From assembly GCF_027946175.1 (NCBI RefSeq), contig NZ_AP026671.1, forward strand, positions 806,001 to 870,000: a DNA stretch of 64,000 nt, written 5' to 3'. Shown in pieces: positions 1 through 64,000 of this stretch (the stretch's first letter is position 1; every line of letters starts with the position of its first letter). The notes below the pieces were generated by a model that saw only the letters and a program-made list of their open reading frames with translations, was not told the origin of the DNA and made no database searches. A program made the translations under genes and the position numbers. This DNA is from Nitratiruptor tergarcus DSM 16512. Its GTDB lineage: Bacteria > Campylobacterota > Campylobacteria > Campylobacterales > Nitratiruptoraceae.

Positions 1-1286
1 TCTTGAGTAAAGCCGCTTTTGGAGAAGAGAATATATTTTTTTTGAGGATATTCTATCAATGCTGATTTATGTACTAGCTTTTGGTATACATCCATACAGA
101 CTTTTCTCTTTTGCCATTTGCATTCACCAAAGAGATAGTAATCATCCCCTATTCCAACAAGATCAATCTCTTCATTTTTACTCCACCATCTGCCACATCT
201 TATTAATGAAAAATGCTCTTTAACAAAATCTATCGCCAACTCTTCATAAGTTTTGGATACAAACTGGTCGAAACTCTCTTTGATTTTTTTTATAACATAC
301 TCTTTGTTTCCCATCTCTAAATAGGATTTAAAGGGAAATACAAACGCAAACCAAAACCGCAAAAATTGATCTTTAATAAAATAGAGTCCTTTTTTGCTTT
401 TTTGTGGATTTGTCTCGGTAATTGGAACCTCTTTGACTATTATTTCAAGATCTATCAGTTTTTGCAAAGAAGTCGTGAAATTGTGTACGGGCTTTTGCAA
501 TCTTTTTGCTATATTTCCAATTTTATGCTCTCCAGCGGCAATCACTTCCAAAATAGAAAAATATGTCGTAGGTTCATTAATCTCATCTTGCAAGAGAAAA
601 TAGGGCTCATAATATAAAAAGGCATTTGGATCGAGTATATTAGATTCGATTGTAGCGAATATATCCTCAAAATCTCCAAAAATCTCCAAATACTTCGGTA
701 TACCGCCAAGAATGCTATAAATCTCTATGAGCTCTTGTTTTTTCTTTTTTGGAAAAAATTTATCTATATAGATAAATTGCAAGGGAGAGAGTTTGATATT
801 GGAAGTTCTTCGACCATACAGGGGTGATGAATATGCCAAAGTCTCTCTATACATCATAGATATAATCGAACCACAAAGAATAAGAAAAATATTGCTTGAT
901 TTAAGATAGTTGTCGCAAATAGTTTGGAAAATCGATGCAATCGCTGGATTTACTTTCGCAAGATACTGAAATTCATCTATTACAATGGTAACTTTTTGGT
1001 TTTTTTGAACAATATAGAGAAAAAGCTCTTCAAAACTACCAATTGTAACTTTTCGCAAAAATTCGTCTGCAAAATAGTCTGCTACTATATTTTTGAATTT
1101 TTCAAGCAGCAAGTGCTCATTTTCGAGTGTTGCCAAGAAGTAAATACCTCTTTTTTTGGAAAGAAACTTCTGGATAAGCGCTGTTTTTCCAACTCTACGG
1201 CGTCCATAAATGATGCAAAAGCGAAAATTTTTATGGTTATACTCTTTTTCCAAAATCTTTAATTCTTTTTCTCTATCTACAAACAT
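1..1286 (-). CDS. AAA ATPase of the archaeal-type ATPase / DUF234 family (C-terminus beyond window)
   Basis: The frame is open without interruption from an ATG at 1286 to position 1, so the gene is cut at its 3' end by the window edge (428 codons seen). A Walker A motif, GRRRVGKT, lies at residues 28-35 and a Walker B, VIDEF, near residue 103. A winged-helix-like segment (around IGNIAKRLQKPV) follows the ATPase. The C-terminal part carries EEIDLVG followed by FGECKWQ near residue 390, the pattern of a PD-(D/E)XK nuclease fold known in DUF234. These ATPases are common in thermophiles and usually lie in accessory regions; their cellular role is not established. No clear Shine-Dalgarno precedes the ATG. 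A palindrome flanks the likely promoter. The family call is firm, the function is not. Confidence 0.85.
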   Translation of the reverse strand, partial: MFVDREKELKILEKEYNHKNFRFCIIYGRRRVGKTALIQKFLSKKRGIYFLATLENEHLLLEKFKNIVADYFADEFLRKVTIGSFEELFLYIVQKNQKVTIVIDEFQYLAKVNPAIASIFQTICDNYLKSSNIFLILCGSIISMMYRETLAYSSPLYGRRTSNIKLSPLQFIYIDKFFPKKKKQELIEIYSILGGIPKYLEIFGDFEDIFATIESNILDPNAFLYYEPYFLLQDEINEPTTYFSILEVIAAGEHKIGNIAKRLQKPVHNFTTSLQKLIDLEIIVKEVPITETNPQKSKKGLYFIKDQFLRFWFAFVFPFKSYLEMGNKEYVIKKIKESFDQFVSKTYEELAIDFVKEHFSLIRCGRWWSKNEEIDLVGIGDDYYLFGECKWQKRKVCMDVYQKLVHKSALIEYPQKKYILFSKSGFTQ

Positions 1287-1293
1287 GTTAAAC

Positions 1294-1328
1294 TTTCGTT
1301 TTTGAAATATTATATTTTAAAAACGAAA
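1294..1328. promoter_or_regulatory. Operator-like inverted repeat around the ATPase -10 element
   Basis: TTTCGTTTTT (1294-1303) and AAAAACGAAA (1319-1328) form a perfect 10-bp inverted repeat with a 15-nt spacer. On the minus strand the spacer contains TATAAT (plus coordinates 1309-1314), a good -10 for the ATPase gene that starts 22 nt further on. A palindrome around a -10 is what a repressor operator looks like, but a regulator is not identified. Confidence 0.5.
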
Positions 1329-1353
1329 ATAAGTAAAGTGCGGGGATTTATCG

Positions 1354-1379
1354 GTCATCTTGAGTGAAGCGAGAGATCT
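1354..1379 (+). repeat. Short intergenic repeat, copy 1
   Basis: The stretch beginning GTCATCTTGAGTGAAGCG and ending GAGATCT matches a widespread class of bacterial intergenic repeats with consensus close to GTCATCCTGAGCGAAGCG. It overlaps the last bases of the frameshifted HEPN reading frame. It is one of six related copies between 1.3 and 3.6 kb. Confidence 0.6.
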
Positions 1380-1787
1380 ATAACAACTCATTTTTCTCAA
1401 TCCCAATAATTCGGATAGCTTGCTCAAATATCTCATTTGCAAATTCGTAAAACTCTTTTGCATCTTCGAGTGTTGGTCTGCCATCTGGTAGTAATCCCAA
1501 ATCTCCTGGATATCGAGATTCTATATATAGACTTTTAAACGAAATAAAATTTTCTCATTTTCAAGTTTTATATTATTTCCAATTAATCTATACAGATGAA
1601 CTATATCGTGTTTTTTGGGTATCTGTGATTCATGAAATTCCAATAGACCTTTGAAAGACTTCTCGATTGCCTGCTGGGCATGAAAAGAGGCTATGTGAGT
1701 TAATAGCGGATCATTTAAGATTTTTTGAATAACCAAAATATCGCTATATGCCGCTTTAAGCCACTCTGTGGCCATCTTTATGTTCAT
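1378..1787 (-). pseudogene. HEPN-domain toxin-like protein, split by a -1 frameshift (possibly programmed)
   Basis: An ATG at 1787 overlaps the end of the upstream nucleotidyltransferase gene by 32 nt, the usual layout of MNT/HEPN toxin-antitoxin pairs. The first part has the HEPN signature FHAQQAIEKSFKGLL. The frame then stops at 1521-1523 after LKVYI. In the -1 frame the sequence continues with SLYIESRYPGDLGLLP and DAKEFYEFANEIFE, the normal HEPN C-terminus, to a stop at 1378-1380. Reading through with one -1 slip gives 136 aa, a typical HEPN length. The switch point is TTTTAAA on the plus strand, TTTAAAA in sense (1533-1539), an in-frame T TTA AAA heptamer. Loss of one A from a homopolymer, a sequencing error, or true -1 frameshifting all fit. 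Confidence 0.75.
1533..1539 (-). other. Candidate -1 slippery heptamer T TTA AAA
   Basis: In the HEPN frame the codons are CGT TTA AAA GTC, so the heptamer is in the register needed for a tandem -1 slip. A slip moves decoding into exactly the frame that encodes the rest of the HEPN domain. Twelve nt downstream AATCTC pairs with GAGATT across a 9-nt loop, a weak possible stimulator. Confidence 0.4.
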
Positions 1788-2121
1788 AAATAACTCTTCC
1801 TTGCTGTAAAATCGTTTTGCTAAATGAACTTTTTGATTCGATAAACTTTTGATGCATTTTTTTTGTGTGGACAATAATATCTAGAGGAAAATGGACATAC
1901 ATGTCAGCTAATCGCTGTGAATAAAGTAGTACAAGATCATTCTTTTCACGCCAACTTTTAGGAATATAATCATCTTTAGTTACGATATAGAGATCTATAT
2001 CACTCTCTTCGTTTGGCTCGCCATAGGCATAGGAGCCAAAGAGGATGATCTTATCTGGATCGAGTGGTTTGAGCCGTTCTATAATCTCGTTTTTGAGTTT
2101 TTCAATATCTATTTTGCTCAT
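1756..2121 (-). CDS. MNT-family nucleotidyltransferase antitoxin (pair 1)
   Basis: This 121-aa protein is a minimal nucleotidyltransferase. The motif FGSYAYG ends at residue 34, ESDIDL gives the two catalytic Asp at 41 and 43, and a third Asp sits in PLDIIV. In known MNT/HEPN pairs such proteins neutralise the HEPN toxin, in studied cases by adenylylating it. The downstream HEPN frame overlaps it. The first 44 codons and the upstream DNA are nearly identical to the second copy at 2603-2932, while the C-terminal halves differ completely. All catalytic residues are present, so it could be active even though its partner is frameshifted. Confidence 0.85.
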   Translation of the reverse strand: MSKIDIEKLKNEIIERLKPLDPDKIILFGSYAYGEPNEESDIDLYIVTKDDYIPKSWREKNDLVLLYSQRLADMYVHFPLDIIVHTKKMHQKFIESKSSFSKTILQQGRVIYEHKDGHRVA

Positions 2122-2160
2122 TTTTTTAACTTTAGCGGGTTTTTATTATTGTAGCATATT
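1991..2160 (-). repeat. Direct repeat covering antitoxin 5' end and promoter, copy A
   Basis: About 170 bp, from inside the nucleotidyltransferase catalytic motif to 39 bp upstream of its ATG, closely matches 2802-2971 (about 90% by eye). Both copies carry a TACAAT -10-like hexamer followed by a short A-rich leader. The sharp drop in similarity beyond the catalytic motif points to gene conversion or unequal recombination. Confidence 0.75.
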
Positions 2161-2164
2161 GGGT

Positions 2165-2193
2165 AGTTCCTTCGGCTAAAGCATCAGGATGAC
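2165..2193 (-). repeat. Short intergenic repeat, copy 2
   Basis: Read on the minus strand this begins GTCATCCTGATGC and ends CCGAAGGAACT, a degenerate member of the same repeat family as copy 1. It lies between the two toxin-antitoxin pairs. Confidence 0.45.
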
Positions 2194-2202
2194 GTAGGGA
2201 AA

Positions 2203-2610
2203 TTACTTTTTTACTTCTTCCTCATTGATATTCAAAATATGGCAAACCCTCTGTAAAAGATCCTCTGTAAATTGTATTACTTCTTCAATCTCTTCTTTAG
2301 GTGGTAGATTTTTTTCATATATTGGATAGAATTCTTCGATATGGTATGCAGTTATATCATCAAGGAGATCGAGTTCTTTTTCTTGGAAAGATATTTTCTC
2401 TTTAATTGCAGCATGGATCTCTATCAAATCATGAGTTTTAGGTATCTTTTTATTTTCATATGCAACGAGAGATTTCATTATTTTTTCAGCTGCATAATGG
2501 ACTTCTACTGCTATAACATCAGTATAGTGATCAGCTTCATATAAAAGTTTAGCGCTCGAAAGATTGTGCCATGCTTTTCGTAACCACTCTTAGGCAGAAG
2601 TTTTATTCAA
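2203..2610 (-). pseudogene. HEPN-domain toxin-like protein with in-frame stop at codon 7
   Basis: Read from a TTG at 2610 that overlaps the stop of the upstream antitoxin gene, the sequence is LNKTSA, stop, then EWLRKAWHNLSSAKLLYEAD and a complete HEPN domain (VEVHYAAEKIMKSL, IPKTHDLIEIH) to the stop at 2203. The TAA at 2590-2592 sits where HEPN proteins of this family have an ordinary residue, so one base change from CAA or GAA explains it. The intact length would be 135 aa. Translation from the next ATG (2478) would give 91 aa lacking the first helix region, unlikely to fold as HEPN. It is probably a pseudogene unless the stop is suppressed or a sequencing error. Confidence 0.7.
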
Positions 2611-2932
2611 AAATTACCTTTCCTTTTTCGAGGATATCCATTTTATAAAAATAATCCTTTTTATGGTTTATATACCAAGATGGAGCCGATAAGACATCAA
2701 ATCCTACATGATATTTATATATTAAATCTCGCAAATTTCTCCGTGCTTTTTTTTGATATTTTCTCATCTCTTCCAATTTTAAGTCATCTTTTATCAAAAA
2801 AAGATCGATATCACTCTCTTCATTTGGTTCGCCATAGGCGTATGATCCAAAGAGGATGATCTTGTCTGGATCGAGTGGTTTGAGCCGTTTTATAATTTCG
2901 TTTTTGAGTTTTTCGATATCTATTTTACTCAT
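2603..2932 (-). CDS. MNT-family nucleotidyltransferase antitoxin (pair 2)
   Basis: This 109-aa minimal nucleotidyltransferase has GS at residues 29-30, DID at 41-43 and a third Asp in HVGFDVLS. It is the antitoxin half of a second MNT/HEPN module; its stop overlaps the TTG presumed to start the damaged HEPN gene. Residues 1-44 are nearly the same as in the first copy, the rest belongs to a different subfamily, so only the promoter and catalytic motif were exchanged. It appears intact. Confidence 0.85.
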   Translation of the reverse strand: MSKIDIEKLKNEIIKRLKPLDPDKIILFGSYAYGEPNEESDIDLFLIKDDLKLEEMRKYQKKARRNLRDLIYKYHVGFDVLSAPSWYINHKKDYFYKMDILEKGKVIFE

Positions 2933-2971
2933 TTTTTTAACTTTAGTGGGTTTTTGTTATTGTAGCATATT
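2802..2971 (-). repeat. Direct repeat covering antitoxin 5' end and promoter, copy B
   Basis: This is the partner of 1991-2160, with the same boundaries relative to the second antitoxin gene: it starts within the SDIDL-coding region and ends after a GTAGCATATT sequence upstream of the ATG. Confidence 0.75.
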
Positions 2972-2975
2972 GCGT

Positions 2976-3010
2976 AGATCCTTTAGTCGCTATGCTCCTT
3001 TAGGATAATG
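2976..3010 (-). repeat. Short intergenic repeat, copy 3 (degenerate)
   Basis: On the minus strand this reads CCATTATCCTAAAGGAGCAT followed by AGCGACTAAAGGATCT, a diverged copy of the same family placed directly upstream of the second antitoxin promoter. Confidence 0.35.
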
Positions 3011-3070
3011 GAAACCTTTACAATACTGTATAAATTCATTAAAATAAAATAAAAAATGCAAAGGATTTTT

Positions 3071-3457
3071 ATGCACTATACACTTCCTCGTGATCTTTTT
3101 GATGAACTTGTCAAGCAAGTAGGAAAAGATAGTGCAGAAAAATTTGCTAAAGCAATAGAATCTTTCTTGGATATTGTACAGCAAGAATCTCTCAAAGAGA
3201 TTGAAAACAAAAAGGAAAACATCAAAGCTGAACTGTATAATGAATTAAGAAATGAACTTGCTACAAAAGAATTTGTCAGAGCGGAGATTAATGAAGTCAA
3301 AGCAGAAATCAATGAAGTCAAAGTAGAGATCAACGAACTAAGAGCAGAAATACGTCAAAATGCACTTCTTTTAAAAATATTGATTGGCATAAGCATATTT
3401 GCTTTGACTATTTTTAATCCTAACTTTGTAACTTTGATAGAGAAAGTCTTTAAATGA
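3071..3457 (+). CDS. Small coiled-coil protein with C-terminal membrane anchor (CCDC90/DUF1640-like)
   Basis: The protein has 128 aa from the ATG at 3071, which has AAGGA at 3061-3065 as ribosome binding site; an ATG at 3056 overlaps that site and is less likely. An acidic helical N-terminal part leads to LATKEFVRAE and then three seven-residue repeats, EINEVKA, EINEVKV and EINELRA, a regular coiled coil. One membrane segment follows (LLLKILIGISIFALTIF) and a short tail. This resembles DUF1640/CCDC90-type proteins, which are common near accessory genes in thermophilic Campylobacterota and Aquificota and have no known bacterial function. It may associate with membranes as an oligomer. Confidence 0.7.
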   Translation: MHYTLPRDLFDELVKQVGKDSAEKFAKAIESFLDIVQQESLKEIENKKENIKAELYNELRNELATKEFVRAEINEVKAEINEVKVEINELRAEIRQNALLLKILIGISIFALTIFNPNFVTLIEKVFK

Positions 3458-3470
3458 AGTTAGGTTAAAC

Positions 3471-3494
3471 CCTTCACCTTTGGCTCAGGATGAC
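3471..3494 (-). repeat. Short intergenic repeat, copy 4
   Basis: On the minus strand this reads GTCATCCTGAGCCAAAGGTG plus AAGG, close to the family consensus. It starts the 176-bp gap 3458-3633, which holds copies 4, 5 and 6 and otherwise no recognisable gene. Confidence 0.6.
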
Positions 3495-3501
3495 GAATAG
3501 A

Positions 3502-3528
3502 TGTTATATTGAGTGAAACGAAACATCT
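3502..3528 (+). repeat. Short intergenic repeat, copy 5
   Basis: TGTTATATTGAGTGAAACGA followed by AACATCT matches the family in plus orientation, opposite to its neighbours, so copies 4 and 5 face each other. Confidence 0.5.
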
Positions 3529-3545
3529 TCGCTAATCTGTAAATT

Positions 3546-3573
3546 AGATTCTTTCACTACGCTTCAGGATGAT
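3546..3573 (-). repeat. Short intergenic repeat, copy 6
   Basis: On the minus strand this reads ATCATCCTGAAGCGTAGTGA followed by AAGAATCT, a near-consensus copy. It lies about 60 bp upstream of the glycosyltransferase gene. Confidence 0.55.
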
Positions 3574-3633
3574 GTAAAGCCAAAAATCAATCGCTATGAT
3601 ACAATTTCAAAAACTAAAGAAAGTAAAAAATTC

Positions 3634-4776
3634 ATGGAAAACCCCAAGATTCTTATCGATACAACACCTTTGCTTAAAGATCTAAGTGGTGTGGGCTATG
3701 TCACATACCAGTATGCAAAAGAGTTGCAAAAGATATATCCAAATACGCTCTACTACTATGCATGGTTTTATAGTAATAAGCTTCGCCAAAGAGCGCTGGG
3801 AAATTATGAAAAAGCGGTAAATCTAGCCAAAAAGTATCTCCCCCGTCCCTATATACTCACCCATAGTGCTAAAACGGCCATTTTTAATTACACACTTTTC
3901 AAAGAAAAACCAGATATTTTTATCCAGCCAAATTATATATCTTTTCCTACATTTTTTGATATTCCAACTATTACTTTTATTCATGATCTCTCTCATATCC
4001 GCTATAAAGAGTATCATCCAAAAGAGCGGATGGAGTATTTTGAAAAATATCTACCAAAAAGCATAGAAAAAAGCACCAAAATAGTGACTATCTCAGAATT
4101 TACTAAGCAAGAGCTTATAAATCTGAATCTATGTGATGAAGAGAAAATAGAAGTTATATATAATGGAATTGATCCCAAATTTCGTCCAACAACGCAATCA
4201 GAGTTTGTATCTGTAGCACAAAAACATAACTTGCAATATCAAAACTACTTCCTCTTTGTGGGAACTTTAGAGCCACGTAAAAATCTTAGAAATCTTCTTG
4301 CTGCTTATTTGCAATATCTAAAAACCACTAATCACCCCACTCCTTTGGTACTAGCTGGTGGAATTGGATGGCGTAGTGAACATTTTGATGATTTATTGCA
4401 AAAAGCTTCAAATAGTGGCTATGTCAAAAGACTTGGGTATGTAAGTGAAGAGGAACTCATTGCGCTCTATGGTGGAGCAAAAGCTTTTATTTTTCCCTCT
4501 TTTTATGAAGGATTTGGTCTGCCTCCTCTTGAAGCGATGGCGTGTGGAACTCCAGTTATTGCCTCAAACAGCTCTTCGATTCCAGAAGTAATAGGAGATG
4601 CCGGTCTTTTGATAGATCCCCATGATACAAAACAAATACGCCAAGCTTTGCATCAAATGGATGAAGATACAGTTTTGCGAAAAGAACTCGCAGTCAAAGG
4701 GCTCATAAGAGCTAAGCAATTTAGCTGGGAAAGTGCAGCGCAAAAACTCTCAAATATAATAGAAAAAAACATATGA
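3634..4776 (+). CDS. Glycosyltransferase family 4 (GT-B fold)
   Basis: The 380-aa protein is a retaining GT-B glycosyltransferase of the GT4 (glycosyl transferases group 1) type. The N-terminal acceptor domain has LSGVGYVTYQYAKEL. The C-terminal donor-nucleotide domain has FVGTLEPRKNLRNLL and the E-x7-E signature FYEGFGLPPLEA, with Glu at residues 292 and 300. It probably adds a hexose such as mannose to a surface polysaccharide or lipid-linked oligosaccharide on the cytoplasmic side; the sugar cannot be read from the sequence. It overlaps the downstream flippase gene by 4 bp, so the two are coupled. No other polysaccharide genes flank it. Confidence 0.9.
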   Translation: MENPKILIDTTPLLKDLSGVGYVTYQYAKELQKIYPNTLYYYAWFYSNKLRQRALGNYEKAVNLAKKYLPRPYILTHSAKTAIFNYTLFKEKPDIFIQPNYISFPTFFDIPTITFIHDLSHIRYKEYHPKERMEYFEKYLPKSIEKSTKIVTISEFTKQELINLNLCDEEKIEVIYNGIDPKFRPTTQSEFVSVAQKHNLQYQNYFLFVGTLEPRKNLRNLLAAYLQYLKTTNHPTPLVLAGGIGWRSEHFDDLLQKASNSGYVKRLGYVSEEELIALYGGAKAFIFPSFYEGFGLPPLEAMACGTPVIASNSSSIPEVIGDAGLLIDPHDTKQIRQALHQMDEDTVLRKELAVKGLIRAKQFSWESAAQKLSNIIEKNI

Positions 4777-5972
4777 AAAGAGCTCTCTCTTCTCTTTTTA
4801 TTGCTGAAACCTTCTCAAGGGCTCTTAGTTTTTTTATCATCATCTATGTTTCAAGAGTACTTGGAGTAACTGAACTAGGATATTGGTCTTATGCACTTGC
4901 AATCAATGCTTTTTTGATCATCGCTACCAATCTAGGACTTGATGTCTATGCTATGGTAGAAGCCACGAAAAATATTAGAAAAAGATCTTCACTATATATC
5001 AACACTATCACCATAAAAGCACTGCTTACCTTTGGAGCTTTAGGAGTCTCGTGGAGCTTACATAGCTATATGGAGCTAAAAGTTTTGCTACTTATCACTA
5101 TGCTTTTGTGTGCAGATTTGCTTTCTACCATCACACCAGTATGGTACTACCAAGCTGCTGAAGATTTTAGAACCATTTCTCATATTAAAATCACACAAGC
5201 CGTGAGCTATTTTTTCTTGGTTCTTCTTTTGCTATGGTGGTTTGAAAATATCATCACGTTGGCAGTAGCTTACATAGGCGCGAATTTGCTCAGTGCAGTT
5301 ATTTTTGGGAAAAATATTTTTAAAGAACTTAGCTTTTCTTCTACCAAGCCTCATCATTGGCACAAAATCATCAAAGTCTCCATCTATCTAGGAGGTGCAC
5401 TCTTTCTCAATCAGATATATACTAATACAGACAAAATCATGATAGCCCATATGCTTGGCATCAAGTACAATGGCTACTATGAAGCTGGATACAAACTCTA
5501 TGCACTTGTACCGGTAATCTTTAGCACTGTATGGACAGTCTTTGCACCAAAAGTGACAAAGAGTATAGATGCAATGAGATCATATAAATGGAGTATTGTT
5601 ATTCTCTCTTTTTTCATTGCTGCAGTCTTTTATTTTGGTAAAGATTTCATTATCACGCTTCTTTATACAGAAAAATTCGCCCCTACCATATCTTTGATGC
5701 CTCTTTTTGCTTTAAGTATAATAGTACTTGCCTGGAGCTATGTTTATACCTCTCTCCTCACAATTTTAGAAAAAAGTAAAGAGTGGTTTTGGATAACATT
5801 TGCTTCAGCTACTTTGAATATTTTGCTCAATTTTTTCTTAATTCCACATTTTAGACTTCAAGGAGCACTCTATGCTACGATAATAGCAGAGAGTGTGGCC
5901 GCAATTGGAGGATATTATGTGTATAAAAAGGTTAAAGAAGTGTCCTCAGCTCCATCGCATACCACAAGATAA
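4773..5972 (+). CDS. Wzx-like polysaccharide flippase (MOP superfamily)
   Basis: This 399-aa protein is almost wholly hydrophobic helices with short basic loops, about 10-12 membrane segments, starting with FIAETFSRALSFFIIIYVSR, typical of polysaccharide biosynthesis proteins of the Wzx/RfbX group. Such proteins move undecaprenyl-linked sugars across the inner membrane. It begins inside the last codons of the GT4 gene (ATGA overlap), so the enzyme likely makes part of the substrate that this protein flips. The 3' end overlaps the convergent CopD-like gene by 41 bp. Confidence 0.85.
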   Translation: MKRALSSLFIAETFSRALSFFIIIYVSRVLGVTELGYWSYALAINAFLIIATNLGLDVYAMVEATKNIRKRSSLYINTITIKALLTFGALGVSWSLHSYMELKVLLLITMLLCADLLSTITPVWYYQAAEDFRTISHIKITQAVSYFFLVLLLLWWFENIITLAVAYIGANLLSAVIFGKNIFKELSFSSTKPHHWHKIIKVSIYLGGALFLNQIYTNTDKIMIAHMLGIKYNGYYEAGYKLYALVPVIFSTVWTVFAPKVTKSIDAMRSYKWSIVILSFFIAAVFYFGKDFIITLLYTEKFAPTISLMPLFALSIIVLAWSYVYTSLLTILEKSKEWFWITFASATLNILLNFFLIPHFRLQGALYATIIAESVAAIGGYYVYKKVKEVSSAPSHTTR

Positions 5973-6375
5973 TGAGATTGAGCACAAAAATAGCCATACT
6001 GCTGGCGCGTGAGAGGAATTTTTGCAAAGGCGTGCGCTCAAGACCATTTGTTTTAAAAGCAATATACATATGGATAATCGTTGCAATGGTGATAAGAACT
6101 ACCAAGAAAAGCTTTTTTTGTAAGATTGGAGCAATGAGATTTTCTCCATGTATCACATTTTCAAGCCCCATATGAAAAAACATCCAAAGTCCAGTTATGA
6201 TTAAAATTGTAAGCCATACGCTCTCTACATAGCCATAGATTGGCCCCACATAAAAATAGACCTTCTTTTGCGCATCTTTATCACGCAAAAAAATTCCTAA
6301 TGCAAAGAGAAAAACGCTTCCTCCAATCCACACTGTAGCTGCTAGAAGATGGATATAAAGAACAAGATTCATCAT
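5932..6375 (-). CDS. CopD-like / DUF2269-type four-helix membrane protein
   Basis: The 147-aa protein has about four membrane helices and membrane-placed histidines: YIHLLAATVWIGG in helix 1 and TIIHMYIAFK in helix 3. The H-x3-ATVWIG pattern is seen in CopD-like and related quinone or heme-associated membrane proteins of Campylobacterota. A role in copper handling or electron transfer is possible but unproven. Its ATG overlaps the stop of the MepK-like gene (ATGA), making it the third gene of that operon. Confidence 0.65.
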   Translation of the reverse strand: MMNLVLYIHLLAATVWIGGSVFLFALGIFLRDKDAQKKVYFYVGPIYGYVESVWLTILIITGLWMFFHMGLENVIHGENLIAPILQKKLFLVVLITIATIIHMYIAFKTNGLERTPLQKFLSRASSMAIFVLNLIILWYAMELRTLL

Positions 6376-6911
6376 CGTTTTGGATATCTCCAGTAGCGAG
6401 GATTTGCAGTATCAATATGTATGAAATTGGATCTTGGATAATAGCCTATCCCTCCCCTTTTCAATGAAAGTGCTGCATAGCGTAGCATTGAGAGCCTCAC
6501 ATCAGGTATACGGATATCTACTGCCATACCTTTGGTGTGGTAGCTATTTTTGGCAACTCCTCTATGGTGCTTACGCAACAAAGTATTTGTAGCAGGAGAT
6601 CTATAGCCAGAAATAACTAAAATCTCTTTATTCGATTCAACTAAAGAGTGAAGATCATAGAGATAGTCAAAAAGCTTCACATCTATTTTATGTATTTCAT
6701 TGTTACGGTAATCGCGTAAGATATATTCAAGATTTGCTATTTCGTCATAGATATATTTCCCATTTGCCCAGTAGATGGCTCTATATTTCTCCCCTGTATG
6801 GATGTTGTAAAGCGTAAAGCTCTTTTCATTGAGTGATGCAAAAGATCGAGAAGGAACAATAATAGAAGCGGTAAAAAGTAAACTTTTTTTGATAAAGTCT
6901 CTTCTTTGCAT
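6372..6911 (-). CDS. Tat-exported murein DD-endopeptidase, MepK/YcbK-like (DUF882, peptidase M15 family)
   Basis: The 179-aa precursor starts MQRRDFIKKSLLF, a twin-arginine signal with a hydrophobic stretch to about residue 25. The mature part has ISGYRSPATNTLLR, then YHTKGMAVDIRI with zinc ligands His and Asp near residues 125 and 132, and FIHIDT near 165 with the last His. This is the M15A/MepK pattern; the E. coli member cleaves D-Ala-mDAP and mDAP-mDAP crosslinks in the periplasm. The gene lies 2 nt downstream of the L,D-transpeptidase that makes such 3-3 crosslinks, so the pair probably makes and cuts the same bond. The ATG has an AAAGGAA site inside the end of the upstream gene. Confidence 0.88.
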   Translation of the reverse strand: MQRRDFIKKSLLFTASIIVPSRSFASLNEKSFTLYNIHTGEKYRAIYWANGKYIYDEIANLEYILRDYRNNEIHKIDVKLFDYLYDLHSLVESNKEILVISGYRSPATNTLLRKHHRGVAKNSYHTKGMAVDIRIPDVRLSMLRYAALSLKRGGIGYYPRSNFIHIDTANPRYWRYPKR

Positions 6912-6913
6912 TG

Positions 6914-8389
6914 CTATTCCTTTCTTTTATTGACTGCTATTGTATCTAATTTTTGCAAATCCTCTATTGATAGCATCTTTTTATCAATGCCATAGATATC
7001 GTCAAAAAAACTCACAAGTCCCTCTTCATCCATATATACCGTCAAATAGAGCAAATACACAGGGATATTGGGTCGAATGTAGATCTTTTTCGTCTCATTA
7101 TCAGCCAAAAGTGCTTGAACATCCTCCAAAGATATATACGTTTGACACGTTTCTTGCAATAAAACATCAAAAAGCTCCAATGGCTTTTGTACTCTCACAC
7201 ACCCAGAACTCAATGCCCTAAAGTCATAATCAAAAAGCCATCTCTCATTTGTATCATGCAAATAGACATCAAATCTATTAGGAAACATCATCTTGATTCG
7301 ACCCAAAAAGTTCTGATCTCCAGGTAGTTGTAAGAAGGTAAAAGGCAGATTTGTAACATTATATTCACTCCAATTGACATCCTCATACGCTATCAAATTT
7401 TTGCCATAGTAATCTTTGGATGCAAGGATCCCCTCTTTGTAGAGCTCTTCAAATTCCCCTTTTTTTATATGAGGCAAAATATCCTCTTTGATAATAGTCT
7501 TTGGTGCTCTCCAGTAAGGATTGAGAATAGCATAAGAGATGACATTGCGCATCTGGGGTGTTGGTCTGCTTTTTCTGCCTACAACAACTTTGGAGTAAAA
7601 GATGGGCTCCCCGTCTTTAAAAACTTGGAGAAAAAATCCTGGTATGTCCACAAACACAAAAAAATTGTCATTTTTTACAAACCATCTTGCTCGCTCAATA
7701 TTGATAAGAATCTCTTTAAGTCTCATATCTACTGATTCATTCATAGCTGTAACGGTCATTGGGCCTATAATGCCATCTACTTTAAGAGAATGGCAGCGCT
7801 GAAACTCTTTGACTGCATTTTCCAAAGAGCTATTAAAAAGCTTTGAGTCGTTGCACTCTTCTATATATCCTTCTATCTTGAGACGTTTACAAATCTGGGG
7901 AATGACATCATACTCTTGCCCCTTTTTGAGATAGAGAATATCCTGCACTACTATAGGCTCCCATCCACCCTCTTGCTTGATTTTTTTATATTTTTCAAAA
8001 GCCTTATAGAGGCGGTGCAAAATGGGATTATCTATAACTTTCGTATCGCTTTTATCGGTAGATAAAAAGTTTTCTTCCAAAAACTCTTTTGGATTATAGC
8101 AGCCATTGCTTTTAAAATAATTATATGACTGTACTGTTTTTTCTACTTCATCCAACAAAAGCTCTTTGAGTTTTGGATCGAAAGTATATTCGTATCCAAC
8201 AAGAAGATTTTCCAATCTTTGCAGATCTATTCTCTCTTTACATAAAAGAGTCTCATCTTTTTTTATTTTTTTGATAAATTCATGGATCCAAAAAAAGGAG
8301 CTACTGTTTTCATCTCCTCTCAAAGCTCTTGTCTCAATATTGGCAAAAAGTGACAAACAAAATAGCAATAGAAAAATGACTTTACTCAT
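6914..8389 (-). CDS. L,D-transpeptidase, YcbB/LdtD-like, with peptidoglycan-binding domain
   Basis: The 491-aa precursor has a signal peptide (about residues 1-16). After a helical region comes a peptidoglycan-binding domain, with FQRCHSLKVDGIIGPMTVTA near residues 190-215. The YkuD catalytic domain has YLHDTNERWLFD and SSGCVRVQ with the catalytic Cys near residue 397. Such enzymes form meso-DAP 3-3 crosslinks in the periplasm and resist most beta-lactams. The size matches the YcbB group rather than the short Ldt forms. It is the first gene of an operon with the MepK-like peptidase and a CopD-like protein and diverges from tRNA-Glu. Confidence 0.92.
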   Translation of the reverse strand: MSKVIFLLLFCLSLFANIETRALRGDENSSSFFWIHEFIKKIKKDETLLCKERIDLQRLENLLVGYEYTFDPKLKELLLDEVEKTVQSYNYFKSNGCYNPKEFLEENFLSTDKSDTKVIDNPILHRLYKAFEKYKKIKQEGGWEPIVVQDILYLKKGQEYDVIPQICKRLKIEGYIEECNDSKLFNSSLENAVKEFQRCHSLKVDGIIGPMTVTAMNESVDMRLKEILINIERARWFVKNDNFFVFVDIPGFFLQVFKDGEPIFYSKVVVGRKSRPTPQMRNVISYAILNPYWRAPKTIIKEDILPHIKKGEFEELYKEGILASKDYYGKNLIAYEDVNWSEYNVTNLPFTFLQLPGDQNFLGRIKMMFPNRFDVYLHDTNERWLFDYDFRALSSGCVRVQKPLELFDVLLQETCQTYISLEDVQALLADNETKKIYIRPNIPVYLLYLTVYMDEEGLVSFFDDIYGIDKKMLSIEDLQKLDTIAVNKRKE

Positions 8390-8421
8390 CCACTTCCTAA
8401 TTTTAATTTAAGTTTTTATTG

Positions 8422-8429
8422 ATTATAAT
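8422..8429. promoter_or_regulatory. Shared palindromic -10 for tRNA-Glu (+) and the L,D-transpeptidase operon (-)
   Basis: ATTATAAT reads as TATAAT on both strands (plus 8424-8429, minus 8427-8422). On the plus strand it lies 22 nt before the tRNA; on the minus strand 32 nt before the transpeptidase ATG. The -35 elements are weak. If both use it, transcription in the two directions must exclude each other. Confidence 0.45.
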
Positions 8430-8451
8430 TTCATCCGTCACTTAAATGCCT

Positions 8452-8526
8452 GGCCCCATCGTCTAGCGGTTAGGACACCGCCCTTTCACGGCGGTGACGG
8501 GGGTTCGAGTCCCCCTGGGGTCGCCA
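8452..8526 (+). tRNA. tRNA-Glu (anticodon TTC)
   Basis: A complete cloverleaf of 75 nt including an encoded CCA. The acceptor GGCCCCA pairs with TGGGGTC followed by discriminator G; the anticodon arm is CCGCC-CTTTCAC-GGCGG with TTC as the anticodon; the T arm is GGGGG-TTCGAGT-CCCCC. It reads GAA and GAG codons and should also supply Glu-tRNA for heme synthesis via hemA and hemL. It ends exactly where the stop codon of the convergent hypothetical gene begins. Confidence 0.97.
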
Positions 8527-8937
8527 TTAACTTCCGCTATTCTCTTTATCTTCGAGCTCATCAATATAATCAGCTAACGGATCATTTGGATCTTTGACAG
8601 GTTTATCGAGAGTTTTATCTACATATTTTGCATCTTCATCGCGTGGATCACTACTTGCATCTTTGAATTGATGTACATCTACATGGTTGTGTCTGCGAAT
8701 CTCTTCAAGGATCTCCTCTTGGATAGTAGCCTCTTCATCATCTATTGCACAGATTTTTGTAGCCTTCTCTTCATCAAGAAGTTTTTGCTCAAGCTCTAAC
8801 TCTTTTTTAACTATATCTTCATTCTTAATAAACTTATGAAGTGTTTTTAACACTTCAAGTTGTGCTTCATTACTAAGTTTGGCGAAGTTTTCAGCTACAT
8901 ACTCTTTGAGTTCAGCCATATTTTTTGGGATTTGCAT
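8527..8937 (-). CDS. Acidic hypothetical protein of Campylobacterota type
   Basis: From the ATG at 8937, with an AGGAG site nearby, the product is 136 aa. It begins MQIPKNMAELKEYVAENFAK, is largely alpha-helical and very rich in Glu and Asp, and ends in a disordered acidic tail (DEDAKYVDKTLDKPVKDPND). No catalytic motif, signal peptide or membrane segment is seen. It follows the exporter gene by 20 bp and probably shares its transcript. I do not recognise the family. Confidence 0.65.
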   Translation of the reverse strand: MQIPKNMAELKEYVAENFAKLSNEAQLEVLKTLHKFIKNEDIVKKELELEQKLLDEEKATKICAIDDEEATIQEEILEEIRRHNHVDVHQFKDASSDPRDEDAKYVDKTLDKPVKDPNDPLADYIDELEDKENSGS

Positions 8938-8957
8938 TGTAATGCTCCTTTGTTTTT

Positions 8958-10697
8958 TTATAGTATACAAAAATTTCTCTTATATTCTTCAAACCTGCTT
9001 TTCTTTACTATCTGTCCATCTTTTAAAAAGAGCAAAATATCAGCCTCTTCTATGGTACTTGGACGATGGGCAATGAGAATGGTGGTGCGTTTACGCAAGA
9101 AATCCTTCAACGCACAAAAGAGCAGCTTTTCTGTCTCCATATCAATAGCTGATGTTGACTCATCCAAAATAACTACTTTTGGATCTTGTAAAATCATTCT
9201 AGCTATTGCAATGCGCTGCCTCTCTCCACCACTTAGCCTAGCTCCACCTTTTCCCACAACTGTATCAAGCCCTTGTGGAAGCATTTCAATCACTTTATAG
9301 ATTTGCGCCATCTGCAGCGCCTCTTTGATTTTATCTTCTGGGTACTCTTTTCCTAGAGTGAGATTAAACCGCACTGTATCATTAAATAGTATCGGTGTTT
9401 GCAAAACAAGTGCTACATTTTGCCTAATAGTTTTTAAGCCAATCTCTTGCATACTCACACCATTATAGAAAATATCCCCCTTTGTTGGCACGTAAAGTCC
9501 TACAAGCAAGCGACTAAGGGTAGTTTTGCCACTACCGCTTGCACCTACAAGAGCTGTTATCTTTCCAGCAGCAATTGTTGTGGTAATATCTTTGAGCACT
9601 GGTTTTTTCTCTCCATAGTTAAACCAGACATGCTCTAAAGTGATTGAAACTTTTTCTGACATTGCAAATGGATTTTTAAGCGCTGGAAACTCTGGCTCTT
9701 TTTGTAGTGTAAAAAGTTTATTAATACGCTGGAGTGCCATATCAGCACTTCTTTTGGCATACTGAATATTGATAATATCTTGAATTGGCGTCATCATTAC
9801 CCACAAATAACCAAATATAGCCATCATAAGCCCGATACTTAAGTCACTATAGGCTACAGTAATAATCCCAGCTGCCCTAAAAAGCTCAAAACCGGAAAGA
9901 AACACCAAAAAACTTAGCCTCACGCCTGCATCATTTTTGTAGCTAAATGCAATGGAGCGATTTTTGAGATCTTTAATAAGCTGCATGAGGCGTCCAAAAA
10001 AGTACTCCTCTTTATTTGCTGCTCTAATTTGCTCAAATAGCTCTAATGTTTCCACCAAACTATTTTGAAAGATCTCAATTGCTCTGTTTTCCTCTTTTTT
10101 GAGTTTTGAAACTTTTTTAGCCAACCTGCTTGAAAAAAAAACCACAAAAGGATTGAGAATAAGAATAAATAAAGCTAGCTGCCAATGGATAAGAAGCAAG
10201 ACAATACTCACTCCAGCCAGTGTCAAAACAGAGACTAAAAGCTTGCTAATACTGCTACTTAAAAAAAGATCAATCGTATTGATATCACTTACGAGTCTTG
10301 AAGCAACCTTTCCGCTTCCAAGCATCTCATACTCACTCATAGAGACTTTTTGAAGATGCGCAAGAACATCTTGGCGAATTTGTGCAGTGATATTTTTAGA
10401 GATGGTGTGAAAAATCTTACTTTGTAAAATTCCAAGGCCAATATAGATCCCGCGTAAAAGTAGTGTCATTGCAAGTACAATAAGTGTATAAAAAAGTGGC
10501 GAGCCGCTGCCAAAGAGCTCTTGAATAAAAGCCAGCAGCTTTCCTGGTTTATGCAAAAGTACCTCATCGACAAGCAGTGGCATCAAAAGAGGTGTAGGAA
10601 CACTCGCAAGCACAGCCAACAGTGCTAAGATTTGGGCTATAATAAAGAGTTTTTTATGTGCTAAAACGCTTTTAAAAATCCTTTGCCAACTATACAT
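8958..10697 (-). CDS. MsbA-like ABC exporter (fused permease and ATPase)
   Basis: The 579-aa half-transporter has six membrane helices in residues 1-300 and an ATPase domain after about 345: Walker A GASGSGKTTL, signature LSGGERQRIA, Walker B VVILDEST and switch His in IAHRPS. It should act as a homodimer exporting a lipid or hydrophobic compound such as lipid A core; the substrate cannot be fixed by sequence. The start overlaps the end of the cytochrome gene by 8 bp. Confidence 0.9.
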   Translation of the reverse strand: MYSWQRIFKSVLAHKKLFIIAQILALLAVLASVPTPLLMPLLVDEVLLHKPGKLLAFIQELFGSGSPLFYTLIVLAMTLLLRGIYIGLGILQSKIFHTISKNITAQIRQDVLAHLQKVSMSEYEMLGSGKVASRLVSDINTIDLFLSSSISKLLVSVLTLAGVSIVLLLIHWQLALFILILNPFVVFFSSRLAKKVSKLKKEENRAIEIFQNSLVETLELFEQIRAANKEEYFFGRLMQLIKDLKNRSIAFSYKNDAGVRLSFLVFLSGFELFRAAGIITVAYSDLSIGLMMAIFGYLWVMMTPIQDIINIQYAKRSADMALQRINKLFTLQKEPEFPALKNPFAMSEKVSITLEHVWFNYGEKKPVLKDITTTIAAGKITALVGASGSGKTTLSRLLVGLYVPTKGDIFYNGVSMQEIGLKTIRQNVALVLQTPILFNDTVRFNLTLGKEYPEDKIKEALQMAQIYKVIEMLPQGLDTVVGKGGARLSGGERQRIAIARMILQDPKVVILDESTSAIDMETEKLLFCALKDFLRKRTTILIAHRPSTIEEADILLFLKDGQIVKKSRFEEYKRNFCIL

Positions 10698-11784
10698 ACA
10701 ACTCTTTTTTCTTGAAGACTATAAACTTTGTTGGCAATCCAAACTTTTTTGCCATTTTTGGATTGATTTTATAAAAACCAAATATTACCTCAATTGTATC
10801 TCCTTTTTGCGGATGTATATCAAAAGTTACTACTCTCTTCTCACCCGCTTTAAGCATTGTATCTTTTACTACCTCTGTAGCAATCCATGGAGGAGTTGGT
10901 TTGCCATCTTTTCCAATAACACGCACGAACGTAATCTCTTGCTCTTTTAAAAGCTTCCCATCACGTTTATGTTTTACAATGAGCTTTGCCACACGCAAAG
11001 GATGGAGCAAAAATGCATGAGGTGCATCGTTGGTTAGGCGAATTTGAAGAGGATCTTTTTTAATCAAATCTATATGAAGATATTTTGCCAAAAACTCTGG
11101 CTTTACACTTACTCCTGCAAATCCATGAAAAGCGTGTGTAGGCGTCTCAACTCTATCACTGAGACTCCCCTCTACTTGTGGCATGTGACAAGTTATACAG
11201 TTTTGCTTGAGAGTATTATTACTCTCAGTCTGACACACAACAAACCCATGCTCATTTTGTTTATGAGAATGGCATCCCATGCAAGTTTCACCATTTTTGT
11301 GGATGGGGTTAGTATTGATAATTTTATGGTATTCGCTTCTTATTTTTGGATGGCGCGTTCCATAGTAGACCCCTTTTTTGGGCAGTATCACATTTTTATT
11401 TGCTTTGGCATGCTTTTCAATTGATTTGATTCTATGACAGTATGCACATGAAATTGCTTGCTCATAGCCAAATTTTTTGGGATCCATTGAAGCAATTTTT
11501 TTGTCTTTAAGGGTAGGGGTATGGCATTTGGCACACACATACTCTTTGGCTTTACTCGCTTTTGCGTGCAACTCAAAAACCTTTTTATGGACAGGATCTC
11601 TGTAAATTGTAGAGTTGAAGTGGGGAGATGCTTTATACTCGTCATAGATATCGAGATGGCAGCGAATACACTGATGTGTTTTGGCAAAGTCTCCTTTGAT
11701 ATCCATTGAGTGTTTTGTAGCACTTCCTGCAAAGATATTAGCATAAGCCCATACTGCAACTCCCAAAAGAATTAAACTTCTCAT
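10690..11784 (-). CDS. Periplasmic pentaheme cytochrome c
   Basis: The 364-aa precursor has a signal peptide (LILLGVAVWAYANIFAG) and five CxxCH heme sites: CIRCH, CAKCH, CAYCH, CMGCH and CITCH, between residues 39 and 200. Many extra His can serve as distal ligands. The C-terminal 140 residues have no heme site and look beta-rich (VVTFDIHPQKGD). This arrangement resembles cytochrome c554-like electron carriers of anaerobic respiration; the donor and acceptor are not evident. The gene overlaps the amidohydrolase by 4 bp and the exporter by 8 bp, and hemH lies two genes upstream, which fits a heme-linked operon. Confidence 0.88.
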   Translation of the reverse strand: MRSLILLGVAVWAYANIFAGSATKHSMDIKGDFAKTHQCIRCHLDIYDEYKASPHFNSTIYRDPVHKKVFELHAKASKAKEYVCAKCHTPTLKDKKIASMDPKKFGYEQAISCAYCHRIKSIEKHAKANKNVILPKKGVYYGTRHPKIRSEYHKIINTNPIHKNGETCMGCHSHKQNEHGFVVCQTESNNTLKQNCITCHMPQVEGSLSDRVETPTHAFHGFAGVSVKPEFLAKYLHIDLIKKDPLQIRLTNDAPHAFLLHPLRVAKLIVKHKRDGKLLKEQEITFVRVIGKDGKPTPPWIATEVVKDTMLKAGEKRVVTFDIHPQKGDTIEVIFGFYKINPKMAKKFGLPTKFIVFKKKELYV

Positions 11785-12689
11785 AGCTCATCCTTTGTAA
11801 GTTCTTCTAATGTAATAGCTACACTTGTAGCTAATGAGTCAAGATTGTATCCACCCTCTAACAAAAATGCTACTGGCTTATCACCTGCAAACCGCAAAAT
11901 CTTTTGCACTATTGCACGCAGACCTTCAAAGGTAATTTGTGCAGTAGATATCGCCTCATCCTTCATCAAATCATACCCAGCACTTACAAGTACAATATCA
12001 AAATCAAACCACTCAGGAAGATCCTCATAAAGTTGCAAAAGCTCTTCATCACTGCAGTAATCCCCGTAAGGCTTATTGATATTGAAGCCCTCGCCTCTTC
12101 CCTCTCCTCTTTCTTCTTCACTTCCAGTAAAATAGGGGTAATTGTTACGCTCATGCGTGCTAAAGTAACATACGGTATCATCGTGATAGAAAATATCTTG
12201 CGTTCCGTTACCATGATGCACGTCAAAGTCAATTATCATTACCTTTTTAAATCCTCTTTTTTGTGCATACCTTGCCATGAGAGCGATATTATTAAAGATA
12301 CAAAACCCCTGTCCTGTTCTTCTTTCGGCATGGTGTCCGGGAGGGCGGATATTAAGAAATGCTTTTTTAATCTCACCATTTGCAAAAGCATCGATAACCG
12401 GCATAGTCGATCCTGCAGCGTAGCTTGCAACCTCAAAGCTTCTTGGAGTAAGGAGCGTATCTTCATTGAGGATGAATCGATACCCCTCATCATAGGCTCT
12501 CTCCACCCACTCCACATAGTGTGCTTCATGAATCGTTTTGAGATCTTCTTTGGTGGCTTTTTTTACGGGAAAACGCTGCAATGGAAAATTACGTGCAACT
12601 GTATCAATCACCTCTGCGCGTGCTGGCCGCTCAATATGCTCCTCACTTCCATGCTCAGTAAATATAGGATCGTAAATATAGCCTACCAT
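11781..12689 (-). CDS. Histone-deacetylase superfamily amidohydrolase (AcuC/acetylpolyamine hydrolase-like)
   Basis: The 302-aa protein has the zinc deacetylase hallmarks in order: RPPGHHAERRTGQGFCIFNN with the paired catalytic His, IDFDVHHGNGTQ with zinc-binding Asp and His, LVSAGYD with the second zinc Asp, and LLEGGYNL with the catalytic Tyr. Bacterial members remove acetyl groups from small amines or proteins; the real substrate here is unknown. An AAGGA site precedes the ATG. It lies 1 bp downstream of hemH. Confidence 0.9.
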   Translation of the reverse strand: MVGYIYDPIFTEHGSEEHIERPARAEVIDTVARNFPLQRFPVKKATKEDLKTIHEAHYVEWVERAYDEGYRFILNEDTLLTPRSFEVASYAAGSTMPVIDAFANGEIKKAFLNIRPPGHHAERRTGQGFCIFNNIALMARYAQKRGFKKVMIIDFDVHHGNGTQDIFYHDDTVCYFSTHERNNYPYFTGSEEERGEGRGEGFNINKPYGDYCSDEELLQLYEDLPEWFDFDIVLVSAGYDLMKDEAISTAQITFEGLRAIVQKILRFAGDKPVAFLLEGGYNLDSLATSVAITLEELTKDEL

Positions 12690-12690
12690 T

Positions 12691-13620
12691 TCACATCCTT
12701 TTATAGATATCTCCCAACGCCTCTACAAAGAGAGCGCTATCATTAACACACTGCGCTACCCTATACTCTTTGATACCAAGCTCTTTTGCTATCTCTTTAT
12801 ATTCGATGTGGAGCTCAAACTCTGTCTCACTGTTATCAAGAATAAATGATATTGGATATATGAGCACTTTTTTGCCTTTTAATTCCTTGAGTTTCTCTTC
12901 GAGACTTGGCTCGAGCCATTTGACAGGTCCCAGTTTTGATTGGAAAGCTAGATGATAGCCAGCAAACCTCTTGCCTAACATATTTTTGAGGATCTCTGTA
13001 TGCTCTGTTACTTCATAGAGATAGGGATCTCCTTTTGCAATTATTTTTTGTGGAAGTGAGTGGGTACTAAAGATAAGTTCAAATTCACTAGCGCTCTCTC
13101 CAGCTAGAGCTTCCTCAATTCTTTGGATAATAGCTTCATTAAAGAGCCTATTTTCATAAAAGTTTGCAATATCGTGAAATCTTGCATGGTATCCAAGCCC
13201 TTTAGCAGTATTGTAAAAATCTTCAAGACTCGATTTTGTAGTAGTTGTAGAGTAGTGAGGATAGAGGGGAACGAGATAGACCTCTTTGATTCCATGGGCT
13301 ACAAGCTCTTTTATTGCATCTTTTGCAAAAGGAGGTGTATAGCGCATAGCTTTTGTTATATAGACATCTGGAATGTGAGTGCGGAGTTTGCCAATGAGTT
13401 TATCTGTGTAGAAATTAAGAGGACTAGCTCCCCCTAACTTTTCATAATTGCTTCTAGCCTCTTTCTTACGTCCCTGTGTTATCATAAAAGCTATGAATTT
13501 TCGTAAAAGCCTGTTTTTGATTGGAAGTATATTGTCGTCATTAAACATATTACGTAAAAATAGTTCAACCTCTTCAAGATTGTTCGGCCCTCCCATATTG
13601 AGCAGTACCATTGCATTCAT
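12691..13620 (-). CDS. hemH: Ferrochelatase
   Basis: The 309-aa protein matches ferrochelatase, which inserts Fe2+ into the porphyrin as the last step of heme synthesis. It starts with AMVLLNMGGPNNLEEVELFL, has the metal-binding His in FSTHSLPQ, and the downstream QSKLGPVKWLEPSLEE and FILDNSETEFEL segments with conserved acidic residues. Length is normal for a bacterial enzyme. It overlaps the FAD oxidoreductase gene by 4 bp. Its place beside a pentaheme cytochrome gene suggests co-supply of heme. Confidence 0.95.
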   Translation of the reverse strand: MNAMVLLNMGGPNNLEEVELFLRNMFNDDNILPIKNRLLRKFIAFMITQGRKKEARSNYEKLGGASPLNFYTDKLIGKLRTHIPDVYITKAMRYTPPFAKDAIKELVAHGIKEVYLVPLYPHYSTTTTKSSLEDFYNTAKGLGYHARFHDIANFYENRLFNEAIIQRIEEALAGESASEFELIFSTHSLPQKIIAKGDPYLYEVTEHTEILKNMLGKRFAGYHLAFQSKLGPVKWLEPSLEEKLKELKGKKVLIYPISFILDNSETEFELHIEYKEIAKELGIKEYRVAQCVNDSALFVEALGDIYKRM

Positions 13621-14642
13621 ACTCTGCCTTTTTTAAGATATCTTATGAAATAGCGATCAAGACTCAATTCTTTTGGAATGGGTGCGTTTTTGAGCAGATG
13701 CTCTGCAAGTATTTTAGCTACATATGGCCCAAAGACAAACCCTCTGCCACCCAATCCATTTATTATATAAATATTTTTCCTAGGGAGTGAATCGAGATCG
13801 AGTTTTTTAAAATTGGTTATGCGAGGGGTACTTTTTGTATCAATAAGCTCTCCAATAATGGGGAAGTGATCACTCACACTACTACGTACTCCACAATACA
13901 TCTGCGCTATCTCATAGCTAAATGCTCCTACCATTTTACGCGCCTCTTCAAAAAGCATTGATGGTGGTTGTGGCGTGGCACCTTCACGGTTGTGTGTAGC
14001 TCCAATGCTCACTATTCCATCAATATTAACTGAAATAGATACACGTTTATGCATACAATAAGGCAGGCTCAATGCTGTTTTGACATCAAAACGCACCCCG
14101 CCAAGTTTACCAATTCTAATATAAGGCTCGTCTATCAGCTCATCATAAGAGCCCGTAGCTACAACAACCTTTTTTGCTCTTACGTCACCTACATCAAAAT
14201 AGTCGCTTCTTTGCTCAATAGATGCATACTTTTTATAGAGAGGTATTTTGTGAGCTAGAGATTGAAGATGCTTTTTTGCTTTGAGAATGCCAGCTTCAGG
14301 AAAGAAAAATCTCCCCTCCTTACAAGAAAATGGTATATCAAGGAACTTTTCAAGTCCAGTAAAATCTTGATTATCTTTTGGAAGTCTTAGCAGACCTGTT
14401 TGATAAAAAAAGGGAGCGTTTTTGTAAAAATCTACTGCAAATTTGAAAGCTTCGTTTGTGATACGCTGTAAATCACTCCCCTTGCCTATGCGCGGAGAGA
14501 TAAAAGCTCCAGCAGCCCCGCTTCCGCCAGCTCCGATTTCGCTTTGCTCAACGAGAGCTACTTTTGCACCACCTTCAAGTAAAAAGTGGGCGGTATGCAC
14601 TCCAGCACTCCCACCCCCAATCACTACAAAATCATATATCAC
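13617..14642 (-). CDS. FAD-dependent oxidoreductase (DAO family; resembles the MnmC oxidase domain)
   Basis: The 341-aa protein has an N-terminal FAD-binding GGGSAGVHTAHFLLEGGAKV and an acidic end of the second strand, then GAGGSGAAGAFISPRIGKG, similar to the ASG-NPAG-x-x-P-x-L motif in the C-terminal domain of MnmC. The C-terminus has GLGGRGFVFGPYVA, the second FAD contact. MnmC makes mnm5-uridine in tRNA wobble positions, but the methyltransferase half of MnmC is absent here. An amino-acid oxidase of the glycine oxidase type is the alternative. It overlaps glyS and hemH by 4 bp each. Confidence 0.75.
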   Translation of the reverse strand: MIYDFVVIGGGSAGVHTAHFLLEGGAKVALVEQSEIGAGGSGAAGAFISPRIGKGSDLQRITNEAFKFAVDFYKNAPFFYQTGLLRLPKDNQDFTGLEKFLDIPFSCKEGRFFFPEAGILKAKKHLQSLAHKIPLYKKYASIEQRSDYFDVGDVRAKKVVVATGSYDELIDEPYIRIGKLGGVRFDVKTALSLPYCMHKRVSISVNIDGIVSIGATHNREGATPQPPSMLFEEARKMVGAFSYEIAQMYCGVRSSVSDHFPIIGELIDTKSTPRITNFKKLDLDSLPRKNIYIINGLGGRGFVFGPYVAKILAEHLLKNAPIPKELSLDRYFIRYLKKGRV

Positions 14643-16669
14643 ACTGAAATCTCTTTGATATCTGCAATTTTTCTAAACTCTTTATAGATGGATGCTATAA
14701 GATTTTTTCTATTAGTACGCAGTTTTTCATCCTCAGCATTGACTAGAACATTATCAAAAAAGAGATCAATTTTGTGTTTAAGATCAAAAAGTGCCGTAAG
14801 CCTTGTCTCAATATCTGGATAATCGACGCTTGCTCGTTTTTTAAACTCTTCATAGAGCTCTCTTTCATACTCACTTGTAAAGAGGCTCTCATCTACACGA
14901 AGATCTTGCTCTACATCGATATCTTTGACAATATTTGCAACACGCTTGAATGTAGTAAAGATCTCTTTAAAATCGCTGCTTTGCACAATATTTGCAAGAG
15001 CTTTAATGCGTTTGTCGATTTCTAGCAAGTCTCTTTCTTGTGTAGCAATAACTGCACTCACCACTGATGGATTGACATCATAAAACTGATAGAGACGCTC
15101 TAAGAAAAACTCTACAAGTTTTTTAGTATCAAACTCTCTATACTCACTCGCTAGTTCTGTAAAAACCTTTTCTAAATCAAAATGCAGATTGTATGCTAAA
15201 ACAATGCGTATAACCCCAAGAGCTGCACGCCGCAAACCAAAAGGATCTCGTGAGCCTGTTGGAATCTTTCCAACGCTAAAGAGTGCCATAAGAGTATCAA
15301 GCTTTTTTGATAAGGCTACGAGTGCACTAAAGAGACTACTTGGAAGCTCACTCTCCTCACCTTGCGGTAGATACTGCTCTTTGATTGCAAGAGCAACCTG
15401 TTCATCTTCACCTTGCGCAAGAGCGTAGTAGTAGCCCATAATTCCTTGGAGCTCTGTGAACTCATAAACCATTTCAGTGAGCAAATCTGCATAGCTAAGC
15501 ATCACTGCTCGCTCTAAGAGCGCTTTTGCTTGGCCTGGCTCTTGGAAGAGATTTTCATACTGGGCATAGAGAGCTTGAGCGATTTTAAGCTCACGCAGAG
15601 TTTTATCAAATAGCGTTCCCAAGCCATTCATAAAAACTACCTCTTTAAGCCCCTCAAAATCGAGCCCTTTTTTAAGATCATTCTCCCAAAAAAAGAGCGC
15701 ATCGGAGAGTCTAGCTTTAAGTACTCGCTCATTACCCCTTACTACTACATCAAAATCTTGCGTATAGGCATTGCTTACAACAACGAAGAGATTTTGAAGC
15801 TTGCCATCTTTATAGACTGGAAAATAGCGCTGATGCTCTTTCATGCTCGTTACAATTACCTCTGGAGGCAGTTGCAAAAACTTCTCATCAAAACCACCCT
15901 CTAGTGCAGTTGGGAATTCGGTTATTGTGACAACTTCAGCTAAAAGATCTTCATCCTTATCAATAGCAACACCGCTTTTTTGAATATTTGCAAACTCATT
16001 TTCAATCTTTTCATACCTCGCATCGGGACAGAGGATAACTCCCCCCTCTTTGAGCACTGCAAAATACTCTTTTGGATTTTCTATTGTAACAGGTTCAAGA
16101 GAGACACTGCGGTGCACATAGGTAAAATTGCTAGCAGTGATGCCAAAAAGTTCTGCATCGATAAACTCACTTCCTAAATTGATAACTGCCCAGCGTACAG
16201 GCCGGATAAATTCTGCCTTCACATCTCCCCACCGCATCTTTTTGCCAAAATCAAGACTTGCAAGCCACTGCTGCACCATGTGGGGGAGTATATCTTTTGC
16301 TTGGCGTCCAGGAATCTCTTTTTTATAGTATAAAACCTCTTTATTCCCTCTCTTGATAGTAGAGAGATCTTTCACATCTACGCCACACTTTTTTGCAAAA
16401 CCTATAGCTGCTTTTGTCGGTTCTCCATCTTTAAAAGCGATTTCAAGAGGTGCGCCAAAAAACTCCTCATAGGTGGTAGGCTGCTCAGTCGGAAATTCAC
16501 GGTGCCACAACACCAACCTTCTTGGTGTGTAGTAAAATGAAAATCCGCTTTTGAGGCTAAAATCCTCTAAAATATTTTCCCATTTTTTCTCAATATTTGG
16601 CAGCTCTTTCAAAAAAGGTATTGCAGGAAGCTCCTCAACACCTATTTCAATCAACAACGTTGTTTGCAT
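14639..16669 (-). CDS. glyS: Glycine--tRNA ligase beta subunit
   Basis: The 676-aa protein starts MQTTLLIEIGVEELPA, the standard GlyS N-terminus. An upstream in-frame start at 16699 would add ten non-conserved residues, while AAAGGGTG precedes the chosen ATG. Conserved segments include MRWGDVKAEFIRPVRWAVIN, TSMKEHQRYFPVY and GSRDPFGLRRAALGVIRI. With the alpha subunit (glyQ, not in this window) it charges tRNA-Gly. Length is normal. It overlaps the FAD oxidoreductase by 4 bp. Confidence 0.96.
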   Translation of the reverse strand: MQTTLLIEIGVEELPAIPFLKELPNIEKKWENILEDFSLKSGFSFYYTPRRLVLWHREFPTEQPTTYEEFFGAPLEIAFKDGEPTKAAIGFAKKCGVDVKDLSTIKRGNKEVLYYKKEIPGRQAKDILPHMVQQWLASLDFGKKMRWGDVKAEFIRPVRWAVINLGSEFIDAELFGITASNFTYVHRSVSLEPVTIENPKEYFAVLKEGGVILCPDARYEKIENEFANIQKSGVAIDKDEDLLAEVVTITEFPTALEGGFDEKFLQLPPEVIVTSMKEHQRYFPVYKDGKLQNLFVVVSNAYTQDFDVVVRGNERVLKARLSDALFFWENDLKKGLDFEGLKEVVFMNGLGTLFDKTLRELKIAQALYAQYENLFQEPGQAKALLERAVMLSYADLLTEMVYEFTELQGIMGYYYALAQGEDEQVALAIKEQYLPQGEESELPSSLFSALVALSKKLDTLMALFSVGKIPTGSRDPFGLRRAALGVIRIVLAYNLHFDLEKVFTELASEYREFDTKKLVEFFLERLYQFYDVNPSVVSAVIATQERDLLEIDKRIKALANIVQSSDFKEIFTTFKRVANIVKDIDVEQDLRVDESLFTSEYERELYEEFKKRASVDYPDIETRLTALFDLKHKIDLFFDNVLVNAEDEKLRTNRKNLIASIYKEFRKIADIKEISV

Positions 16670-16731
16670 CAACACCCTTTTTTTCCAAATAGATTTCATA
16701 CAATTGTACCTATAATTGGCTTTTTAAACAC

Positions 16732-16845
16732 TTATTTATCTTCCCCGCGTTTATGATGCTCTTTTTGGCGATGATACCCCACAATAAGCCATATCATAAA
16801 GAGTACAAAAAGTGTCATGACAATAAAATCCACTATCTCCTTCAT
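16732..16845 (-). CDS. 37-aa single-pass membrane microprotein
   Basis: The frame starts with an ATG that overlaps the stop of trmL (ATGA) and ends at 16732. It encodes an N-terminal MKEIVDF, one hydrophobic helix (IVMTLFVLFMIWLIVGY) and a charged His/Lys-rich tail (HRQKEHHKRGEDK). The translational-coupling overlap and the clean membrane-protein layout favour a real gene. No homologue is recognised. Its tail is expected on the cytoplasmic side by the positive-inside rule. Confidence 0.6.
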   Translation of the reverse strand: MKEIVDFIVMTLFVLFMIWLIVGYHRQKEHHKRGEDK

Positions 16846-17300
16846 CCAAACTCCTCAAAGTTTTGCCGTATCGCTTCGTAGAGCACTACACCAACACTCA
16901 CAGCCAAATTGAGACTACGCCCCTCCTTAGTCATCGGAATAGTTATGGCATTTTGCCAATTGCTCTGCATGAGATCCATTGGAAGCCCTTTCGTCTCACT
17001 TCCAAAAAGCAGATAATCGCCCGGTTTAAATTGTGCCTCGAAATATGGTTTTGTAGCTTTTGTGGTAGCAAAGTAGCATCGCTGCAAAGGAACCTCTTCT
17101 ACAAAAGCATCCAGACTCTCCCAAACTGTGAAGTCAAGTTTATGCCAATAATCAAGCCCTGCTCTTTTAAGTGATTTTTCACTAATATCAAATCCAAGAG
17201 GCTTAATTAAATGGAGTTTTGCACCAGTATTAACACAAAGTCTTCCAATATTACCAGTATTTGGAGGGATCTGGGGATGCACTAAAACCACATTGAACAT
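16842..17300 (-). CDS. trmL: tRNA (cytidine/uridine(34)-2'-O)-methyltransferase
   Basis: The 152-aa SPOUT methyltransferase begins FNVVLVHPQIPPNTGNIGRL and has LLFGSETKGLP and IPMTKEGRSLNLAVSVGVVL, the three motifs that form the knotted SAM site. TrmL methylates the 2'-O of the wobble nucleotide of leucine tRNAs. Length equals E. coli TrmL. It lies 1 bp downstream of purU and overlaps the microprotein. Confidence 0.94.
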   Translation of the reverse strand: MFNVVLVHPQIPPNTGNIGRLCVNTGAKLHLIKPLGFDISEKSLKRAGLDYWHKLDFTVWESLDAFVEEVPLQRCYFATTKATKPYFEAQFKPGDYLLFGSETKGLPMDLMQSNWQNAITIPMTKEGRSLNLAVSVGVVLYEAIRQNFEEFG

Positions 17301-17301
17301 A

Positions 17302-18138
17302 TCAAAATATCACCGTTTTATTTGCATAGACAAATATTCTATCTTCAATCGCTAAATTCAAAGCCCTTGCAAGCACCACCTTTTCTACATCACGGCCAGC
17401 TTTGCGCATCTGCTGCCATGAAAAAGAGTGATCCACTGGAATTACATCTTGTGCGATAATTGGCCCTTCATCAAGATTGTTATTAACAAAGTGTGCTGTA
17501 GCTCCAATGATTTTCACACCTCTATCATAAGCCTGTTTATAAGGATTTGCTCCTATAAAGGCTGGCAAAAAGGAGTGGTGAATATTGATAATTTTATTTT
17601 CATATTTTTGCACAAAGTTTGGCGTAAGGATGCGCATATATTTTGCCAGTACAATGTAGTCAATATGCTCAAACATCTCTAAAAGTGCTAAGATTTTTTC
17701 TTCATGCTCACTTCTTCCAAGATCAGTGTGTGGAACGTGAAAATAATCAATCCCAAACTTCTCCACCAATGGACGCAAAACATCATAATTGGATATAACA
17801 GCAACAATCTCAGCAGCCAACTCACCATCAAAATGGCGTATAAGAATATCTCCTAAGACATGGCTCTCTTTTGTAGCCATGATAACGATCTTCTTTTTTT
17901 GCGGCACTATCACTTTAATATTTGCATCTTTTGGCAAAACCTCTTGGAGTTTTTTTTGTAGCTCCTCTTTTTCTAACTTTCCCTTTACCACACTTCGCAT
18001 AAAAAACTTATTGTTTTCACTATCTACAAATTCATCATTTTTCTCAATATTAAACTCATTTTCAAAAAAGACTTTGGAAATCTTATAGACAAGCCCCTTC
18101 TCATCCTGACAGTCAATAAGCACTCTATATGTTTTCAT
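17302..18138 (-). CDS. purU: Formyltetrahydrofolate deformylase
   Basis: The 278-aa protein has an N-terminal ACT domain (RVLIDCQDEKGLVYKISKVF) and a formyl-transferase-like hydrolase domain: FGIDYFHVPHT, NIHHSFLPAFIGANPYKQA and GATAHFVNNNLDEGPII, with catalytic Asn, His and Asp. PurU splits 10-formyl-THF to formate and THF, balancing one-carbon units. The ATG at 18138 overlaps the stop of the preceding gene (TGATG); a TTG one codon earlier is less likely. Confidence 0.95.
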   Translation of the reverse strand: MKTYRVLIDCQDEKGLVYKISKVFFENEFNIEKNDEFVDSENNKFFMRSVVKGKLEKEELQKKLQEVLPKDANIKVIVPQKKKIVIMATKESHVLGDILIRHFDGELAAEIVAVISNYDVLRPLVEKFGIDYFHVPHTDLGRSEHEEKILALLEMFEHIDYIVLAKYMRILTPNFVQKYENKIINIHHSFLPAFIGANPYKQAYDRGVKIIGATAHFVNNNLDEGPIIAQDVIPVDHSFSWQQMRKAGRDVEKVVLARALNLAIEDRIFVYANKTVIF

Positions 18139-19310
18139 CAAAACCTCTCTCTAATGATTTGTAGTGTTCTACGGCGCAATTCTTGGCCCAACTCTTTGCC
18201 ACTGTAGCCTTGTGCTAAAAGTATTGCTGGTTTGATTGGTACGAACTTCTCTTTCCAAAAACCAAACTGCTTTGCACGTATTTTAACATCTTCTTTATAG
18301 TTTCCAAGGTAGTTTTGCAAAGGATAATTGGTTGCAAGACCTGCAAGAAATCTATTAGTACGTACTCTTGGTAGATATTTTTGTCTTTTAAAGGCTCTAT
18401 AGTACTCATTGGGCGTATGTAAAATATCTAAAAATTGCTGAAATGACCTGTGCTGATTTTTTGTGAAAATATATAAAAAGTAAAATTTATAGAGATGCTC
18501 TTCAAAGTTTTTTTGCGATTTTGCTAATTCGCGTGCAGTAGTAAAGAAAAAGACTCTATCAAGCTTCACGCCAAATATCTTTTGACAAATGCAAAGGTGC
18601 AAAAGATAGTAGAGCCCATAGTGAAGCCATTTGGCTAAAAACATCTTCTCAAACTCCCAAAAGATACGCTCTTGACTTAGATCTCCTAGATCCATCTTTT
18701 GCATAATCTGGCAACTTCTTTGCTCTATTTTATATCCAAATCTTGCACTAAACTGCATTGCCCGCAGCACCCGCAAGCTATCCTCTTTAAACTTCTCTTC
18801 ATCGATAATAGCGATGCGTTTAGCTATGATATCCTCTATCCCACCCCAAAAATCAAGAAGTTTTCCATCAAAGATGTTGAGCATCAATGCATTCATACGA
18901 AAGTCTCTGCGCATTGAGGCCTCTTGTTCATCTTTTGCAAGCTGTACCGCAAAGCCTCTGTGCCCTTTTGCTACTTTGCTCTCTATGCGCGGAAGTGAGA
19001 TATCAATATAGTGCTTATATTTGTAGACAAAAAAGCTCTTACCAACACCTTTGGCACCAAGCTTTTGCATGAGTTTTGCAAACTCATCTTCACCTATACC
19101 ATACACTTCGAGATCGAGATCAACAATAGCATTATTTTGATGGAATATTTGGTTACGTAAGAGATCTCTTACACTCCCTCCTACCATGTAAACGCGTCTT
19201 GTATAGGGAGCAAAGAAATTTTTGAGATAGAGAAGCTCTTCTTGAAGATTTACTGGAAGCAGAGCGAGAAGCTCAGGATACTGTCCCCCGTGTCTATATT
19301 TCGCTTGCAT
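18138..19310 (-). CDS. CCA tRNA nucleotidyltransferase / poly(A) polymerase family protein
   Basis: The 390-aa protein is a class II nucleotidyltransferase. [16 protein letters not shown] is the head motif and DLDLEVYG carries the catalytic carboxylates. [20 protein letters not shown] and [15 protein letters not shown] are the later signature motifs. It adds or repairs the 3' CCA of tRNA, or polyadenylates RNA; sequence alone does not decide between these. The C-terminal half is typical of the epsilon group. It overlaps leuB by 17 bp and purU by one base. Confidence 0.88.
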
Positions 19311-20364
19311 ACTGGGCGATGAGACTTCCCATCTCGCTCGTTGTTACCACCTCTTTTGCATCAAAACTGCTGAGATCTTTTGTGCGGTATCCCTCTTTGA
19401 GCACTCGCTTGATAGCATCTTCTATTCTTTTTGCAGCACTCTCTTCGCCAAACTGATAGCGTAGCATCATCGCTGCACTGGCAATTGTTGCTATAGGATT
19501 GGCGATTCCTTGTCCCGCAATATCTGGTGCACTCCCATGAATCGGCTCATACAAACCATATTTTTCACCAATGCTCGCACTTGGCAGCAAACCAATTGAG
19601 CCACTAAGCATACTTGCTTCATCACTGAGAATATCACCAAAAATATTGCCAGTGAGAATCACATCAAACTGCTTTGGATCGCGTACAAGCTGCATAGCTG
19701 CATTATCTACATACATGTGCTCTACACTTACTTCAGGATACTCTTTTGCTACTTCATTGACAGTATCTCGCCATAGTTGGCTCACTTCCAAAACGTTTGC
19801 TTTATCCACTGAAACGAGCTTTTTATTGCGTTTCATAGCAATTTCAAAACCAACTTTTGCTATACGGTACACCTCTTGCTTTGTATAGACCATTGTATTA
19901 TAGGCTCTATCACCCTCATACGCTCTTGGCTGACCAAAATAGATCCCACCAATAAGCTCTCGCACCACCATGAGATCTGTACCCTGAATTACTTCAGGCT
20001 TGAGAGTTGAAGCATTGACAAGCTCATCATAGACTGTTACCGGACGAAGATTTGCAAACACTTCAAGAGCTTTGCGTAACTTTAAAAGACCTGTTTCAGG
20101 ACGTTTATCCCGTGGCAAATCATCCCACTGCGGTCCGCCAATCGCACCAAAAAGTACTGCATCTGCACTTTTTGCAATCTCTATTGTCTCCTCAGGAATA
20201 GGCTCTCCTGTTACGTCAATAGCAGCACCCCCTAGGAGCGCTTCTTTGTAAGTAATTTCAAAACCCTCTTTGACACTTACTGCATCGAGCACCTTGACAG
20301 CTTCATCGATAATCTCTGGCCCGATACCATCACCTTTTATGAGGGCTACTGTATAGCGTTTCAT
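19294..20364 (-). CDS. leuB: 3-isopropylmalate dehydrogenase
   Basis: The 356-aa protein starts with [20 protein letters not shown], has the substrate-binding [17 protein letters not shown], the catalytic Tyr in [12 protein letters not shown], Lys in SVDKANVL, metal Asp residues in [13 protein letters not shown], and [14 protein letters not shown]. It performs NAD-dependent oxidative decarboxylation in leucine biosynthesis. It overlaps leuD by 4 bp (ATGA). leuC and leuA are not in the window. Confidence 0.97.
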
Positions 20365-20864
20365 CTATTCTCCTCCAAAATTTTCGCTTTGGCATAGTTC
20401 ATCAATCCACCACATGAAAGAAGCTCTTGCATAAATGGAGGAATAGGGGTAAATGTATATTCATTGTGCTTATCGAGATCTTTTATAACGCCTTTTTCCA
20501 TATCTATAGAGATAAGATCACCTTCATTTATTTTATCTGTCTCTTTAAGTTCAAATATAGGCAATCCCATATTAAATGCGTTGCGATAGAAAATACGTGC
20601 AAAACTTTTAGCCACCACTGCTGCAACACCTGCTGCTTTGAGTGCGATAGGAGCATGCTCGCGGCTACTCCCACATCCGAAATTTTCTCCTGCTACTATA
20701 ATATCACCAGGTTGCAGTTTTTTTACAAATTCGGGATCCGCATCTTCCATCACATGTTTTGCAAGCTCATGGGGATCTGAGGTATTGAGATAGCGTGCAG
20801 CGATAATGAGATCTGTATCTATATTATCCCCAAATTTCCATACTTTCCCGGTGATTACATTCAT
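20361..20864 (-). CDS. leuD: 3-isopropylmalate dehydratase small subunit
   Basis: The 167-aa protein has [19 protein letters not shown] and the swivel-domain motif [20 protein letters not shown], and is the usual size for the archaeal/epsilon-type small subunit. It works with LeuC (absent here) to isomerise 2- and 3-isopropylmalate. The ATG at 20864 has an AGGAG site about 7 nt upstream; a TTG directly before is rejected. It heads a leuD-leuB-nucleotidyltransferase-purU-trmL-microprotein run and diverges from rpoD. Confidence 0.96.
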
Positions 20865-20996
20865 CAAATCTCCTCTAAATTTTTGGTGATTTTAGCAAAA
20901 AAGCAACTAAAAGGCAAAAAGTTAGATAAAATAGCAATAGCAAATGACAAAAACTCCTCATAAAAACTGCTAAAAAGTTCCGCTATTTCGGATGAT

Positions 20997-21024
20997 TTGA
21001 CATTTGCAGAATTTATGGTATAAT
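20997..21024 (+). promoter_or_regulatory. Near-consensus sigma-70 promoter of rpoD
   Basis: TTGACA at 20997-21002 and TATAAT at 21019-21024 with a 16-nt spacer are both perfect consensus hexamers. The start of transcription should be near 21031, leaving a leader of about 40 nt with an AAGGAG site at 21056-21061 before the rpoD ATG. Confidence 0.85.
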
Positions 21025-21069
21025 TGGGCGCATTTTAACCTACCTTTATCTTCATAAGGAGCTACTTTA

Positions 21070-22896
21070 ATGGCTGCAAAAGATCTCAATAAAAAATTAG
21101 AAGAGTTTTTCGCTGAACACAAAGATAAATATGTTACATATGAGCAACTTGTAGAACTTTTTGAGAGACAACCGACACTTGCACAAGCAAAAAAGATCTT
21201 GGCACTACAAAAAAAATATAATGTTGAAATAATAACCAGCGGTGAAGCTGCAAAAAAACTCAATATCGAAGAGAAAGCTAAAAAAGAGGAAGAGAGAAAA
21301 AAGCTCACTGAAGAAGAGCTTGCTGAGGAGTTTGACCTTACAAAAGACAAAGAGCTCTTAGAGTGGAGTAGAAGTGATAGCCCAGTGAGGATGTACCTGC
21401 GCGAGATGGGGCAGATTCCACTTCTAACAAAAGAAGAAGAGATAGAGCTTTCTAAAAAAATAGAGCTTGGAGAAAATATCATCCTTGATGCTATATGCTC
21501 TGTTCCTTATTTAATAGATTTTATACTTGATTACAAAGAGCCTCTTATTAATCGTGAGAGAAGAGTAAAAGAGCTTTTTAAAAGTTTCGAAGATGAAGCA
21601 GATGAGGAAGAAGAAGAAAATCTCGATAAAGAGGCTAAAAAGAAAGCTAAATACTCTAAACGTGAAAAAAAGATTATTGAGCTTTTCAAAGCTTTAGAAA
21701 AAGCAAAAAAAGAGTGGCTTAAAGTACGTGATAAAGAGCTTCCAGAAGATGCGACACCAGAAGAGAAATTTCATCATGAACTTGTTGTAGCATTTAAGAA
21801 AAAGCAGCTCAAAGAGCGTTTACTTGATCTTGGACCTACAAGCAAGCTTATCAACGAGCTTGTTAAATCGATGGAGACAGCTTTAAAGAGTGATGAAGGA
21901 TTTGAAAAAGAGCTCAAAAAACTTGAATATCGTTTGCCACTTTTCAACGAGCAACTACGAGAAAATCATAAAAAACTCCTTGAAGATATTACACATCTGA
22001 GCAAAGAGGAGATTGCTGCCCGTGTCCCTGAGGCTACAATGGTAAGTACCTATATGGATATTAAAAAGCTCTTTTTGGCAAAAGAGGCAAGTAAAAAAGG
22101 GTTCAATCTTGAGCCAGAAAAGTTAGCAGAGATTTTAGAGCAGATTAAACGTGGGAAAAAGATAAGTGAAGAGGCAAAAACACGTATGGCAAAGAGTAAC
22201 CTCCGCCTTGTTGTCTCCATTGCGAAACGCTATACCAATAGGGGCTTGCCATTTTTGGATCTCATTCAAGAGGGCAATATCGGCCTCATGAAAGCAGTAG
22301 ATAAGTTTGAATACAAAAAAGGATACAAATTTTCTACATACGCTACATGGTGGATACGCCAAGCAATTAGTCGTGCGATTGCAGATCAAGCGCGTACTAT
22401 TAGGATCCCAATCCATATGATTGAGACAATAAACCGTATCAATAAAATCGTTCGTAAGCATCTTCAAGAGACTGGAAAAGAGCCTGATGTAGAGACTATT
22501 GCAAAAGAGGTAGGACTGCCAGTCGATAAAGTAAAAAATGTTATTAAAATCACAAAAGAGCCAGTGAGCCTTGAAGCACCTATAGGGAATGAAGAGGATG
22601 GCAAATTTGGTGATTTTATCGAAGATAAAAGTGCTCCAAATCCTTTAGAAGTTATTATGCGTGAGGATATGAAGAGCAAAATCGATGAGATCCTCGAACA
22701 TCTCAATGAGCGCGAAAAAGCGGTAGTGCGCATGCGCTTTGGTCTTATGCCAGATGAAAGCGACAGGACTCTTGAAGAGATTGGAAGAGAGCTCAACGTT
22801 ACGCGAGAGAGAGTGCGCCAAATCGAATCAAGTGCTATTAAAAAGCTTAAACACCCCAAAGTAGGTAGAAAAATCAAAAACTACATAGAAGATTAA
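21070..22896 (+). CDS. rpoD: RNA polymerase primary sigma factor RpoD
   Basis: The 608-aa protein has all sigma-70 regions: a region 1.1-like N-terminus, region 1.2 ([17 protein letters not shown]), a long charged non-conserved region (about residues 150-360), region 2 ([20 protein letters not shown] then [18 protein letters not shown]), region 3, and region 4 ([17 protein letters not shown] then KLKHP). It directs housekeeping transcription. The strong promoter and AAGGAG site fit high expression. Its stop codon overlaps the convergent membrane-protein gene by 4 bp. Confidence 0.98.
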
Positions 22897-23390
22897 CGCT
22901 TCATCCCCTGCAACAATGTAAAGAGTGCCGCACTGAGCGGCACTATAGCCAGCCCTATTAAAAATCCTCCTATATTAAACAGACCTTTTCGTATCAATAC
23001 CAATACTACAATAGTCAAAAAAGCATATCCTGCCAGTCTCAATGGTGAAAAAAATGCACCTGAAGTTTTAAAAAAATTGCCGAGTGCTGCACGCTTGCTT
23101 TTTAGTTTGGCTTTTTCTTCTTCAAAGATCTCTTTAGCACTTTTTTCACCTACTTCCTCATCTTCGCTGTAAAGATCGAATCTATCTTCTATATCATCAA
23201 TAATATCTCTATTATGCAGTGATGATTTTTTTTGCACTACATTTTTATATCCCTGATAGGCTCCAAGAACAATGAGGAGTGAAGCAATGAAAGCTAGTTG
23301 AGAGTTGAGCAAAAAATATTTGGAAGAGAAAAAAGAAAAAATTATTACAAGAGTATCAAGGAAAAATGCGATGATGAAGAAGTTATTCAT
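22893..23390 (-). CDS. Conserved membrane protein of unknown function
   Basis: The 165-aa protein has two N-terminal membrane helices ([17 protein letters not shown] and [14 protein letters not shown]), an acidic cytoplasmic segment ([20 protein letters not shown]), a basic helix and two C-terminal helices ([30 protein letters not shown]). It overlaps atpZ by 4 bp, which makes a membrane partner or assembly role near the ATP synthase subunit a possible but unproven reading. I do not recognise a named family. Confidence 0.7.
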
Positions 23391-23683
23391 TTTTCATACT
23401 CTTTAAGATCCTCATCTTCATCTTTATCGTAGTAGTTTTTATAGCGAGGATCTTTTGCAAGCTCATCAAGCTCACTTTTTTGTTTTTTATAGGCTTTATA
23501 GATATTGAGAATAGCAGCTGCCACTCCCCAAAAAACTCCTAGCCACAGCAGCCATCTTTGATGAAAGAGTGACTGCATCCAAAGCCCAAGTCCCACACCT
23601 ATGAGTATCGCTACCACGATACTAATTCCTAAAGAGAGAGCCTCAGCTCCTTCAATTATCTTACGATATTTTGGCTGCTTCAT
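23387..23683 (-). CDS. atpZ: AtpZ/AtpI-family F0F1 ATPase-associated membrane protein
   Basis: The 98-aa protein has two membrane helices ([19 protein letters not shown] and [20 protein letters not shown]) followed by a highly charged tail, matching the AtpZ family of small proteins often encoded with F-type ATPases and proposed to carry Mg2+ or Ca2+. Here it sits between hemL and a membrane protein, with 4-bp overlaps on both sides and no atp genes in view. Confidence 0.75.
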
Positions 23684-24963
23684 ACTATCTTCTTCAAAGC
23701 TTCTTCAATTTTTTCTAACGTCATATCTATGAGTTTTTCATCAAGAGGCTCACAAATAAAACCAGCTTCAAACTGGCTGCACGCAAAATAGACTCCACGT
23801 TTAATCATCTCTTGATGAAATTTTGCAAAGAATTCTAAATCACTTCTTTTCGCATCATCAAAGTTTTTAACAGGATTTTCATTAAAGAAAAATCCAAACA
23901 TACTTCCACGCACATCTACTTGCAGTGGCACACCATGAGCTTGTGCGATCTTTTGGAAACCTCCTACAAGCCCTTTAGCTCTTGCTTCAAGTACATTATA
24001 AAGCTCTGGATTAGCCTTGAGACGACGTATCACAGATAAACCAGCAGCCATAGCAACTGGATTGCCACTAAGAGTTCCTGCTTGATAGACTGGGCCTTCT
24101 GGGCTAAGATGCGCCATTATTTCAGCTCTCGCACCAAAGGCTCCTACTGGCATTCCACCACCAATAACTTTACCAAAAGTTACCATATCTGGCACAACAG
24201 AAGTAAATGCTTGTGCCCCTTTGAGACTTGCTCGAAATCCGCTCATAACTTCATCAAAAATAAGAAGAGCTCCATACTCATCACAGAGTTTGCGAAGTCC
24301 TACTAAAAAATCCTCTTCAGCTGGCACCAATCCCATATTGCCTGCTATTGGCTCGATAATCACACATGCAATATTGTCACTAGCTTCAAAACACTTTTTT
24401 ACACTTTCTAAATCGTTATAGCGAGCAAGCAAAGTGTGCTTAGTAAAGTCAGCAGGTACTCCAGGACTGCTAGGATTTCCAAAAGTAGCTGCGCCACTTC
24501 CAGCGCTTACAAGCAGGCTATCGCTATGGCCATGGTAGCAACCTTCAAATTTCACTATATCATCACGCCCTGTATAGCCCCTTGCAAGGCGTATAGCACT
24601 CATCACAGCTTCAGTCCCACTGCTCACAAAACGGATTTTATCGATATTATCAAAGAGCTCTACTATCTCTTTTGCTAATTCAGTCTCAATGAGAGTTGGT
24701 GCACCAAAGCTCAGCCCCTTTTGTGCTTGATTACAGACTGCATCAAGTGTCTCTTTGTCAGCATGACCAAAAATAAGAGGCCCCCAGCTTTGAACATAAT
24801 CGATATAGCTATTGCCATCGATATCGTAGATAAAAGCCCCCTCGCCTCTGTCTATAAAGGGAGGCACTCCACCAACACTCTTAAATGCTCTCACTGGCGA
24901 ATCCACTCCACCAGGAATCACCTGTAGCGCCTCTTTGTAAGCTTGCATACTCTTTTCGAGCAT
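23680..24963 (-). CDS. hemL: Glutamate-1-semialdehyde 2,1-aminomutase
   Basis: The 427-aa PLP enzyme has [19 protein letters not shown], the substrate loop [43 protein letters not shown], and the PLP Lys in [17 protein letters not shown]. It makes 5-aminolevulinate in the C5 heme pathway from Glu-tRNA. The ATG at 24963 sits 5 nt after AAAGGA; an ATG two codons earlier overlaps that site. It heads the hemL-atpZ-membrane protein operon and diverges from tonB. Confidence 0.96.
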
Positions 24964-24981
24964 TTTCATCCTTTTTTTGTT

Positions 24982-25009
24982 TTGATTTTATCGCAAATTT
25001 GATTATAAT
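24982..25009 (+). promoter_or_regulatory. Promoter of tonB with palindromic -10 shared with hemL
   Basis: TTGATT (24982-24987), a 16-nt spacer and TATAAT (25004-25009) form a good plus-strand promoter. The -10 lies in GATTATAATC, which also gives TATAAT on the minus strand for hemL. On the plus strand the expected start of transcription falls at about the tonB ATG (25016). Confidence 0.55.
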
Positions 25010-25015
25010 CCCTTT

Positions 25016-25804
25016 ATGAATCGGCTTGTTCTCTCGTTTTTCATCACACTATTTCTCTATGTACTGCTCTTTTTGATAGTGCGTATTGATCTGCAAAAAC
25101 CACCGATATCGACAGAGTCAAAACATCGATTTAATATAAGTGACCTGCGCCTTATCAAACAAAAACCTCTACAAAAATCGCACATACAACCAAAACCCAA
25201 AAGTCCAAAAGTAGAAAAAAAGAGAGCAAAAAAAGAGCAGCAAAAACAGATAAAAAAGCTGCATAGAAGTAAAAAGAGAAAAAAAAGTATAAAACTTTTA
25301 AAAAAGAGACAAGCGGTAAAAAAAATTGTTAAAACCTCTTCTGCCCATAAAAAAACAAAAACAAAAGAACACAATCAAACAACGCAAGCCATACCCTCTC
25401 TCACACAGCTATTTGCAAAAAAAAGGATCCCCAAAAAAAGCTCAAACAATCTTCCTCCTGAACTACGAAAGCTCTATAAAGATGAGTTTGAGAGTTTTAC
25501 GAAAGAGCAAAAAAAGTTTATTCAAAACAACCTAACAAAAATTGGTTCTATCACGCAAAAATACCTCTATCTCAGAGGCTATCCCTATATAGCAATAAAA
25601 ACGAAGCAAGAAGGGGTCAATATTGTAGAATTCTATCTCCATCCCAATGGAGACATTACCAATTTACATATCATAAAATCAAGTGGTTACGAAGCACTGG
25701 ATAAAAACTCTCTAGAAACAATCAAAACAGCTTATAAAGACTATCCTCTCCCAACCCAAACAACAAAGATAAAAATCTATGTGCGCTATAGTATAATCTA
25801 CTAA
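25016..25804 (+). CDS. tonB: TonB-like energy transducer
   Basis: The 262-aa protein has an N-terminal membrane anchor (LVLSFFITLFLYVLLFLIV), a long Lys/Arg-rich linker (about residues 40-120) in place of the usual Pro-rich spacer, and a C-terminal TonB domain (VEFYLHPNGDITNLHIIKSS, then GYEALDKNSLETIK) ending in the YVRYSIIY strand. It should couple the proton motive force, through ExbB and ExbD (not seen here), to outer-membrane receptors. A receptor gene lies on the other strand 2.5 kb away and the 3' ends of tonB and the GGDEF-EAL gene overlap by 4 bp. No Shine-Dalgarno precedes the ATG, so the message may be leaderless. Confidence 0.85.
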   Translation: MNRLVLSFFITLFLYVLLFLIVRIDLQKPPISTESKHRFNISDLRLIKQKPLQKSHIQPKPKSPKVEKKRAKKEQQKQIKKLHRSKKRKKSIKLLKKRQAVKKIVKTSSAHKKTKTKEHNQTTQAIPSLTQLFAKKRIPKKSSNNLPPELRKLYKDEFESFTKEQKKFIQNNLTKIGSITQKYLYLRGYPYIAIKTKQEGVNIVEFYLHPNGDITNLHIIKSSGYEALDKNSLETIKTAYKDYPLPTQTTKIKIYVRYSIIY

Positions 25805-27753
25805 ATATCACAATCCTTTTCTACATACTGCTTTGGCTTATCAAAGTAGAAACCTTGAGCATAATCTACACCTAAAGATCGGATTTTTTCAAAAATCTCT
25901 TTATTACTTACATACTCAGATACAGTCTTTATACCCTTTTTATGAGCAAAATCTACAATTGTTGAAACAATAAGTTCAGAATCTTCATTTTCACAAATAT
26001 TTTCTATGAGTGAACCATCAATTTTAATGTAATCTATAGGAAGTTTAAGTATATGCTCAAAATTTGAATACCCAGTACCAAAATCATCAATTGCTATTTG
26101 ACATCCTATCTCTTTCATTTCAGTAAAGAAATTATAGACAAGTTCATAGTTTTCAATTCCCTCAGATTCTACAATCTCTAATATAATTTTGTTTTCTACC
26201 TCATATTTTTGAATACTCTCTTTGAGATGAGCTACGATATTTGGATCTAAAATATCAAGAATAGAGAGATTGATTGAAAAACTACAGGTACTTTGACTAA
26301 AATATTGACAACTCTTCTCTATCATAATACCTGTTAATCTGTTGTAATATCTACTCTTTTTGGCAATCTCTAAAAAAACACCAGGAGAGACAACGCTTCC
26401 ATTATCATCAATGATACGTATGAGACACTCATACCCCTTTGGTTTACGTGTTTGTGTATTGACTATAGGTTGAAAAAAGGGTACTACTCTATCAAGTTCA
26501 ATGGATCGTTTGAGTTTTTTAATCCACTCAATATTTTTCTCATACTCTTTTTCAACTTTTGCATCATCATACTCATAAATTGCATAGACTCTTCGCGCTT
26601 TTTTTGCTTTTTTCAAAGCTATATCAGCTTTTTCCAATATTCCCTTTTCTCCCGCTGCTGCACCCATACTTACATGCAAAGAGAGTTCCTTATCTCCATG
26701 AACAAAAACCATTTTCTCTATATTCTTAGTAAGACTATCAAGGAAGAGTTTAATATCATCTCTACTCATTTTATTATGAAAGAGAAGTGCAAACTCATCA
26801 CCTCCCAGCCGGTAGAGCCTTGGATTATTTGTATTAATAAGATTTTTTAACTTTACCGCAAAATCTTTGAGGATCTTATCACCGATTTTATGTCCAAAGA
26901 GATCGTTAATCTCTTTAAAACTATCGATATTAATAATCACTATACTTGCATGAGGAAGTTGGCTCAAATCCTCTTGGAGTTTTAATCTATTTGCAAGACC
27001 AGTTAATGAGTCGATATAGAGTCGATTCCGGAGTTCCTTTGTCTTTTCTTGCACCTTCTCTTCAAGAATTTTATTCATATTTTCCTGTTTGAGGGCATAC
27101 TTCTTGATGCGATTTTGCATCGACTCTAATACTCTTGCTATTGAACCTATTTCATCTTCTCTATGGATGAAATCTGGGAAATGGAGATCTTTTTTTGGAC
27201 TATAATCTGCAAGAGCAGCGACAATAGCCTTAAAAGGAGAGAGGAGCTGCTCAAGATAAACACTAAAAAGAAACAATAAAAGTGCAATCCCTCCTAAAAA
27301 CATAAGAAGAATTTTTTTGTATTTATCAATGATTTCCTCATAATGCTCATAGGAATATACTACATATATATTGCCAATTTTCTCTTTTGAATTTGGTTTA
27401 GTAATCGTTTTCGTAAATACAAAATAGTCTTTGTTGCGAATATTCTGTTTCATATATGTAGCTACCACTTTTTTATTATGTATTAACGTGATACCTAAAA
27501 TATTTTTGTTTGCTTTGAGAATATTTTCTATAAGCTGTTTTGCTTGATCATCCATACCAAGATAGAGATCCATAGAGACTGTAGGGATAATAGTATCAAT
27601 AACCACTTCCGCTTTTGATTTTTCCAAACTTTTAAACGCCTCTTTCCCTACTGCTTCAAATGTATAGAAAATGAGTAGTATTAAAGAAATAGATACAATA
27701 AAAAAATATGTAAGAATTCTTCGACTAAGTGATTTGCTAATATTAAGCAGCAT
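25801..27753 (-). CDS. Membrane GGDEF-EAL protein with periplasmic sensor and HAMP domain
   Basis: The 650-aa protein has a membrane helix near residues 13-33, a periplasmic domain of about 120 residues, a second helix (ILLMFLGGIALLLFLFSVYL), a HAMP-like linker (EDEIGSIARVLESM), a GGDEF domain with RLGGDEFAL near 316, and an EAL domain. The inhibitory RxxD site is missing. The EAL motif is ECL, but the other phosphodiesterase residues are present: Asn in SINLSI, Glu in EIVESEG, DDFGTGYS, Lys in IKIDGS, Glu in VSEYV and Gln in YAQGFYF. It could both make and break cyclic-di-GMP. The layout recalls YfiN, and a YfiR-like gene ends directly before its ATG, so inhibition by that periplasmic protein is likely. 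Confidence 0.9.
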   Translation of the reverse strand: MLLNISKSLSRRILTYFFIVSISLILLIFYTFEAVGKEAFKSLEKSKAEVVIDTIIPTVSMDLYLGMDDQAKQLIENILKANKNILGITLIHNKKVVATYMKQNIRNKDYFVFTKTITKPNSKEKIGNIYVVYSYEHYEEIIDKYKKILLMFLGGIALLLFLFSVYLEQLLSPFKAIVAALADYSPKKDLHFPDFIHREDEIGSIARVLESMQNRIKKYALKQENMNKILEEKVQEKTKELRNRLYIDSLTGLANRLKLQEDLSQLPHASIVIINIDSFKEINDLFGHKIGDKILKDFAVKLKNLINTNNPRLYRLGGDEFALLFHNKMSRDDIKLFLDSLTKNIEKMVFVHGDKELSLHVSMGAAAGEKGILEKADIALKKAKKARRVYAIYEYDDAKVEKEYEKNIEWIKKLKRSIELDRVVPFFQPIVNTQTRKPKGYECLIRIIDDNGSVVSPGVFLEIAKKSRYYNRLTGIMIEKSCQYFSQSTCSFSINLSILDILDPNIVAHLKESIQKYEVENKIILEIVESEGIENYELVYNFFTEMKEIGCQIAIDDFGTGYSNFEHILKLPIDYIKIDGSLIENICENEDSELIVSTIVDFAHKKGIKTVSEYVSNKEIFEKIRSLGVDYAQGFYFDKPKQYVEKDCDI

Positions 27754-28299
27754 CTATTCTATAATCCTTGCTATATTATAGAATGTATTTGCAAATTGGA
27801 AACTGTTTTCCAAAAGTACCTTTTTATTTATATATATTTGTACTCTTTTTTCTATAGAAACATTTATTAAAAAACCTTCTTGCAGATCTTTTTTGTCATA
27901 CGTAAAAGAGTAGATGTTTTTACCTCTTATCATTTGTGCAACTCTTTTCAATCTCTGTGGTGCAATTTTGAGAACATAAATTGCATCAGTTTTTTCTACA
28001 CAACTATTATCGGAAAGACAATCAGATATATTGAGGATTTTCACTTCTAATGAAAAATTTTCAATTCCTGTTGAAAATTTTTTATAGATACTCTCCTGTA
28101 ATTTTTGTGCTACTAATTTATCCACATCTTCATAGATAACAGCAAAATCTATTTTGTGATCTTGTATGTTTTTTTCAATATTTTTATCTAACACTATTAT
28201 TTTTGGATAGAGAGCTGCTTGAGTTTTGAGCAGCAAGGCGTTGTATTGATAAGCAAATATTTGTGAAATAAGAATAAATATAAGCAACAATGATCGCAT
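27754..28299 (-). CDS. YfiR-like periplasmic protein
   Basis: The 181-aa precursor has a signal peptide (RSLLLIFILISQIFAY) followed by a small alpha/beta domain with a Cys pair (NISDCLSDNSCVEKTD), KIDFAVIYEDVD and IYVLKIAP. Size, export, Cys pair and gene neighbours fit the YfiR/DUF4154 group, whose studied member binds and silences the diguanylate cyclase YfiN in the periplasm. The ATG at 28299 overlaps the stop of the TonB-dependent receptor (TGATG) and its stop abuts the GGDEF-EAL start. The YfiR call is moderate: similarity was judged by eye. Confidence 0.6.
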   Translation of the reverse strand: MRSLLLIFILISQIFAYQYNALLLKTQAALYPKIIVLDKNIEKNIQDHKIDFAVIYEDVDKLVAQKLQESIYKKFSTGIENFSLEVKILNISDCLSDNSCVEKTDAIYVLKIAPQRLKRVAQMIRGKNIYSFTYDKKDLQEGFLINVSIEKRVQIYINKKVLLENSFQFANTFYNIARIIE

Positions 28300-30335
28300 C
28301 AAAAACCCTTTTTGATTGTAAACATCATCGTTCGCCCCTTCGTATAAGGATAATCATCTAAATATGTATTTGGTGGGGCTGGATATCTCCCTTTGGTATT
28401 AAAGATATTTTTCAATGCCAACATAATTGAAGTATCTTTTGTAGTTTCATATTGGAACGAGAGATCTAAAAATGAAAAACTTTTCAAAGAATCTCTCGAA
28501 TCAAAATCGAAACGCTTTTTCTTTCCTATATAGCGAAAAAGCATTGTTGTAGAAAAATTTGGGGTGAATTGTTTGAGAAAATAGAATTTAAAAAGATGAT
28601 TTGCAATATTTGGTAACTCTTTGTGACACCCACATTCTCCGTAGACATAGGAGTAATTACCATAAAATTTCAATGTATTACTTAACATCTTTTTCCACTC
28701 AAACTCCAAACCATAGAGTCTATTCATAGAAATATTGCGAAACTCTCTCTCTTCATTAATATTGTTAATGACCTTACTGTTTTTGAGATAAAAGAGAGTT
28801 AATTGCATATATTCATCTAATGAATATTTTTTGATATAACTTGCTTCATATGCGCTTACCTCTTCAGGGCGAAGATCAGGATTTCCAACACGTGTAGTAT
28901 TATTAATAGTAAACATCTCCTGCCATGATGGGTTACGATGGGATCTGCTATATTTCAACTTAAAAACATCCTCATTGTCCAATGCCCACACTGCACTAAA
29001 TCGCGGGTTAAGTTTATGATATTTATGAAGAATTCTTTCATAATTCATGCCAAAATAGAGTGTAAGAGCATCACTTACAGCAAAAGTATCATCTATATAG
29101 AAAATATGCGATCGTCTTTTTGCATTAGGCTCCGCAAAAGGGAAGATCGTAGAGTAATCCACCATCGCATCACTTATACCTGTTCTATCTGTTGTAATTG
29201 TCTTTACTTCTAGTGTTCTTTCTAAGGTATTGCGATAACCAGTAGTGATGCTATGTTTTTCAAATCCTTTGTAGCGGATTTTTAGATCTATATAATCACT
29301 CTCATTTTTGTTTTTGTAGTAGCCCTTTACTCCTGCAGCATAGATAACATATTTTCCAGGATGGAAAGGATCAGGATAGACAAGTCCCGGCGGAGCAACA
29401 TGCGATGAGCTTGTAAAGGAGTCTTTTTTGACTCCTGCTTTGAAAAAGAATTGTAAATCATCAGATAATTGTTTTTTCATACCAGCTTCATAAATTGTAC
29501 TAGGAAGTCGGAGATAATCATTTTTATGTGGATGAATAAAGCTTATACCAAAAGCATTACCACTCTTGTAATAGTTATTCCTATATTTGAAATAGAGATC
29601 TTTATAATCAAAATGCAAGGCAAAAGAGTAATTATTAAGCCATAGTTGCGCTGGTGCAGTAGTAGTGAGTCTTTTATTTACTTCTCCCATTGCACCGGTG
29701 GCAAAAATATCTGGACCACTACTTATTTGTTTGTCATCTTTTTGTAAATAAAATTCTGTATAGATATGCAGATCATCAAAAGAGAGATTTTTATAAAAAC
29801 CAAAACTTTTATAGTTGTAACTACCATATTTCCCAAAAACTCGTGCAGATTCATTAACACCAAAATTTTCTGCGTAGGTAGTAACGTATATAGATCCTGC
29901 ATAAATATTTACTCCCTCGCTTTTACTACCAGGCCCTCGTATTACCTCAATTCTTTTAATAAGTTCTATTGGCATCGCTAAATAGTGCGAATATTGATCT
30001 ATCATTCCGTCATTAACCAACACCCCATCAATAAAAAGCTTACTTTGTCCGTAAGCTAAAGGATTTGAACCGCGGAAAATTGGTGTCTTTATACCTAAAT
30101 TATCACCATAAATATCTACACCTGGTACAAGACTCAGCGCCTCTTCAAGATTTGAAACTCCGGCTTTTTCCAGCTCTTTTCCCAAATAGACTGAGACAAT
30201 ATGCGGTTGATAGAATCTATTGGTTTTAGTAACCTCTACAACTTTGTCTATTTGTGAAAGCTCTTGGACAAGTATATTGATATTTGTGGCATAAAGAGAT
30301 AGTATTGTTATAAAGAGGATTGCAGTTACTCTCAT
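28299..30335 (-). CDS. TonB-dependent outer-membrane receptor
   Basis: The 678-aa precursor has a signal peptide, then a plug domain (LEEALSLVPGVDIYGDNLG, then IFRGSNPLAYGQSKLFIDGV and LIKRIEVIRGPGS) and a long beta-barrel rich in aromatic strands that ends in IKKGF with the terminal Phe expected for outer-membrane insertion. NPDLRPEEVSAYEASY is the typical mid-barrel motif. A canonical TonB box is not obvious; VEVTKTN near residue 35 is a candidate. It imports or senses an unknown ligand. It overlaps the acyltransferase gene by 4 bp and the YfiR-like gene by one base. Confidence 0.93.
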   Translation of the reverse strand: MRVTAILFITILSLYATNINILVQELSQIDKVVEVTKTNRFYQPHIVSVYLGKELEKAGVSNLEEALSLVPGVDIYGDNLGIKTPIFRGSNPLAYGQSKLFIDGVLVNDGMIDQYSHYLAMPIELIKRIEVIRGPGSKSEGVNIYAGSIYVTTYAENFGVNESARVFGKYGSYNYKSFGFYKNLSFDDLHIYTEFYLQKDDKQISSGPDIFATGAMGEVNKRLTTTAPAQLWLNNYSFALHFDYKDLYFKYRNNYYKSGNAFGISFIHPHKNDYLRLPSTIYEAGMKKQLSDDLQFFFKAGVKKDSFTSSSHVAPPGLVYPDPFHPGKYVIYAAGVKGYYKNKNESDYIDLKIRYKGFEKHSITTGYRNTLERTLEVKTITTDRTGISDAMVDYSTIFPFAEPNAKRRSHIFYIDDTFAVSDALTLYFGMNYERILHKYHKLNPRFSAVWALDNEDVFKLKYSRSHRNPSWQEMFTINNTTRVGNPDLRPEEVSAYEASYIKKYSLDEYMQLTLFYLKNSKVINNINEEREFRNISMNRLYGLEFEWKKMLSNTLKFYGNYSYVYGECGCHKELPNIANHLFKFYFLKQFTPNFSTTMLFRYIGKKKRFDFDSRDSLKSFSFLDLSFQYETTKDTSIMLALKNIFNTKGRYPAPPNTYLDDYPYTKGRTMMFTIKKGF

Positions 30336-30928
30336 TTATGCCTCTTTTTATATCGTTGTAGTAACATAGGATTCTCCCTTTCAATGAGGCTTGTAGAGAT
30401 CAAGCATGGATAGCGTGGAGATCCATAACCATTCTGTTTTGGTCCAATAATTTGCAAATGTACTTTGACCATTTTCATAAGCCTTATAAAGCTCTTTTCC
30501 ATAGCTGTAAAAGCGTATTCCATTCCCATCTCTTTAGCCATAAAATAGATCTTCTCCTTTACAAAATGTTCTAGTATATATTTAGTATCGTGCATATTGC
30601 GATAATTTTTATGCAAAAGTATGCGAGATACCTCCCCCAATTTTTCACGTTTATATGTCATGAGTAGATTTTTCACATCCGGATTGATTTCTAAATGTTC
30701 TTGTGTAGGATAGCCTATAGGGGAGTGGTGTATAAGTCTTGCTGTTGCTACTATTTCGCAATTATCATTCATTGCCACAAAATGTTTTGCGTAAGGATCA
30801 TATTTATCAAATTCTAATCTTTTGCTATTTTTAGGAAAGAACTCTAACTCCTCACATAATATTTCATAGCGAAATCGATAAATTTTCTCCATAATATTTT
30901 CATCATCTACTTCGAAAAAATAAAACAT
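30332..30928 (-). CDS. N-acyltransferase of the LuxI/FeeM-like (PEP-CTERM-associated acyltransferase) type
   Basis: The 198-aa protein opens with KIYRFRYEILCEELEFFP, the RxxR/Y-like first motif of autoinducer synthases and N-acyl amino acid synthases, then EFDKYDPYAKHFVAM and ATARLIHHSPIGYPTQ, EVSRILLHKNYRN and YAFTAMEKSFIRLMKM. These fit the GNAT fold that transfers an acyl chain from acyl-ACP to an amine. No exosortase or PEP-CTERM protein is visible, so a free acylated signal or an acyl-amino acid is the best guess. It overlaps the receptor gene by 4 bp. Confidence 0.65.
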   Translation of the reverse strand: MFYFFEVDDENIMEKIYRFRYEILCEELEFFPKNSKRLEFDKYDPYAKHFVAMNDNCEIVATARLIHHSPIGYPTQEHLEINPDVKNLLMTYKREKLGEVSRILLHKNYRNMHDTKYILEHFVKEKIYFMAKEMGMEYAFTAMEKSFIRLMKMVKVHLQIIGPKQNGYGSPRYPCLISTSLIERENPMLLQRYKKRHK

Positions 30929-30940
30929 TAAGCCTTAATC

Positions 30941-31867
30941 CTATTTGTTTAAAGTATTGAGTGCATCTTTGTAGATAGGCTCATCTATAAAACCATATTT
31001 TTCATCCACAAAGCCTGTAATTCCTTGCTTTGCCATCTCTTCAAAACGTTGTTTAATATAAAGAGCCTTTTGCTTATCAAAACTTTTCAAAATTCTATTA
31101 ACTATTGCTACTTGCTGTGGCGATATACACCCCTTTGCTTCAAAACCCATCTCTTTTTCATACCTGCACCACTCTTCAAACTCTTCAAGATTTTTATAAT
31201 CTTGATAGACAAAAGAGACTGGCTTAATACCTACACTTGCACAATCAACAAGGAATTTTGCAAGTATATAATTGACAGTAGGGTTGGAAATTTTTAGTAA
31301 ATCTTGTCCAATTTTTAAATCTGCAAAAAGATCAAGTATTCCCAAATAATAAGCTTTAATACGAGGAGAGATAGCAAGATCTTGCAAATTGCTAAAAGCC
31401 TCTTTTGTCTCAATAGAAAAATGGAGTTTTATAGGGTCTACAACAATTTCGCAGCTTTTTTGCACATCCTTTTTTGATCGTATTTTTGGAATACGAATTG
31501 CATCAGGATAAAAATCGTTTAAAAAGGCAATCTCTTCCATGCCTCCTTCATCAAGTGCATTTACTCGCACTACAAGCATTGGAAGATTTTTTCTTGATTG
31601 CTGTAAAAAAAGAGCGGTAGCCAAAAGAGCCATTTTTTTATACTCTTTAGCCACTCCATCTTCAAGATTGAGAATGGCTACATCGCACCGCAACTCATCA
31701 AGCTTATTGAGATGTTTAGCTCTGTGGGCTGATACCATAAGTGCTGAAGCAAAAGAGATATCTTTGATAGGCTGCCTGCGCGGTTGCAATCTTTGAAGAA
31801 AAAAATCCTCATCTTTGCTCTCAATTGCTGTTTGTATTTTAGCTACGAATGCTGGATCAAATATCAT
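30941..31867 (-). CDS. CitE-like HpcH/HpaI-family aldolase/lyase
   Basis: The 308-aa protein has VSAHRAKHLNKLDELRCDVA, the metal-site-like LNLEDGVA, a substrate Arg in VVRVNAL, FSIETKEAF and GFEAKGCISPQQVAIVNRIL, all typical of the citrate lyase beta/CitE family. Members cleave or condense CoA-bound hydroxy acids such as citramalyl-CoA or malyl-CoA. No citrate lyase alpha or gamma gene is present, so it acts alone. It sits between the cytochrome c (4-bp overlap) and the acyltransferase (12-bp gap); whether it supplies an acyl precursor is speculation. Confidence 0.8.
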   Translation of the reverse strand: MIFDPAFVAKIQTAIESKDEDFFLQRLQPRRQPIKDISFASALMVSAHRAKHLNKLDELRCDVAILNLEDGVAKEYKKMALLATALFLQQSRKNLPMLVVRVNALDEGGMEEIAFLNDFYPDAIRIPKIRSKKDVQKSCEIVVDPIKLHFSIETKEAFSNLQDLAISPRIKAYYLGILDLFADLKIGQDLLKISNPTVNYILAKFLVDCASVGIKPVSFVYQDYKNLEEFEEWCRYEKEMGFEAKGCISPQQVAIVNRILKSFDKQKALYIKQRFEEMAKQGITGFVDEKYGFIDEPIYKDALNTLNK

Positions 31868-32196
31868 TTTCTCTTCTTTGTAAGATAGTAATAGAGTGTT
31901 TTTATCTCTTTATTTGTAAGAAAATATTGAGGCATCAATCTGTGATCCTTAGTTATAAGAGCTTGACGAAATTTTGTAAAAGTGAGTTTAGTTATATCAG
32001 GGGCTTTTATGATAACAGTACGATTACCATCTTTATATCGGCCAAGCTCCAGCCCTCTTCCATCCTCACCATGACATCTATCACAGCCTATTCCTCGAGG
32101 ATTATGATAGAGCATTTTAGCGTACTCCTCTTTTGTAATAAAGTCATTAGCTAACATCACTGTTAAACATAGAGAAAAGAAAAAAATTTGACGCAT
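31864..32196 (-). CDS. Small periplasmic cytochrome c
   Basis: The 110-aa precursor has a signal peptide (IFFFSLCLTVMLA), one heme site CDRCHGEDG and a Met ligand in LMPQYFL, the layout of a class I monoheme cytochrome c of about 90 residues. It is the first gene of the minus-strand operon with CitE-like, acyltransferase and receptor genes and diverges from folD. Confidence 0.88.
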   Translation of the reverse strand: MRQIFFFSLCLTVMLANDFITKEEYAKMLYHNPRGIGCDRCHGEDGRGLELGRYKDGNRTVIIKAPDITKLTFTKFRQALITKDHRLMPQYFLTNKEIKTLYYYLTKKRK

Positions 32197-32274
32197 ATTC
32201 TCCCTTAAACCAAATCAAAAAATCTTTTTGATATCATATCCAATATTTTTTAGAAAATCCCTAAAAGAGGCGCT

Positions 32275-33123
32275 ATGCAGATACTTGACGGCAAGAAACT
32301 CTCGCAAAAAATTAAAGAGCAGATAAAATCTGAAGTTGCAGAGCTTAAAGAGAAGTATGCAATCACACCAGGCCTAGCTGTTATCCTTGTAGGAGACGAT
32401 CCTGCTAGCCACACCTATGTAAAAATGAAAGCAAAAGCATGTAAAGAGGTGGGATTTTACTCAATTGTGCATGAAATGCCAGAGTCCATCACACAAGAAA
32501 AGATAGAAGAGACTATTAAGCTTATGAACCAAAATCCTAATATTGATGGTATTTTAGTACAACTCCCCCTTCCTTCCCATATCGATGCTACAAGGATACT
32601 TGAACTTATTGAACCTGCAAAAGATGTTGATGGATTTCATCCGTACAATTTTGGTCGCCTTATACAAGGACTTGATACATTTGCCCCCTGCACTCCATTA
32701 GGAGTAATGGAACTACTTCGTGAATATAACATCAATCCCAAAGGGCTTGATGTGTGCGTAGTAGGTGCGAGTAATATTGTAGGCAAACCTATGGCTGCAC
32801 TTCTGCTCAACGCTTTTGCAACGGTAGACATTTGCCATATTTACACAAAGGATCTACAATCTCACACAAAAAGAGCAGATATGGTTGTCGTTGGTGTAGG
32901 AAAAGCTGGACTCATTACTGCTGATATGGTAAAAGATGGAGCTATTGTTATAGATATTGGTATTAATAAAGTTGATGGAAAAATCGTTGGAGATGTTGAT
33001 TTTGAGGAAGTAAGCAAAAAAGCATCCTACATTACGCCAGTTCCAGGCGGTGTTGGTCCTATGACGATAGCCATGCTTTTACAAAATACACTCAAGGCTG
33101 CTAAAAAAAGGATCCAATCTTGA
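32275..33123 (+). CDS. folD: Bifunctional methylene-THF dehydrogenase / methenyl-THF cyclohydrolase
   Basis: The 282-aa protein has the substrate motifs VGDDPASHTYVKMKAKAC with the catalytic Tyr and Lys, DGILVQLPLPSHIDATRILE, and the nucleotide-binding GASNIVGKPMAALLLNA, then TPVPGGVGPMTIAMLLQNT. It interconverts methylene- and formyl-THF with NADP+. It heads a plus-strand operon and its TGA overlaps the TTG start of lepB. Confidence 0.97.
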   Translation: MQILDGKKLSQKIKEQIKSEVAELKEKYAITPGLAVILVGDDPASHTYVKMKAKACKEVGFYSIVHEMPESITQEKIEETIKLMNQNPNIDGILVQLPLPSHIDATRILELIEPAKDVDGFHPYNFGRLIQGLDTFAPCTPLGVMELLREYNINPKGLDVCVVGASNIVGKPMAALLLNAFATVDICHIYTKDLQSHTKRADMVVVGVGKAGLITADMVKDGAIVIDIGINKVDGKIVGDVDFEEVSKKASYITPVPGGVGPMTIAMLLQNTLKAAKKRIQS

Positions 33124-33896
33124 AAGAGAGACTCATCAAATTCTATCACTGGTCAAATACATGGACTGGTACTATTGTCATAGTACTTCTTGTAATTTTT
33201 TTCATAGCACAAGCCTTTGTAATTCCTAGTGGGAGTATGAAAAATACTCTCCTTATAGGAGATCACCTCTTTGTAAAAAAATTCGCCTATGGAATCCCGA
33301 CACCCCATATCCCATGGCTTGAAATCCCTGTACTTCCAGATAGCGATGGAGATGGCCACCTTATCCGTGGAGAAGGCCCCAAAAGAGGAGATATCGTTAT
33401 TTTTCGCTATCCTGTTAATCCCAAAATCCACTATGTCAAACGATGCGTAGCTGTGGGGGGAGATTACCTCTTTGTGCATAACAAAGATCTCTATATTCAT
33501 CCCCATGAAGGCAATGAATATATTAAAAAACACTATCCCAAAGAGAGTATTATAGAGATAGAGGGATTACTATGGGTACGAAATCCTTATATGAAAGATC
33601 ATCCTGGTATCCATCACGACCCAAATATCGTCAATGATGGAAGATATCCTCAAGAGATATTCAATTTCCCACCTATTGAAGTGCCTAAGGAGCACTACTT
33701 TATGATGGGTGATAATCGCGATCATAGCAATGATAGCCGATTTTGGGGCACCGTACCATACAAACTTATAGTAGGAAAACCGTGGTTTATCTACTGGAGC
33801 TGGGATAAGAACTATGTACCAAGATGGGATCGTGTAGGCAAAACTGTCAGTCAAATAGAAGAGGAGATGAAGAAGGCTCATAGTGGAAACAATTAA
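33120..33896 (+). CDS. lepB: Signal peptidase I
   Basis: The 258-aa protein has one N-terminal membrane helix (TGTIVIVLLVIFFIAQAFV), the catalytic Ser in IPSGSMKNTL, the catalytic Lys in IHYVKRCVAVGGD, and the box MGDNRDHSNDSRFWG. It removes signal peptides of exported proteins at the outer face of the inner membrane. The start is a TTG overlapping the folD stop, with AAGGAT upstream; the next in-frame Met lies inside the active-site motif, so TTG is needed. Confidence 0.95.
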   Translation: MKERLIKFYHWSNTWTGTIVIVLLVIFFIAQAFVIPSGSMKNTLLIGDHLFVKKFAYGIPTPHIPWLEIPVLPDSDGDGHLIRGEGPKRGDIVIFRYPVNPKIHYVKRCVAVGGDYLFVHNKDLYIHPHEGNEYIKKHYPKESIIEIEGLLWVRNPYMKDHPGIHHDPNIVNDGRYPQEIFNFPPIEVPKEHYFMMGDNRDHSNDSRFWGTVPYKLIVGKPWFIYWSWDKNYVPRWDRVGKTVSQIEEEMKKAHSGNN

Positions 33897-34578
33897 AATA
33901 CTTAATATTTTTGCTCTAGTATCTGCTCTTGTCATAGCAATTGTGGGACATGAGATCATGCATGGACTCGCTGCTTATCGCTATGGAGATCCCACTGCAA
34001 AACTAGCAGGACGCCTGAGTATCAACCCTCTTAAACATATTGATCCTGTTGGAACAATTCTCGTTCCGGCTATTCTCTTTATTACCAATGCTGGATTTCT
34101 TTTTGGTTGGGCAAAGCCCGTTCCAGTCAATATGAGTATAGTACTTCGTAACGGTAAAGAGTTTGGAGCCATTGTAGTCTCCCTTGCAGGTATCGCATAT
34201 AATTTTACCTTGGCAATCTTGAGTGCACTTTTGTTGAGTTTTATAGGTAAACCAGAAGGAATTGTTTCTCTTTTTGTATTTCTTTTTTTAGCACAAAGTG
34301 TCCTTATCAATGTAGTTCTTGGAGTTTTCAATCTCTGGCCAATTCCACCTTTAGATGGAGCAAATGCACTTATGTATCTTGCAAGATGGTTACGCCTCGA
34401 TTTTATTGTCAAAGCTTATGAGTATATCTTTCCCTATGGAATGGTAATACTTATTTTAATATTAATGACGCCGGCTAGTCAATTCTTCTTTTTACCTGTC
34501 TATTTTCTTTTGGTGTTGCTTTCCATGCTTACTGGTATCGATTTTATCAATCTCATCAACCAACTCGAAAGGATCTAA
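33883..34578 (+). CDS. Site-2 protease-family membrane protein (M50)
   Basis: The 231-aa protein has about five membrane helices, a zinc motif HEIMH at the end of helix 1 and NLWPIPPLDGANAL as the third metal ligand region. This is the compact group of bacterial/archaeal M50 proteins without a PDZ domain. Its substrate is unknown. The gene starts at a GTG that overlaps lepB by 14 bp, with AGAAGG about 8 nt before. Confidence 0.88.
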   Translation: METIKILNIFALVSALVIAIVGHEIMHGLAAYRYGDPTAKLAGRLSINPLKHIDPVGTILVPAILFITNAGFLFGWAKPVPVNMSIVLRNGKEFGAIVVSLAGIAYNFTLAILSALLLSFIGKPEGIVSLFVFLFLAQSVLINVVLGVFNLWPIPPLDGANALMYLARWLRLDFIVKAYEYIFPYGMVILILILMTPASQFFFLPVYFLLVLLSMLTGIDFINLINQLERI

Positions 34579-34579
34579 T

Positions 34580-35020
34580 ATGAAAAAAATCTATATAGGA
34601 AGCGATCATGCAGGATTTGCTATCAAAGGACTTGTAAAAGAACTTTTTGAAAAAAGAGGTTACAGCGTTGAAGATCTTGGAACATATAGCAGCGATCGTG
34701 TAGATTATCCAGACTATGCAGCAAAAGTAGCACGCGCAGTAGCAGCCGATCCTGGTAGTCAAGGAGTACTCATTTGTGGAACTGGTATAGGCATGAGTAT
34801 AGCTGCAAATAAGATCAAAGGAATCCGTGCAGCAGAGGTACATGACTACTATACAGCTCAAATGGCAAGAGCACATAATGATGCCAATGTGCTATGCTTT
34901 GGAGAGCGAGTTGTTGGTCCTGGTGTTGTGGAATCAATTATAGAAGCGTGGTGTACTACAGAGTTTGAAGGCGGACGCCACGAAAACAGAGTAAAAAAAA
35001 TCATGGCATTGGAAGAGTAA
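34580..35020 (+). CDS. rpiB: Ribose-5-phosphate isomerase B
   Basis: The 146-aa protein starts [16 protein letters not shown], has [12 protein letters not shown], the phosphate loop [20 protein letters not shown], and [17 protein letters not shown]. It interconverts ribose-5-phosphate and ribulose-5-phosphate. An AAAGGA site overlaps the end of the upstream gene. The stop TAA overlaps the ATG of a microprotein (TAATG). Confidence 0.96.
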
Positions 35021-35112
35021 TGGGTATAGAGACAGTAGGATATATCTTTTTTACACTTTTAATGGTTATTTTGATAGGTATAAAGATTATTTTGTTTGGA
35101 GGAAAGAAATGA
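35020..35112 (+). CDS. 30-aa membrane microprotein between rpiB and apt
   Basis: The frame starts within the rpiB stop (TAATG) and stops within the apt start (ATGA). It encodes MGIETVG, one hydrophobic helix ([19 protein letters not shown]) and a basic end, GGKK. Both ends are translationally coupled and the apt Shine-Dalgarno (GGAGG) lies inside its last codons, so ribosomes must pass through it to reach apt. This strongly suggests it is translated. No family is recognised. Confidence 0.65.
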
Positions 35113-35645
35113 TTGATAAAGAGTATCTCCTCTCCACCATACGGGACGTTCCAGATTTTCCAAAGCCAGGAATAGTTTTTAAAGATATTACAACACTTCT
35201 TAACAATGCACAAGCTTTTACAATGCTTATGGAGCATTTAGAAAATCGCTACAAAGAGTATAATCTTGACTTTATAGCTGGGATTGAGAGCCGTGGTTTT
35301 ATCTTTGGTGCTGCTCTTGCTACAAGACTGGGCATTGGCTTTGTACCAGTAAGGAAAAAGGGTAAGCTCCCCTACACCACAGTAGACGAAAAGTATGCTT
35401 TAGAGTATGGAATAGATGAGATAGAGATCCATATAGATGCCTTTAGGAATAAAAAAGATGCAAGAGTATTGCTCATTGATGACTTAATAGCCACAGGAGG
35501 CACGGCAGAAGCAGCTGCAAAACTTATTAAAAAAGTTGGAGCAAACCTCCTAGAGGCCTGTTTTATTATTAACCTTACATTTCTCCATGGAGAAGAGAAG
35601 ATAAAGCAGCATACAAATTTCTATAGTGTATTGGAGATAGCATAA
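35109..35645 (+). CDS. apt: Adenine phosphoribosyltransferase
   Basis: The 178-aa protein has the start [20 protein letters not shown], the Asp-Asp PRPP loop [20 protein letters not shown] and the [18 protein letters not shown] segment of APRT. It salvages adenine to AMP. The ATG overlaps the microprotein stop and its TAA overlaps the trpB ATG (TAATG). Confidence 0.96.
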
Positions 35646-36844
35646 TGTACATACCAAAACCAAGTAGATTTGATCCGGACGAGTTTGGTCACTTTGGCAT
35701 CCATGGGGGACGATACGTACCAGAAACTCTTATGCCAATACTTTTGGAGCTTGAAGAAGCTTACAAACAGATTCGCCAAGATGAGGAGTTTTGGAAAGAA
35801 GCACGCTACTATCTTGAAAACTATGTAGGACGGCCTAGTCCACTCTACTATGCACAAAACCTCTCCAAAGAACTTGGAGCCACAATCTATCTCAAACGTG
35901 AAGATCTCAACCATACAGGTGCGCACAAAATTAACAATACCATTTTGCAAGGTCTCCTTGCTAAGCGCCTTGGTAAAAAGAAAGTCATTGCTGAAACAGG
36001 CGCAGGACAGCATGGTGTTGCCACTGCTACAATGGCAGCTCTTTTTGGACTTGAGTGTGAGATATTTATGGGCGAAAAAGATGTAAAACGTCAAGAGCTC
36101 AATGTCTTTCGTATGAAACTTTTAGGAGCAAAAGTGCATGCAGTCAAAAATGGCTCGCGCACACTTAAAGATGCTATGAATGAAGCGATCCGCCACTGGG
36201 TGACACATGCAAGAGATACATTTTATGTCATCGGTACAGTAGCAGGCCCTCATCCCTACCCTATGATGGTACGAGATTTCCAAGGGATTATAGGGTACGA
36301 AGCAAAAGCGCAAATATTAGCGAGCGAAAACCGTCTTCCTGATTACGTTGTCGCTTGTATTGGTGGTGGAAGCAATGCTATGGGGATATTTAATGCCTTT
36401 TTAGATGATGAGGAGACGCAGTGCATAGGGATAGAGGCTGGAGGTCTGGGACTCGATACCAATAAACATGGAGCAAGTTTAGCTAAAGGAAGTCCTGGAG
36501 TGCTCCATGGACAGATGAGTTATGTTTTACAAAATGAAGAGGGACAAATCCAAGAAGCTCACTCAATCAGTGCAGGTCTTGACTATCCAGGTATCGGACC
36601 AGAGCATAGTTTTCTTAAAGATGAAGGAGTTGTGCAGTATGATGCAATCACCGACCAAGAGGCGCTTGATGCATTTGTATGGCTCAGCCAAAAAGAGGGT
36701 ATTATTCCAGCATTTGAGAGCTCCCACGCTATTGCATATCTTAAAAAGATGAAAGATATTAAAAATAAGCTCATTATTGTCAATCTCAGTGGTAGGGGTG
36801 ATAAAGATATGGTGCAGGCAAAATCCCTGCTCCATTTTGATTAA
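35645..36844 (+). CDS. trpB: Tryptophan synthase beta chain (TrpB1 type)
   Basis: The 399-aa PLP enzyme has [20 protein letters not shown], the PLP Lys in [30 protein letters not shown] with the catalytic Glu, [10 protein letters not shown] and the C-terminal LSGRGDKDM. It joins indole and serine. trpA and the rest of the trp genes are absent from the window; here trpB follows apt in a purine and sugar operon, a dispersed arrangement common in Campylobacterota. Confidence 0.97.
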
Positions 36845-36852
36845 GGAAAATA

Positions 36853-37548
36853 ATGCGAAAGTTTTTTGATAAAAACAAAGATTGGCTCATCCAGCTCCTT
36901 TTGGCAGGTGTTTTTCTTTTTATTGCTTATCTTGGTTATCAACTCTACCATGCTCCAGGCGCTAATCTTGAAGAAAAGTTTATTTATCTACTCAAAGAGT
37001 ATGGATATATTATACTTTTTGTCTGGAGCATCATGGAGGGTGAAACTGGCCTCGTGATGGCTGGAGTACTGAGCCACACAGGTGATATGAACCTCTGGCT
37101 CTCCATATTTGTTGCTGGCCTAGGTGGTTTTGTAGGAGATCAGATCTACTTTTATATAGGTAGATTTAATAAACACTATATCCATAGTCTCATGAAAAAG
37201 CAGCGCAGAAAATTTGCACTTGCACACTTGCTGCTCAAAAAATATGGATGGCCTGTTATCTTTATTCAACGCTACCTCTATGGCATGCGAACAGTTATAC
37301 CGATGGCAATCGGTCTTACACGCTACAGTGCAAAGCAGTTTGCACTTATTAATTTTATTAGTGCGATGGTATGGGCAGCCTTGACAATCATTCCAGCATA
37401 TATTTTTGGTGAAGAGATCTTAGCAATTGTGCACTGGGCAAAACACCACTGGTACTATGCATTGCCACTGGCTATTATAATTGCAGGTAGTATCTACTAC
37501 TATCTCCATACAGTAACAGAGAAAAAACTCATAAGGGGGAGTAAATGA
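36853..37548 (+). CDS. DedA-family membrane protein
   Basis: The 231-aa protein has the DedA pattern: EGETGLVMAGVLSHTGDMNL with the conserved Glu in the re-entrant loop, FVGDQIYFYIGRF, and VIFIQRYLYGMRTVIPMAIG with the conserved Arg residues. DedA proteins are linked to proton-driven recycling of undecaprenyl phosphate and other lipids. An AAGGA site precedes the ATG. It overlaps pepA by 4 bp. Confidence 0.92.
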   Translation: MRKFFDKNKDWLIQLLLAGVFLFIAYLGYQLYHAPGANLEEKFIYLLKEYGYIILFVWSIMEGETGLVMAGVLSHTGDMNLWLSIFVAGLGGFVGDQIYFYIGRFNKHYIHSLMKKQRRKFALAHLLLKKYGWPVIFIQRYLYGMRTVIPMAIGLTRYSAKQFALINFISAMVWAALTIIPAYIFGEEILAIVHWAKHHWYYALPLAIIIAGSIYYYLHTVTEKKLIRGSK

Positions 37549-39011
37549 AAATAAAAATAGAAGATATAAAGCTGCAGGAGATCAAAGCAGACATAGAGAT
37601 AATTTTTATAATAGACAAAAATCTCGATCATAAATGGGTTAAAGACAAAGAGGAACTTAAAAAGTTAGGGTTTAAAGGCGAAGTAGAAGAGGTAGCATTT
37701 CTTCCTGAAAAAGGGAGACTCTATGTAGGTGCAAAGCTTGATCATGATGAGATTCGCATAGCTGCAAGTAAAGCTGTCAAAGCACTCAAAGGCAAAGAGT
37801 TCAAAAAAGCAAAAGCTGGAGTCTATATCCAAAACTGCCCAATTACTAATATCAAAGCCTTTGTTGAGGGTGCAATTTTAGGTAATTACAGCTTTGACAA
37901 ATATAAAAGTAAAAAAGAAGAAAAAGGGCTCAAAGAGATCATTCTAGCAAATGAAGAGTATGCAGACAAGTCATTTACTCTAGAAAATGCAAAGAAAAGT
38001 ATCGAAGAGGCCACTATCGTAGCCCAGAGTACCAACCTCGTACGAGATATTGTCAATACACCTCCAAATGAGATCTATCCAAAAACTTTTGCAAAGTTAG
38101 CAAAAGAGCTTGCAAAAGATGAAGATCTGGATATACAAATTTTGGATGAAAAAGATCTCGAAGATGAAAAAATGGGTGCCTTCTTGGCTGTAGCACGTGC
38201 AAGCGCTCATCCACCAAGACTTGTGCATATTACTTACAAACCAAAAGATGCAAAAGCAAAAATCGCAGTAGTAGGTAAAGGTCTCACCTATGATAGTGGT
38301 GGTCTAAGCCTCAAACCAAGCGACTATATGGTTACTATGAAAGCGGACAAGAGTGGAGCAAGTGCAGCTTTAGGAATTATCTTAGCAGCAAAAAAACTTG
38401 GGCTTCCAGTTGAACTCCATGCAATTTTGGGGCTTGCTGAAAATATGATAGGCGGCAATGCCTATAAACCTGATGATGTACTCACTGCTAAAAATGGCAA
38501 AACTATCGAAGTGCGCAATACTGATGCAGAGGGACGCTTGGTATTAGCAGACTGCCTCTGCTACGCACAAGAAAAAGTTGCACCTGATTATATTATCGAT
38601 ATGGCCACACTTACCGGAGCTTGTGTGGTTGCTCTTGGCGAATATACCACTGGAGTAATGGGTGAGAGTGATGAACTTAAAAAAAGCATGCTCGAAGCTG
38701 CAAAAGCAAGTGGTGAATTAGCAGGAGAGCTTCCATTTAATCGCTATTTGCCAAAACTTCTCAAATCAAATATCGCTGATATTTGCAATATAAGCTCTTC
38801 TCGCTATGGTGGAGCTATTACAGCAGCACTTTTCTTACGTGAATTCATCGAAGAAGATAAAAGAGACAAGTGGCTCCATCTTGATATTGCAGGTCCAGCC
38901 TTTGTAGAAAAAGAGTGGGGATACAATCCTTATGGAGCAAGTGGAGCAGGTGTACGTATGGTTATAAAATGGCTGCAAAAAGAGTTTGTTTATAATAAAA
39001 AACACCCATAA
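37545..39011 (+). CDS. pepA: Leucyl aminopeptidase
   Basis: The 488-aa M17 enzyme has the N-terminal macro-like domain and a C-terminal catalytic domain with VGKGLTYDSGGLSLKPSDYM, MKADKSGASAALGII and the metal-binding NTDAEGRLVLADCL. It trims N-terminal residues from peptides as a hexamer in the cytoplasm. It is the last gene of the folD-pepA plus-strand run; a stem-loop follows 3 bp after its stop. Confidence 0.96.
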   Translation: MKIKIEDIKLQEIKADIEIIFIIDKNLDHKWVKDKEELKKLGFKGEVEEVAFLPEKGRLYVGAKLDHDEIRIAASKAVKALKGKEFKKAKAGVYIQNCPITNIKAFVEGAILGNYSFDKYKSKKEEKGLKEIILANEEYADKSFTLENAKKSIEEATIVAQSTNLVRDIVNTPPNEIYPKTFAKLAKELAKDEDLDIQILDEKDLEDEKMGAFLAVARASAHPPRLVHITYKPKDAKAKIAVVGKGLTYDSGGLSLKPSDYMVTMKADKSGASAALGIILAAKKLGLPVELHAILGLAENMIGGNAYKPDDVLTAKNGKTIEVRNTDAEGRLVLADCLCYAQEKVAPDYIIDMATLTGACVVALGEYTTGVMGESDELKKSMLEAAKASGELAGELPFNRYLPKLLKSNIADICNISSSRYGGAITAALFLREFIEEDKRDKWLHLDIAGPAFVEKEWGYNPYGASGAGVRMVIKWLQKEFVYNKKHP

Positions 39012-39013
39012 CA

Positions 39014-39045
39014 TTTTGCTAGCTCTCTTTTGAGTGCTAGCAAAA
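39014..39045 (+). other. Stem-loop after pepA (possible transcript end)
   Basis: TTTTGCTAGC and GCTAGCAAAA pair perfectly around a 12-nt loop whose CTC and GAG can extend the stem past a T-T mismatch. There is no T-run behind the stem on the plus strand, so it is not a textbook intrinsic terminator; it may protect the 3' end of the message. Confidence 0.5.
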
Positions 39046-39047
39046 CT

Positions 39048-39205
39048 GATACTGACTAAATAGACTCAACAAGAGTGTAAATTTTTTAACGCTACAAAAA
39101 AGCTAAAAAGTACAAACAGCTTCGCTGCCCTACGGGTTAAGTGCACTTTTTTAACGCTTTTTCTTTGCTAAATTTACAATTATTTCGCTCTATTTAGTCA
39201 GTATC
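39048..39205. repeat. 158-bp imperfect palindrome with 17-bp perfect ends
   Basis: GATACTGACTAAATAGA (39048-39064) is repeated exactly as its complement at 39189-39205. Inside, TGTAAATTT (39076-39084) pairs with AAATTTACA (39170-39178), and A-rich 39095-39112 pairs imperfectly with T-rich 39145-39163. The apex contains two small hairpins, CAGC-TTC-GCTG (39117-39127) and CCC-TAC-GGG (39128-39136). The region 39012-39274 has no gene. The element could be a non-autonomous mobile element, a structured RNA or a cruciform; no protein gene fits. Confidence 0.65.
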
Positions 39206-39243
39206 ACAAAACTTCTACCGCTCAATAATTTTCGAGAGTATGC

Positions 39244-39249
39244 TATAAT
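39244..39249 (+). promoter_or_regulatory. Candidate -10 of ychF
   Basis: TATAAT at 39244-39249 lies 25 nt before the ychF ATG, with an AAGGAA site at 39265-39270. No good -35 is seen at the right distance. Confidence 0.35.
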
Positions 39250-39274
39250 CGCAAAAAATTTTTGAAGGAAAAGA

Positions 39275-40372
39275 ATGGGACTAAGTGTCGGACTTGTGGG
39301 TCTGCCAAATGTTGGAAAATCAACTACTTTTAATGCTTTGACAAAAGCACAAAATGCTGAAGCACAAAACTATCCTTTCTGTACAATAGAACCAAACAAA
39401 GCTGTCGTTCCTGTACCAGATCCAAGACTTGAGGAGTTGGCAAAAATTGTTAATCCACAGCGTATTCAACACTCTATAATCGACTTTGTAGATATTGCAG
39501 GACTTGTCAAAGGTGCTAGTAAAGGAGAAGGTCTTGGCAATCAATTTTTGAGCAATATTCGCGAAACTGATATGATACTTCACATGGTACGCTGCTTTGA
39601 AGATGGCAACATTACGCATGTAGAAGGTGATGTTAATCCAATTAGAGATATTGAAATAATTGAGACTGAGCTTATCTTTGCAGATCTCCAGCAACTTGAA
39701 AAGAAGATTGAAAGACTCCAAAAGCAAGCAAAAGCAGACAAAAAGATTGCACCTCTTTTGGAGATTGCAAAAGAGCTGCAAAAGCATCTTGAAGAGCTAC
39801 AACCTGTGCGCACATTTGCAAACAAAAATGAAACCTATGAGACACTCAATAAAGAGCTAAGATTTCTTAGTGCAAAGCCGGTAATTTTTGGAGCAAATGT
39901 GGATGAAGAGGGAATGCTCGAAGATAATAAATATGTCAAACAGGTTAAAGAGTATGCAGAGAAAACTGGTGCTGATGTTATCAAACTTTGCGCAAAACTT
40001 GAGGAGGAACTTGTAGGACTTAGCGATGAAGAGGCAAAAGAGCTTTTAAATGAGATGGGTGTGCAAGAGAGTGGACTTGATAAGATCATACGTACAGCCT
40101 TTAATCGCTTAGGACTTATTAGCTACTTTACCGCTGGCGTCAAAGAGGTACGCAGCTGGACAATAAAAAGAGGCTGGACTGCTCCTCAGGCTGCAGGTGT
40201 CATACATGGCGATTTTGAAAAGGGTTTCATCCGTGCAGAAGTCATTAGCTATGAAGATTTTATTGAATATGGAGGCGAGCAAGGAGCCAAAGAGGCTGGT
40301 AAAATGCGCCTAGAAGGAAAAGACTACATCGTCCAAGATGGCGATGTTATGCATTTTCGTTTTAACGTTTAA
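39275..40372 (+). CDS. ychF: Redox-regulated ATPase YchF (Obg family)
   Basis: The 365-aa protein has G1 GLPNVGKSTTFNALT, the switch region NYPFCTIEPNKAVVPVPD, G3 DIAGLVKGASKGEGLGNQFL and a TGS-like C-terminal domain (GWTAPQAAGVIHGDFEKGFI). The NKxD motif is replaced as in all YchF proteins, which prefer ATP. It binds ribosomes. The stop overlaps the convergent trmA by 11 bp. Confidence 0.96.
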   Translation: MGLSVGLVGLPNVGKSTTFNALTKAQNAEAQNYPFCTIEPNKAVVPVPDPRLEELAKIVNPQRIQHSIIDFVDIAGLVKGASKGEGLGNQFLSNIRETDMILHMVRCFEDGNITHVEGDVNPIRDIEIIETELIFADLQQLEKKIERLQKQAKADKKIAPLLEIAKELQKHLEELQPVRTFANKNETYETLNKELRFLSAKPVIFGANVDEEGMLEDNKYVKQVKEYAEKTGADVIKLCAKLEEELVGLSDEEAKELLNEMGVQESGLDKIIRTAFNRLGLISYFTAGVKEVRSWTIKRGWTAPQAAGVIHGDFEKGFIRAEVISYEDFIEYGGEQGAKEAGKMRLEGKDYIVQDGDVMHFRFNV

Positions 40373-41444
40373 CAAGCTTTACCCCACACTCCATATGGGA
40401 TGTGTAGGGGAATTGATCAAATAGAGCTATCTGCTCTACTTCATGGCTCTTTTGCAACTCTTGCAGATCTCTATGCAGTGTTTGGGGATTACAAGAGATA
40501 TACAGAATCTGCTCAAACTCTCTCACGAGCTCTCTTGTAGCACTATCGAGGCCACAGCGTGGAGGATCAACAAAGACCGTTTGAAAATCATAACTTGCTA
40601 GATCTAGATGAGCAAGCCTACGAAACTCTCTGACTCCTTTCACAGCTTGTGCTACCTCCTCGCTAGAGAGTCTTACAAATTCAATATTTTCTACACTATT
40701 GAGTATACAATTCTCTTTTGCTGCTTTGATACTTGTCTTGCTTACTTCTGTAGCTAATACTTTGCGAAAACAGTACGAGAGAGGAATAGTAAAGTTTCCT
40801 GCTCCGCAGTAAAGCTCCAGTAGATCTCTTCTATTTTCTCCAGCCATTTGCATCACCCACGCAATCATCTTTTGATTTACATAGGGGTTTGGCTGGGTAA
40901 AACTCCCTTCATAGTGATGATAGAGATATTTTTTACCCTCTATCTCAAGCTCTTCAGTAATAAATTCATTGCCAATTACACTCTTGATTCCCCTACTTCG
41001 TCCCACTATATTTATCCCAAACACTTGGGCGATTTTCCTAGCCTCTTCCTCCCATTCTTCATCAATTTTTTTGTGATAGACAAGAGTTATGAGCATTTCA
41101 CCGCTAAGTCCACTTAAAAAGTCGATGCGATAGAGTCTCTGAATAAGCAATGGACTTTGCTTGATAAATTCAACAATCTTTGGCATAAGGGTGTAGATAG
41201 GCTCTAAAACTATTGGACAGCTATCGATTTTAACAAGTCCATTACCATCTATTTTATGCATAGCATAGCTACCATCAACGATGCGAAACTCTGCACGTGC
41301 GCGAAAATGCTCAGAAGGTGAAGCAAAAACTCTTGGCTCTTTTCCAAAGAGCTCGATAAACTGCTCTTTTTTTCGTTGCAGTTGCTCTTCGTAATCTGGG
41401 TAAATTTTACAACTTCCGCATATACCAAAATAGTTACATTTCAT
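40362..41444 (-). CDS. trmA: tRNA (uracil(54)-C5)-methyltransferase
   Basis: The 360-aa protein follows E. coli TrmA along its length: FRARAEFRIVDG, GSFTQPNPYVNQKMIAWVMQ, LLELYCGAGNFTIPL (SAM site), FVDPPRCGLD with the nucleophilic Cys, ILYISCNPQT and LFDQFPYTSHMECGV. It makes ribothymidine 54 in the T loop. The N-terminus has an extra cluster, CNYFGICGSCKIY (Cys 3, 9 and 12), that E. coli TrmA lacks. Confidence 0.92.
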   Translation of the reverse strand: MKCNYFGICGSCKIYPDYEEQLQRKKEQFIELFGKEPRVFASPSEHFRARAEFRIVDGSYAMHKIDGNGLVKIDSCPIVLEPIYTLMPKIVEFIKQSPLLIQRLYRIDFLSGLSGEMLITLVYHKKIDEEWEEEARKIAQVFGINIVGRSRGIKSVIGNEFITEELEIEGKKYLYHHYEGSFTQPNPYVNQKMIAWVMQMAGENRRDLLELYCGAGNFTIPLSYCFRKVLATEVSKTSIKAAKENCILNSVENIEFVRLSSEEVAQAVKGVREFRRLAHLDLASYDFQTVFVDPPRCGLDSATRELVREFEQILYISCNPQTLHRDLQELQKSHEVEQIALFDQFPYTSHMECGVKLVKR

Positions 41445-41500
41445 CGATTTATTAGCCTTTTTGCGATAATATAAACAAAATTATATCTTAAAGGGTTTTT

Positions 41501-42799
41501 ATGTCACTTAGTATCGTTATCCTTGCCGCTGGTCAAGGTACGAGAATGAAGAGTAATCTTCCCAAAGTCTTACATAAAATCAGCGGCCGTCCAATGATAT
41601 GGCATATTGTCAAAGAAGCAAAAAAGATAAGTAATGATATTACTGTTGTTTTATACCATAAAGCCGATATTATTCAAGAGTATTTAGAAAAAGAGTTTGA
41701 AAATCTGCACTTCGTCTTGCAAGATCACAAGAACTATCCAGGTACTGGTGGAGCATTGCGAGACATTAGCTTTAAAGGTGACAAAATCCTCGTACTCAAT
41801 GGCGATATGCCCCTCATTCAAGCAAGTGAATTGGAAAAGTTTACGCAAAGTGATGCTGATATAGTAATGAGTGTCATAGAGCTCGAAAACCCAAGCGGCT
41901 ATGGACGGGTAAAAATTTGTGATGGTAGCGTGCAAGAGATCATAGAGCAAAAAGATGCAAACGAAGAGGAGCTCGCTATCTGTACTGTCAATGCTGGAGT
42001 CTATCTTTTTAAAAAAGAGATCTTAGAAAAGTACCTTCCAAAACTCTCCAATGATAATGCACAACAAGAGTACTACCTCACAGATATCATAGCTATGGCA
42101 AGAGCTGATGGACTTACAATTGAGCCCCTCTTTGTCAATGAAGAGAACTTCAAAGGAGTGAACTCCAAAGTAGACTTGGCACATGCAGAAGAGATTATGC
42201 AAGATCGCATCAAAAAACATTGGATGCGAGAAGGAGTAATATTTCGCCTGCCTCAAACCTCATATGTAGAAGTCGATGTGGAATTTATGGGTGAGTGTGA
42301 GGTAGAAAATGGCTGTGTTTTGCGTGGAAAAACGCTCATCAAAGAGTCGCATATCAAGGCACACTCTGTAGTAGAAGAGAGCCAGATAAGTTACAGTTCT
42401 ATCGGACCACTTGCACGCATTCGCCCTGGAAGCGTTATCGAAGATACACACATTGGTAACTTCGTAGAAGTCAAAAAGAGTTCACTTAAAGGAGTTAAAG
42501 CTGGACATTTGAGCTACCTTGGCGATAGCGAGATTGATGAAGGCACAAATATAGGAGCTGGGACAATTACCTGCAACTATGATGGCAAAGCAAAATATAA
42601 AACAAAAATTGGTAAAAATGTTTTTGTAGGGAGTGATACCCAGCTTGTAGCGCCAGTAGTGATAAAAGATGATGTTATCATAGCAGCAGGTACGACTGTG
42701 ACAAAAGATGTACCGAAAGGAAGCCTTGCTATTAGCCGTACACCACTCAAAATTGTGAAAGATTTCTACTATAAATTTTTTGGGAAAAAAGATGCTTAG
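41501..42799 (+). CDS. glmU: Bifunctional N-acetylglucosamine-1-P uridyltransferase / glucosamine-1-P acetyltransferase
   Basis: The 432-aa protein has the pyrophosphorylase motif [19 protein letters not shown] at its start and a left-handed beta-helix acetyltransferase domain from about residue 240 ([38 protein letters not shown]). It makes UDP-GlcNAc for peptidoglycan and lipid A. An AAAGGG site precedes the ATG. The end overlaps the coaBC start. Confidence 0.96.
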
Positions 42800-44051
42800 T
42801 AACAAAAAGATCCTCCTGGGAGTAACAGGCTCTATATCGATATACAAAGCAGTTGAGCTTTTGCGCCTCTTCATTAAAGCTGGGGCAGAAGTAAAAGTTG
42901 TCATGACTCTAAGTACAAAAAAGTTTGTCTCCCCTCTTACATTTGAAGCAGCAGGGAGCCAAAAGGTACTATGTGAAGAGAGCGAAGACTGGACAAACCG
43001 CAACAACCATATTCATGTAGCACAAGATTATGATATATTTGTCATTGCACCAGCCACTGCCAATACCATCAACAAGCTCTCCAACGGCATTGCAGACAAT
43101 CTCCTCACGCAAACTGCACTCGCTTTTGATAAGATAAAAATTTTAGCTCCTGCGATGAATACCAATATGTACAAAAATCGTTTCACGGAGGCTAGCTTCA
43201 AGCTCTTACGCCTCAATGGCTATAAGATTGTCGAGCCTGTAAGCAAAGAGCTTGCCTGTGGTACAACGGGACTTGGTGCATTGGCTGATGTTGAAGATAT
43301 TTTCTTTGCAACTGCAAGAGAACTCCTAGCAGATAGCTTCTGGCAAGACCGCTACGCCATTATTACAGGTGGTGGTACGATTGAGCGCATCGATGATGTA
43401 CGATTCATCTCCAACTTTTCTAGTGGTAAACAGGCTTGCGCACTGGCCACTGCTCTCTATCTCAAAGGAGCTCATGTAGAGCTTATCACTACAAAGCCAT
43501 GTGAGAATCTTCCAAAAGGTGTAGAGCTCTATGAAGTTGAAAGCGCTCAAGAGATGTACGAGTTTTTACAAGAGCGCATCAAAGTAGCAAAGCGAGGCAT
43601 TGTCAAAAAACCAGATCTCATCAATGATCTCACACAACCAGAACTTATCCAAAAGACTCCTTACCTCTTCATGGCTGCAGCAGTGAGCGACTATCGGCCA
43701 AAATATCCCCAAAGAGGCAAACTCAAAAAAGAGCAGATTGGGCAGGAGTGGTGCTTGGAGCTAGTTAAAAATACCGATATCCTCTCTTCGATTGACAAAG
43801 AGGGAATCAAAACGGTTGGCTTTAAAGCAGAAATAGATGAAGAGAGTGCACTACACAATGCCCAAGCTATGCTAGAATCGAAAAATATTGATGCAGTCTG
43901 TCTCAATCTCGTCAAAGGTGCTACAAAATTTGGAAGCGATAAAAATCAGATTATCTATATCACCAAAGAAAAAACAATTAAAAGTCCTCTCAAAGAGAAG
44001 TTAGACCTGGCTCTCGATATCACTGAGATTGTAAAGGATCTTGATGAATAG
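42792..44051 (+). CDS. coaBC: Phosphopantothenoylcysteine decarboxylase / phosphopantothenate--cysteine ligase
   Basis: The 419-aa protein has an FMN decarboxylase half ([43 protein letters not shown] with the active-site Cys) and a ligase half ([35 protein letters not shown]). It carries out two steps of coenzyme A synthesis. The ATG at 42792 overlaps the glmU stop by 8 bp; a TTG at 42780 is less conserved. Confidence 0.95.
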
Positions 44052-44721
44052 AGCACGCCATATTGCTATTATTATGGATGGAAATGGGCGCTGGGCACAA
44101 AATAGAGGGCTCAAACGTATCAAAGGACATGAAAAGGGTGCAGAGGTTGTGCGTGAAATTACCACATATTGCGCCAACAACCCAGAGATTGAGATTCTTA
44201 CACTCTATGCCTTTAGCACTGAAAACTGGAAACGACCGAGAATGGAAGTTGAGTTTTTGATGAAACTCTTAGATAACTGGTTGCAAAAGGAGCTGCCAAC
44301 ATACCAAAAAGAAAACGTCCGCTTTGAAGTAATAGGTGATATCAGTAAATTTTCTCCCAAACTCCAAGAGCGTATAGCTCGTACGAAAGAGCTTACAAAG
44401 AACAATACAAAACTTATACAAGTTTTGGCTCTTAATTATGGCGGGCGTGATGAGATAATACGCGCTTGTAAAAAAGCGTGCGCAAGTGGTAAAGAGATAG
44501 ATGAGAAGAATTTTGAAGAGTTTTTCGATGCAAAACTTGGCGATGTAGATATGCTTATTCGTACCGGAGGAGAGAAGCGGATATCGAACTTTTTGCTCTG
44601 GCGTATAGCCTACGCTGAACTCTTTTTCACTGATACATACTGGCCAGATTTTACACCTCAAGAGCTCGATCTACTCATAGCAGAGTTCAAACAACGCAAC
44701 CGCCGCTTTGGAGGAATTTAG
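44044..44721 (+). CDS. uppS: Undecaprenyl diphosphate synthase
   Basis: The 225-aa cis-prenyltransferase has IIMDGNGRWAQNRGLKRIKG with the catalytic Asp, AFSTENWKRP, NYGGRDEI and IRTGGEKRISNFLLWRIAYA. It makes the C55 lipid carrier for peptidoglycan and polysaccharides. The ATG overlaps the coaBC stop by 8 bp; a TTG one codon before is rejected. Confidence 0.96.
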   Translation: MNRARHIAIIMDGNGRWAQNRGLKRIKGHEKGAEVVREITTYCANNPEIEILTLYAFSTENWKRPRMEVEFLMKLLDNWLQKELPTYQKENVRFEVIGDISKFSPKLQERIARTKELTKNNTKLIQVLALNYGGRDEIIRACKKACASGKEIDEKNFEEFFDAKLGDVDMLIRTGGEKRISNFLLWRIAYAELFFTDTYWPDFTPQELDLLIAEFKQRNRRFGGI

Positions 44722-45548
44722 TGGAACAAATTTTTATTATCATTGGCGGCTTCATTTTTGGTTTGTTAATAGGCTCCTTTCTTAATGTGGTTATTTTACG
44801 CCTCCCCCAAGGAGAAAGTATCATCTTTCCTGCAAGCCACTGTCCAAAATGTAAAAAAGATCTTAAATGGTGGCATAATATCCCCCTTGTTTCATGGCTC
44901 CTCTTAAGAGGAAAATGCTACTACTGCAAAGAGCCTATAAGTCTCCAGTATCCTCTCATTGAGCTGCTAACAGGTGGTATATTTGCATTAGTTTTAGCCT
45001 TCAAAGGTTTAAGCATTTATAGTGTTGTAGCAGCTTTTGTTTTTGCGCTGCTTTTAGCACTTTCAGCAATAGATTTGCGCTATAAAGCTGTCCCTGATAG
45101 CATTAATCTCCTAGCTGCCCTCTTAGCGCTATGGAGCTCTCCTGAGATTTTAGATAATCTTCAAAATGCTCTTTTAGTCGCTGGTGGACTAAGTATGCTC
45201 CGCTTTGTTGTGAGTTACTATGTAAGTAAAAAAGAGGAGATACATCTTCAAAAAAGACTCCAACAAACTCCATGGCTGCAAGAGTTCTATCCCAAATATA
45301 TCATGATAGAGGCAATGGGAGAAGGGGATATTATTGTAGGATTCACTATAGGTGCAATGGTGGGATTAAAGCTCTCACTTGTTACTCTTTTCATTGCAGC
45401 GCTTATTGCTCTTCCTGCATCTATCTACTCACGCGTGAGTAAAAATCATAAAGAGTTACCATTTATACCTTTTCTGGCTGTTGGACTCTTTTTGACGTAT
45501 CTCTTTAGCCAAGAGATTTTGGAGTGGCTGGATGCGTATACTCTCTAG
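44721..45548 (+). CDS. pilD: Prepilin leader peptidase / N-methyltransferase (A24)
   Basis: The 275-aa membrane protein has the N-terminal methyltransferase region with GSFLNVVILRLPQGES and the zinc-binding pairs CPKC and CYYC, then the aspartic peptidase motifs SAIDLRYKAVPD and EAMGEGDIIVGFTIGAM (GxGD-like). It cleaves and methylates type IV pilin-like proteins. The start is a GTG overlapping the uppS stop (TAGTG). No pilin or pilus gene lies in the window. Confidence 0.92.
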   Translation: MEQIFIIIGGFIFGLLIGSFLNVVILRLPQGESIIFPASHCPKCKKDLKWWHNIPLVSWLLLRGKCYYCKEPISLQYPLIELLTGGIFALVLAFKGLSIYSVVAAFVFALLLALSAIDLRYKAVPDSINLLAALLALWSSPEILDNLQNALLVAGGLSMLRFVVSYYVSKKEEIHLQKRLQQTPWLQEFYPKYIMIEAMGEGDIIVGFTIGAMVGLKLSLVTLFIAALIALPASIYSRVSKNHKELPFIPFLAVGLFLTYLFSQEILEWLDAYTL

Positions 45549-46548
45549 ATATATAAACGACCAATTTTTCTCTTCCACTATTGCATTTTTTGTACCACTT
45601 TTTGGTATAGCTTCTTTGATATTTTTTATCAAACTTGTATCTATCACTGCTCTTTTACAACTCTCATTTTTTGAGCTCATTAAGCTCTATATATTTACAT
45701 TTCCCCAAATTCTCTTTTTTACACTCCCTGTAGTCTTTTTTGCAGCCAGTGTAGCGATGATGCATAGACTCAGTTTTGAATATGAGATGGTGGCGCTCTT
45801 TTCTCTTGCCATAAGTCCTTATCAAATTATTAAGCATTTAGGCAAACTTGCAGCTATTTTATCACTTTTTATGCTCATCTTTTCTCTTATTTTGATGCCA
45901 CAAGCCAAGCAGCTCTTCAAAGGCTTCATCGTTTATAAACGGGCACAAGCAAAACTCAATATTAAACCAAGTGAGTTTGGACATAAGTTTGGAGATTGGT
46001 ATCTTTTTATTGGCAACAAAGAAAAAGACATTTATCACAATGTTACTCTTTACAATCACAACTTTGAAGGAAGGGAAAATTTCATTCTAGCTCAAAATGC
46101 ACATCTTTTTAACGAAAAGGATGGCCTTGCTCTACTGCTTCACAACGGAAACGCCTATAGCTATGAAAAAAATGAGCTTAAAGAGATCCATTTTGAAAAG
46201 ATGAAAATATATGATACGGGCACAGGAAAAATTTTTCACTACACCAATCCTTTTGACTACTGGCTTATATCTTTAAAAAGCAAAAAAAGAGCTTTTGATT
46301 TTACACTTTTTGTACTCTTTAGCCTCTTTCCGCTCTTTTCGCTCTTTTATGCAGGGATTCTTGGAATTGGCAATCCCCGCTTTGAGCGTAAAGGAGTATT
46401 CATAGCTACACTTGGAATTATGGCGCTCTTTTTTGGTATTGCATTTGCTTTAGCTAAAGCATTTACTTTTTATGCTCTACTTTTTTTGCCTCTCTGGCTT
46501 GGTATAGGAGCACTCCTTTTTCATAAACTCATAGCAAAGAGGTATTAA
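45532..46548 (+). CDS. LptF/LptG-family permease
   Basis: The 338-aa protein has three N-terminal membrane helices, a periplasmic beta-rich domain (residues about 130-240: FGDWYLFIGNKEKDIYHNVT) and three C-terminal helices. This is the LptF/LptG fold, which moves lipopolysaccharide out of the inner membrane with LptB and LptC. Which of the two it is cannot be told. It overlaps the prepilin peptidase by 17 bp and truA by one base. Confidence 0.88.
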   Translation: MRILSRYINDQFFSSTIAFFVPLFGIASLIFFIKLVSITALLQLSFFELIKLYIFTFPQILFFTLPVVFFAASVAMMHRLSFEYEMVALFSLAISPYQIIKHLGKLAAILSLFMLIFSLILMPQAKQLFKGFIVYKRAQAKLNIKPSEFGHKFGDWYLFIGNKEKDIYHNVTLYNHNFEGRENFILAQNAHLFNEKDGLALLLHNGNAYSYEKNELKEIHFEKMKIYDTGTGKIFHYTNPFDYWLISLKSKKRAFDFTLFVLFSLFPLFSLFYAGILGIGNPRFERKGVFIATLGIMALFFGIAFALAKAFTFYALLFLPLWLGIGALLFHKLIAKRY

Positions 46549-47273
46549 TGCGTATCAAAGCTGTTGTAGCATATGATGGCAGTAGATTTATGGGATATCA
46601 GTGCCAAAAACATACCACCAACACAATATCCTCACATCTCTACCATGCCCTCAAAAAAGTTGGCATTGAGAGTAAAGTAGTTGGAAGTGGTCGAACAGAT
46701 AGAGGTGTCCATGCAACTGGACAGGTAATCCATTTTGACATACCCTCTTACTGGAGCGATCTTACAAAACTCCAAACATACCTCAACAGACACCTTGCTC
46801 CTTACATAAAGATACGCACTTTGCAACAAGTAGATCAAAATTTTCATGCACGCTATAGTGCTAAAAGAAGAGCTTATCGCTATGTACTCTCACAAAAGCC
46901 TCTCACTCCATTTACTGCAGCATACAAGCATTATCATCAGATATCTCATAAATCCATCCTCATAGAAGCGCTCAAACTCTTCGAAGGTGAACACGATTTT
47001 CGCTTTTTTATGAAAACAGGCAGTGATACAAAAAGTAATATCCGCACTATTTATAAAGCTACTCTCTATAAACACAAAGATGATATAGTCTTTTATATTG
47101 AAGCTAACGGCTTTTTACGTGCGCAAATTCGCATGATGGTCGATTTTTTACTCAAAATCGACCAGGATTTTCTCTCTCTTTGGCAGCTTAAAATACAATT
47201 AGAGGCAAAGGAGCGTTTCAGTACCTCCCTCGCTCCTCCATCTGGCCTCTATCTGTGCAGAGTCATTTATTAA
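46548..47273 (+). CDS. truA: tRNA pseudouridine(38-40) synthase
   Basis: The 241-aa enzyme has YDGSRFMGYQCQK, the catalytic Asp in VGSGRTDRGVHATGQ, RYSAKRRAYRYVLS and ANGFLRAQIRMMVDFLL. It makes pseudouridine in the anticodon stem. Its TAA overlaps the convergent MEMO gene by 4 bp. Confidence 0.95.
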   Translation: MRIKAVVAYDGSRFMGYQCQKHTTNTISSHLYHALKKVGIESKVVGSGRTDRGVHATGQVIHFDIPSYWSDLTKLQTYLNRHLAPYIKIRTLQQVDQNFHARYSAKRRAYRYVLSQKPLTPFTAAYKHYHQISHKSILIEALKLFEGEHDFRFFMKTGSDTKSNIRTIYKATLYKHKDDIVFYIEANGFLRAQIRMMVDFLLKIDQDFLSLWQLKIQLEAKERFSTSLAPPSGLYLCRVIY

Positions 47274-48064
47274 AAGAAAACTGCACTCATATAGCCCACT
47301 ACAGCACTTTCATCACCACTCGCATCAGCACTAGTGCGATAATCTAATATGCGTGAAGAAAGCTGCATATTTTTTGCAGCCAAAATAATTGCTTCAAGCC
47401 CTATCTTACCACAAGCTTCACACCCATTATGAAGCTCTTGCACATCAAGATCGTGTACTGCTTTGAGGCAATGCATATCAAGTACTTCTGCTTGCTTCAA
47501 AGGATAGTAGTGACTCAAATCTGTGCTTATCACAATGACATTATCTGGATCGCTTAAAACTGCTTCACAAACTTTAGCCAAAACTTGTGGATCGATATCA
47601 GCATAGACAAACTCTACTACTTTCACATCTGGCATATAGTGTTGAATAAATGGCATCTGTGTTTCTGTACTGTGCTCTGCATGTGCCTGAGGTACGAAGC
47701 TTAAATCAAAGAGCTCTATGAGATGCTGAGTGTAAGCTTTATCTATTTGCAATTCTCCACAAGGTGTCTCATACGAATCATAGAGTGCTCCACTCATTCC
47801 ATCAAAATAGATTCTATGACTCGGCCCAATAACAACAACTCTTTTTGGTTTGGCATTGGGCAAAAGTTTATGAGCTACATTTGCTGTAAAACCACTATAT
47901 ACATATCCAGCATGGGGAGCAACTATCGCTCGAGGACGCAATGAAAAAATATCCGAATCTCTCAAAGCCCTATCTAAAATAGAATTAAACTGTGCAATCA
48001 TCGCTTCTATCTGTCCGCACTCTGCTGGATAGAATGCTCCAGCAACACTTGCCTCTCTTTTCAT
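47270..48064 (-). CDS. MEMO1-family protein (AmmeMemoRadiSam system protein B type)
   Basis: The 264-aa protein has REASVAGAFYPAECGQIEAM, VAPHAGYVYSGFTANVAH, the metal-site His in VIGPSHRIYFDG, EHSTETQMPF and ISTDLSHYYP, typical of the MEMO family related to LigB dioxygenases. In many genomes it is encoded with AMMECR1 and a radical SAM protein; neither is beside it here. Its function is unknown. Confidence 0.88.
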   Translation of the reverse strand: MKREASVAGAFYPAECGQIEAMIAQFNSILDRALRDSDIFSLRPRAIVAPHAGYVYSGFTANVAHKLLPNAKPKRVVVIGPSHRIYFDGMSGALYDSYETPCGELQIDKAYTQHLIELFDLSFVPQAHAEHSTETQMPFIQHYMPDVKVVEFVYADIDPQVLAKVCEAVLSDPDNVIVISTDLSHYYPLKQAEVLDMHCLKAVHDLDVQELHNGCEACGKIGLEAIILAAKNMQLSSRILDYRTSADASGDESAVVGYMSAVFF

Positions 48065-48114
48065 TATTTACCTCCAATTGTGTATAATTGCATCTATATT
48101 TGCGAAAGGTATAG

Positions 48115-49539
48115 ATGAACCTTAAAAACTTTCTCTTTATAATATTGATTATAACATTTTATAGAGCTTTTATTTTGTTACATTCAAATCTCGATCTCTA
48201 TGTAGATGAGGCTTACTATTGGGGATGGAGTAAAGATCTCGCTTTTGGATACTACTCCAAACCTCCTATGATAGCATGGGTTATTGCACTCTTTACACAT
48301 CTGTGCGGAGATAGCCAATTTTGTATCAAACTCCCTGCACTTCTGCTTTATCCTGTAACATCTATTTTTGTCTACCTCATTGCAAAAGAGCTTTTTGATA
48401 AAAAAGTTGCTTTTTGGAGTGGTGTAGTCTTTATTACTCTCCCAGCAGTATCAATGAGCTCACTCATTATCTCTACTGATGTGGTCTTGCTTCTCTTTTG
48501 GAGTATGACGCTTTACTTTTTTATTAAAGCTATAAAGACCAATAAAACCCTCTACTGGACTCTTGCTGCCATAAGTGCCGGAGCGGGACTTCTTAGCAAA
48601 TATACAATGATCCTCTTTGTTTTAAGCGTCTTTTTATACCTCTTTCTCGATCCCCGCTATAAAAAGCATCTTTTCAATCCAAAACTCTATCTCACTATCA
48701 TTGGTGCGGCACTTCTTTATTTTCCAAATCTTATATGGAATATGGAGCATCAATATATTACATTTGTGCATACAAAAAATCTCAGTGGAATAGAAAAAAA
48801 CTCCCACTTCCACTTTCAAAAAGTTTTTGAGTTTCTCGCAGCTCAGTTTCTCGTCTTTGGCCCGGTATTTTTCGCAACATTTTTATATATGCTCAAATTT
48901 ATAACAAAAAAGCGCTATACCCTTCTTTTTTGTTTCTCTTTGCCCTTTATTTTCATTATCACTCTACAAGCTTTTCTCTCTAAAGCACTAGCGAACTGGG
49001 CTGCTCCTACCTATGTAGCTGCCACTATCTTGGTCACAGCATATCTCATACACCATAGAAGAATACTTTATACAGGCATCATCATCAATCTCTTACTCGC
49101 CTTCATTTTATATCATTACCATGATATTACAAAAGCACTCCATATTGAACTAACATCCAAAACAGATCCTTACAAAAGAGTCCTTGGATATAAAGAACTG
49201 GCCAAAAAACTGCAACCTATCATCGCAAAATATCCTGGTACAAAACTTCTTTTTGATGATCGTACCACCATGGCAGAGATGATCTACTATCTCAAACCTC
49301 ATCCCTTTGATGCAATCATGTTTAATCCACAACAAACTATTGGAAGCCAATATCATCTAACTACAGATCTCAATAATCATCTTTCTCAAAACTTTCTTTA
49401 TATCACAAAAAAAGACGCCACTGAAGCAGCAAAATATTTTACAAAAGTTACAAAAGTAGCAACTATTACTATACCTCTCTATAAAGATTATAGCCGCCAC
49501 TACAATGTTTACTATTTAGAGAATTTTAAAGGCTACTAG
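48115..49539 (+). CDS. GT39 / ArnT-like membrane glycosyltransferase
   Basis: The 474-aa protein has about ten membrane helices. Near the start LDLYVDEAYYWGWSKDLAFG carries the DE acidic motif of the PMT/ArnT superfamily, and YYSKPPMIAW follows. Such enzymes take a sugar from a polyprenyl-phosphate carrier at the periplasmic face and transfer it to lipid A or another acceptor. It has an AAAGG site and a TATAAT at 48083-48088, and leads a four-gene operon with PAP2, GT2 and a flippase-like gene. Confidence 0.88.
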   Translation: MNLKNFLFIILIITFYRAFILLHSNLDLYVDEAYYWGWSKDLAFGYYSKPPMIAWVIALFTHLCGDSQFCIKLPALLLYPVTSIFVYLIAKELFDKKVAFWSGVVFITLPAVSMSSLIISTDVVLLLFWSMTLYFFIKAIKTNKTLYWTLAAISAGAGLLSKYTMILFVLSVFLYLFLDPRYKKHLFNPKLYLTIIGAALLYFPNLIWNMEHQYITFVHTKNLSGIEKNSHFHFQKVFEFLAAQFLVFGPVFFATFLYMLKFITKKRYTLLFCFSLPFIFIITLQAFLSKALANWAAPTYVAATILVTAYLIHHRRILYTGIIINLLLAFILYHYHDITKALHIELTSKTDPYKRVLGYKELAKKLQPIIAKYPGTKLLFDDRTTMAEMIYYLKPHPFDAIMFNPQQTIGSQYHLTTDLNNHLSQNFLYITKKDATEAAKYFTKVTKVATITIPLYKDYSRHYNVYYLENFKGY

Positions 49540-50213
49540 TGAGAGTCCTACTTATCCTCTTAACGGCTTTAGCTATTTGTTTTTTCTTTTATCTCTATCC
49601 ACAAATCGATTTGGTAGTAAGTAGTTTTTTTTACCATAACGGGTTCTATCTCAAAGATACAATTTTTGCAAAAATTATCTATAAACTGACAATTATCATT
49701 CTAGCAATTTTTGGAATAGGCACTCTTGGACTCCTTCTATTTGAAATTGTGACAAAAAAAGAGATTATCAAAAAGAAAATTCTTATTTATCTACTTCTTT
49801 CACTACTCCTTGGTCCTGGCCTTTTAGTCAATGTTGTTTTCAAGAACCATTTTGGCAGAGCAAGACCTTCACAAATTCACTATTTTGGCGGTTCAAAAAA
49901 GTTCACACCAGCTGGCGTTATAACTCATGAGTGCAAGAAAAATTGCTCTTTTACTAGTGGACATGCTGCTGCAGCTTTTTACTTTTTAGCTCTTGTTCCC
50001 CTCTTTCGCTCAAAAAAACGCTATTTGGTTGCTCTTTTGGCATTGCTATGGGGAAGTATTGTAGGATTTGTTAGAATAATACAGGGAGGTCATTTCTTAA
50101 GTGACGTTGTATGCAGCGCTGTTGCAGTCTTTGGAGTCTCATATATTGTATATATTTTAATGTTTGAAAGGAAAAATAATGAAGCTATCGGTAGTAATAC
50201 CAGTAATGAATGA
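49539..50213 (+). CDS. PAP2-family membrane phosphatase
   Basis: The 224-aa protein has six membrane helices and the three PAP2 motifs: KNHFGRARP, SFTSGHAAAAFYF with the catalytic His, and RIIQGGHFLSD. It likely removes phosphate from a lipid such as undecaprenyl-PP or lipid A. GTG start overlapping the GT39 stop (TAGTG). Its last 35 bp overlap the GT2 gene. Confidence 0.9.
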   Translation: MRVLLILLTALAICFFFYLYPQIDLVVSSFFYHNGFYLKDTIFAKIIYKLTIIILAIFGIGTLGLLLFEIVTKKEIIKKKILIYLLLSLLLGPGLLVNVVFKNHFGRARPSQIHYFGGSKKFTPAGVITHECKKNCSFTSGHAAAAFYFLALVPLFRSKKRYLVALLALLWGSIVGFVRIIQGGHFLSDVVCSAVAVFGVSYIVYILMFERKNNEAIGSNTSNE

Positions 50214-51114
50214 AGAGGATAATATTGAACCACTTTTTAAGGCTTTACGTGAAGCTCTTGAAGGGCTTGATTATGAGATTATTTTCGTAGATGATGGATC
50301 GACTGATAATACGGTGCAAAGAATCAAAGAGCTAGCAGATGAGCGTACTAAGCTCCTGATTTTTAGCCGCAACTTTGGCCAAAGTCTTGCTATGGCTGCT
50401 GGGATTGACGCAGCAACAGGAGATGTGATAGCTACAATTGATGGTGATTTGCAAAACGATCCAAGAGATATCCCTTTAATGCTTGAAAAGATGGAAAAAG
50501 AGGGGTGGGATGTGGTTGCAGGTGTGCGAGCAAATCGTCAAGATGGCTTGGTTTTACGCAAAATTCCTAGTAAAATCGCCAACTGGATCATCCGCAAAAG
50601 TACAGGAGTATATCTGCAAGACTATGGCTGCACGTTGAAACTCTTTAAAAAAGATGTGGCAAAAAATCTTGGACTCTATGGAGAACTTCACCGCTTCATA
50701 CCAGTGCTAGCAAAACTTTATGGTGCAAAAATGACAGAGATGAATGTACGTCACCATCCGCGCATTCATGGGCAGAGCAAATATGGCATTGGCAGAACCT
50801 TCAAGGTAATAAGTGATCTTCTTCTCATGCTCTTTTTCCAAAAGTATGGCACAAAACCGATGCACCTTTTTGGGACACTGGGATTTATCTCTTTTGGAAT
50901 TGGAGCACTCATAGATCTCTATCTTTTTATTCTCAAGCTCTTTGGCAAAGATATTGGAGGAAGACCCCTCCTTATCCTTGGAGTCATGCTCACCCTTGTA
51001 GGTATTCAGCTTATTACCACTGGATTTCTTGCTGAAATTATGATGCGTACCTACTATGAATCACAAAATAAAAAGCCCTATGTTGTTAAAGAGATCTACC
51101 AAGGGCAGAAGTGA
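50179..51114 (+). CDS. Polyprenyl-phosphate glycosyltransferase, GT2 (DPM1/ArnC/GtrB-like)
   Basis: The 311-aa protein has KLSVVIPVMNEEDNIEPLFK, IIFVDDGSTDNT, IATIDGDLQNDPRDIPLM with the metal-binding DGD, and HPRIHGQSKYGIGRT, then two C-terminal membrane helices. It makes a polyprenyl-phosphate sugar at the cytoplasmic face. The ATG at 50179 follows an AAGGA site; a TTG 15 bp earlier is rejected. Together with the GT39 it fits a carrier-charging and transfer pair. Confidence 0.92.
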   Translation: MKLSVVIPVMNEEDNIEPLFKALREALEGLDYEIIFVDDGSTDNTVQRIKELADERTKLLIFSRNFGQSLAMAAGIDAATGDVIATIDGDLQNDPRDIPLMLEKMEKEGWDVVAGVRANRQDGLVLRKIPSKIANWIIRKSTGVYLQDYGCTLKLFKKDVAKNLGLYGELHRFIPVLAKLYGAKMTEMNVRHHPRIHGQSKYGIGRTFKVISDLLLMLFFQKYGTKPMHLFGTLGFISFGIGALIDLYLFILKLFGKDIGGRPLLILGVMLTLVGIQLITTGFLAEIMMRTYYESQNKKPYVVKEIYQGQK

Positions 51115-51965
51115 AAAAACTCAAAACCTTCATCAAGATAGCGCTCTCTCTCGCGCTATTGCTCTTTGTCTTTTCACAAATCGATACAAAAAAGCTGATC
51201 CAGATCATTCAAAGGAGCGATCCTCTCTGGCTCGTTGTAGCTTTTGTGCTCTTTAACCTCTCAAAAATCATCAGCTCAGTGCGCCTCAACTACTACTTTA
51301 AAGATATTGGTGTAAATCTTAGCCAACTTGAGGCTCTACGACTCTACTATGTGGGAATGTTTTACAATATCTTTTTGCCAGGAGGCATAGGGGGCGATGG
51401 GTATAAGATATATCTTTTACAAACGCACCACAAATGTGGCTACAAAAATCTTGTAGCAGCCACACTCCTTGATCGCCTCAGTGGTCTTGTAGCACTTCTG
51501 TTTTTAGCTGCTCTTCTTTGGCTGGGAAGCAGTTTTGCAAAGTTTTCTGAACTACTTAACTTCTCAGCAATTGCAACAGCACTCTTAGCCTATCCCGTTT
51601 TTCTCATTCTTCATAAAAAGCTCTTTGCAAAATTTATGACATATATCGTTGCTACTACTTTTTTAGGATTACTTGTGCAGCTCTTGCAAGTTGCAAGTGC
51701 TTATGCTATTCTTAAAGCGCTTCATGTGGAGAGCGAAATGGTAGATTACTTGACACTCTTTTTGATCTCAAGCATTGTAGCAGTTTTGCCTCTAACTATT
51801 GGTGGGGTGGGAGCGAGGGAGTTTACATTTCTCTATGGACTCAAAATTATAGGCAAAGAGCCCTCAACAGGAATTGCTATGAGCTTTCTCTTCTTTCTCA
51901 TTACACTTATCTCCAGTGCAATTGGCATACTCTTTATCCATAAACCACTAAGAAAAGTACCCTAA
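51111..51965 (+). CDS. Flippase-like / lysylphosphatidylglycerol synthase transmembrane-region protein
   Basis: The 284-aa integral membrane protein has about seven helices and the UPF0104 signatures YYVGMFYNIFLPGGIGGDGY, LVAATLLDRLSG and LPLTIGGVGAREFTFLYGL. The group shares the membrane part of MprF and is thought to flip lipids. GTG start overlapping the GT2 stop. It may flip the sugar-phosphate lipid made by the preceding enzymes. The 3' end overlaps the convergent zinc-ribbon gene by 18 bp. Confidence 0.85.
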   Translation: MKKLKTFIKIALSLALLLFVFSQIDTKKLIQIIQRSDPLWLVVAFVLFNLSKIISSVRLNYYFKDIGVNLSQLEALRLYYVGMFYNIFLPGGIGGDGYKIYLLQTHHKCGYKNLVAATLLDRLSGLVALLFLAALLWLGSSFAKFSELLNFSAIATALLAYPVFLILHKKLFAKFMTYIVATTFLGLLVQLLQVASAYAILKALHVESEMVDYLTLFLISSIVAVLPLTIGGVGAREFTFLYGLKIIGKEPSTGIAMSFLFFLITLISSAIGILFIHKPLRKVP

Positions 51966-52991
51966 CCTTTCCAAAATATATAATACGCCACCCATAAGAG
52001 AAAGTACAAACAGTACAAAGAAAAATATCTTTATCCAGCTATAGGATCTCTCCCCTACTACATCGCCACTTTGCCCATTGACAAAGTAGTTGTACTCTTT
52101 GCCTTTAAATTTAACGCTAAAGTGGTAAATTGGTACAAGAATGTAGCTCATCTCTTCATTATAAAAGTGTGGAGTGTAAGAGATAATTTGCTGTGTATCG
52201 CCTCCGATATCTTGCTTGATAGCTCTGCGAATGGCACTATGGAGTGAAGTGTGTGCTAGTATAGTAGCCTCTTTACTGCCTATATCAAACTCTTTAGTTT
52301 CTATACCGCTAAGACATTTTTTATCTACGCTACTACAAGAAGTCAGATCAAATTGCAGTTCTCTTAGCATACTGCTAGCAAATTTATATCCACCAACTGA
52401 GATATTATAAAATTGTTGATTGACAATTCCACTTGCTGGATACCACCTGGTTCTACGCTCTTGCACCTGCGCAGGTTTTCCATTGATATAGCGTGTCTTC
52501 GTAATATAGTAGTACTCTCCACGTCTACCTTTATACTCTGTGCTCACATCCATATTAAAAAGCCAAAGAGGATAGTAGTAAGGTTGAATCTCTTTATGCT
52601 TGCGATAATCTTTTATAAAATCATCTGGGGCAAACCATAAAGAGCGAATATGTTTTTTTATTCGCCTCTTTGCCTCTTTTGCACACATTGTAAAAGGAAT
52701 GAGACTATAGGGTTGGAGTGCGTTGATAAACTCTCCAATAAGTGCAGTCTCGCAATAGGGACAAAGTGTGGCTACACTATCTGTAGAAAAGCTAGCTCCA
52801 CAACTGATACAATGATACTCTTTTGCTTCACTCTTTGGCTCTACTTGATAGACTGGAACATAGCGCGGCATAGCGGGTTGCAAAGAAACCTGCTCTTCAT
52901 AGCCACAATATGCACAAGATAATTTTTCACACTCGCATCTCAAATCTGCCCCACAGGAGGGACAAACAAGCTTTTTAACCTTAATTTTCAT
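51948..52991 (-). CDS. Double zinc-ribbon protein with C-terminal membrane helix
   Basis: The 347-aa protein has two CxxC-x(n)-CxxC zinc ribbons at the N-terminus, CPSCGADLRC with CAYCGYEE, and CISCGASF with LCPYCETAL, followed by a large beta-rich domain (YPLWLFNMDVSTEYKGRRGE, YILVPIYHFSVKFKGKEY) and a C-terminal helix (IFFFVLFVLSLMGGVLYIL). I know similar proteins only as genes next to SPFH-domain proteins; their role is unknown. It overlaps the SPFH gene by 11 bp, so the two probably work together. Confidence 0.7.
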   Translation of the reverse strand: MKIKVKKLVCPSCGADLRCECEKLSCAYCGYEEQVSLQPAMPRYVPVYQVEPKSEAKEYHCISCGASFSTDSVATLCPYCETALIGEFINALQPYSLIPFTMCAKEAKRRIKKHIRSLWFAPDDFIKDYRKHKEIQPYYYPLWLFNMDVSTEYKGRRGEYYYITKTRYINGKPAQVQERRTRWYPASGIVNQQFYNISVGGYKFASSMLRELQFDLTSCSSVDKKCLSGIETKEFDIGSKEATILAHTSLHSAIRRAIKQDIGGDTQQIISYTPHFYNEEMSYILVPIYHFSVKFKGKEYNYFVNGQSGDVVGERSYSWIKIFFFVLFVLSLMGGVLYILERLGYFS

Positions 52992-54036
52992 CTAATGGTG
53001 GAGGAGTCTTTTTGAATAGATCTTTTACTGCTTCACCTGCCTTTTGCCACTGCTCCATGCCCTCTTGCCACAGCAGTGTATCTGGCTTTACTTCACCCAG
53101 CACTATCATCTTTTGCAATGCATCTTTGCTCAAAGGGCCAATAAGCTTATTCTCAATAGCAACGTAATAGTACTCTTGTGGCAATGGTGAAGGAGTTATT
53201 TTTTTATCCTCAAACATCTCTTTTGCTGCATAGAGCCCTGCACCTAGTCCTACCATATCTGCAGCACTTCCGCCCTTTTCTAATCCTTGAGCACTCTTAT
53301 ACTTGAGATACTCATTCATATCACCAAGAATTGTTTGCGCCCCCTTAGCATCAAGTGCCTCTTGCAGATCTTTTGGAAGTGATATACTTTGTAAAAGAAT
53401 TTTTTCTAACGATACTCCATACTCATCAAAATATGGCTGCAAAAGCTCTTTAATCTTCTCTCCAAGGGCATCATAGTGCTTTGCCAATTCAAAGATAGAG
53501 ATGCCACTCTTTGCAAGAACTATCGGAAGTTTTGCAATGATGAGATTTCCCAAAAACTTCTCTATCTCTTCAGTTGTAAAGTTTCCATCTGTACTCGAGA
53601 GCTCTCGTAAAATCTTGGCTGGATCAGTAATGCGAATCTCGTAGGTTCCATAAGCTTTGAGACGAACAGGACCAAGTTCTGGATCATTTACAATAATTGG
53701 TGTTTTGGTACCAAACTTGAGGTCCCCAAAGCGCTTAGTACTTACAAAGTAGACCTCAGCTTTAAAAGGAGATGTAAACCCATGATCCCAGTGCTGCAAA
53801 TCTGTCAAAATTGGCAAGTTTTTAGTCTCAAGCTCCCACGTTCCAGGTCCTAATACTTCTGCAATTTGCCCCTCATTGACAAAAACCGCTTTTTGCCCGG
53901 GTCTGACAATAAGCTTTGCTCCATATTTAATCTCATTTTCATGTCTTGGAAAGCGATAGACTATCGTATCGCCACTATCATCAAACCACTCTATAACATC
54001 GATAAACTGCCCACGAAGCCAATCAAAGAGTCCCAT
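52981..54036 (-). CDS. SPFH-domain protein with C-terminal GYF_2 domain (virion-core-protein-like)
   Basis: The 351-aa protein begins MGLFDWLRGQFIDVIEW, has GQKAVFVNEGQIAEVLGPGT and an SPFH/band-7 core to about residue 240, then a Gly-rich linker and a GYF_2 domain (YYYVAIENKLIGPLSKDALQ, DTLLWQEGMEQWQKAG). It matches the group annotated as virion-core-protein-like SPFH proteins. These may form membrane-associated scaffolds. It has no signal peptide. It overlaps telA (14 bp) and the zinc-ribbon gene (11 bp). Confidence 0.82.
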   Translation of the reverse strand: MGLFDWLRGQFIDVIEWFDDSGDTIVYRFPRHENEIKYGAKLIVRPGQKAVFVNEGQIAEVLGPGTWELETKNLPILTDLQHWDHGFTSPFKAEVYFVSTKRFGDLKFGTKTPIIVNDPELGPVRLKAYGTYEIRITDPAKILRELSSTDGNFTTEEIEKFLGNLIIAKLPIVLAKSGISIFELAKHYDALGEKIKELLQPYFDEYGVSLEKILLQSISLPKDLQEALDAKGAQTILGDMNEYLKYKSAQGLEKGGSAADMVGLGAGLYAAKEMFEDKKITPSPLPQEYYYVAIENKLIGPLSKDALQKMIVLGEVKPDTLLWQEGMEQWQKAGEAVKDLFKKTPPPLDEN

Positions 54037-55141
54037 TATCAGCCTCTTTTTTCTTCTTCATCTCTATAAGAGCACTTTTGAGTTCGCTCTCTAACTTTTG
54101 TAGCTCTTTTGCAGCAAGCTCACGCTGCTTTTTGCCCTCATCAGCTATTTGCATCGATTCATGGAGCGTCTCTATAAGAGTTTTATTTGCCTTTTTGATG
54201 CTTTCAATATCAAAGACACCTCTCTCTACCTGCTCTTTGACCTCTTTGTTTGCCATCTTTAGTGCTTCGGCATTTTTTTCTAAAAGCTCGTTAGTAAGGT
54301 CTGCTGATGCTTTGAGAGATTTTGCAGCTCCTCTACTGCGATAGACTGTAACAACTTGTGCAAGCTGATTGCGCCAAAGAGGAATGGTATTAACAAGAGT
54401 TGAAGTAATCTTGTTGATAAGTGCTTTGTCATTTTCTTGAATAAGTCTGATACTTGGAAGTGCTTGCATAGCAACTTGGCGAGAGAGTTTGAGATCGTGC
54501 ACTCTTCTTTCTAACTCATCGCGAAACTCTTTTATCTCACGCAGATTTTGCGCATCGATAAGTTCTCCCTCTTTTGCCTTTTTTTCAAACTCTGGAATGA
54601 TTTTTTCATCAAGTTCTTTAATCTTCTCTTCTCCAGCTTTGATATAGAGCTCAAGTTTTCTAAAATAGTCTAAATTTGCTTCATAAAGCTTCTCGAGCGC
54701 AACCATATCTTGCATGAGTTTGGCTTTATGCTTTTCAAGATCATTTGCAATAAGCTCTATTTGGTCTTTTACCTCCTCATACTGCTGCAACGTCTCTACA
54801 ATTGGTGACGTAAAGCCAAGGAGTTTTTTCCACCATGGAAGCTCCTTGTCTTTGAGATTCTCTACATTAAAACCACGAAGAGTCAGCACCATCTTATTAA
54901 GAGTCTCTCCAGCCTCTTCAAGATCTCTGTTTTTCACACCTTCAATCATAGCACTTGAAATTTCATCAAGTTTCTCCTGCGCTTCTACACCAAATGTAAT
55001 CACCGCATTGCGGTTAGTAAAATCAAGACTTTTTTTAAGGTCTTCAATTATCTTTTGCTCACTCTCTTCTAAAGGTGGTAAGATTGCAGAATCTTGCTTG
55101 ACAATTTCATGCTCAATTTTTTCTTTGATATCTTTTTGCAT
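54023..55141 (-). CDS. TelA-like toxic anion resistance family protein
   Basis: The 372-aa, largely helical protein has PWWKKLLGFTSPIVETLQQY, LEKLYEANLDYFRKLELYIK and MALPSIRLIQENDKALINK-like segments (MQALPSIRLIQENDKALINK), all typical of TelA (PF05816). The family is linked to tellurite and envelope-stress resistance; its mechanism is unknown. AAAGGA precedes the ATG. It follows the xpaC-like gene by 10 bp. Confidence 0.9.
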   Translation of the reverse strand: MQKDIKEKIEHEIVKQDSAILPPLEESEQKIIEDLKKSLDFTNRNAVITFGVEAQEKLDEISSAMIEGVKNRDLEEAGETLNKMVLTLRGFNVENLKDKELPWWKKLLGFTSPIVETLQQYEEVKDQIELIANDLEKHKAKLMQDMVALEKLYEANLDYFRKLELYIKAGEEKIKELDEKIIPEFEKKAKEGELIDAQNLREIKEFRDELERRVHDLKLSRQVAMQALPSIRLIQENDKALINKITSTLVNTIPLWRNQLAQVVTVYRSRGAAKSLKASADLTNELLEKNAEALKMANKEVKEQVERGVFDIESIKKANKTLIETLHESMQIADEGKKQRELAAKELQKLESELKSALIEMKKKKEADNGTL

Positions 55142-55151
55142 CTCTTATCCT

Positions 55152-55973
55152 TTATTCGTTTATCTGCAGATTTAGTGTATCCATCTTGATATCAAGCTCT
55201 GTAGCCCCTTTTTTCTCAATTTTTCTTAGCTCTTTATCAAAACGCTTTTGCACATCTTCAAGAAGTTGATAGAGCTCTTGTTTTTTCTCTTGCGTTAAAG
55301 ACTCTTGGACTTTAATGTAAGACTCAGTAACTTCAAAAAGCCCGTTGATATAAACAACGAGAAATTTTCGTAGCTCTCTTACAAAATAGGGCTTCTTCTC
55401 AACCTCAGCTATTATCTTTCTTGCTTTTTTGATAGTTGCATTAACCCTCTTTCTGAGATCTTCATTTTTAATTTTAGCTGTTTGTTCTTCTATTGCAGCT
55501 AATTGCTCTTTTGCTTCATTAATTGTTTGTAGTGCCACTTTGTAACCCACATCTTTGGTATCTGGAATCTTATCTTCTCTTGGATCGAGCCCATACCAGA
55601 GCACATATCCAGCAAATGCAATAAGTGCTAAAAAGAGCGAGTGCAAAAATGTTCGATTGGATATTACAAATGAGGTATAAAAAACAGCAACTGCTAAACT
55701 AAGGGCTCCAAGAAGTTTATAAGGTACCTTTGGGGCTTGGGCAAATGTAGCCTGATTGTATGCAAACTCTTGTGCAAATCCTCTTTTACTCAAATACAAA
55801 GCTGCAAAAAAGAGCAAAAAAGAGAGAAGATTAAGGATAAATTTCTTCATATCTACCATAACAACAGCAGCAACAATTGCTATAAGAGGAGGAATGACAA
55901 ATAGATAGAGTAAGAAACCTATAGTTTTTGTATTCTTGACAAGTTTTCTGTTATAGCGTTTTGCCAAAGGCAT
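55152..55973 (-). CDS. XpaC-like membrane protein
   Basis: The 273-aa protein has four membrane helices in the first 130 residues (IGFLLYLFVIPPLIAIVAAV, FILNLLSFLLFFAALYL, LLGALSLAVAVFYTSFV and FLALIAFAGYVLWYGL) and a C-terminal coiled-coil domain (ALQTINEAKEQLAAIEEQTA, FEVTESYIKVQESL), the layout of the XpaC family, annotated as 5-bromo-4-chloroindolyl phosphate hydrolysis protein. XpaC and TelA are commonly neighbours in bacteria. Enzyme activity is unproven. Confidence 0.8.
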   Translation of the reverse strand: MPLAKRYNRKLVKNTKTIGFLLYLFVIPPLIAIVAAVVMVDMKKFILNLLSFLLFFAALYLSKRGFAQEFAYNQATFAQAPKVPYKLLGALSLAVAVFYTSFVISNRTFLHSLFLALIAFAGYVLWYGLDPREDKIPDTKDVGYKVALQTINEAKEQLAAIEEQTAKIKNEDLRKRVNATIKKARKIIAEVEKKPYFVRELRKFLVVYINGLFEVTESYIKVQESLTQEKKQELYQLLEDVQKRFDKELRKIEKKGATELDIKMDTLNLQINE

Positions 55974-55974
55974 A

Positions 55975-56073
55975 CTATCTCTTTAGTAGGTAAATGAGTG
56001 GATACCAGCTTACAAATCCGGCACTAAAGAGCAAAAAGAAAAAGCCTAAAAATTTTTTTATAAAATTAACCAT
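55975..56073 (-). CDS. 32-aa membrane microprotein between the dihydroorotase-like and xpaC-like genes
   Basis: An ATG overlapping the end of the dihydroorotase-like gene by 8 bp starts MVNFIKKF, followed by one hydrophobic helix (LGFFFLLFSAGFVSWYPLIY) and LLKR, with a TAG one base before the xpaC-like ATG. The tight fit between two genes and the membrane character support translation. No family is recognised. Confidence 0.55.
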   Translation of the reverse strand: MVNFIKKFLGFFFLLFSAGFVSWYPLIYLLKR

Positions 56074-57259
56074 AAATGACCTCTCCATTTTTTATCACAT
56101 TGACAACACTTCCTTGTAATATTTTGTTAGTATATAAAGATGGGACTGTTACTTTTGTTGTAGCTTCAGGATCAAAAATAATAAAATCTGCGCTATAACC
56201 CTCTTCTATTTTTCCTACTTTCTCATCCACAAAACATCCAGGATTTGTAGCTGTAAGTTCTACAAGTTTTGAAAAAGAGATTATATTTTGCTTCACCAAT
56301 CTATCGTAAAGGAGAGGAAGATAATAGCCTAATGCATCTATACCAAAACTTGCATCATCAAAGCTTACGTCTTTATTAACAAAGGATTTTGGAGAATGCA
56401 AAGAGGTCAGAAGATCAATTTTGCCCTCTTGCAGTGCTTGAATGAGTTGTTGTCTTTGCTCTTCATTCCTAAGAGGTGGTGATAATTTTGCAAAAGTGTT
56501 ATATTCTTCACAAGCTTCGTCACTAAAAAGAAGATGATGAATAGAGACCTCTGCATACGCATATCTACTTTTTGCTATAAGTTCTAGTCCTCTTGGAGTT
56601 GAAACACTTTTAAAAAGTACCGGCACTTTGTAAAAGTTGGCAAATTCCAAAACTTTAGCAATCTCACTTATCTCTTCAAGCTCACTTATTCCTCCAAGTC
56701 CTAGGCGAAATGAGACTTCAGATTCATTCATCACACCAACATCGCGAAATACACTATTTTTTGGCTCTATATGTAAAACGACACCTCGCATCTTTGCATA
56801 TTCAAAAACTCTCGCTAGAAGGTACTCATTGATATCAGAAGGAGTAAAAATTGATAATGCCCCCTTTTTGAGCAGAATCGCCAATTCACTCAAACTATTC
56901 TCATCTCGCAATGCCATGACAAGAGGGTAGATAGTCACTTGAACATCTTGAGATTTTACAAACTCTAGTGTTATCTCATCACTAATAGGAGGCTGGAGAT
57001 CTGCTATGAGGGCAATTGTTGTTACCCCTCCTTTTTTTGCATTGCAAGAAAGCCTTACAAAATTATCACTATTAATTTTATCATCAAGAGTACGTACATG
57101 CAGGTCAATTAATCCTGGTAAGAGATACTTTCCCTCAATATCCAAAATTTCATGCCCTACAATTTCAGTGTCAATGCGGGTAATAAGTCCATCTTCCACC
57201 AATACATCAGCCATAAAAATATTATCAAAATTGACAATTTTTGCATTCTTAATGACCAT
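56066..57259 (-). CDS. Dihydroorotase homologue lacking metal-site residues (PyrC'-like)
   Basis: The 397-aa protein follows the dihydroorotase fold (GKYLLPGLIDLHV, GVTTIALIAD, SIHHLLFSDEACEE, FAKLSPPLRNEEQRQQL, GYSADFIIFDPEA). Key residues are changed: the usual DxHxH reads DLHVRTLDD, so the second metal His is Arg, and the catalytic TDHAPH segment reads TSLHSPKSF, without Asp. This matches inactive PyrC' proteins known to support aspartate transcarbamoylase (PyrB) in some bacteria. No pyrB is seen nearby. A true PyrC should exist elsewhere in the genome. Confidence 0.82.
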   Translation of the reverse strand: MVIKNAKIVNFDNIFMADVLVEDGLITRIDTEIVGHEILDIEGKYLLPGLIDLHVRTLDDKINSDNFVRLSCNAKKGGVTTIALIADLQPPISDEITLEFVKSQDVQVTIYPLVMALRDENSLSELAILLKKGALSIFTPSDINEYLLARVFEYAKMRGVVLHIEPKNSVFRDVGVMNESEVSFRLGLGGISELEEISEIAKVLEFANFYKVPVLFKSVSTPRGLELIAKSRYAYAEVSIHHLLFSDEACEEYNTFAKLSPPLRNEEQRQQLIQALQEGKIDLLTSLHSPKSFVNKDVSFDDASFGIDALGYYLPLLYDRLVKQNIISFSKLVELTATNPGCFVDEKVGKIEEGYSADFIIFDPEATTKVTVPSLYTNKILQGSVVNVIKNGEVIYG

Positions 57260-57641
57260 AATCTGCCTTTATCTCTTTGAGTTTGTCTAAAAAGACTTTT
57301 GCTGTTGCTCCTCCTACAAGAGGTGGCTCAAATGGTTTACCATTAGGACGTAAGAAATAAAAAGTAGGAGTCCCATAAGCTTTGAATCCAAGTTTTTTCG
57401 CTTCACTCAGATCGATTTTTACTGGAATAAAATTGTACTCTACAAAATCCACAAGTTCATCATTTTCAAATGCTACATCATCCATATATTCACAGGTTGG
57501 ACATCCCTTTTGGCTTATCATAATCATAATAGGTTTATTGAGCTTTTTAGCCATTGCAAGGGCTTTATTATAAGTAACCCAATCAAAATCTGCTGCTACT
57601 GCCAAGAGCACAAAAGATATAAGCAGAACAATCTTTTTCAT
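57249..57641 (-). CDS. Periplasmic thioredoxin-fold protein
   Basis: The 130-aa precursor has a signal peptide (KKIVLLISFVLLAVAADF) and a thioredoxin fold with redox site KGCPTCEYMDD and the cis-Pro loop AYGTPTFYFL. It is probably a periplasmic reductant or thiol carrier served by the DsbD encoded directly upstream (4-bp overlap). It also overlaps the dihydroorotase-like gene by 11 bp. Confidence 0.88.
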   Translation of the reverse strand: MKKIVLLISFVLLAVAADFDWVTYNKALAMAKKLNKPIMIMISQKGCPTCEYMDDVAFENDELVDFVEYNFIPVKIDLSEAKKLGFKAYGTPTFYFLRPNGKPFEPPLVGGATAKVFLDKLKEIKADYGH

Positions 57642-59374
57642 CTATTATCCTTTAAAGCTTGATCTAAAATCTGCAAAAACTCCTCTGGACTCTTATATCC
57701 AATTATACGCAAACCTCTTTTCTCTTTTCCATTGCTATCAAAAAAGAGTATTGCTGGAGGTCCATAGAGTCCAAATTTTTTCAAAAACTCTTTATCACTT
57801 GGAGAGTTATCAGTTACATCGAGGCGTAATGTCAAAAACTGCTCCATTTTTTGCTGTACTTTTGGATCGGAAAAAGTATTATGCTCAAGCTCTTTGCAAC
57901 TGGCACACCACTTAGCCGTTATATCTAAAAGCACAGGTTTTTTTGCACTTTTTACAATCTTTTCAAACTCTTGATAATCTTTTACCTCTTCAAAGAGCTC
58001 TTTTTTTTCAATATTTTGTAAAGGAGCTTTACTAGCACTTAAGTTAGCAAGGGGCTTTATTAATGATGTTGCCCCGCTAAAAGCTCCAATCATGAGTATA
58101 ACACCATAAATAAAAATAATTATACCAACACTCTTTTTGAAATAGATAAACCAGTGAGCACCTGGCTCAATTCCCTCTAACGCACGCAAATAGACAGCAC
58201 TTCCAATAAATAGCGCTGCCCAAAGTAGCATCGTTACTTGTGCAGGGAGAATGCGATCTAGCATCCATATTGCAACTCCAAGCATTACGACACCAAATAC
58301 TCTTGAGACAGCTTCCATCCAGCCACCAGGCTTTGGCATAAATTTCCCTGCACCTGTTCCAATTAATAGCAGAGGCATCCCCATCCCAAGGCTCATGGCA
58401 AAAAGTGCTAATCCGCCAAGCACCGCATCTCCAGTTTGTCCTATATAAATAAGCGCTCCAGCAAGTGGCGGTGCCACACAAGGCCCTACAATGAGAGCAG
58501 ACAAAAATCCCATGATTGCTACGCCAATAATCCCACCTTTGCTCCCTGCTTCATCGCTCGTTTTAGTAAGTTTTGTCTGCCAAGAGGCTGGCAGGCCTAT
58601 TTCATAAAACCCAAACATACTCATAGCAAGTGCCACAAAGATAAGTGCAAAGAGTGTAATGACCACAGGATTTTGCAGTGCACTTTGTAAATTTGCACCA
58701 AAGAGTCCTGCTAAAACTCCTGCAACTGTATAAGTCACACTCATTGCAAGAACATAGACGAAAGAATAGAAAAAGGCTTTTTTGGTATTCATATTTTTCG
58801 CACCAACAATCAAAGAAGAGAGAATAGGAATCATAGGAAAGACGCAAGGAGTCAACGCCAAAAGAAGTCCAAATCCAAAAAAGGTTAAAAGAACGATCCC
58901 TAGTGATTCGTGTTTAAGTGTAGCAGCAATTGACTCCTCTTCAGAGAGCTTGGGTTTGGAGGTCTTTTGCGCCCTCTTACTCTTTTGGACAAACTCATAC
59001 ACCTTTTTTTGAGGAGGATAGCAGATTCCTATCTCATTACACCCTTGATACTCTAAAACTACTTTTTGCTTCCCGCTTTTAGGGACATCTACTATAAAGT
59101 TCAGCTGCTTTTGATAGACCTCTTCACCATGGAGCTTTTGTGCAGGAGGAAGTTTAAGATCTACTTTTTTACCATTAATAAAAAGCTTTATCTCTTTTTT
59201 ATAGAGATACGTTTTTGGAGCCATTGTAATATTTACTTCAAGTATACCATTGTGAAGTGCAACAGAAGGTTTATAAGCCTTTTCTACAGGAACTATATCC
59301 ACAGAACCTTGCTGCACAAAACCAAATCCAAACAGATTGAAACAAAAAAACAAAATTGCTACTAACCAACGCAT
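57638..59374 (-). CDS. dsbD: Thiol:disulfide interchange protein DsbD
   Basis: The 578-aa precursor has a signal peptide, an N-terminal DsbD-alpha domain (YQGCNEIGICYPPQKK), an eight-helix membrane domain with redox Cys in LTPCVFPMIPILSSLIVG and VGPCVAPPLAGALIYIG, and a C-terminal thioredoxin domain (DITAKWCASCKELEH). It passes electrons from cytoplasmic thioredoxin to periplasmic proteins, including c-type cytochrome maturation. The ATG follows GGAGG. It heads the operon that runs down to 51948. Confidence 0.95.
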   Translation of the reverse strand: MRWLVAILFFCFNLFGFGFVQQGSVDIVPVEKAYKPSVALHNGILEVNITMAPKTYLYKKEIKLFINGKKVDLKLPPAQKLHGEEVYQKQLNFIVDVPKSGKQKVVLEYQGCNEIGICYPPQKKVYEFVQKSKRAQKTSKPKLSEEESIAATLKHESLGIVLLTFFGFGLLLALTPCVFPMIPILSSLIVGAKNMNTKKAFFYSFVYVLAMSVTYTVAGVLAGLFGANLQSALQNPVVITLFALIFVALAMSMFGFYEIGLPASWQTKLTKTSDEAGSKGGIIGVAIMGFLSALIVGPCVAPPLAGALIYIGQTGDAVLGGLALFAMSLGMGMPLLLIGTGAGKFMPKPGGWMEAVSRVFGVVMLGVAIWMLDRILPAQVTMLLWAALFIGSAVYLRALEGIEPGAHWFIYFKKSVGIIIFIYGVILMIGAFSGATSLIKPLANLSASKAPLQNIEKKELFEEVKDYQEFEKIVKSAKKPVLLDITAKWCASCKELEHNTFSDPKVQQKMEQFLTLRLDVTDNSPSDKEFLKKFGLYGPPAILFFDSNGKEKRGLRIIGYKSPEEFLQILDQALKDNR

Positions 59375-59462
59375 CCCATAACCTCCAAACTAATTAATAA
59401 AACTTGCCATATTTTAACGAAAAAGTGTTTATTATTTGTGCAAAAGCAAAAAAGGCAAACAG

Positions 59463-61379
59463 ATGGCAAATAGATTAGAAAAAGAGCAATCACCCTACCT
59501 CCAGCAACACAAAAATAATCCTGTAGATTGGTATCCTTGGGGAGAGGAGGCTTTTAAAAAAGCAAAAGAGGAGAATAAACCGATATTTCTCTCAATTGGT
59601 TATAGCAGCTGCCACTGGTGTCATGTGATGGAAAAAGAGGTTTTCGAAAATGAAGAGGCAGCAAAATATCTCAATGAGCATTTTGTGAGTATCAAAGTTG
59701 ATAGAGAGGAGCGTCCAGATATAGATAAATACTATCAAGAGGTACATCAACTGCTCAATCAACGTCCAGGAGGTTGGCCCCTCAGTATCTTTATGACACC
59801 AGACAAAGAGCCAATCTTTGCTGCTACCTATATTCCATTGGAGCCAAAATATGGAATGCCAGGTTTTATCCAGCTTCTCAAAAATATTGTCACTGCCTTG
59901 CAAAAAGATCCCCAAGAGATAAAAAAACAGGGACGCGAACTTCTCAGCTATCTCAAACCACAAAATCCTACAAAAGCTGTTAAATTTGATGAAAAAATAG
60001 CAGATATTTTTGTAGAGGCAACAAAAAAGTTTTTTGATCCTCAACATGGAGGTTTTGGACATAAACCAAAATTTCCTCATACCTCTACAATCAACACACT
60101 GCTTGATATCTATCGTTTAAATGAAAATAAAGATGCTTTACATATGGCAGAGGTCTCACTGCAAAATATGGCAAAGGGAGGCCTACGAGATCTTGTAGAT
60201 GGAGGATTTTGCAGATATAGCGTAGATGAAAAATGGCTTGTACCTCATTTTGAAAAGATGGCTTATGATAATGCACTTTTGATGGAGAGTTATCTCAAAG
60301 CCTATACTACTACAAAAAATGAACTCTACAAAGACATAGCCTTTGAAATAGCCGATTTTATTAGCGAATATATGAGCCAAAAGGGACTCTTTTATAGTGC
60401 AAGTGATGCAGATAGTGAAGGAGAAGAGGGGAAATATTTCGTTTATGATTATGATGAAGTAGTCAAAAAACTCGAAATTGATGGCTTTAGCCCAGAAGAG
60501 ATCCAAACAGTCTTGCAAAAACTTGGCATCACAAAAGCTGGTAATTTTGAGGGGAAAAATATCGTTCGCGTTGATGATCTTCAGCTCTGTGAAACAAGTA
60601 AAAAAGCCCTCAAATCCCTCAAAGATCTGCGAAAAAGCAGATGCTATCCATTTATCGATAAAAAAATAATCACTAGCTGGAACGCAATGATGATTAAATC
60701 TCTTTACATGGCTGCAAGAATTGAAAGTAGATATTTTGAAATTGCAGAAGAGTCACTCCAACAGCTTTTGCAAAAAATGTATATAGATGAGCATCTCTAC
60801 CATGCTGCATTAATTAATAAAAAACCTACTATCAAAGCATTTTTAGAAGATTATGCATATCTGGCTACAGCCCTTCTAGAAGCTTATAAAACTACACTGA
60901 ATGAAGAGTACCTTGCACGGGCAAATCTGCTTGTCAATGATGCTCTTACAGAGTTTTTTGATAATGGTAGGTGGTATTTTAGTAAAGGAGAGATCTGGAC
61001 TGAAGCAGAGCATACTGATACATCCTATCCAAGCAGCGCAGCAGTAATGGTAGAAGCAATGCTTACATTAGGCAGCCTTCTTGATGAGAAATATATAAAA
61101 TTTAGTTTTGATACAATTGAATTTTATAGTGAAAAGATCTACAAGTACGCTACATGGAGTGCAAAATTTATTGAAGATGTTTTGCGTTTTATCTATCAAG
61201 ATAAAATCATAAAAGCAGATGCACAGAACCTGGCTGCATGCAACGAAATCGATTTTGCTAAATACCCTTTTACTCTTTTAAAAAGTGAAGAGATTGAAGG
61301 GTATATGCTCTGTAATCGTAGTGCTTGTTTTTTACATACAAATGACTGTCAAGAGATTATAAAGGCTTTGAATGCGTGA
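59463..61379 (+). CDS. DUF255 thioredoxin-domain protein (YyaL / SPATA20 family)
   Basis: The 638-aa protein has an N-terminal thioredoxin-like domain ([49 protein letters not shown]) and a C-terminal (alpha/alpha)6 barrel resembling N-acylglucosamine epimerases ([34 protein letters not shown]). The family is widespread and its biochemical role is not settled. The ATG at 59463 has AAGG nearby; a TTG 27 bp upstream is less likely. It overlaps msrA by 8 bp. Confidence 0.93.
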
Positions 61380-61896
61380 AATAGCTATTTTTGGTGGTGG
61401 ATGCTTTTGGTGTATGGAAGCGGTATTTCAAAGAGTAATCGGCTTAGAAAAAGTCATTAGTGGCTATGCAGGCTGTAGGCGAAAAAATCCTACATATGAG
61501 CAGGTATGTACGGGAACTACCAAATGTGCAGAGGTAGTGAAAATCGAATTTGATCCCAAAAAAATCAGCTATGAAGAGCTTTTACATATTTTCTTCGCTG
61601 TACATGATCCAACACAGCTCAATCGCCAAGGAGCCGATGTAGGAACACAATATAGAAGCGTCATTTTTCCCCAAACCTCCGAGCAAGAAGCAACCGCAAA
61701 GGAGATTATTGAAAAACTTAATCCCCAATTTAATAACAATATCGTAACAACAATTGAACATGGAGAGTTTTACGAAGCTGAGGAGTATCATCAAAATTAC
61801 TACAATACCCATCCTTATCAAGGGTATTGCCAAGTAGTCATTGCTCCAAAATTGGAAAAATTCAAAAAGATGTTTCAAAAGTATCTGAATGAGTAA
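61372..61896 (+). CDS. msrA: Peptide methionine (S)-S-oxide reductase MsrA
   Basis: The 174-aa enzyme has the active-site [48 protein letters not shown] and the late AEEYHQNYY. It reduces methionine-S-oxide in oxidised proteins. It is cytoplasmic (no signal peptide) and belongs with the DUF255 protein and a membrane protein (8-bp overlaps on both sides). Confidence 0.96.
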
Positions 61897-62206
61897 GTTG
61901 GCATTCCTCCTCGTTCTTCTTTTTTTAGTAACTTTATATAAACTCTATAAAGATTACGAAGGAAATAAAGTCAAATTTGCCACAGATTTTTCTCTTTTGA
62001 TTGCGCTTTTGATATTTACAGGATTTACCAAGTATATGCGGGTATACTTGCCTCTCTTGGTTATGCATACTATATTGGTATTGCTAGCATGGGGGAATTA
62101 CTATTTATATCTTTTTGGCAAAATGCAAAAACTTTGGTTTATTTTTGCCCCGATACTCTCCATCGGGGCATTTTTTTTACTTGGGTATACTGTCAGTTCT
62201 TTTTAA
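61889..62206 (+). CDS. Small four-helix membrane protein with embedded terminator
   Basis: The 105-aa protein has about four membrane helices: LAFLLVLLFLVTLYKLY, FSLLIALLIFTGF, VYLPLLVMHTILVLLAW and LWFIFAPILSIGAFFLLGY. It overlaps msrA by 8 bp. No family is recognised. A strong intrinsic terminator begins 60 bp before its stop codon, in the codons of the last helix, so most transcripts may end before the stop. Confidence 0.6.
   Translation: MSKLAFLLVLLFLVTLYKLYKDYEGNKVKFATDFSLLIALLIFTGFTKYMRVYLPLLVMHTILVLLAWGNYYLYLFGKMQKLWFIFAPILSIGAFFLLGYTVSSF
62146..62178 (+). terminator. Intrinsic terminator inside the last codons of the small membrane protein gene
   Basis: TGCCCCGAT (62146-62154) and ATCGGGGCA (62162-62170) pair perfectly around a 7-nt loop and are followed by eight T (62171-62178), a textbook Rho-independent terminator on the plus strand. 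Confidence 0.85.
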
Positions 62207-64000
62207 TAAGGAAACTCTTCTGCTACTGTAAAAGTACACTCTGGTGTAACTTCTTCATAGCCACTTTGGATACGATATGTCTGTCCTCCTTCTTCTACCT
62301 CCTCATAAGTCGGCTCTGGATAAATACACATTCTCACTTTACCATTGCCGTCTGTTTTTTGTATAACCATTCTCCCATAATCTGTAAAAGTTACACAAGG
62401 CAAAGAGAGAGGCGTAAAATAGTAATCTCTAATTTTATCCATTTTACATTTTACTGCAAATCTTGAATATTGCAGATGTTTGTTAATCTTTTCAAAATTT
62501 ATCTGTACAATCTGTGAACATGGAGAGGTGCTACATTTGAGTAGTTGTGGTTGTGCTAATTTTATACCAGTCAAAGTCCTTTTAAAACTATTTCCCTCTC
62601 TTTTTATACCTTCTCCAACATAAACTCCTATAAAAATATCTTTACCAGCAAAAAAGGTTGGATAAAAGAGTTTTATCTGCACTTGTTGATTTTTTATGAT
62701 ATATTTTCCATATTTATGATCAAGGAAAATGGTAGCTATAGTATCTTTAACCGGATTGAATCTTTGTTCATTTCCTATAACAAAGGAAAGTCCACTCTCA
62801 TGGAAATTGTAGTATTGTCGAAGATAGAGCTTTCCACCGATCGTGTCTATAATATCCCAATTGCCAAGATAAGTGGCACTATTTTTCTTAAAATTAGGAA
62901 GTATGAGCAATCTATCATCATTTGGCACAGCGACATCTAAATCATAGCGAGAGCTTTGAAAGAATGTGTATCCAAGACTCTGGTTACCTTCCAAAATTCC
63001 ACTATTTGGCTCATTATCAAGCCCATCATAATAGATAAAGGGGTTTTCTTCATCAAAATCATAAGAGAAAAAGTTTTTATAGTAATATTCATTATCTATT
63101 TTGGGATTGATCGCTGTTACATGCAAGATTTGCCCTTCGTATGATGGATCTTTAATTTTTATGGTATATGTATCGATAAAAAAGCCTGTACTTTCATTAT
63201 ATTCAGTTCCAGCATATTCTAAGCCTATTTTATTGTCGTATGTATAATCTACATTAGTAGAAATGAATTTTGTCAATGTTTTTCCATTCTGCAAATTTAC
63301 CGTAACTTTAAAAGTTGCTAATCCTCTTTTTTTACCCATCACAAAGAAAAAGCCGTGACTTTGTATATACGAAGTTGGAACAAAGTAACTTTTCACTTCA
63401 CTTCCATTCATATCAATACATACTGCATTTGGCGATGTCGCATTTATTTCAATACTTTTAATCTCTTCAGGAAGAATATAGTCGTTAGTAGAGGGTGAAA
63501 GAATAGTATAATTGAGATAATCAGCTTTATTAATTATAAGATTATCATGATCAAAAGAGAGTAACAGTTCATAACTTACATTTGGCAATTGTGAAACATT
63601 AATAAAAAATTCTCTACTTATCTCTTGTGTCTTTTCTCCATTTTTTATTGCAACTTTTATTTTTATAGGGACATTATCAGACCTTTCAAAACTTCTCAAA
63701 ACTATTTTTCCATCTGCTTGTGGAGAAGATATAGTATATTCATTGTGCAACGTGCCATTAGAATCTTCTATTTTAACAACTAACCCATTATATGATTTAA
63801 TAAAGAGAGATTGAAGATACTGCTCCTCTATCTCGTTACCATATTTATCAACTATTTGATAAATAATCTCTTTTTTATCATTTGTTTTCAAAAGAAAATT
63901 TCTATCTTTTGTCAAAATCAATATTTTATATAGATTTGCTAATATTTCTTCTTTTTTTTGCTCTATATTAATAGTAAATACCTCTTTTATCTCTTGTACA
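62203..64000 (-). CDS. Large beta-rich protein, probably surface-exposed (N-terminus beyond window)
   Basis: The frame is open from the right edge (no start or stop between 64000 and the stop at 62203; 598 codons visible), so the N-terminus is missing. It opens with a helical stretch (IEQKKEEILANLYKILIL) and then consists of beta-rich segments resembling repeated Ig-like modules (KIVLRSFERSDNVPIKIKVA, YTILSPSTNDYILPEE), ending in a Cys-containing region (LKCSTSPCSQIVQ, CIYPEP) and TFTVAEEFPY. No catalytic motif is seen. A filamentous adhesin or S-layer-like protein is possible; the export signal would lie outside the window. It converges with the msrA operon by a 4-bp overlap. Confidence 0.55.
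   Translation of the reverse strand, partial: VQEIKEVFTINIEQKKEEILANLYKILILTKDRNFLLKTNDKKEIIYQIVDKYGNEIEEQYLQSLFIKSYNGLVVKIEDSNGTLHNEYTISSPQADGKIVLRSFERSDNVPIKIKVAIKNGEKTQEISREFFINVSQLPNVSYELLLSFDHDNLIINKADYLNYTILSPSTNDYILPEEIKSIEINATSPNAVCIDMNGSEVKSYFVPTSYIQSHGFFFVMGKKRGLATFKVTVNLQNGKTLTKFISTNVDYTYDNKIGLEYAGTEYNESTGFFIDTYTIKIKDPSYEGQILHVTAINPKIDNEYYYKNFFSYDFDEENPFIYYDGLDNEPNSGILEGNQSLGYTFFQSSRYDLDVAVPNDDRLLILPNFKKNSATYLGNWDIIDTIGGKLYLRQYYNFHESGLSFVIGNEQRFNPVKDTIATIFLDHKYGKYIIKNQQVQIKLFYPTFFAGKDIFIGVYVGEGIKREGNSFKRTLTGIKLAQPQLLKCSTSPCSQIVQINFEKINKHLQYSRFAVKCKMDKIRDYYFTPLSLPCVTFTDYGRMVIQKTDGNGKVRMCIYPEPTYEEVEEGGQTYRIQSGYEEVTPECTFTVAEEFPY

Follow-up and report, generated by a model that had tools for sequence, protein, structure and literature searches.

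Four consecutive minus-strand genes in the 64,000-nucleotide window from Nitratiruptor tergarcus DSM 16512 (the whole stretch of DNA that was analysed) form a conserved evolutionary unit encoding a LuxI/FeeM-superfamily acyltransferase, a TonB-dependent outer-membrane receptor, a YfiR-like periplasmic protein and a membrane GGDEF-EAL protein, and we put at about even the chance that they constitute a self-contained autoinducer-like sensing circuit. The presence of this gene set is firmly established; the signalling role we infer from it. In such a circuit, the LuxI-superfamily enzyme would acylate an amine or amino-acid-like acceptor, and the product would exit the cell and be bound at the outer membrane by the operon's own TonB-dependent receptor. 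The receptor, standing in the place that YfiB holds in YfiBNR, would relay its state to the YfiR-like protein within the periplasm, and this protein would in turn change how it holds the GGDEF-EAL protein by its periplasmic domain, so altering c-di-GMP, whether upwards or downwards. Slightly short of even, in our judgement, is the broader proposal that this is a new cell–cell signalling architecture in Campylobacterota, in which a LuxI-superfamily synthase and a TonB-dependent receptor share an operon, a self-made molecule is read outside the cytoplasm and passed through the YfiR-like protein to GGDEF-EAL, and receiver-only genomes with decayed synthases are eavesdroppers.

The sequence-only reading had described six coupled minus-strand genes, and all six open reading frames (ORFs) were indeed present, with neighbours overlapping or separated by at most 12 bp. 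From high to low coordinates, they encode a small monoheme cytochrome c (31864–32196; CxxCH in the translation and a weak PF13442 match below cut-off), a CitE-like (HpcH/HpaI) lyase (30941–31867; PF03328, 76.8 bits), the 198-residue acyltransferase, a predicted signal or acyl-amine synthase (30332–30928), the 678-residue receptor (28299–30335), the YfiR-like protein with its signal peptide (27754–28299) and the GGDEF-EAL protein (25801–27753). The cytochrome c and CitE-like ORFs overlap by 4 bp, as do those of the acyltransferase and the receptor, and 12 bp separate the CitE-like ORF from that of the acyltransferase. The YfiR-like ORF starts with TTG at 28302 (27754–28302), and an alternative ATG at 28299 would overlap the stop codon of the receptor in the sequence TGATG; the YfiR-like and GGDEF-EAL ORFs abut. 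As had also been noted from the sequence, a tonB gene (25016–25804, plus strand; PF03544, 61.9 bits) converges on the end of the operon, overlapping the GGDEF-EAL gene by 4 bp. Pfam matches exceeded curated cut-offs for the receptor plug and barrel, GGDEF, EAL, HpcH_HpaI, TonB_C and Acetyltransf_5. Scans for promoters and terminators gave signals no better than those of shuffled sequences.

The order acyltransferase, receptor, YfiR-like protein, GGDEF-EAL protein recurs beside differing neighbours in dozens of genomes of the Nitratiruptoraceae, Hydrogenimonadaceae, Sulfurimonadaceae and Arcobacteraceae, and because of this recurrence we do not regard the arrangement as chance. Conservation of the set in relatives, proposed earlier as a test, holds for the core four across several families but not for the CitE-like and cytochrome c genes. 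The CitE-like gene accompanies the core in Nitratiruptoraceae and does not adjoin it in Hydrogenimonadaceae or Sulfurimonadaceae, the cytochrome c gene is distributed in the same way, and at one locus (L074) the two lie about 6 kb away from the core, next to folD. The six-gene operon was rejected as a functional unit; these two genes are neighbours of the core in Nitratiruptoraceae only and are not supported as parts of the system, which reduces the conserved unit from six genes to four. The tonB gene occupies the same position at L023, L024, L026, L027, L029, L030, L033, L034, L036 and L039, with conservation beside the module confined to Nitratiruptoraceae.

The GGDEF-EAL protein comprises, in order, a transmembrane segment, a periplasmic domain, a second transmembrane segment, a HAMP-like region (a weak match), GGDEF and EAL, with hydrophobic segments near residues 9–37 and 144–174. 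The domain call made from the sequence was borne out, with EAL (PF00563, E = 1.6e-62) and GGDEF (PF00990, E = 2.4e-25) both over cut-off. The EAL catalytic residues E442, N495, E526, E529, D556, D557, K577, E613 and Q633 are invariant in 55 of 55 homologues. A GGDEF motif is present in the window protein (40 of the 55 homologues begin the motif with S), and an RxxD I-site is absent from this protein. CHASE8 gave no match in the window protein and 15.2 bits, below cut-off, in the homologue at L084, compared with 117 bits for Escherichia coli DgcN, and a profile comparison with DgcN yielded no significant match. For the YfiR-like protein, the earlier call was supported by fold and was weak by sequence profile. 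Its AlphaFold2 model (pLDDT 93.0) matched YfiR structures in Foldseek with E of about 1e-5 and a TM-score of up to 0.74, scores that half-size substrate-binding proteins also approach, whereas PF13689 reached 16.9 bits (E = 0.007) against a cut-off of 24.9. PF13689 matched even weakly in only 3 of 15 relatives and gave no match in a search of the protein's own genome, so the assignment rests on fold. None of the conserved cysteines of YfiR appeared among the conserved columns of the YfiR-like alignments, and profile comparison with E. coli YfiR gave no significant match.

Among 397 genomes of the phylum, 30 carry the acyltransferase, 48 the YfiR family and 28 both (Fisher P = 9e-28, uncorrected for relatedness). 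A scan of 84,980 genomes with the single protein P0004 returned no matches, and a tighter alignment returned 36 loci, of which all those assigned to a lineage belong to Campylobacterota. The receptor–YfiR–output trio also occurs without the acyltransferase (L128, L129, L136–L138, L139 and L142), so it can work on other ligands and is a general sensor. Acyltransferase-linked receptors fall mostly in one clade, with 7 label changes compared with 13.8 after shuffling and none of 500 shuffles as low. Six members of this clade have no adjacent acyltransferase gene: two (G183 and G300) adjoin a decayed copy, two (G336 and G410) come from genomes that carry the enzyme elsewhere, one (G235) is a second copy and one (G420) is in a genome without the enzyme. 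In G005, acyltransferase and receptor are both gone from between the CitE-like and YfiR genes, YfiR and GGDEF-EAL remain, and no other close receptor was found. The mirror-tree correlation between acyltransferase and receptor (0.88) is not above that of other pairs of module proteins and therefore gives no argument for contact. The G410 acyltransferase is 40% identical to that of its genus-mate versus 73% to that of Arcobacter, which supports a swap; a joint switch of receptor and enzyme to another sub-clade in this genome was not relied on, as the receptor resembles the two to the same degree (76 versus 75%).

A LuxR-type AHL-binding (Autoind_bind) domain was found in 0 of 26 genomes searched, including 16 of the genus. 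This absence, the receptor phylogeny, the enzyme pseudogenes and the joint loss in G005 fit a system that would make a signal, sense it and convert it to c-di-GMP, and the earlier idea of a self-contained signal system is thus partly supported, though not its extension to the CitE-like and cytochrome c genes. Counting against a signal are the enzyme-free trios, the nutrient habit of TonB receptors, the missing profile match to E. coli YfiR and the missing CHASE8 match in the window.

The receptor itself has a barrel (PF00593, 100.6 bits) and a plug (PF07715, 53.5 bits), both over cut-off; the plug begins at residue 44 in Pfam, and no N-terminal signalling domain of the FecA type (STN) was found. 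The usual ligands of TonB receptors are scarce nutrients such as iron complexes and cobalamin, which they typically import. By profile, the nearest families are B12, siderophore and heme receptors, and the nearest solved structures are PhuR, CirA and BtuB. The main rival to a dedicated signal is metallophore-type uptake combined with sensing: the enzyme would make an acylated chelator or surfactant-like carrier, the receptor would re-import the loaded compound with TonB energy, and YfiR and GGDEF-EAL would report uptake, nutrition coming first and signalling second. The adjoining tonB throughout Nitratiruptoraceae suits this scheme, and retention of the receptor after enzyme loss would fit siderophore cheating as well as eavesdropping. 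A single acyltransferase would, however, be a very small chelator pathway, no further biosynthetic gene accompanies the core from family to family, and no single characterised substrate class closely matches the receptor. We consider this rival unlikely, but a serious contender.

The acyltransferase is confidently predicted to adopt a LuxI-superfamily GNAT fold. The best PDB matches to its AlphaFold2 model (pLDDT 93.7) in Foldseek were the AHL synthases TofI, BjaI and LasI, followed by FeeM (2g0b; E = 3.1e-7, TM-scores 0.61/0.66), so the original LuxI/FeeM assignment, for which the GNAT fold had been proposed as a test, is upheld. It scored 47.4 bits against PF13444 (Acetyltransf_5; cut-off 22.4), and R20, E39, D41, D44, E99, S101 and R102 are invariant among 30 aligned sequences. 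Its best NCBIfam match, TIGR03694 (86.8 bits, under the curated cut-off of 111.95), also matches all 30 aligned relatives. A PEP-CTERM/exosortase link was rejected because the enzyme does not track exosortase in the genus: exosortase matches over cut-off occur in G000, G002, G004, G008 and G009, and the acyltransferase is present without exosortase in G003 and G013 (96% and 98% complete).

The TIGR03694 match and weak matches to models of the ornithine-lipid synthase OlsB would suit a role in the envelope, in which the receptor ligand is external and the receptor or sensor depends on an envelope component (a lipoprotein, an aminolipid or the N-terminus of a protein) that the enzyme modifies; the trios that work without an acyltransferase are compatible with this. 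We think it improbable, given that fold and signature residues lie nearest AHL synthases and FeeM, that we noticed no OlsA-like partner next to the core genes, and that the enzyme gene is unlinked (G336 and G410) or decayed where the sensor trio stays intact. Less probable still is a true AHL synthase in a cell that uses AHLs, with the receptor replacing LuxR as AHL importer or sensor. Besides the top structural matches, the enzyme retains R, E-x-D-x-x-D and E-x-S-R in the LasI alignment, but it misses the AHL-synthase Pfam threshold (PF00765, 22.7 bits versus a cut-off of 24), and its pairing with an LCM carboxyl methyltransferase in some relatives would suit an N-acyl amino acid, whose carboxyl is free, rather than a lactone. 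The LuxI N-terminal region carries a Trp, which is absent from the conserved columns of the acyltransferase, and the missing LuxR-type domain also speaks against AHLs. Mere hitch-hiking of the acyltransferase with a sensor operon, to which largely vertical conservation within families and conserved flanks lend something, is very hard to reconcile with the same four-gene order beside many different neighbours in several families, a receptor clade that tracks the enzyme and the joint loss in G005.

If the make–sense–convert circuit is real, it would add a way of perceiving acylated signals at the outer membrane and tie a LuxI-like enzyme directly to c-di-GMP. Vent and sulfur-oxidising Campylobacterota, in which AI-2 genes have been described (PMC2628731), would gain an acyl-signal system of their own, and a class of TonB receptors, together with the enzyme-free receptor–YfiR–GGDEF/EAL operons, would acquire a ligand hypothesis. 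A literature search, with thin coverage of subscription papers, found no paper on this gene set.

Several known systems share parts of the module. TIGR03694 acyltransferases associated with PEP-CTERM/exosortase supply the best NCBIfam match, but the window enzyme is below cut-off and does not follow exosortase. The NCBIfam families TOL_0243 and TOL_0244, a YfiR-like protein and a TonB receptor with adjacent locus numbers, match the window proteins weakly, with scores (14.3 of 125 and 51.5 of 645 bits) that fall well short of the cut-offs. The N-acyl amino acid synthases of the FeeM type share the LuxI superfamily and fold, but sequence similarity is about 13% over the structural alignment, and the gene for the module enzyme has a constant place next to those for a receptor and a c-di-GMP protein. 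The combination of YfiR with a GGDEF-EAL or kinase output is an established modular pattern (Malone 2012, PMC3375315), and GGDEF-EAL outputs have been described for divergent YfiN homologues (PMC3375315). As in YfiBNR (AwsXRO/TpbB) of Pseudomonas and E. coli, a YfiR-fold periplasmic protein adjoins a membrane-bound GGDEF protein that has a periplasmic domain, and an outer-membrane component would act earlier in the pathway. In the module, however, that component is a TonB-dependent receptor rather than the Pal-like lipoprotein YfiB, which was not found within the module at the loci examined; the output carries EAL, a synthase gene is included, and the YfiR-like protein has neither the conserved cysteines nor above-cut-off similarity to YfiR. 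As in LuxI/LuxR, a LuxI-superfamily synthase shares one locus with a candidate dedicated receptor, and receiver-only genomes recall LuxR solos, but here the receptor, a TonB-dependent protein, sits in the outer membrane and would feed a c-di-GMP output, in a genus in which no LuxR-type AHL-binding domain was found.

Inspection of open reading frames confirmed the positions of the six minus-strand genes and of the convergent tonB gene (25016-25804) in this 1.94-Mb genome. The cytochrome c (31864-32196) and CitE-like (30941-31867) genes overlap by 4 bp, a gap of 12 bp separates the latter from the acyltransferase gene (30332-30928), and this in turn overlaps the receptor gene (28299-30335) by 4 bp. 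The receptor and YfiR-like (27754-28299) genes share a TGATG overlap if the ATG at 28299 is taken as the start codon of the latter, and the YfiR-like and GGDEF-EAL (25801-27753) genes abut directly. Pfam upheld the receptor, GGDEF, EAL, HpcH/HpaI and TonB_C identities, and matched the 198-aa acyltransferase to Acetyltransf_5 (47 bits) with a sub-threshold match to Autoind_synth. TIGR03694 was its top NCBIfam match, with a score under the cut-off, and was matched by all 30 aligned relatives, in which the LasI-signature positions are invariant. Consistent with the LuxI/FeeM-like acyltransferase proposed in the sequence-only reading, the AlphaFold2 model (pLDDT 93.7) matches the AHL synthases TofI, BjaI and LasI, with FeeM next.

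The YfiR-like assignment stood for the fold (AlphaFold2 pLDDT 93.0; TM up to 0.74 against YfiR structures), with a weak PF13689 sequence match; because half-size substrate-binding proteins match the model about equally well, 'YfiR-like fold' is the proper strength of the claim. The GGDEF-EAL protein has a periplasmic domain between two hydrophobic segments, plus a HAMP-like stretch. Across 55 homologues its EAL catalytic residues are unchanged, and the first GGDEF position, glycine here, is serine in most; on this residue pattern, phosphodiesterase output is the better conserved predicted activity. In one genome this gene appears as two open reading frames of 240 and 388 aa (L036:12211-14160), which would reflect a frameshift, a genuine division of the gene or an error in the sequence.

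Our neighbourhood survey covered one phylum, Campylobacterota, to which all fetched loci with an assigned lineage belong. It reduced the proposed six-gene unit to a core of four genes present in several families, with CitE and cytochrome c outside the core. In Nitratiruptoraceae (including L112, from an uncultured Nitratiruptor), CitE, cytochrome c, tonB, the core and the same outer flanks are kept in nearly all enzyme-bearing genomes, as far as contigs extend. The Hydrogenimonadaceae core (L037, L040, L119, L120, L123) lies at a different genomic place, directly downstream of an RND transporter (ACR_tran) gene wherever upstream sequence exists (L037:10384-13494, L040:5946-9056, L119:6826-9936, L123:6819-9935); this transporter is a possible exporter of the enzyme product. 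In Sulfurimonadaceae the neighbours of the core include pepA and genes for a peroxiredoxin and a GMC oxidoreductase. The core also occurs in Arcobacteraceae (L114, L118), and in a fifth group (L084-L088) has the GGDEF-EAL gene adjacent in divergent orientation. CitE and cytochrome c form a separate pair, since in L074 they adjoin folD, ~6 kb from the core. Some of the surveyed genomes were assembled from metagenomes, and one contig of 3.7 kb (L038/L091) could be misbinned.

Among 397 genomes from the phylum, 30 have a full-type acyltransferase match, 48 the YfiR-like family and 28 both. The p-value of this co-occurrence is inflated by relatedness. More informative is the receptor tree, on which the enzyme label takes 7 changes, versus 13.8 in shuffles. 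Six members of the main receptor clade have no enzyme beside them. In two of these, a decayed enzyme gene occupies exactly that site (G183, L130:6044-6305; G300, L132:3450-4096); with L124:1337-1640, these decayed or truncated genes directly upstream of the receptor are candidate receiver-only states. Two more have their sole enzyme gene elsewhere in the genome (G336, G410), one is an extra receptor copy whose genome also carries a complete module (G235), and one genome has no enzyme (G420). In a congener (G005), enzyme and receptor are both gone between CitE and YfiR, with YfiR and GGDEF-EAL kept; no further close receptor was found in that genome. The losses observed are of the enzyme alone or of enzyme and receptor together. 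Leaving aside the L116 enzyme, whose surroundings are cut off by a contig end, no core-type enzyme retained after receptor loss was seen among the genomes examined; divergent solo enzymes exist (L041, L042).

In enzyme-bearing loci, the ligand would be produced by the cell itself. The search for LuxR-type AHL-binding domains in the genus gave no match, which makes a classical LuxI/LuxR circuit unlikely. An LCM-type (PF04072) carboxyl methyltransferase gene overlaps or abuts the start of the enzyme gene in L118 (6178-7065), L115 (9109-9996), L125 (9108-9995) and L090 (8420-9292). These loci belong to Arcobacteraceae, to a single Sulfurimonadaceae genome and to G025; the window's own genome has no LCM match. 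The pairing suggests that the enzyme product has a free carboxyl group, as in N-acyl amino acids, and that it would be methyl-esterified in LCM lineages. Separately, a short exosortase-like protein (~169 aa; PF09721, 35 bits), carried by some genus members only, is encoded far from the module (G000:C1:1629535-1629975).

A metallophore with sensing, instead of a signal, would account for almost all of these data, since genomes that have only the receptor look as much like siderophore cheaters as like eavesdroppers; the argument against it is that its pathway would have one enzyme. Envelope-lipid acylation is possible, but leaves unexplained that the sensor can persist where the enzyme gene is decayed or lies elsewhere in the genome. 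Hitch-hiking of the enzyme with the sensor operon is disfavoured by the recurrence of the same gene order beside differing neighbours.

Each part of the module belongs to a known family. The open literature searched, with incomplete coverage, yielded no description of the four-gene combination, which would be a new signalling architecture if a match between product and receptor were shown. The receptor-YfiR-output trio also occurs without the enzyme, with GGDEF-EAL output (L128, L136-L138) or, in Arcobacter relatives, with a histidine-kinase-type protein and then a response-regulator-like gene (L139:5659-7038, HATPase_c confirmed, with 4973-5671; L142:7274-9324). One genome, G025, has four YfiR-like genes, two of them beside GGDEF/EAL- or kinase-like genes (L140:4998-6978 and 14259-16233) with no core-type receptor directly adjacent. 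The trio's alternative outputs match the published modularity of YfiR/YfiN (PMC3375315, which nowhere mentions TonB), and on this ground we interpret the trio as a general device for sensing at the outer membrane.
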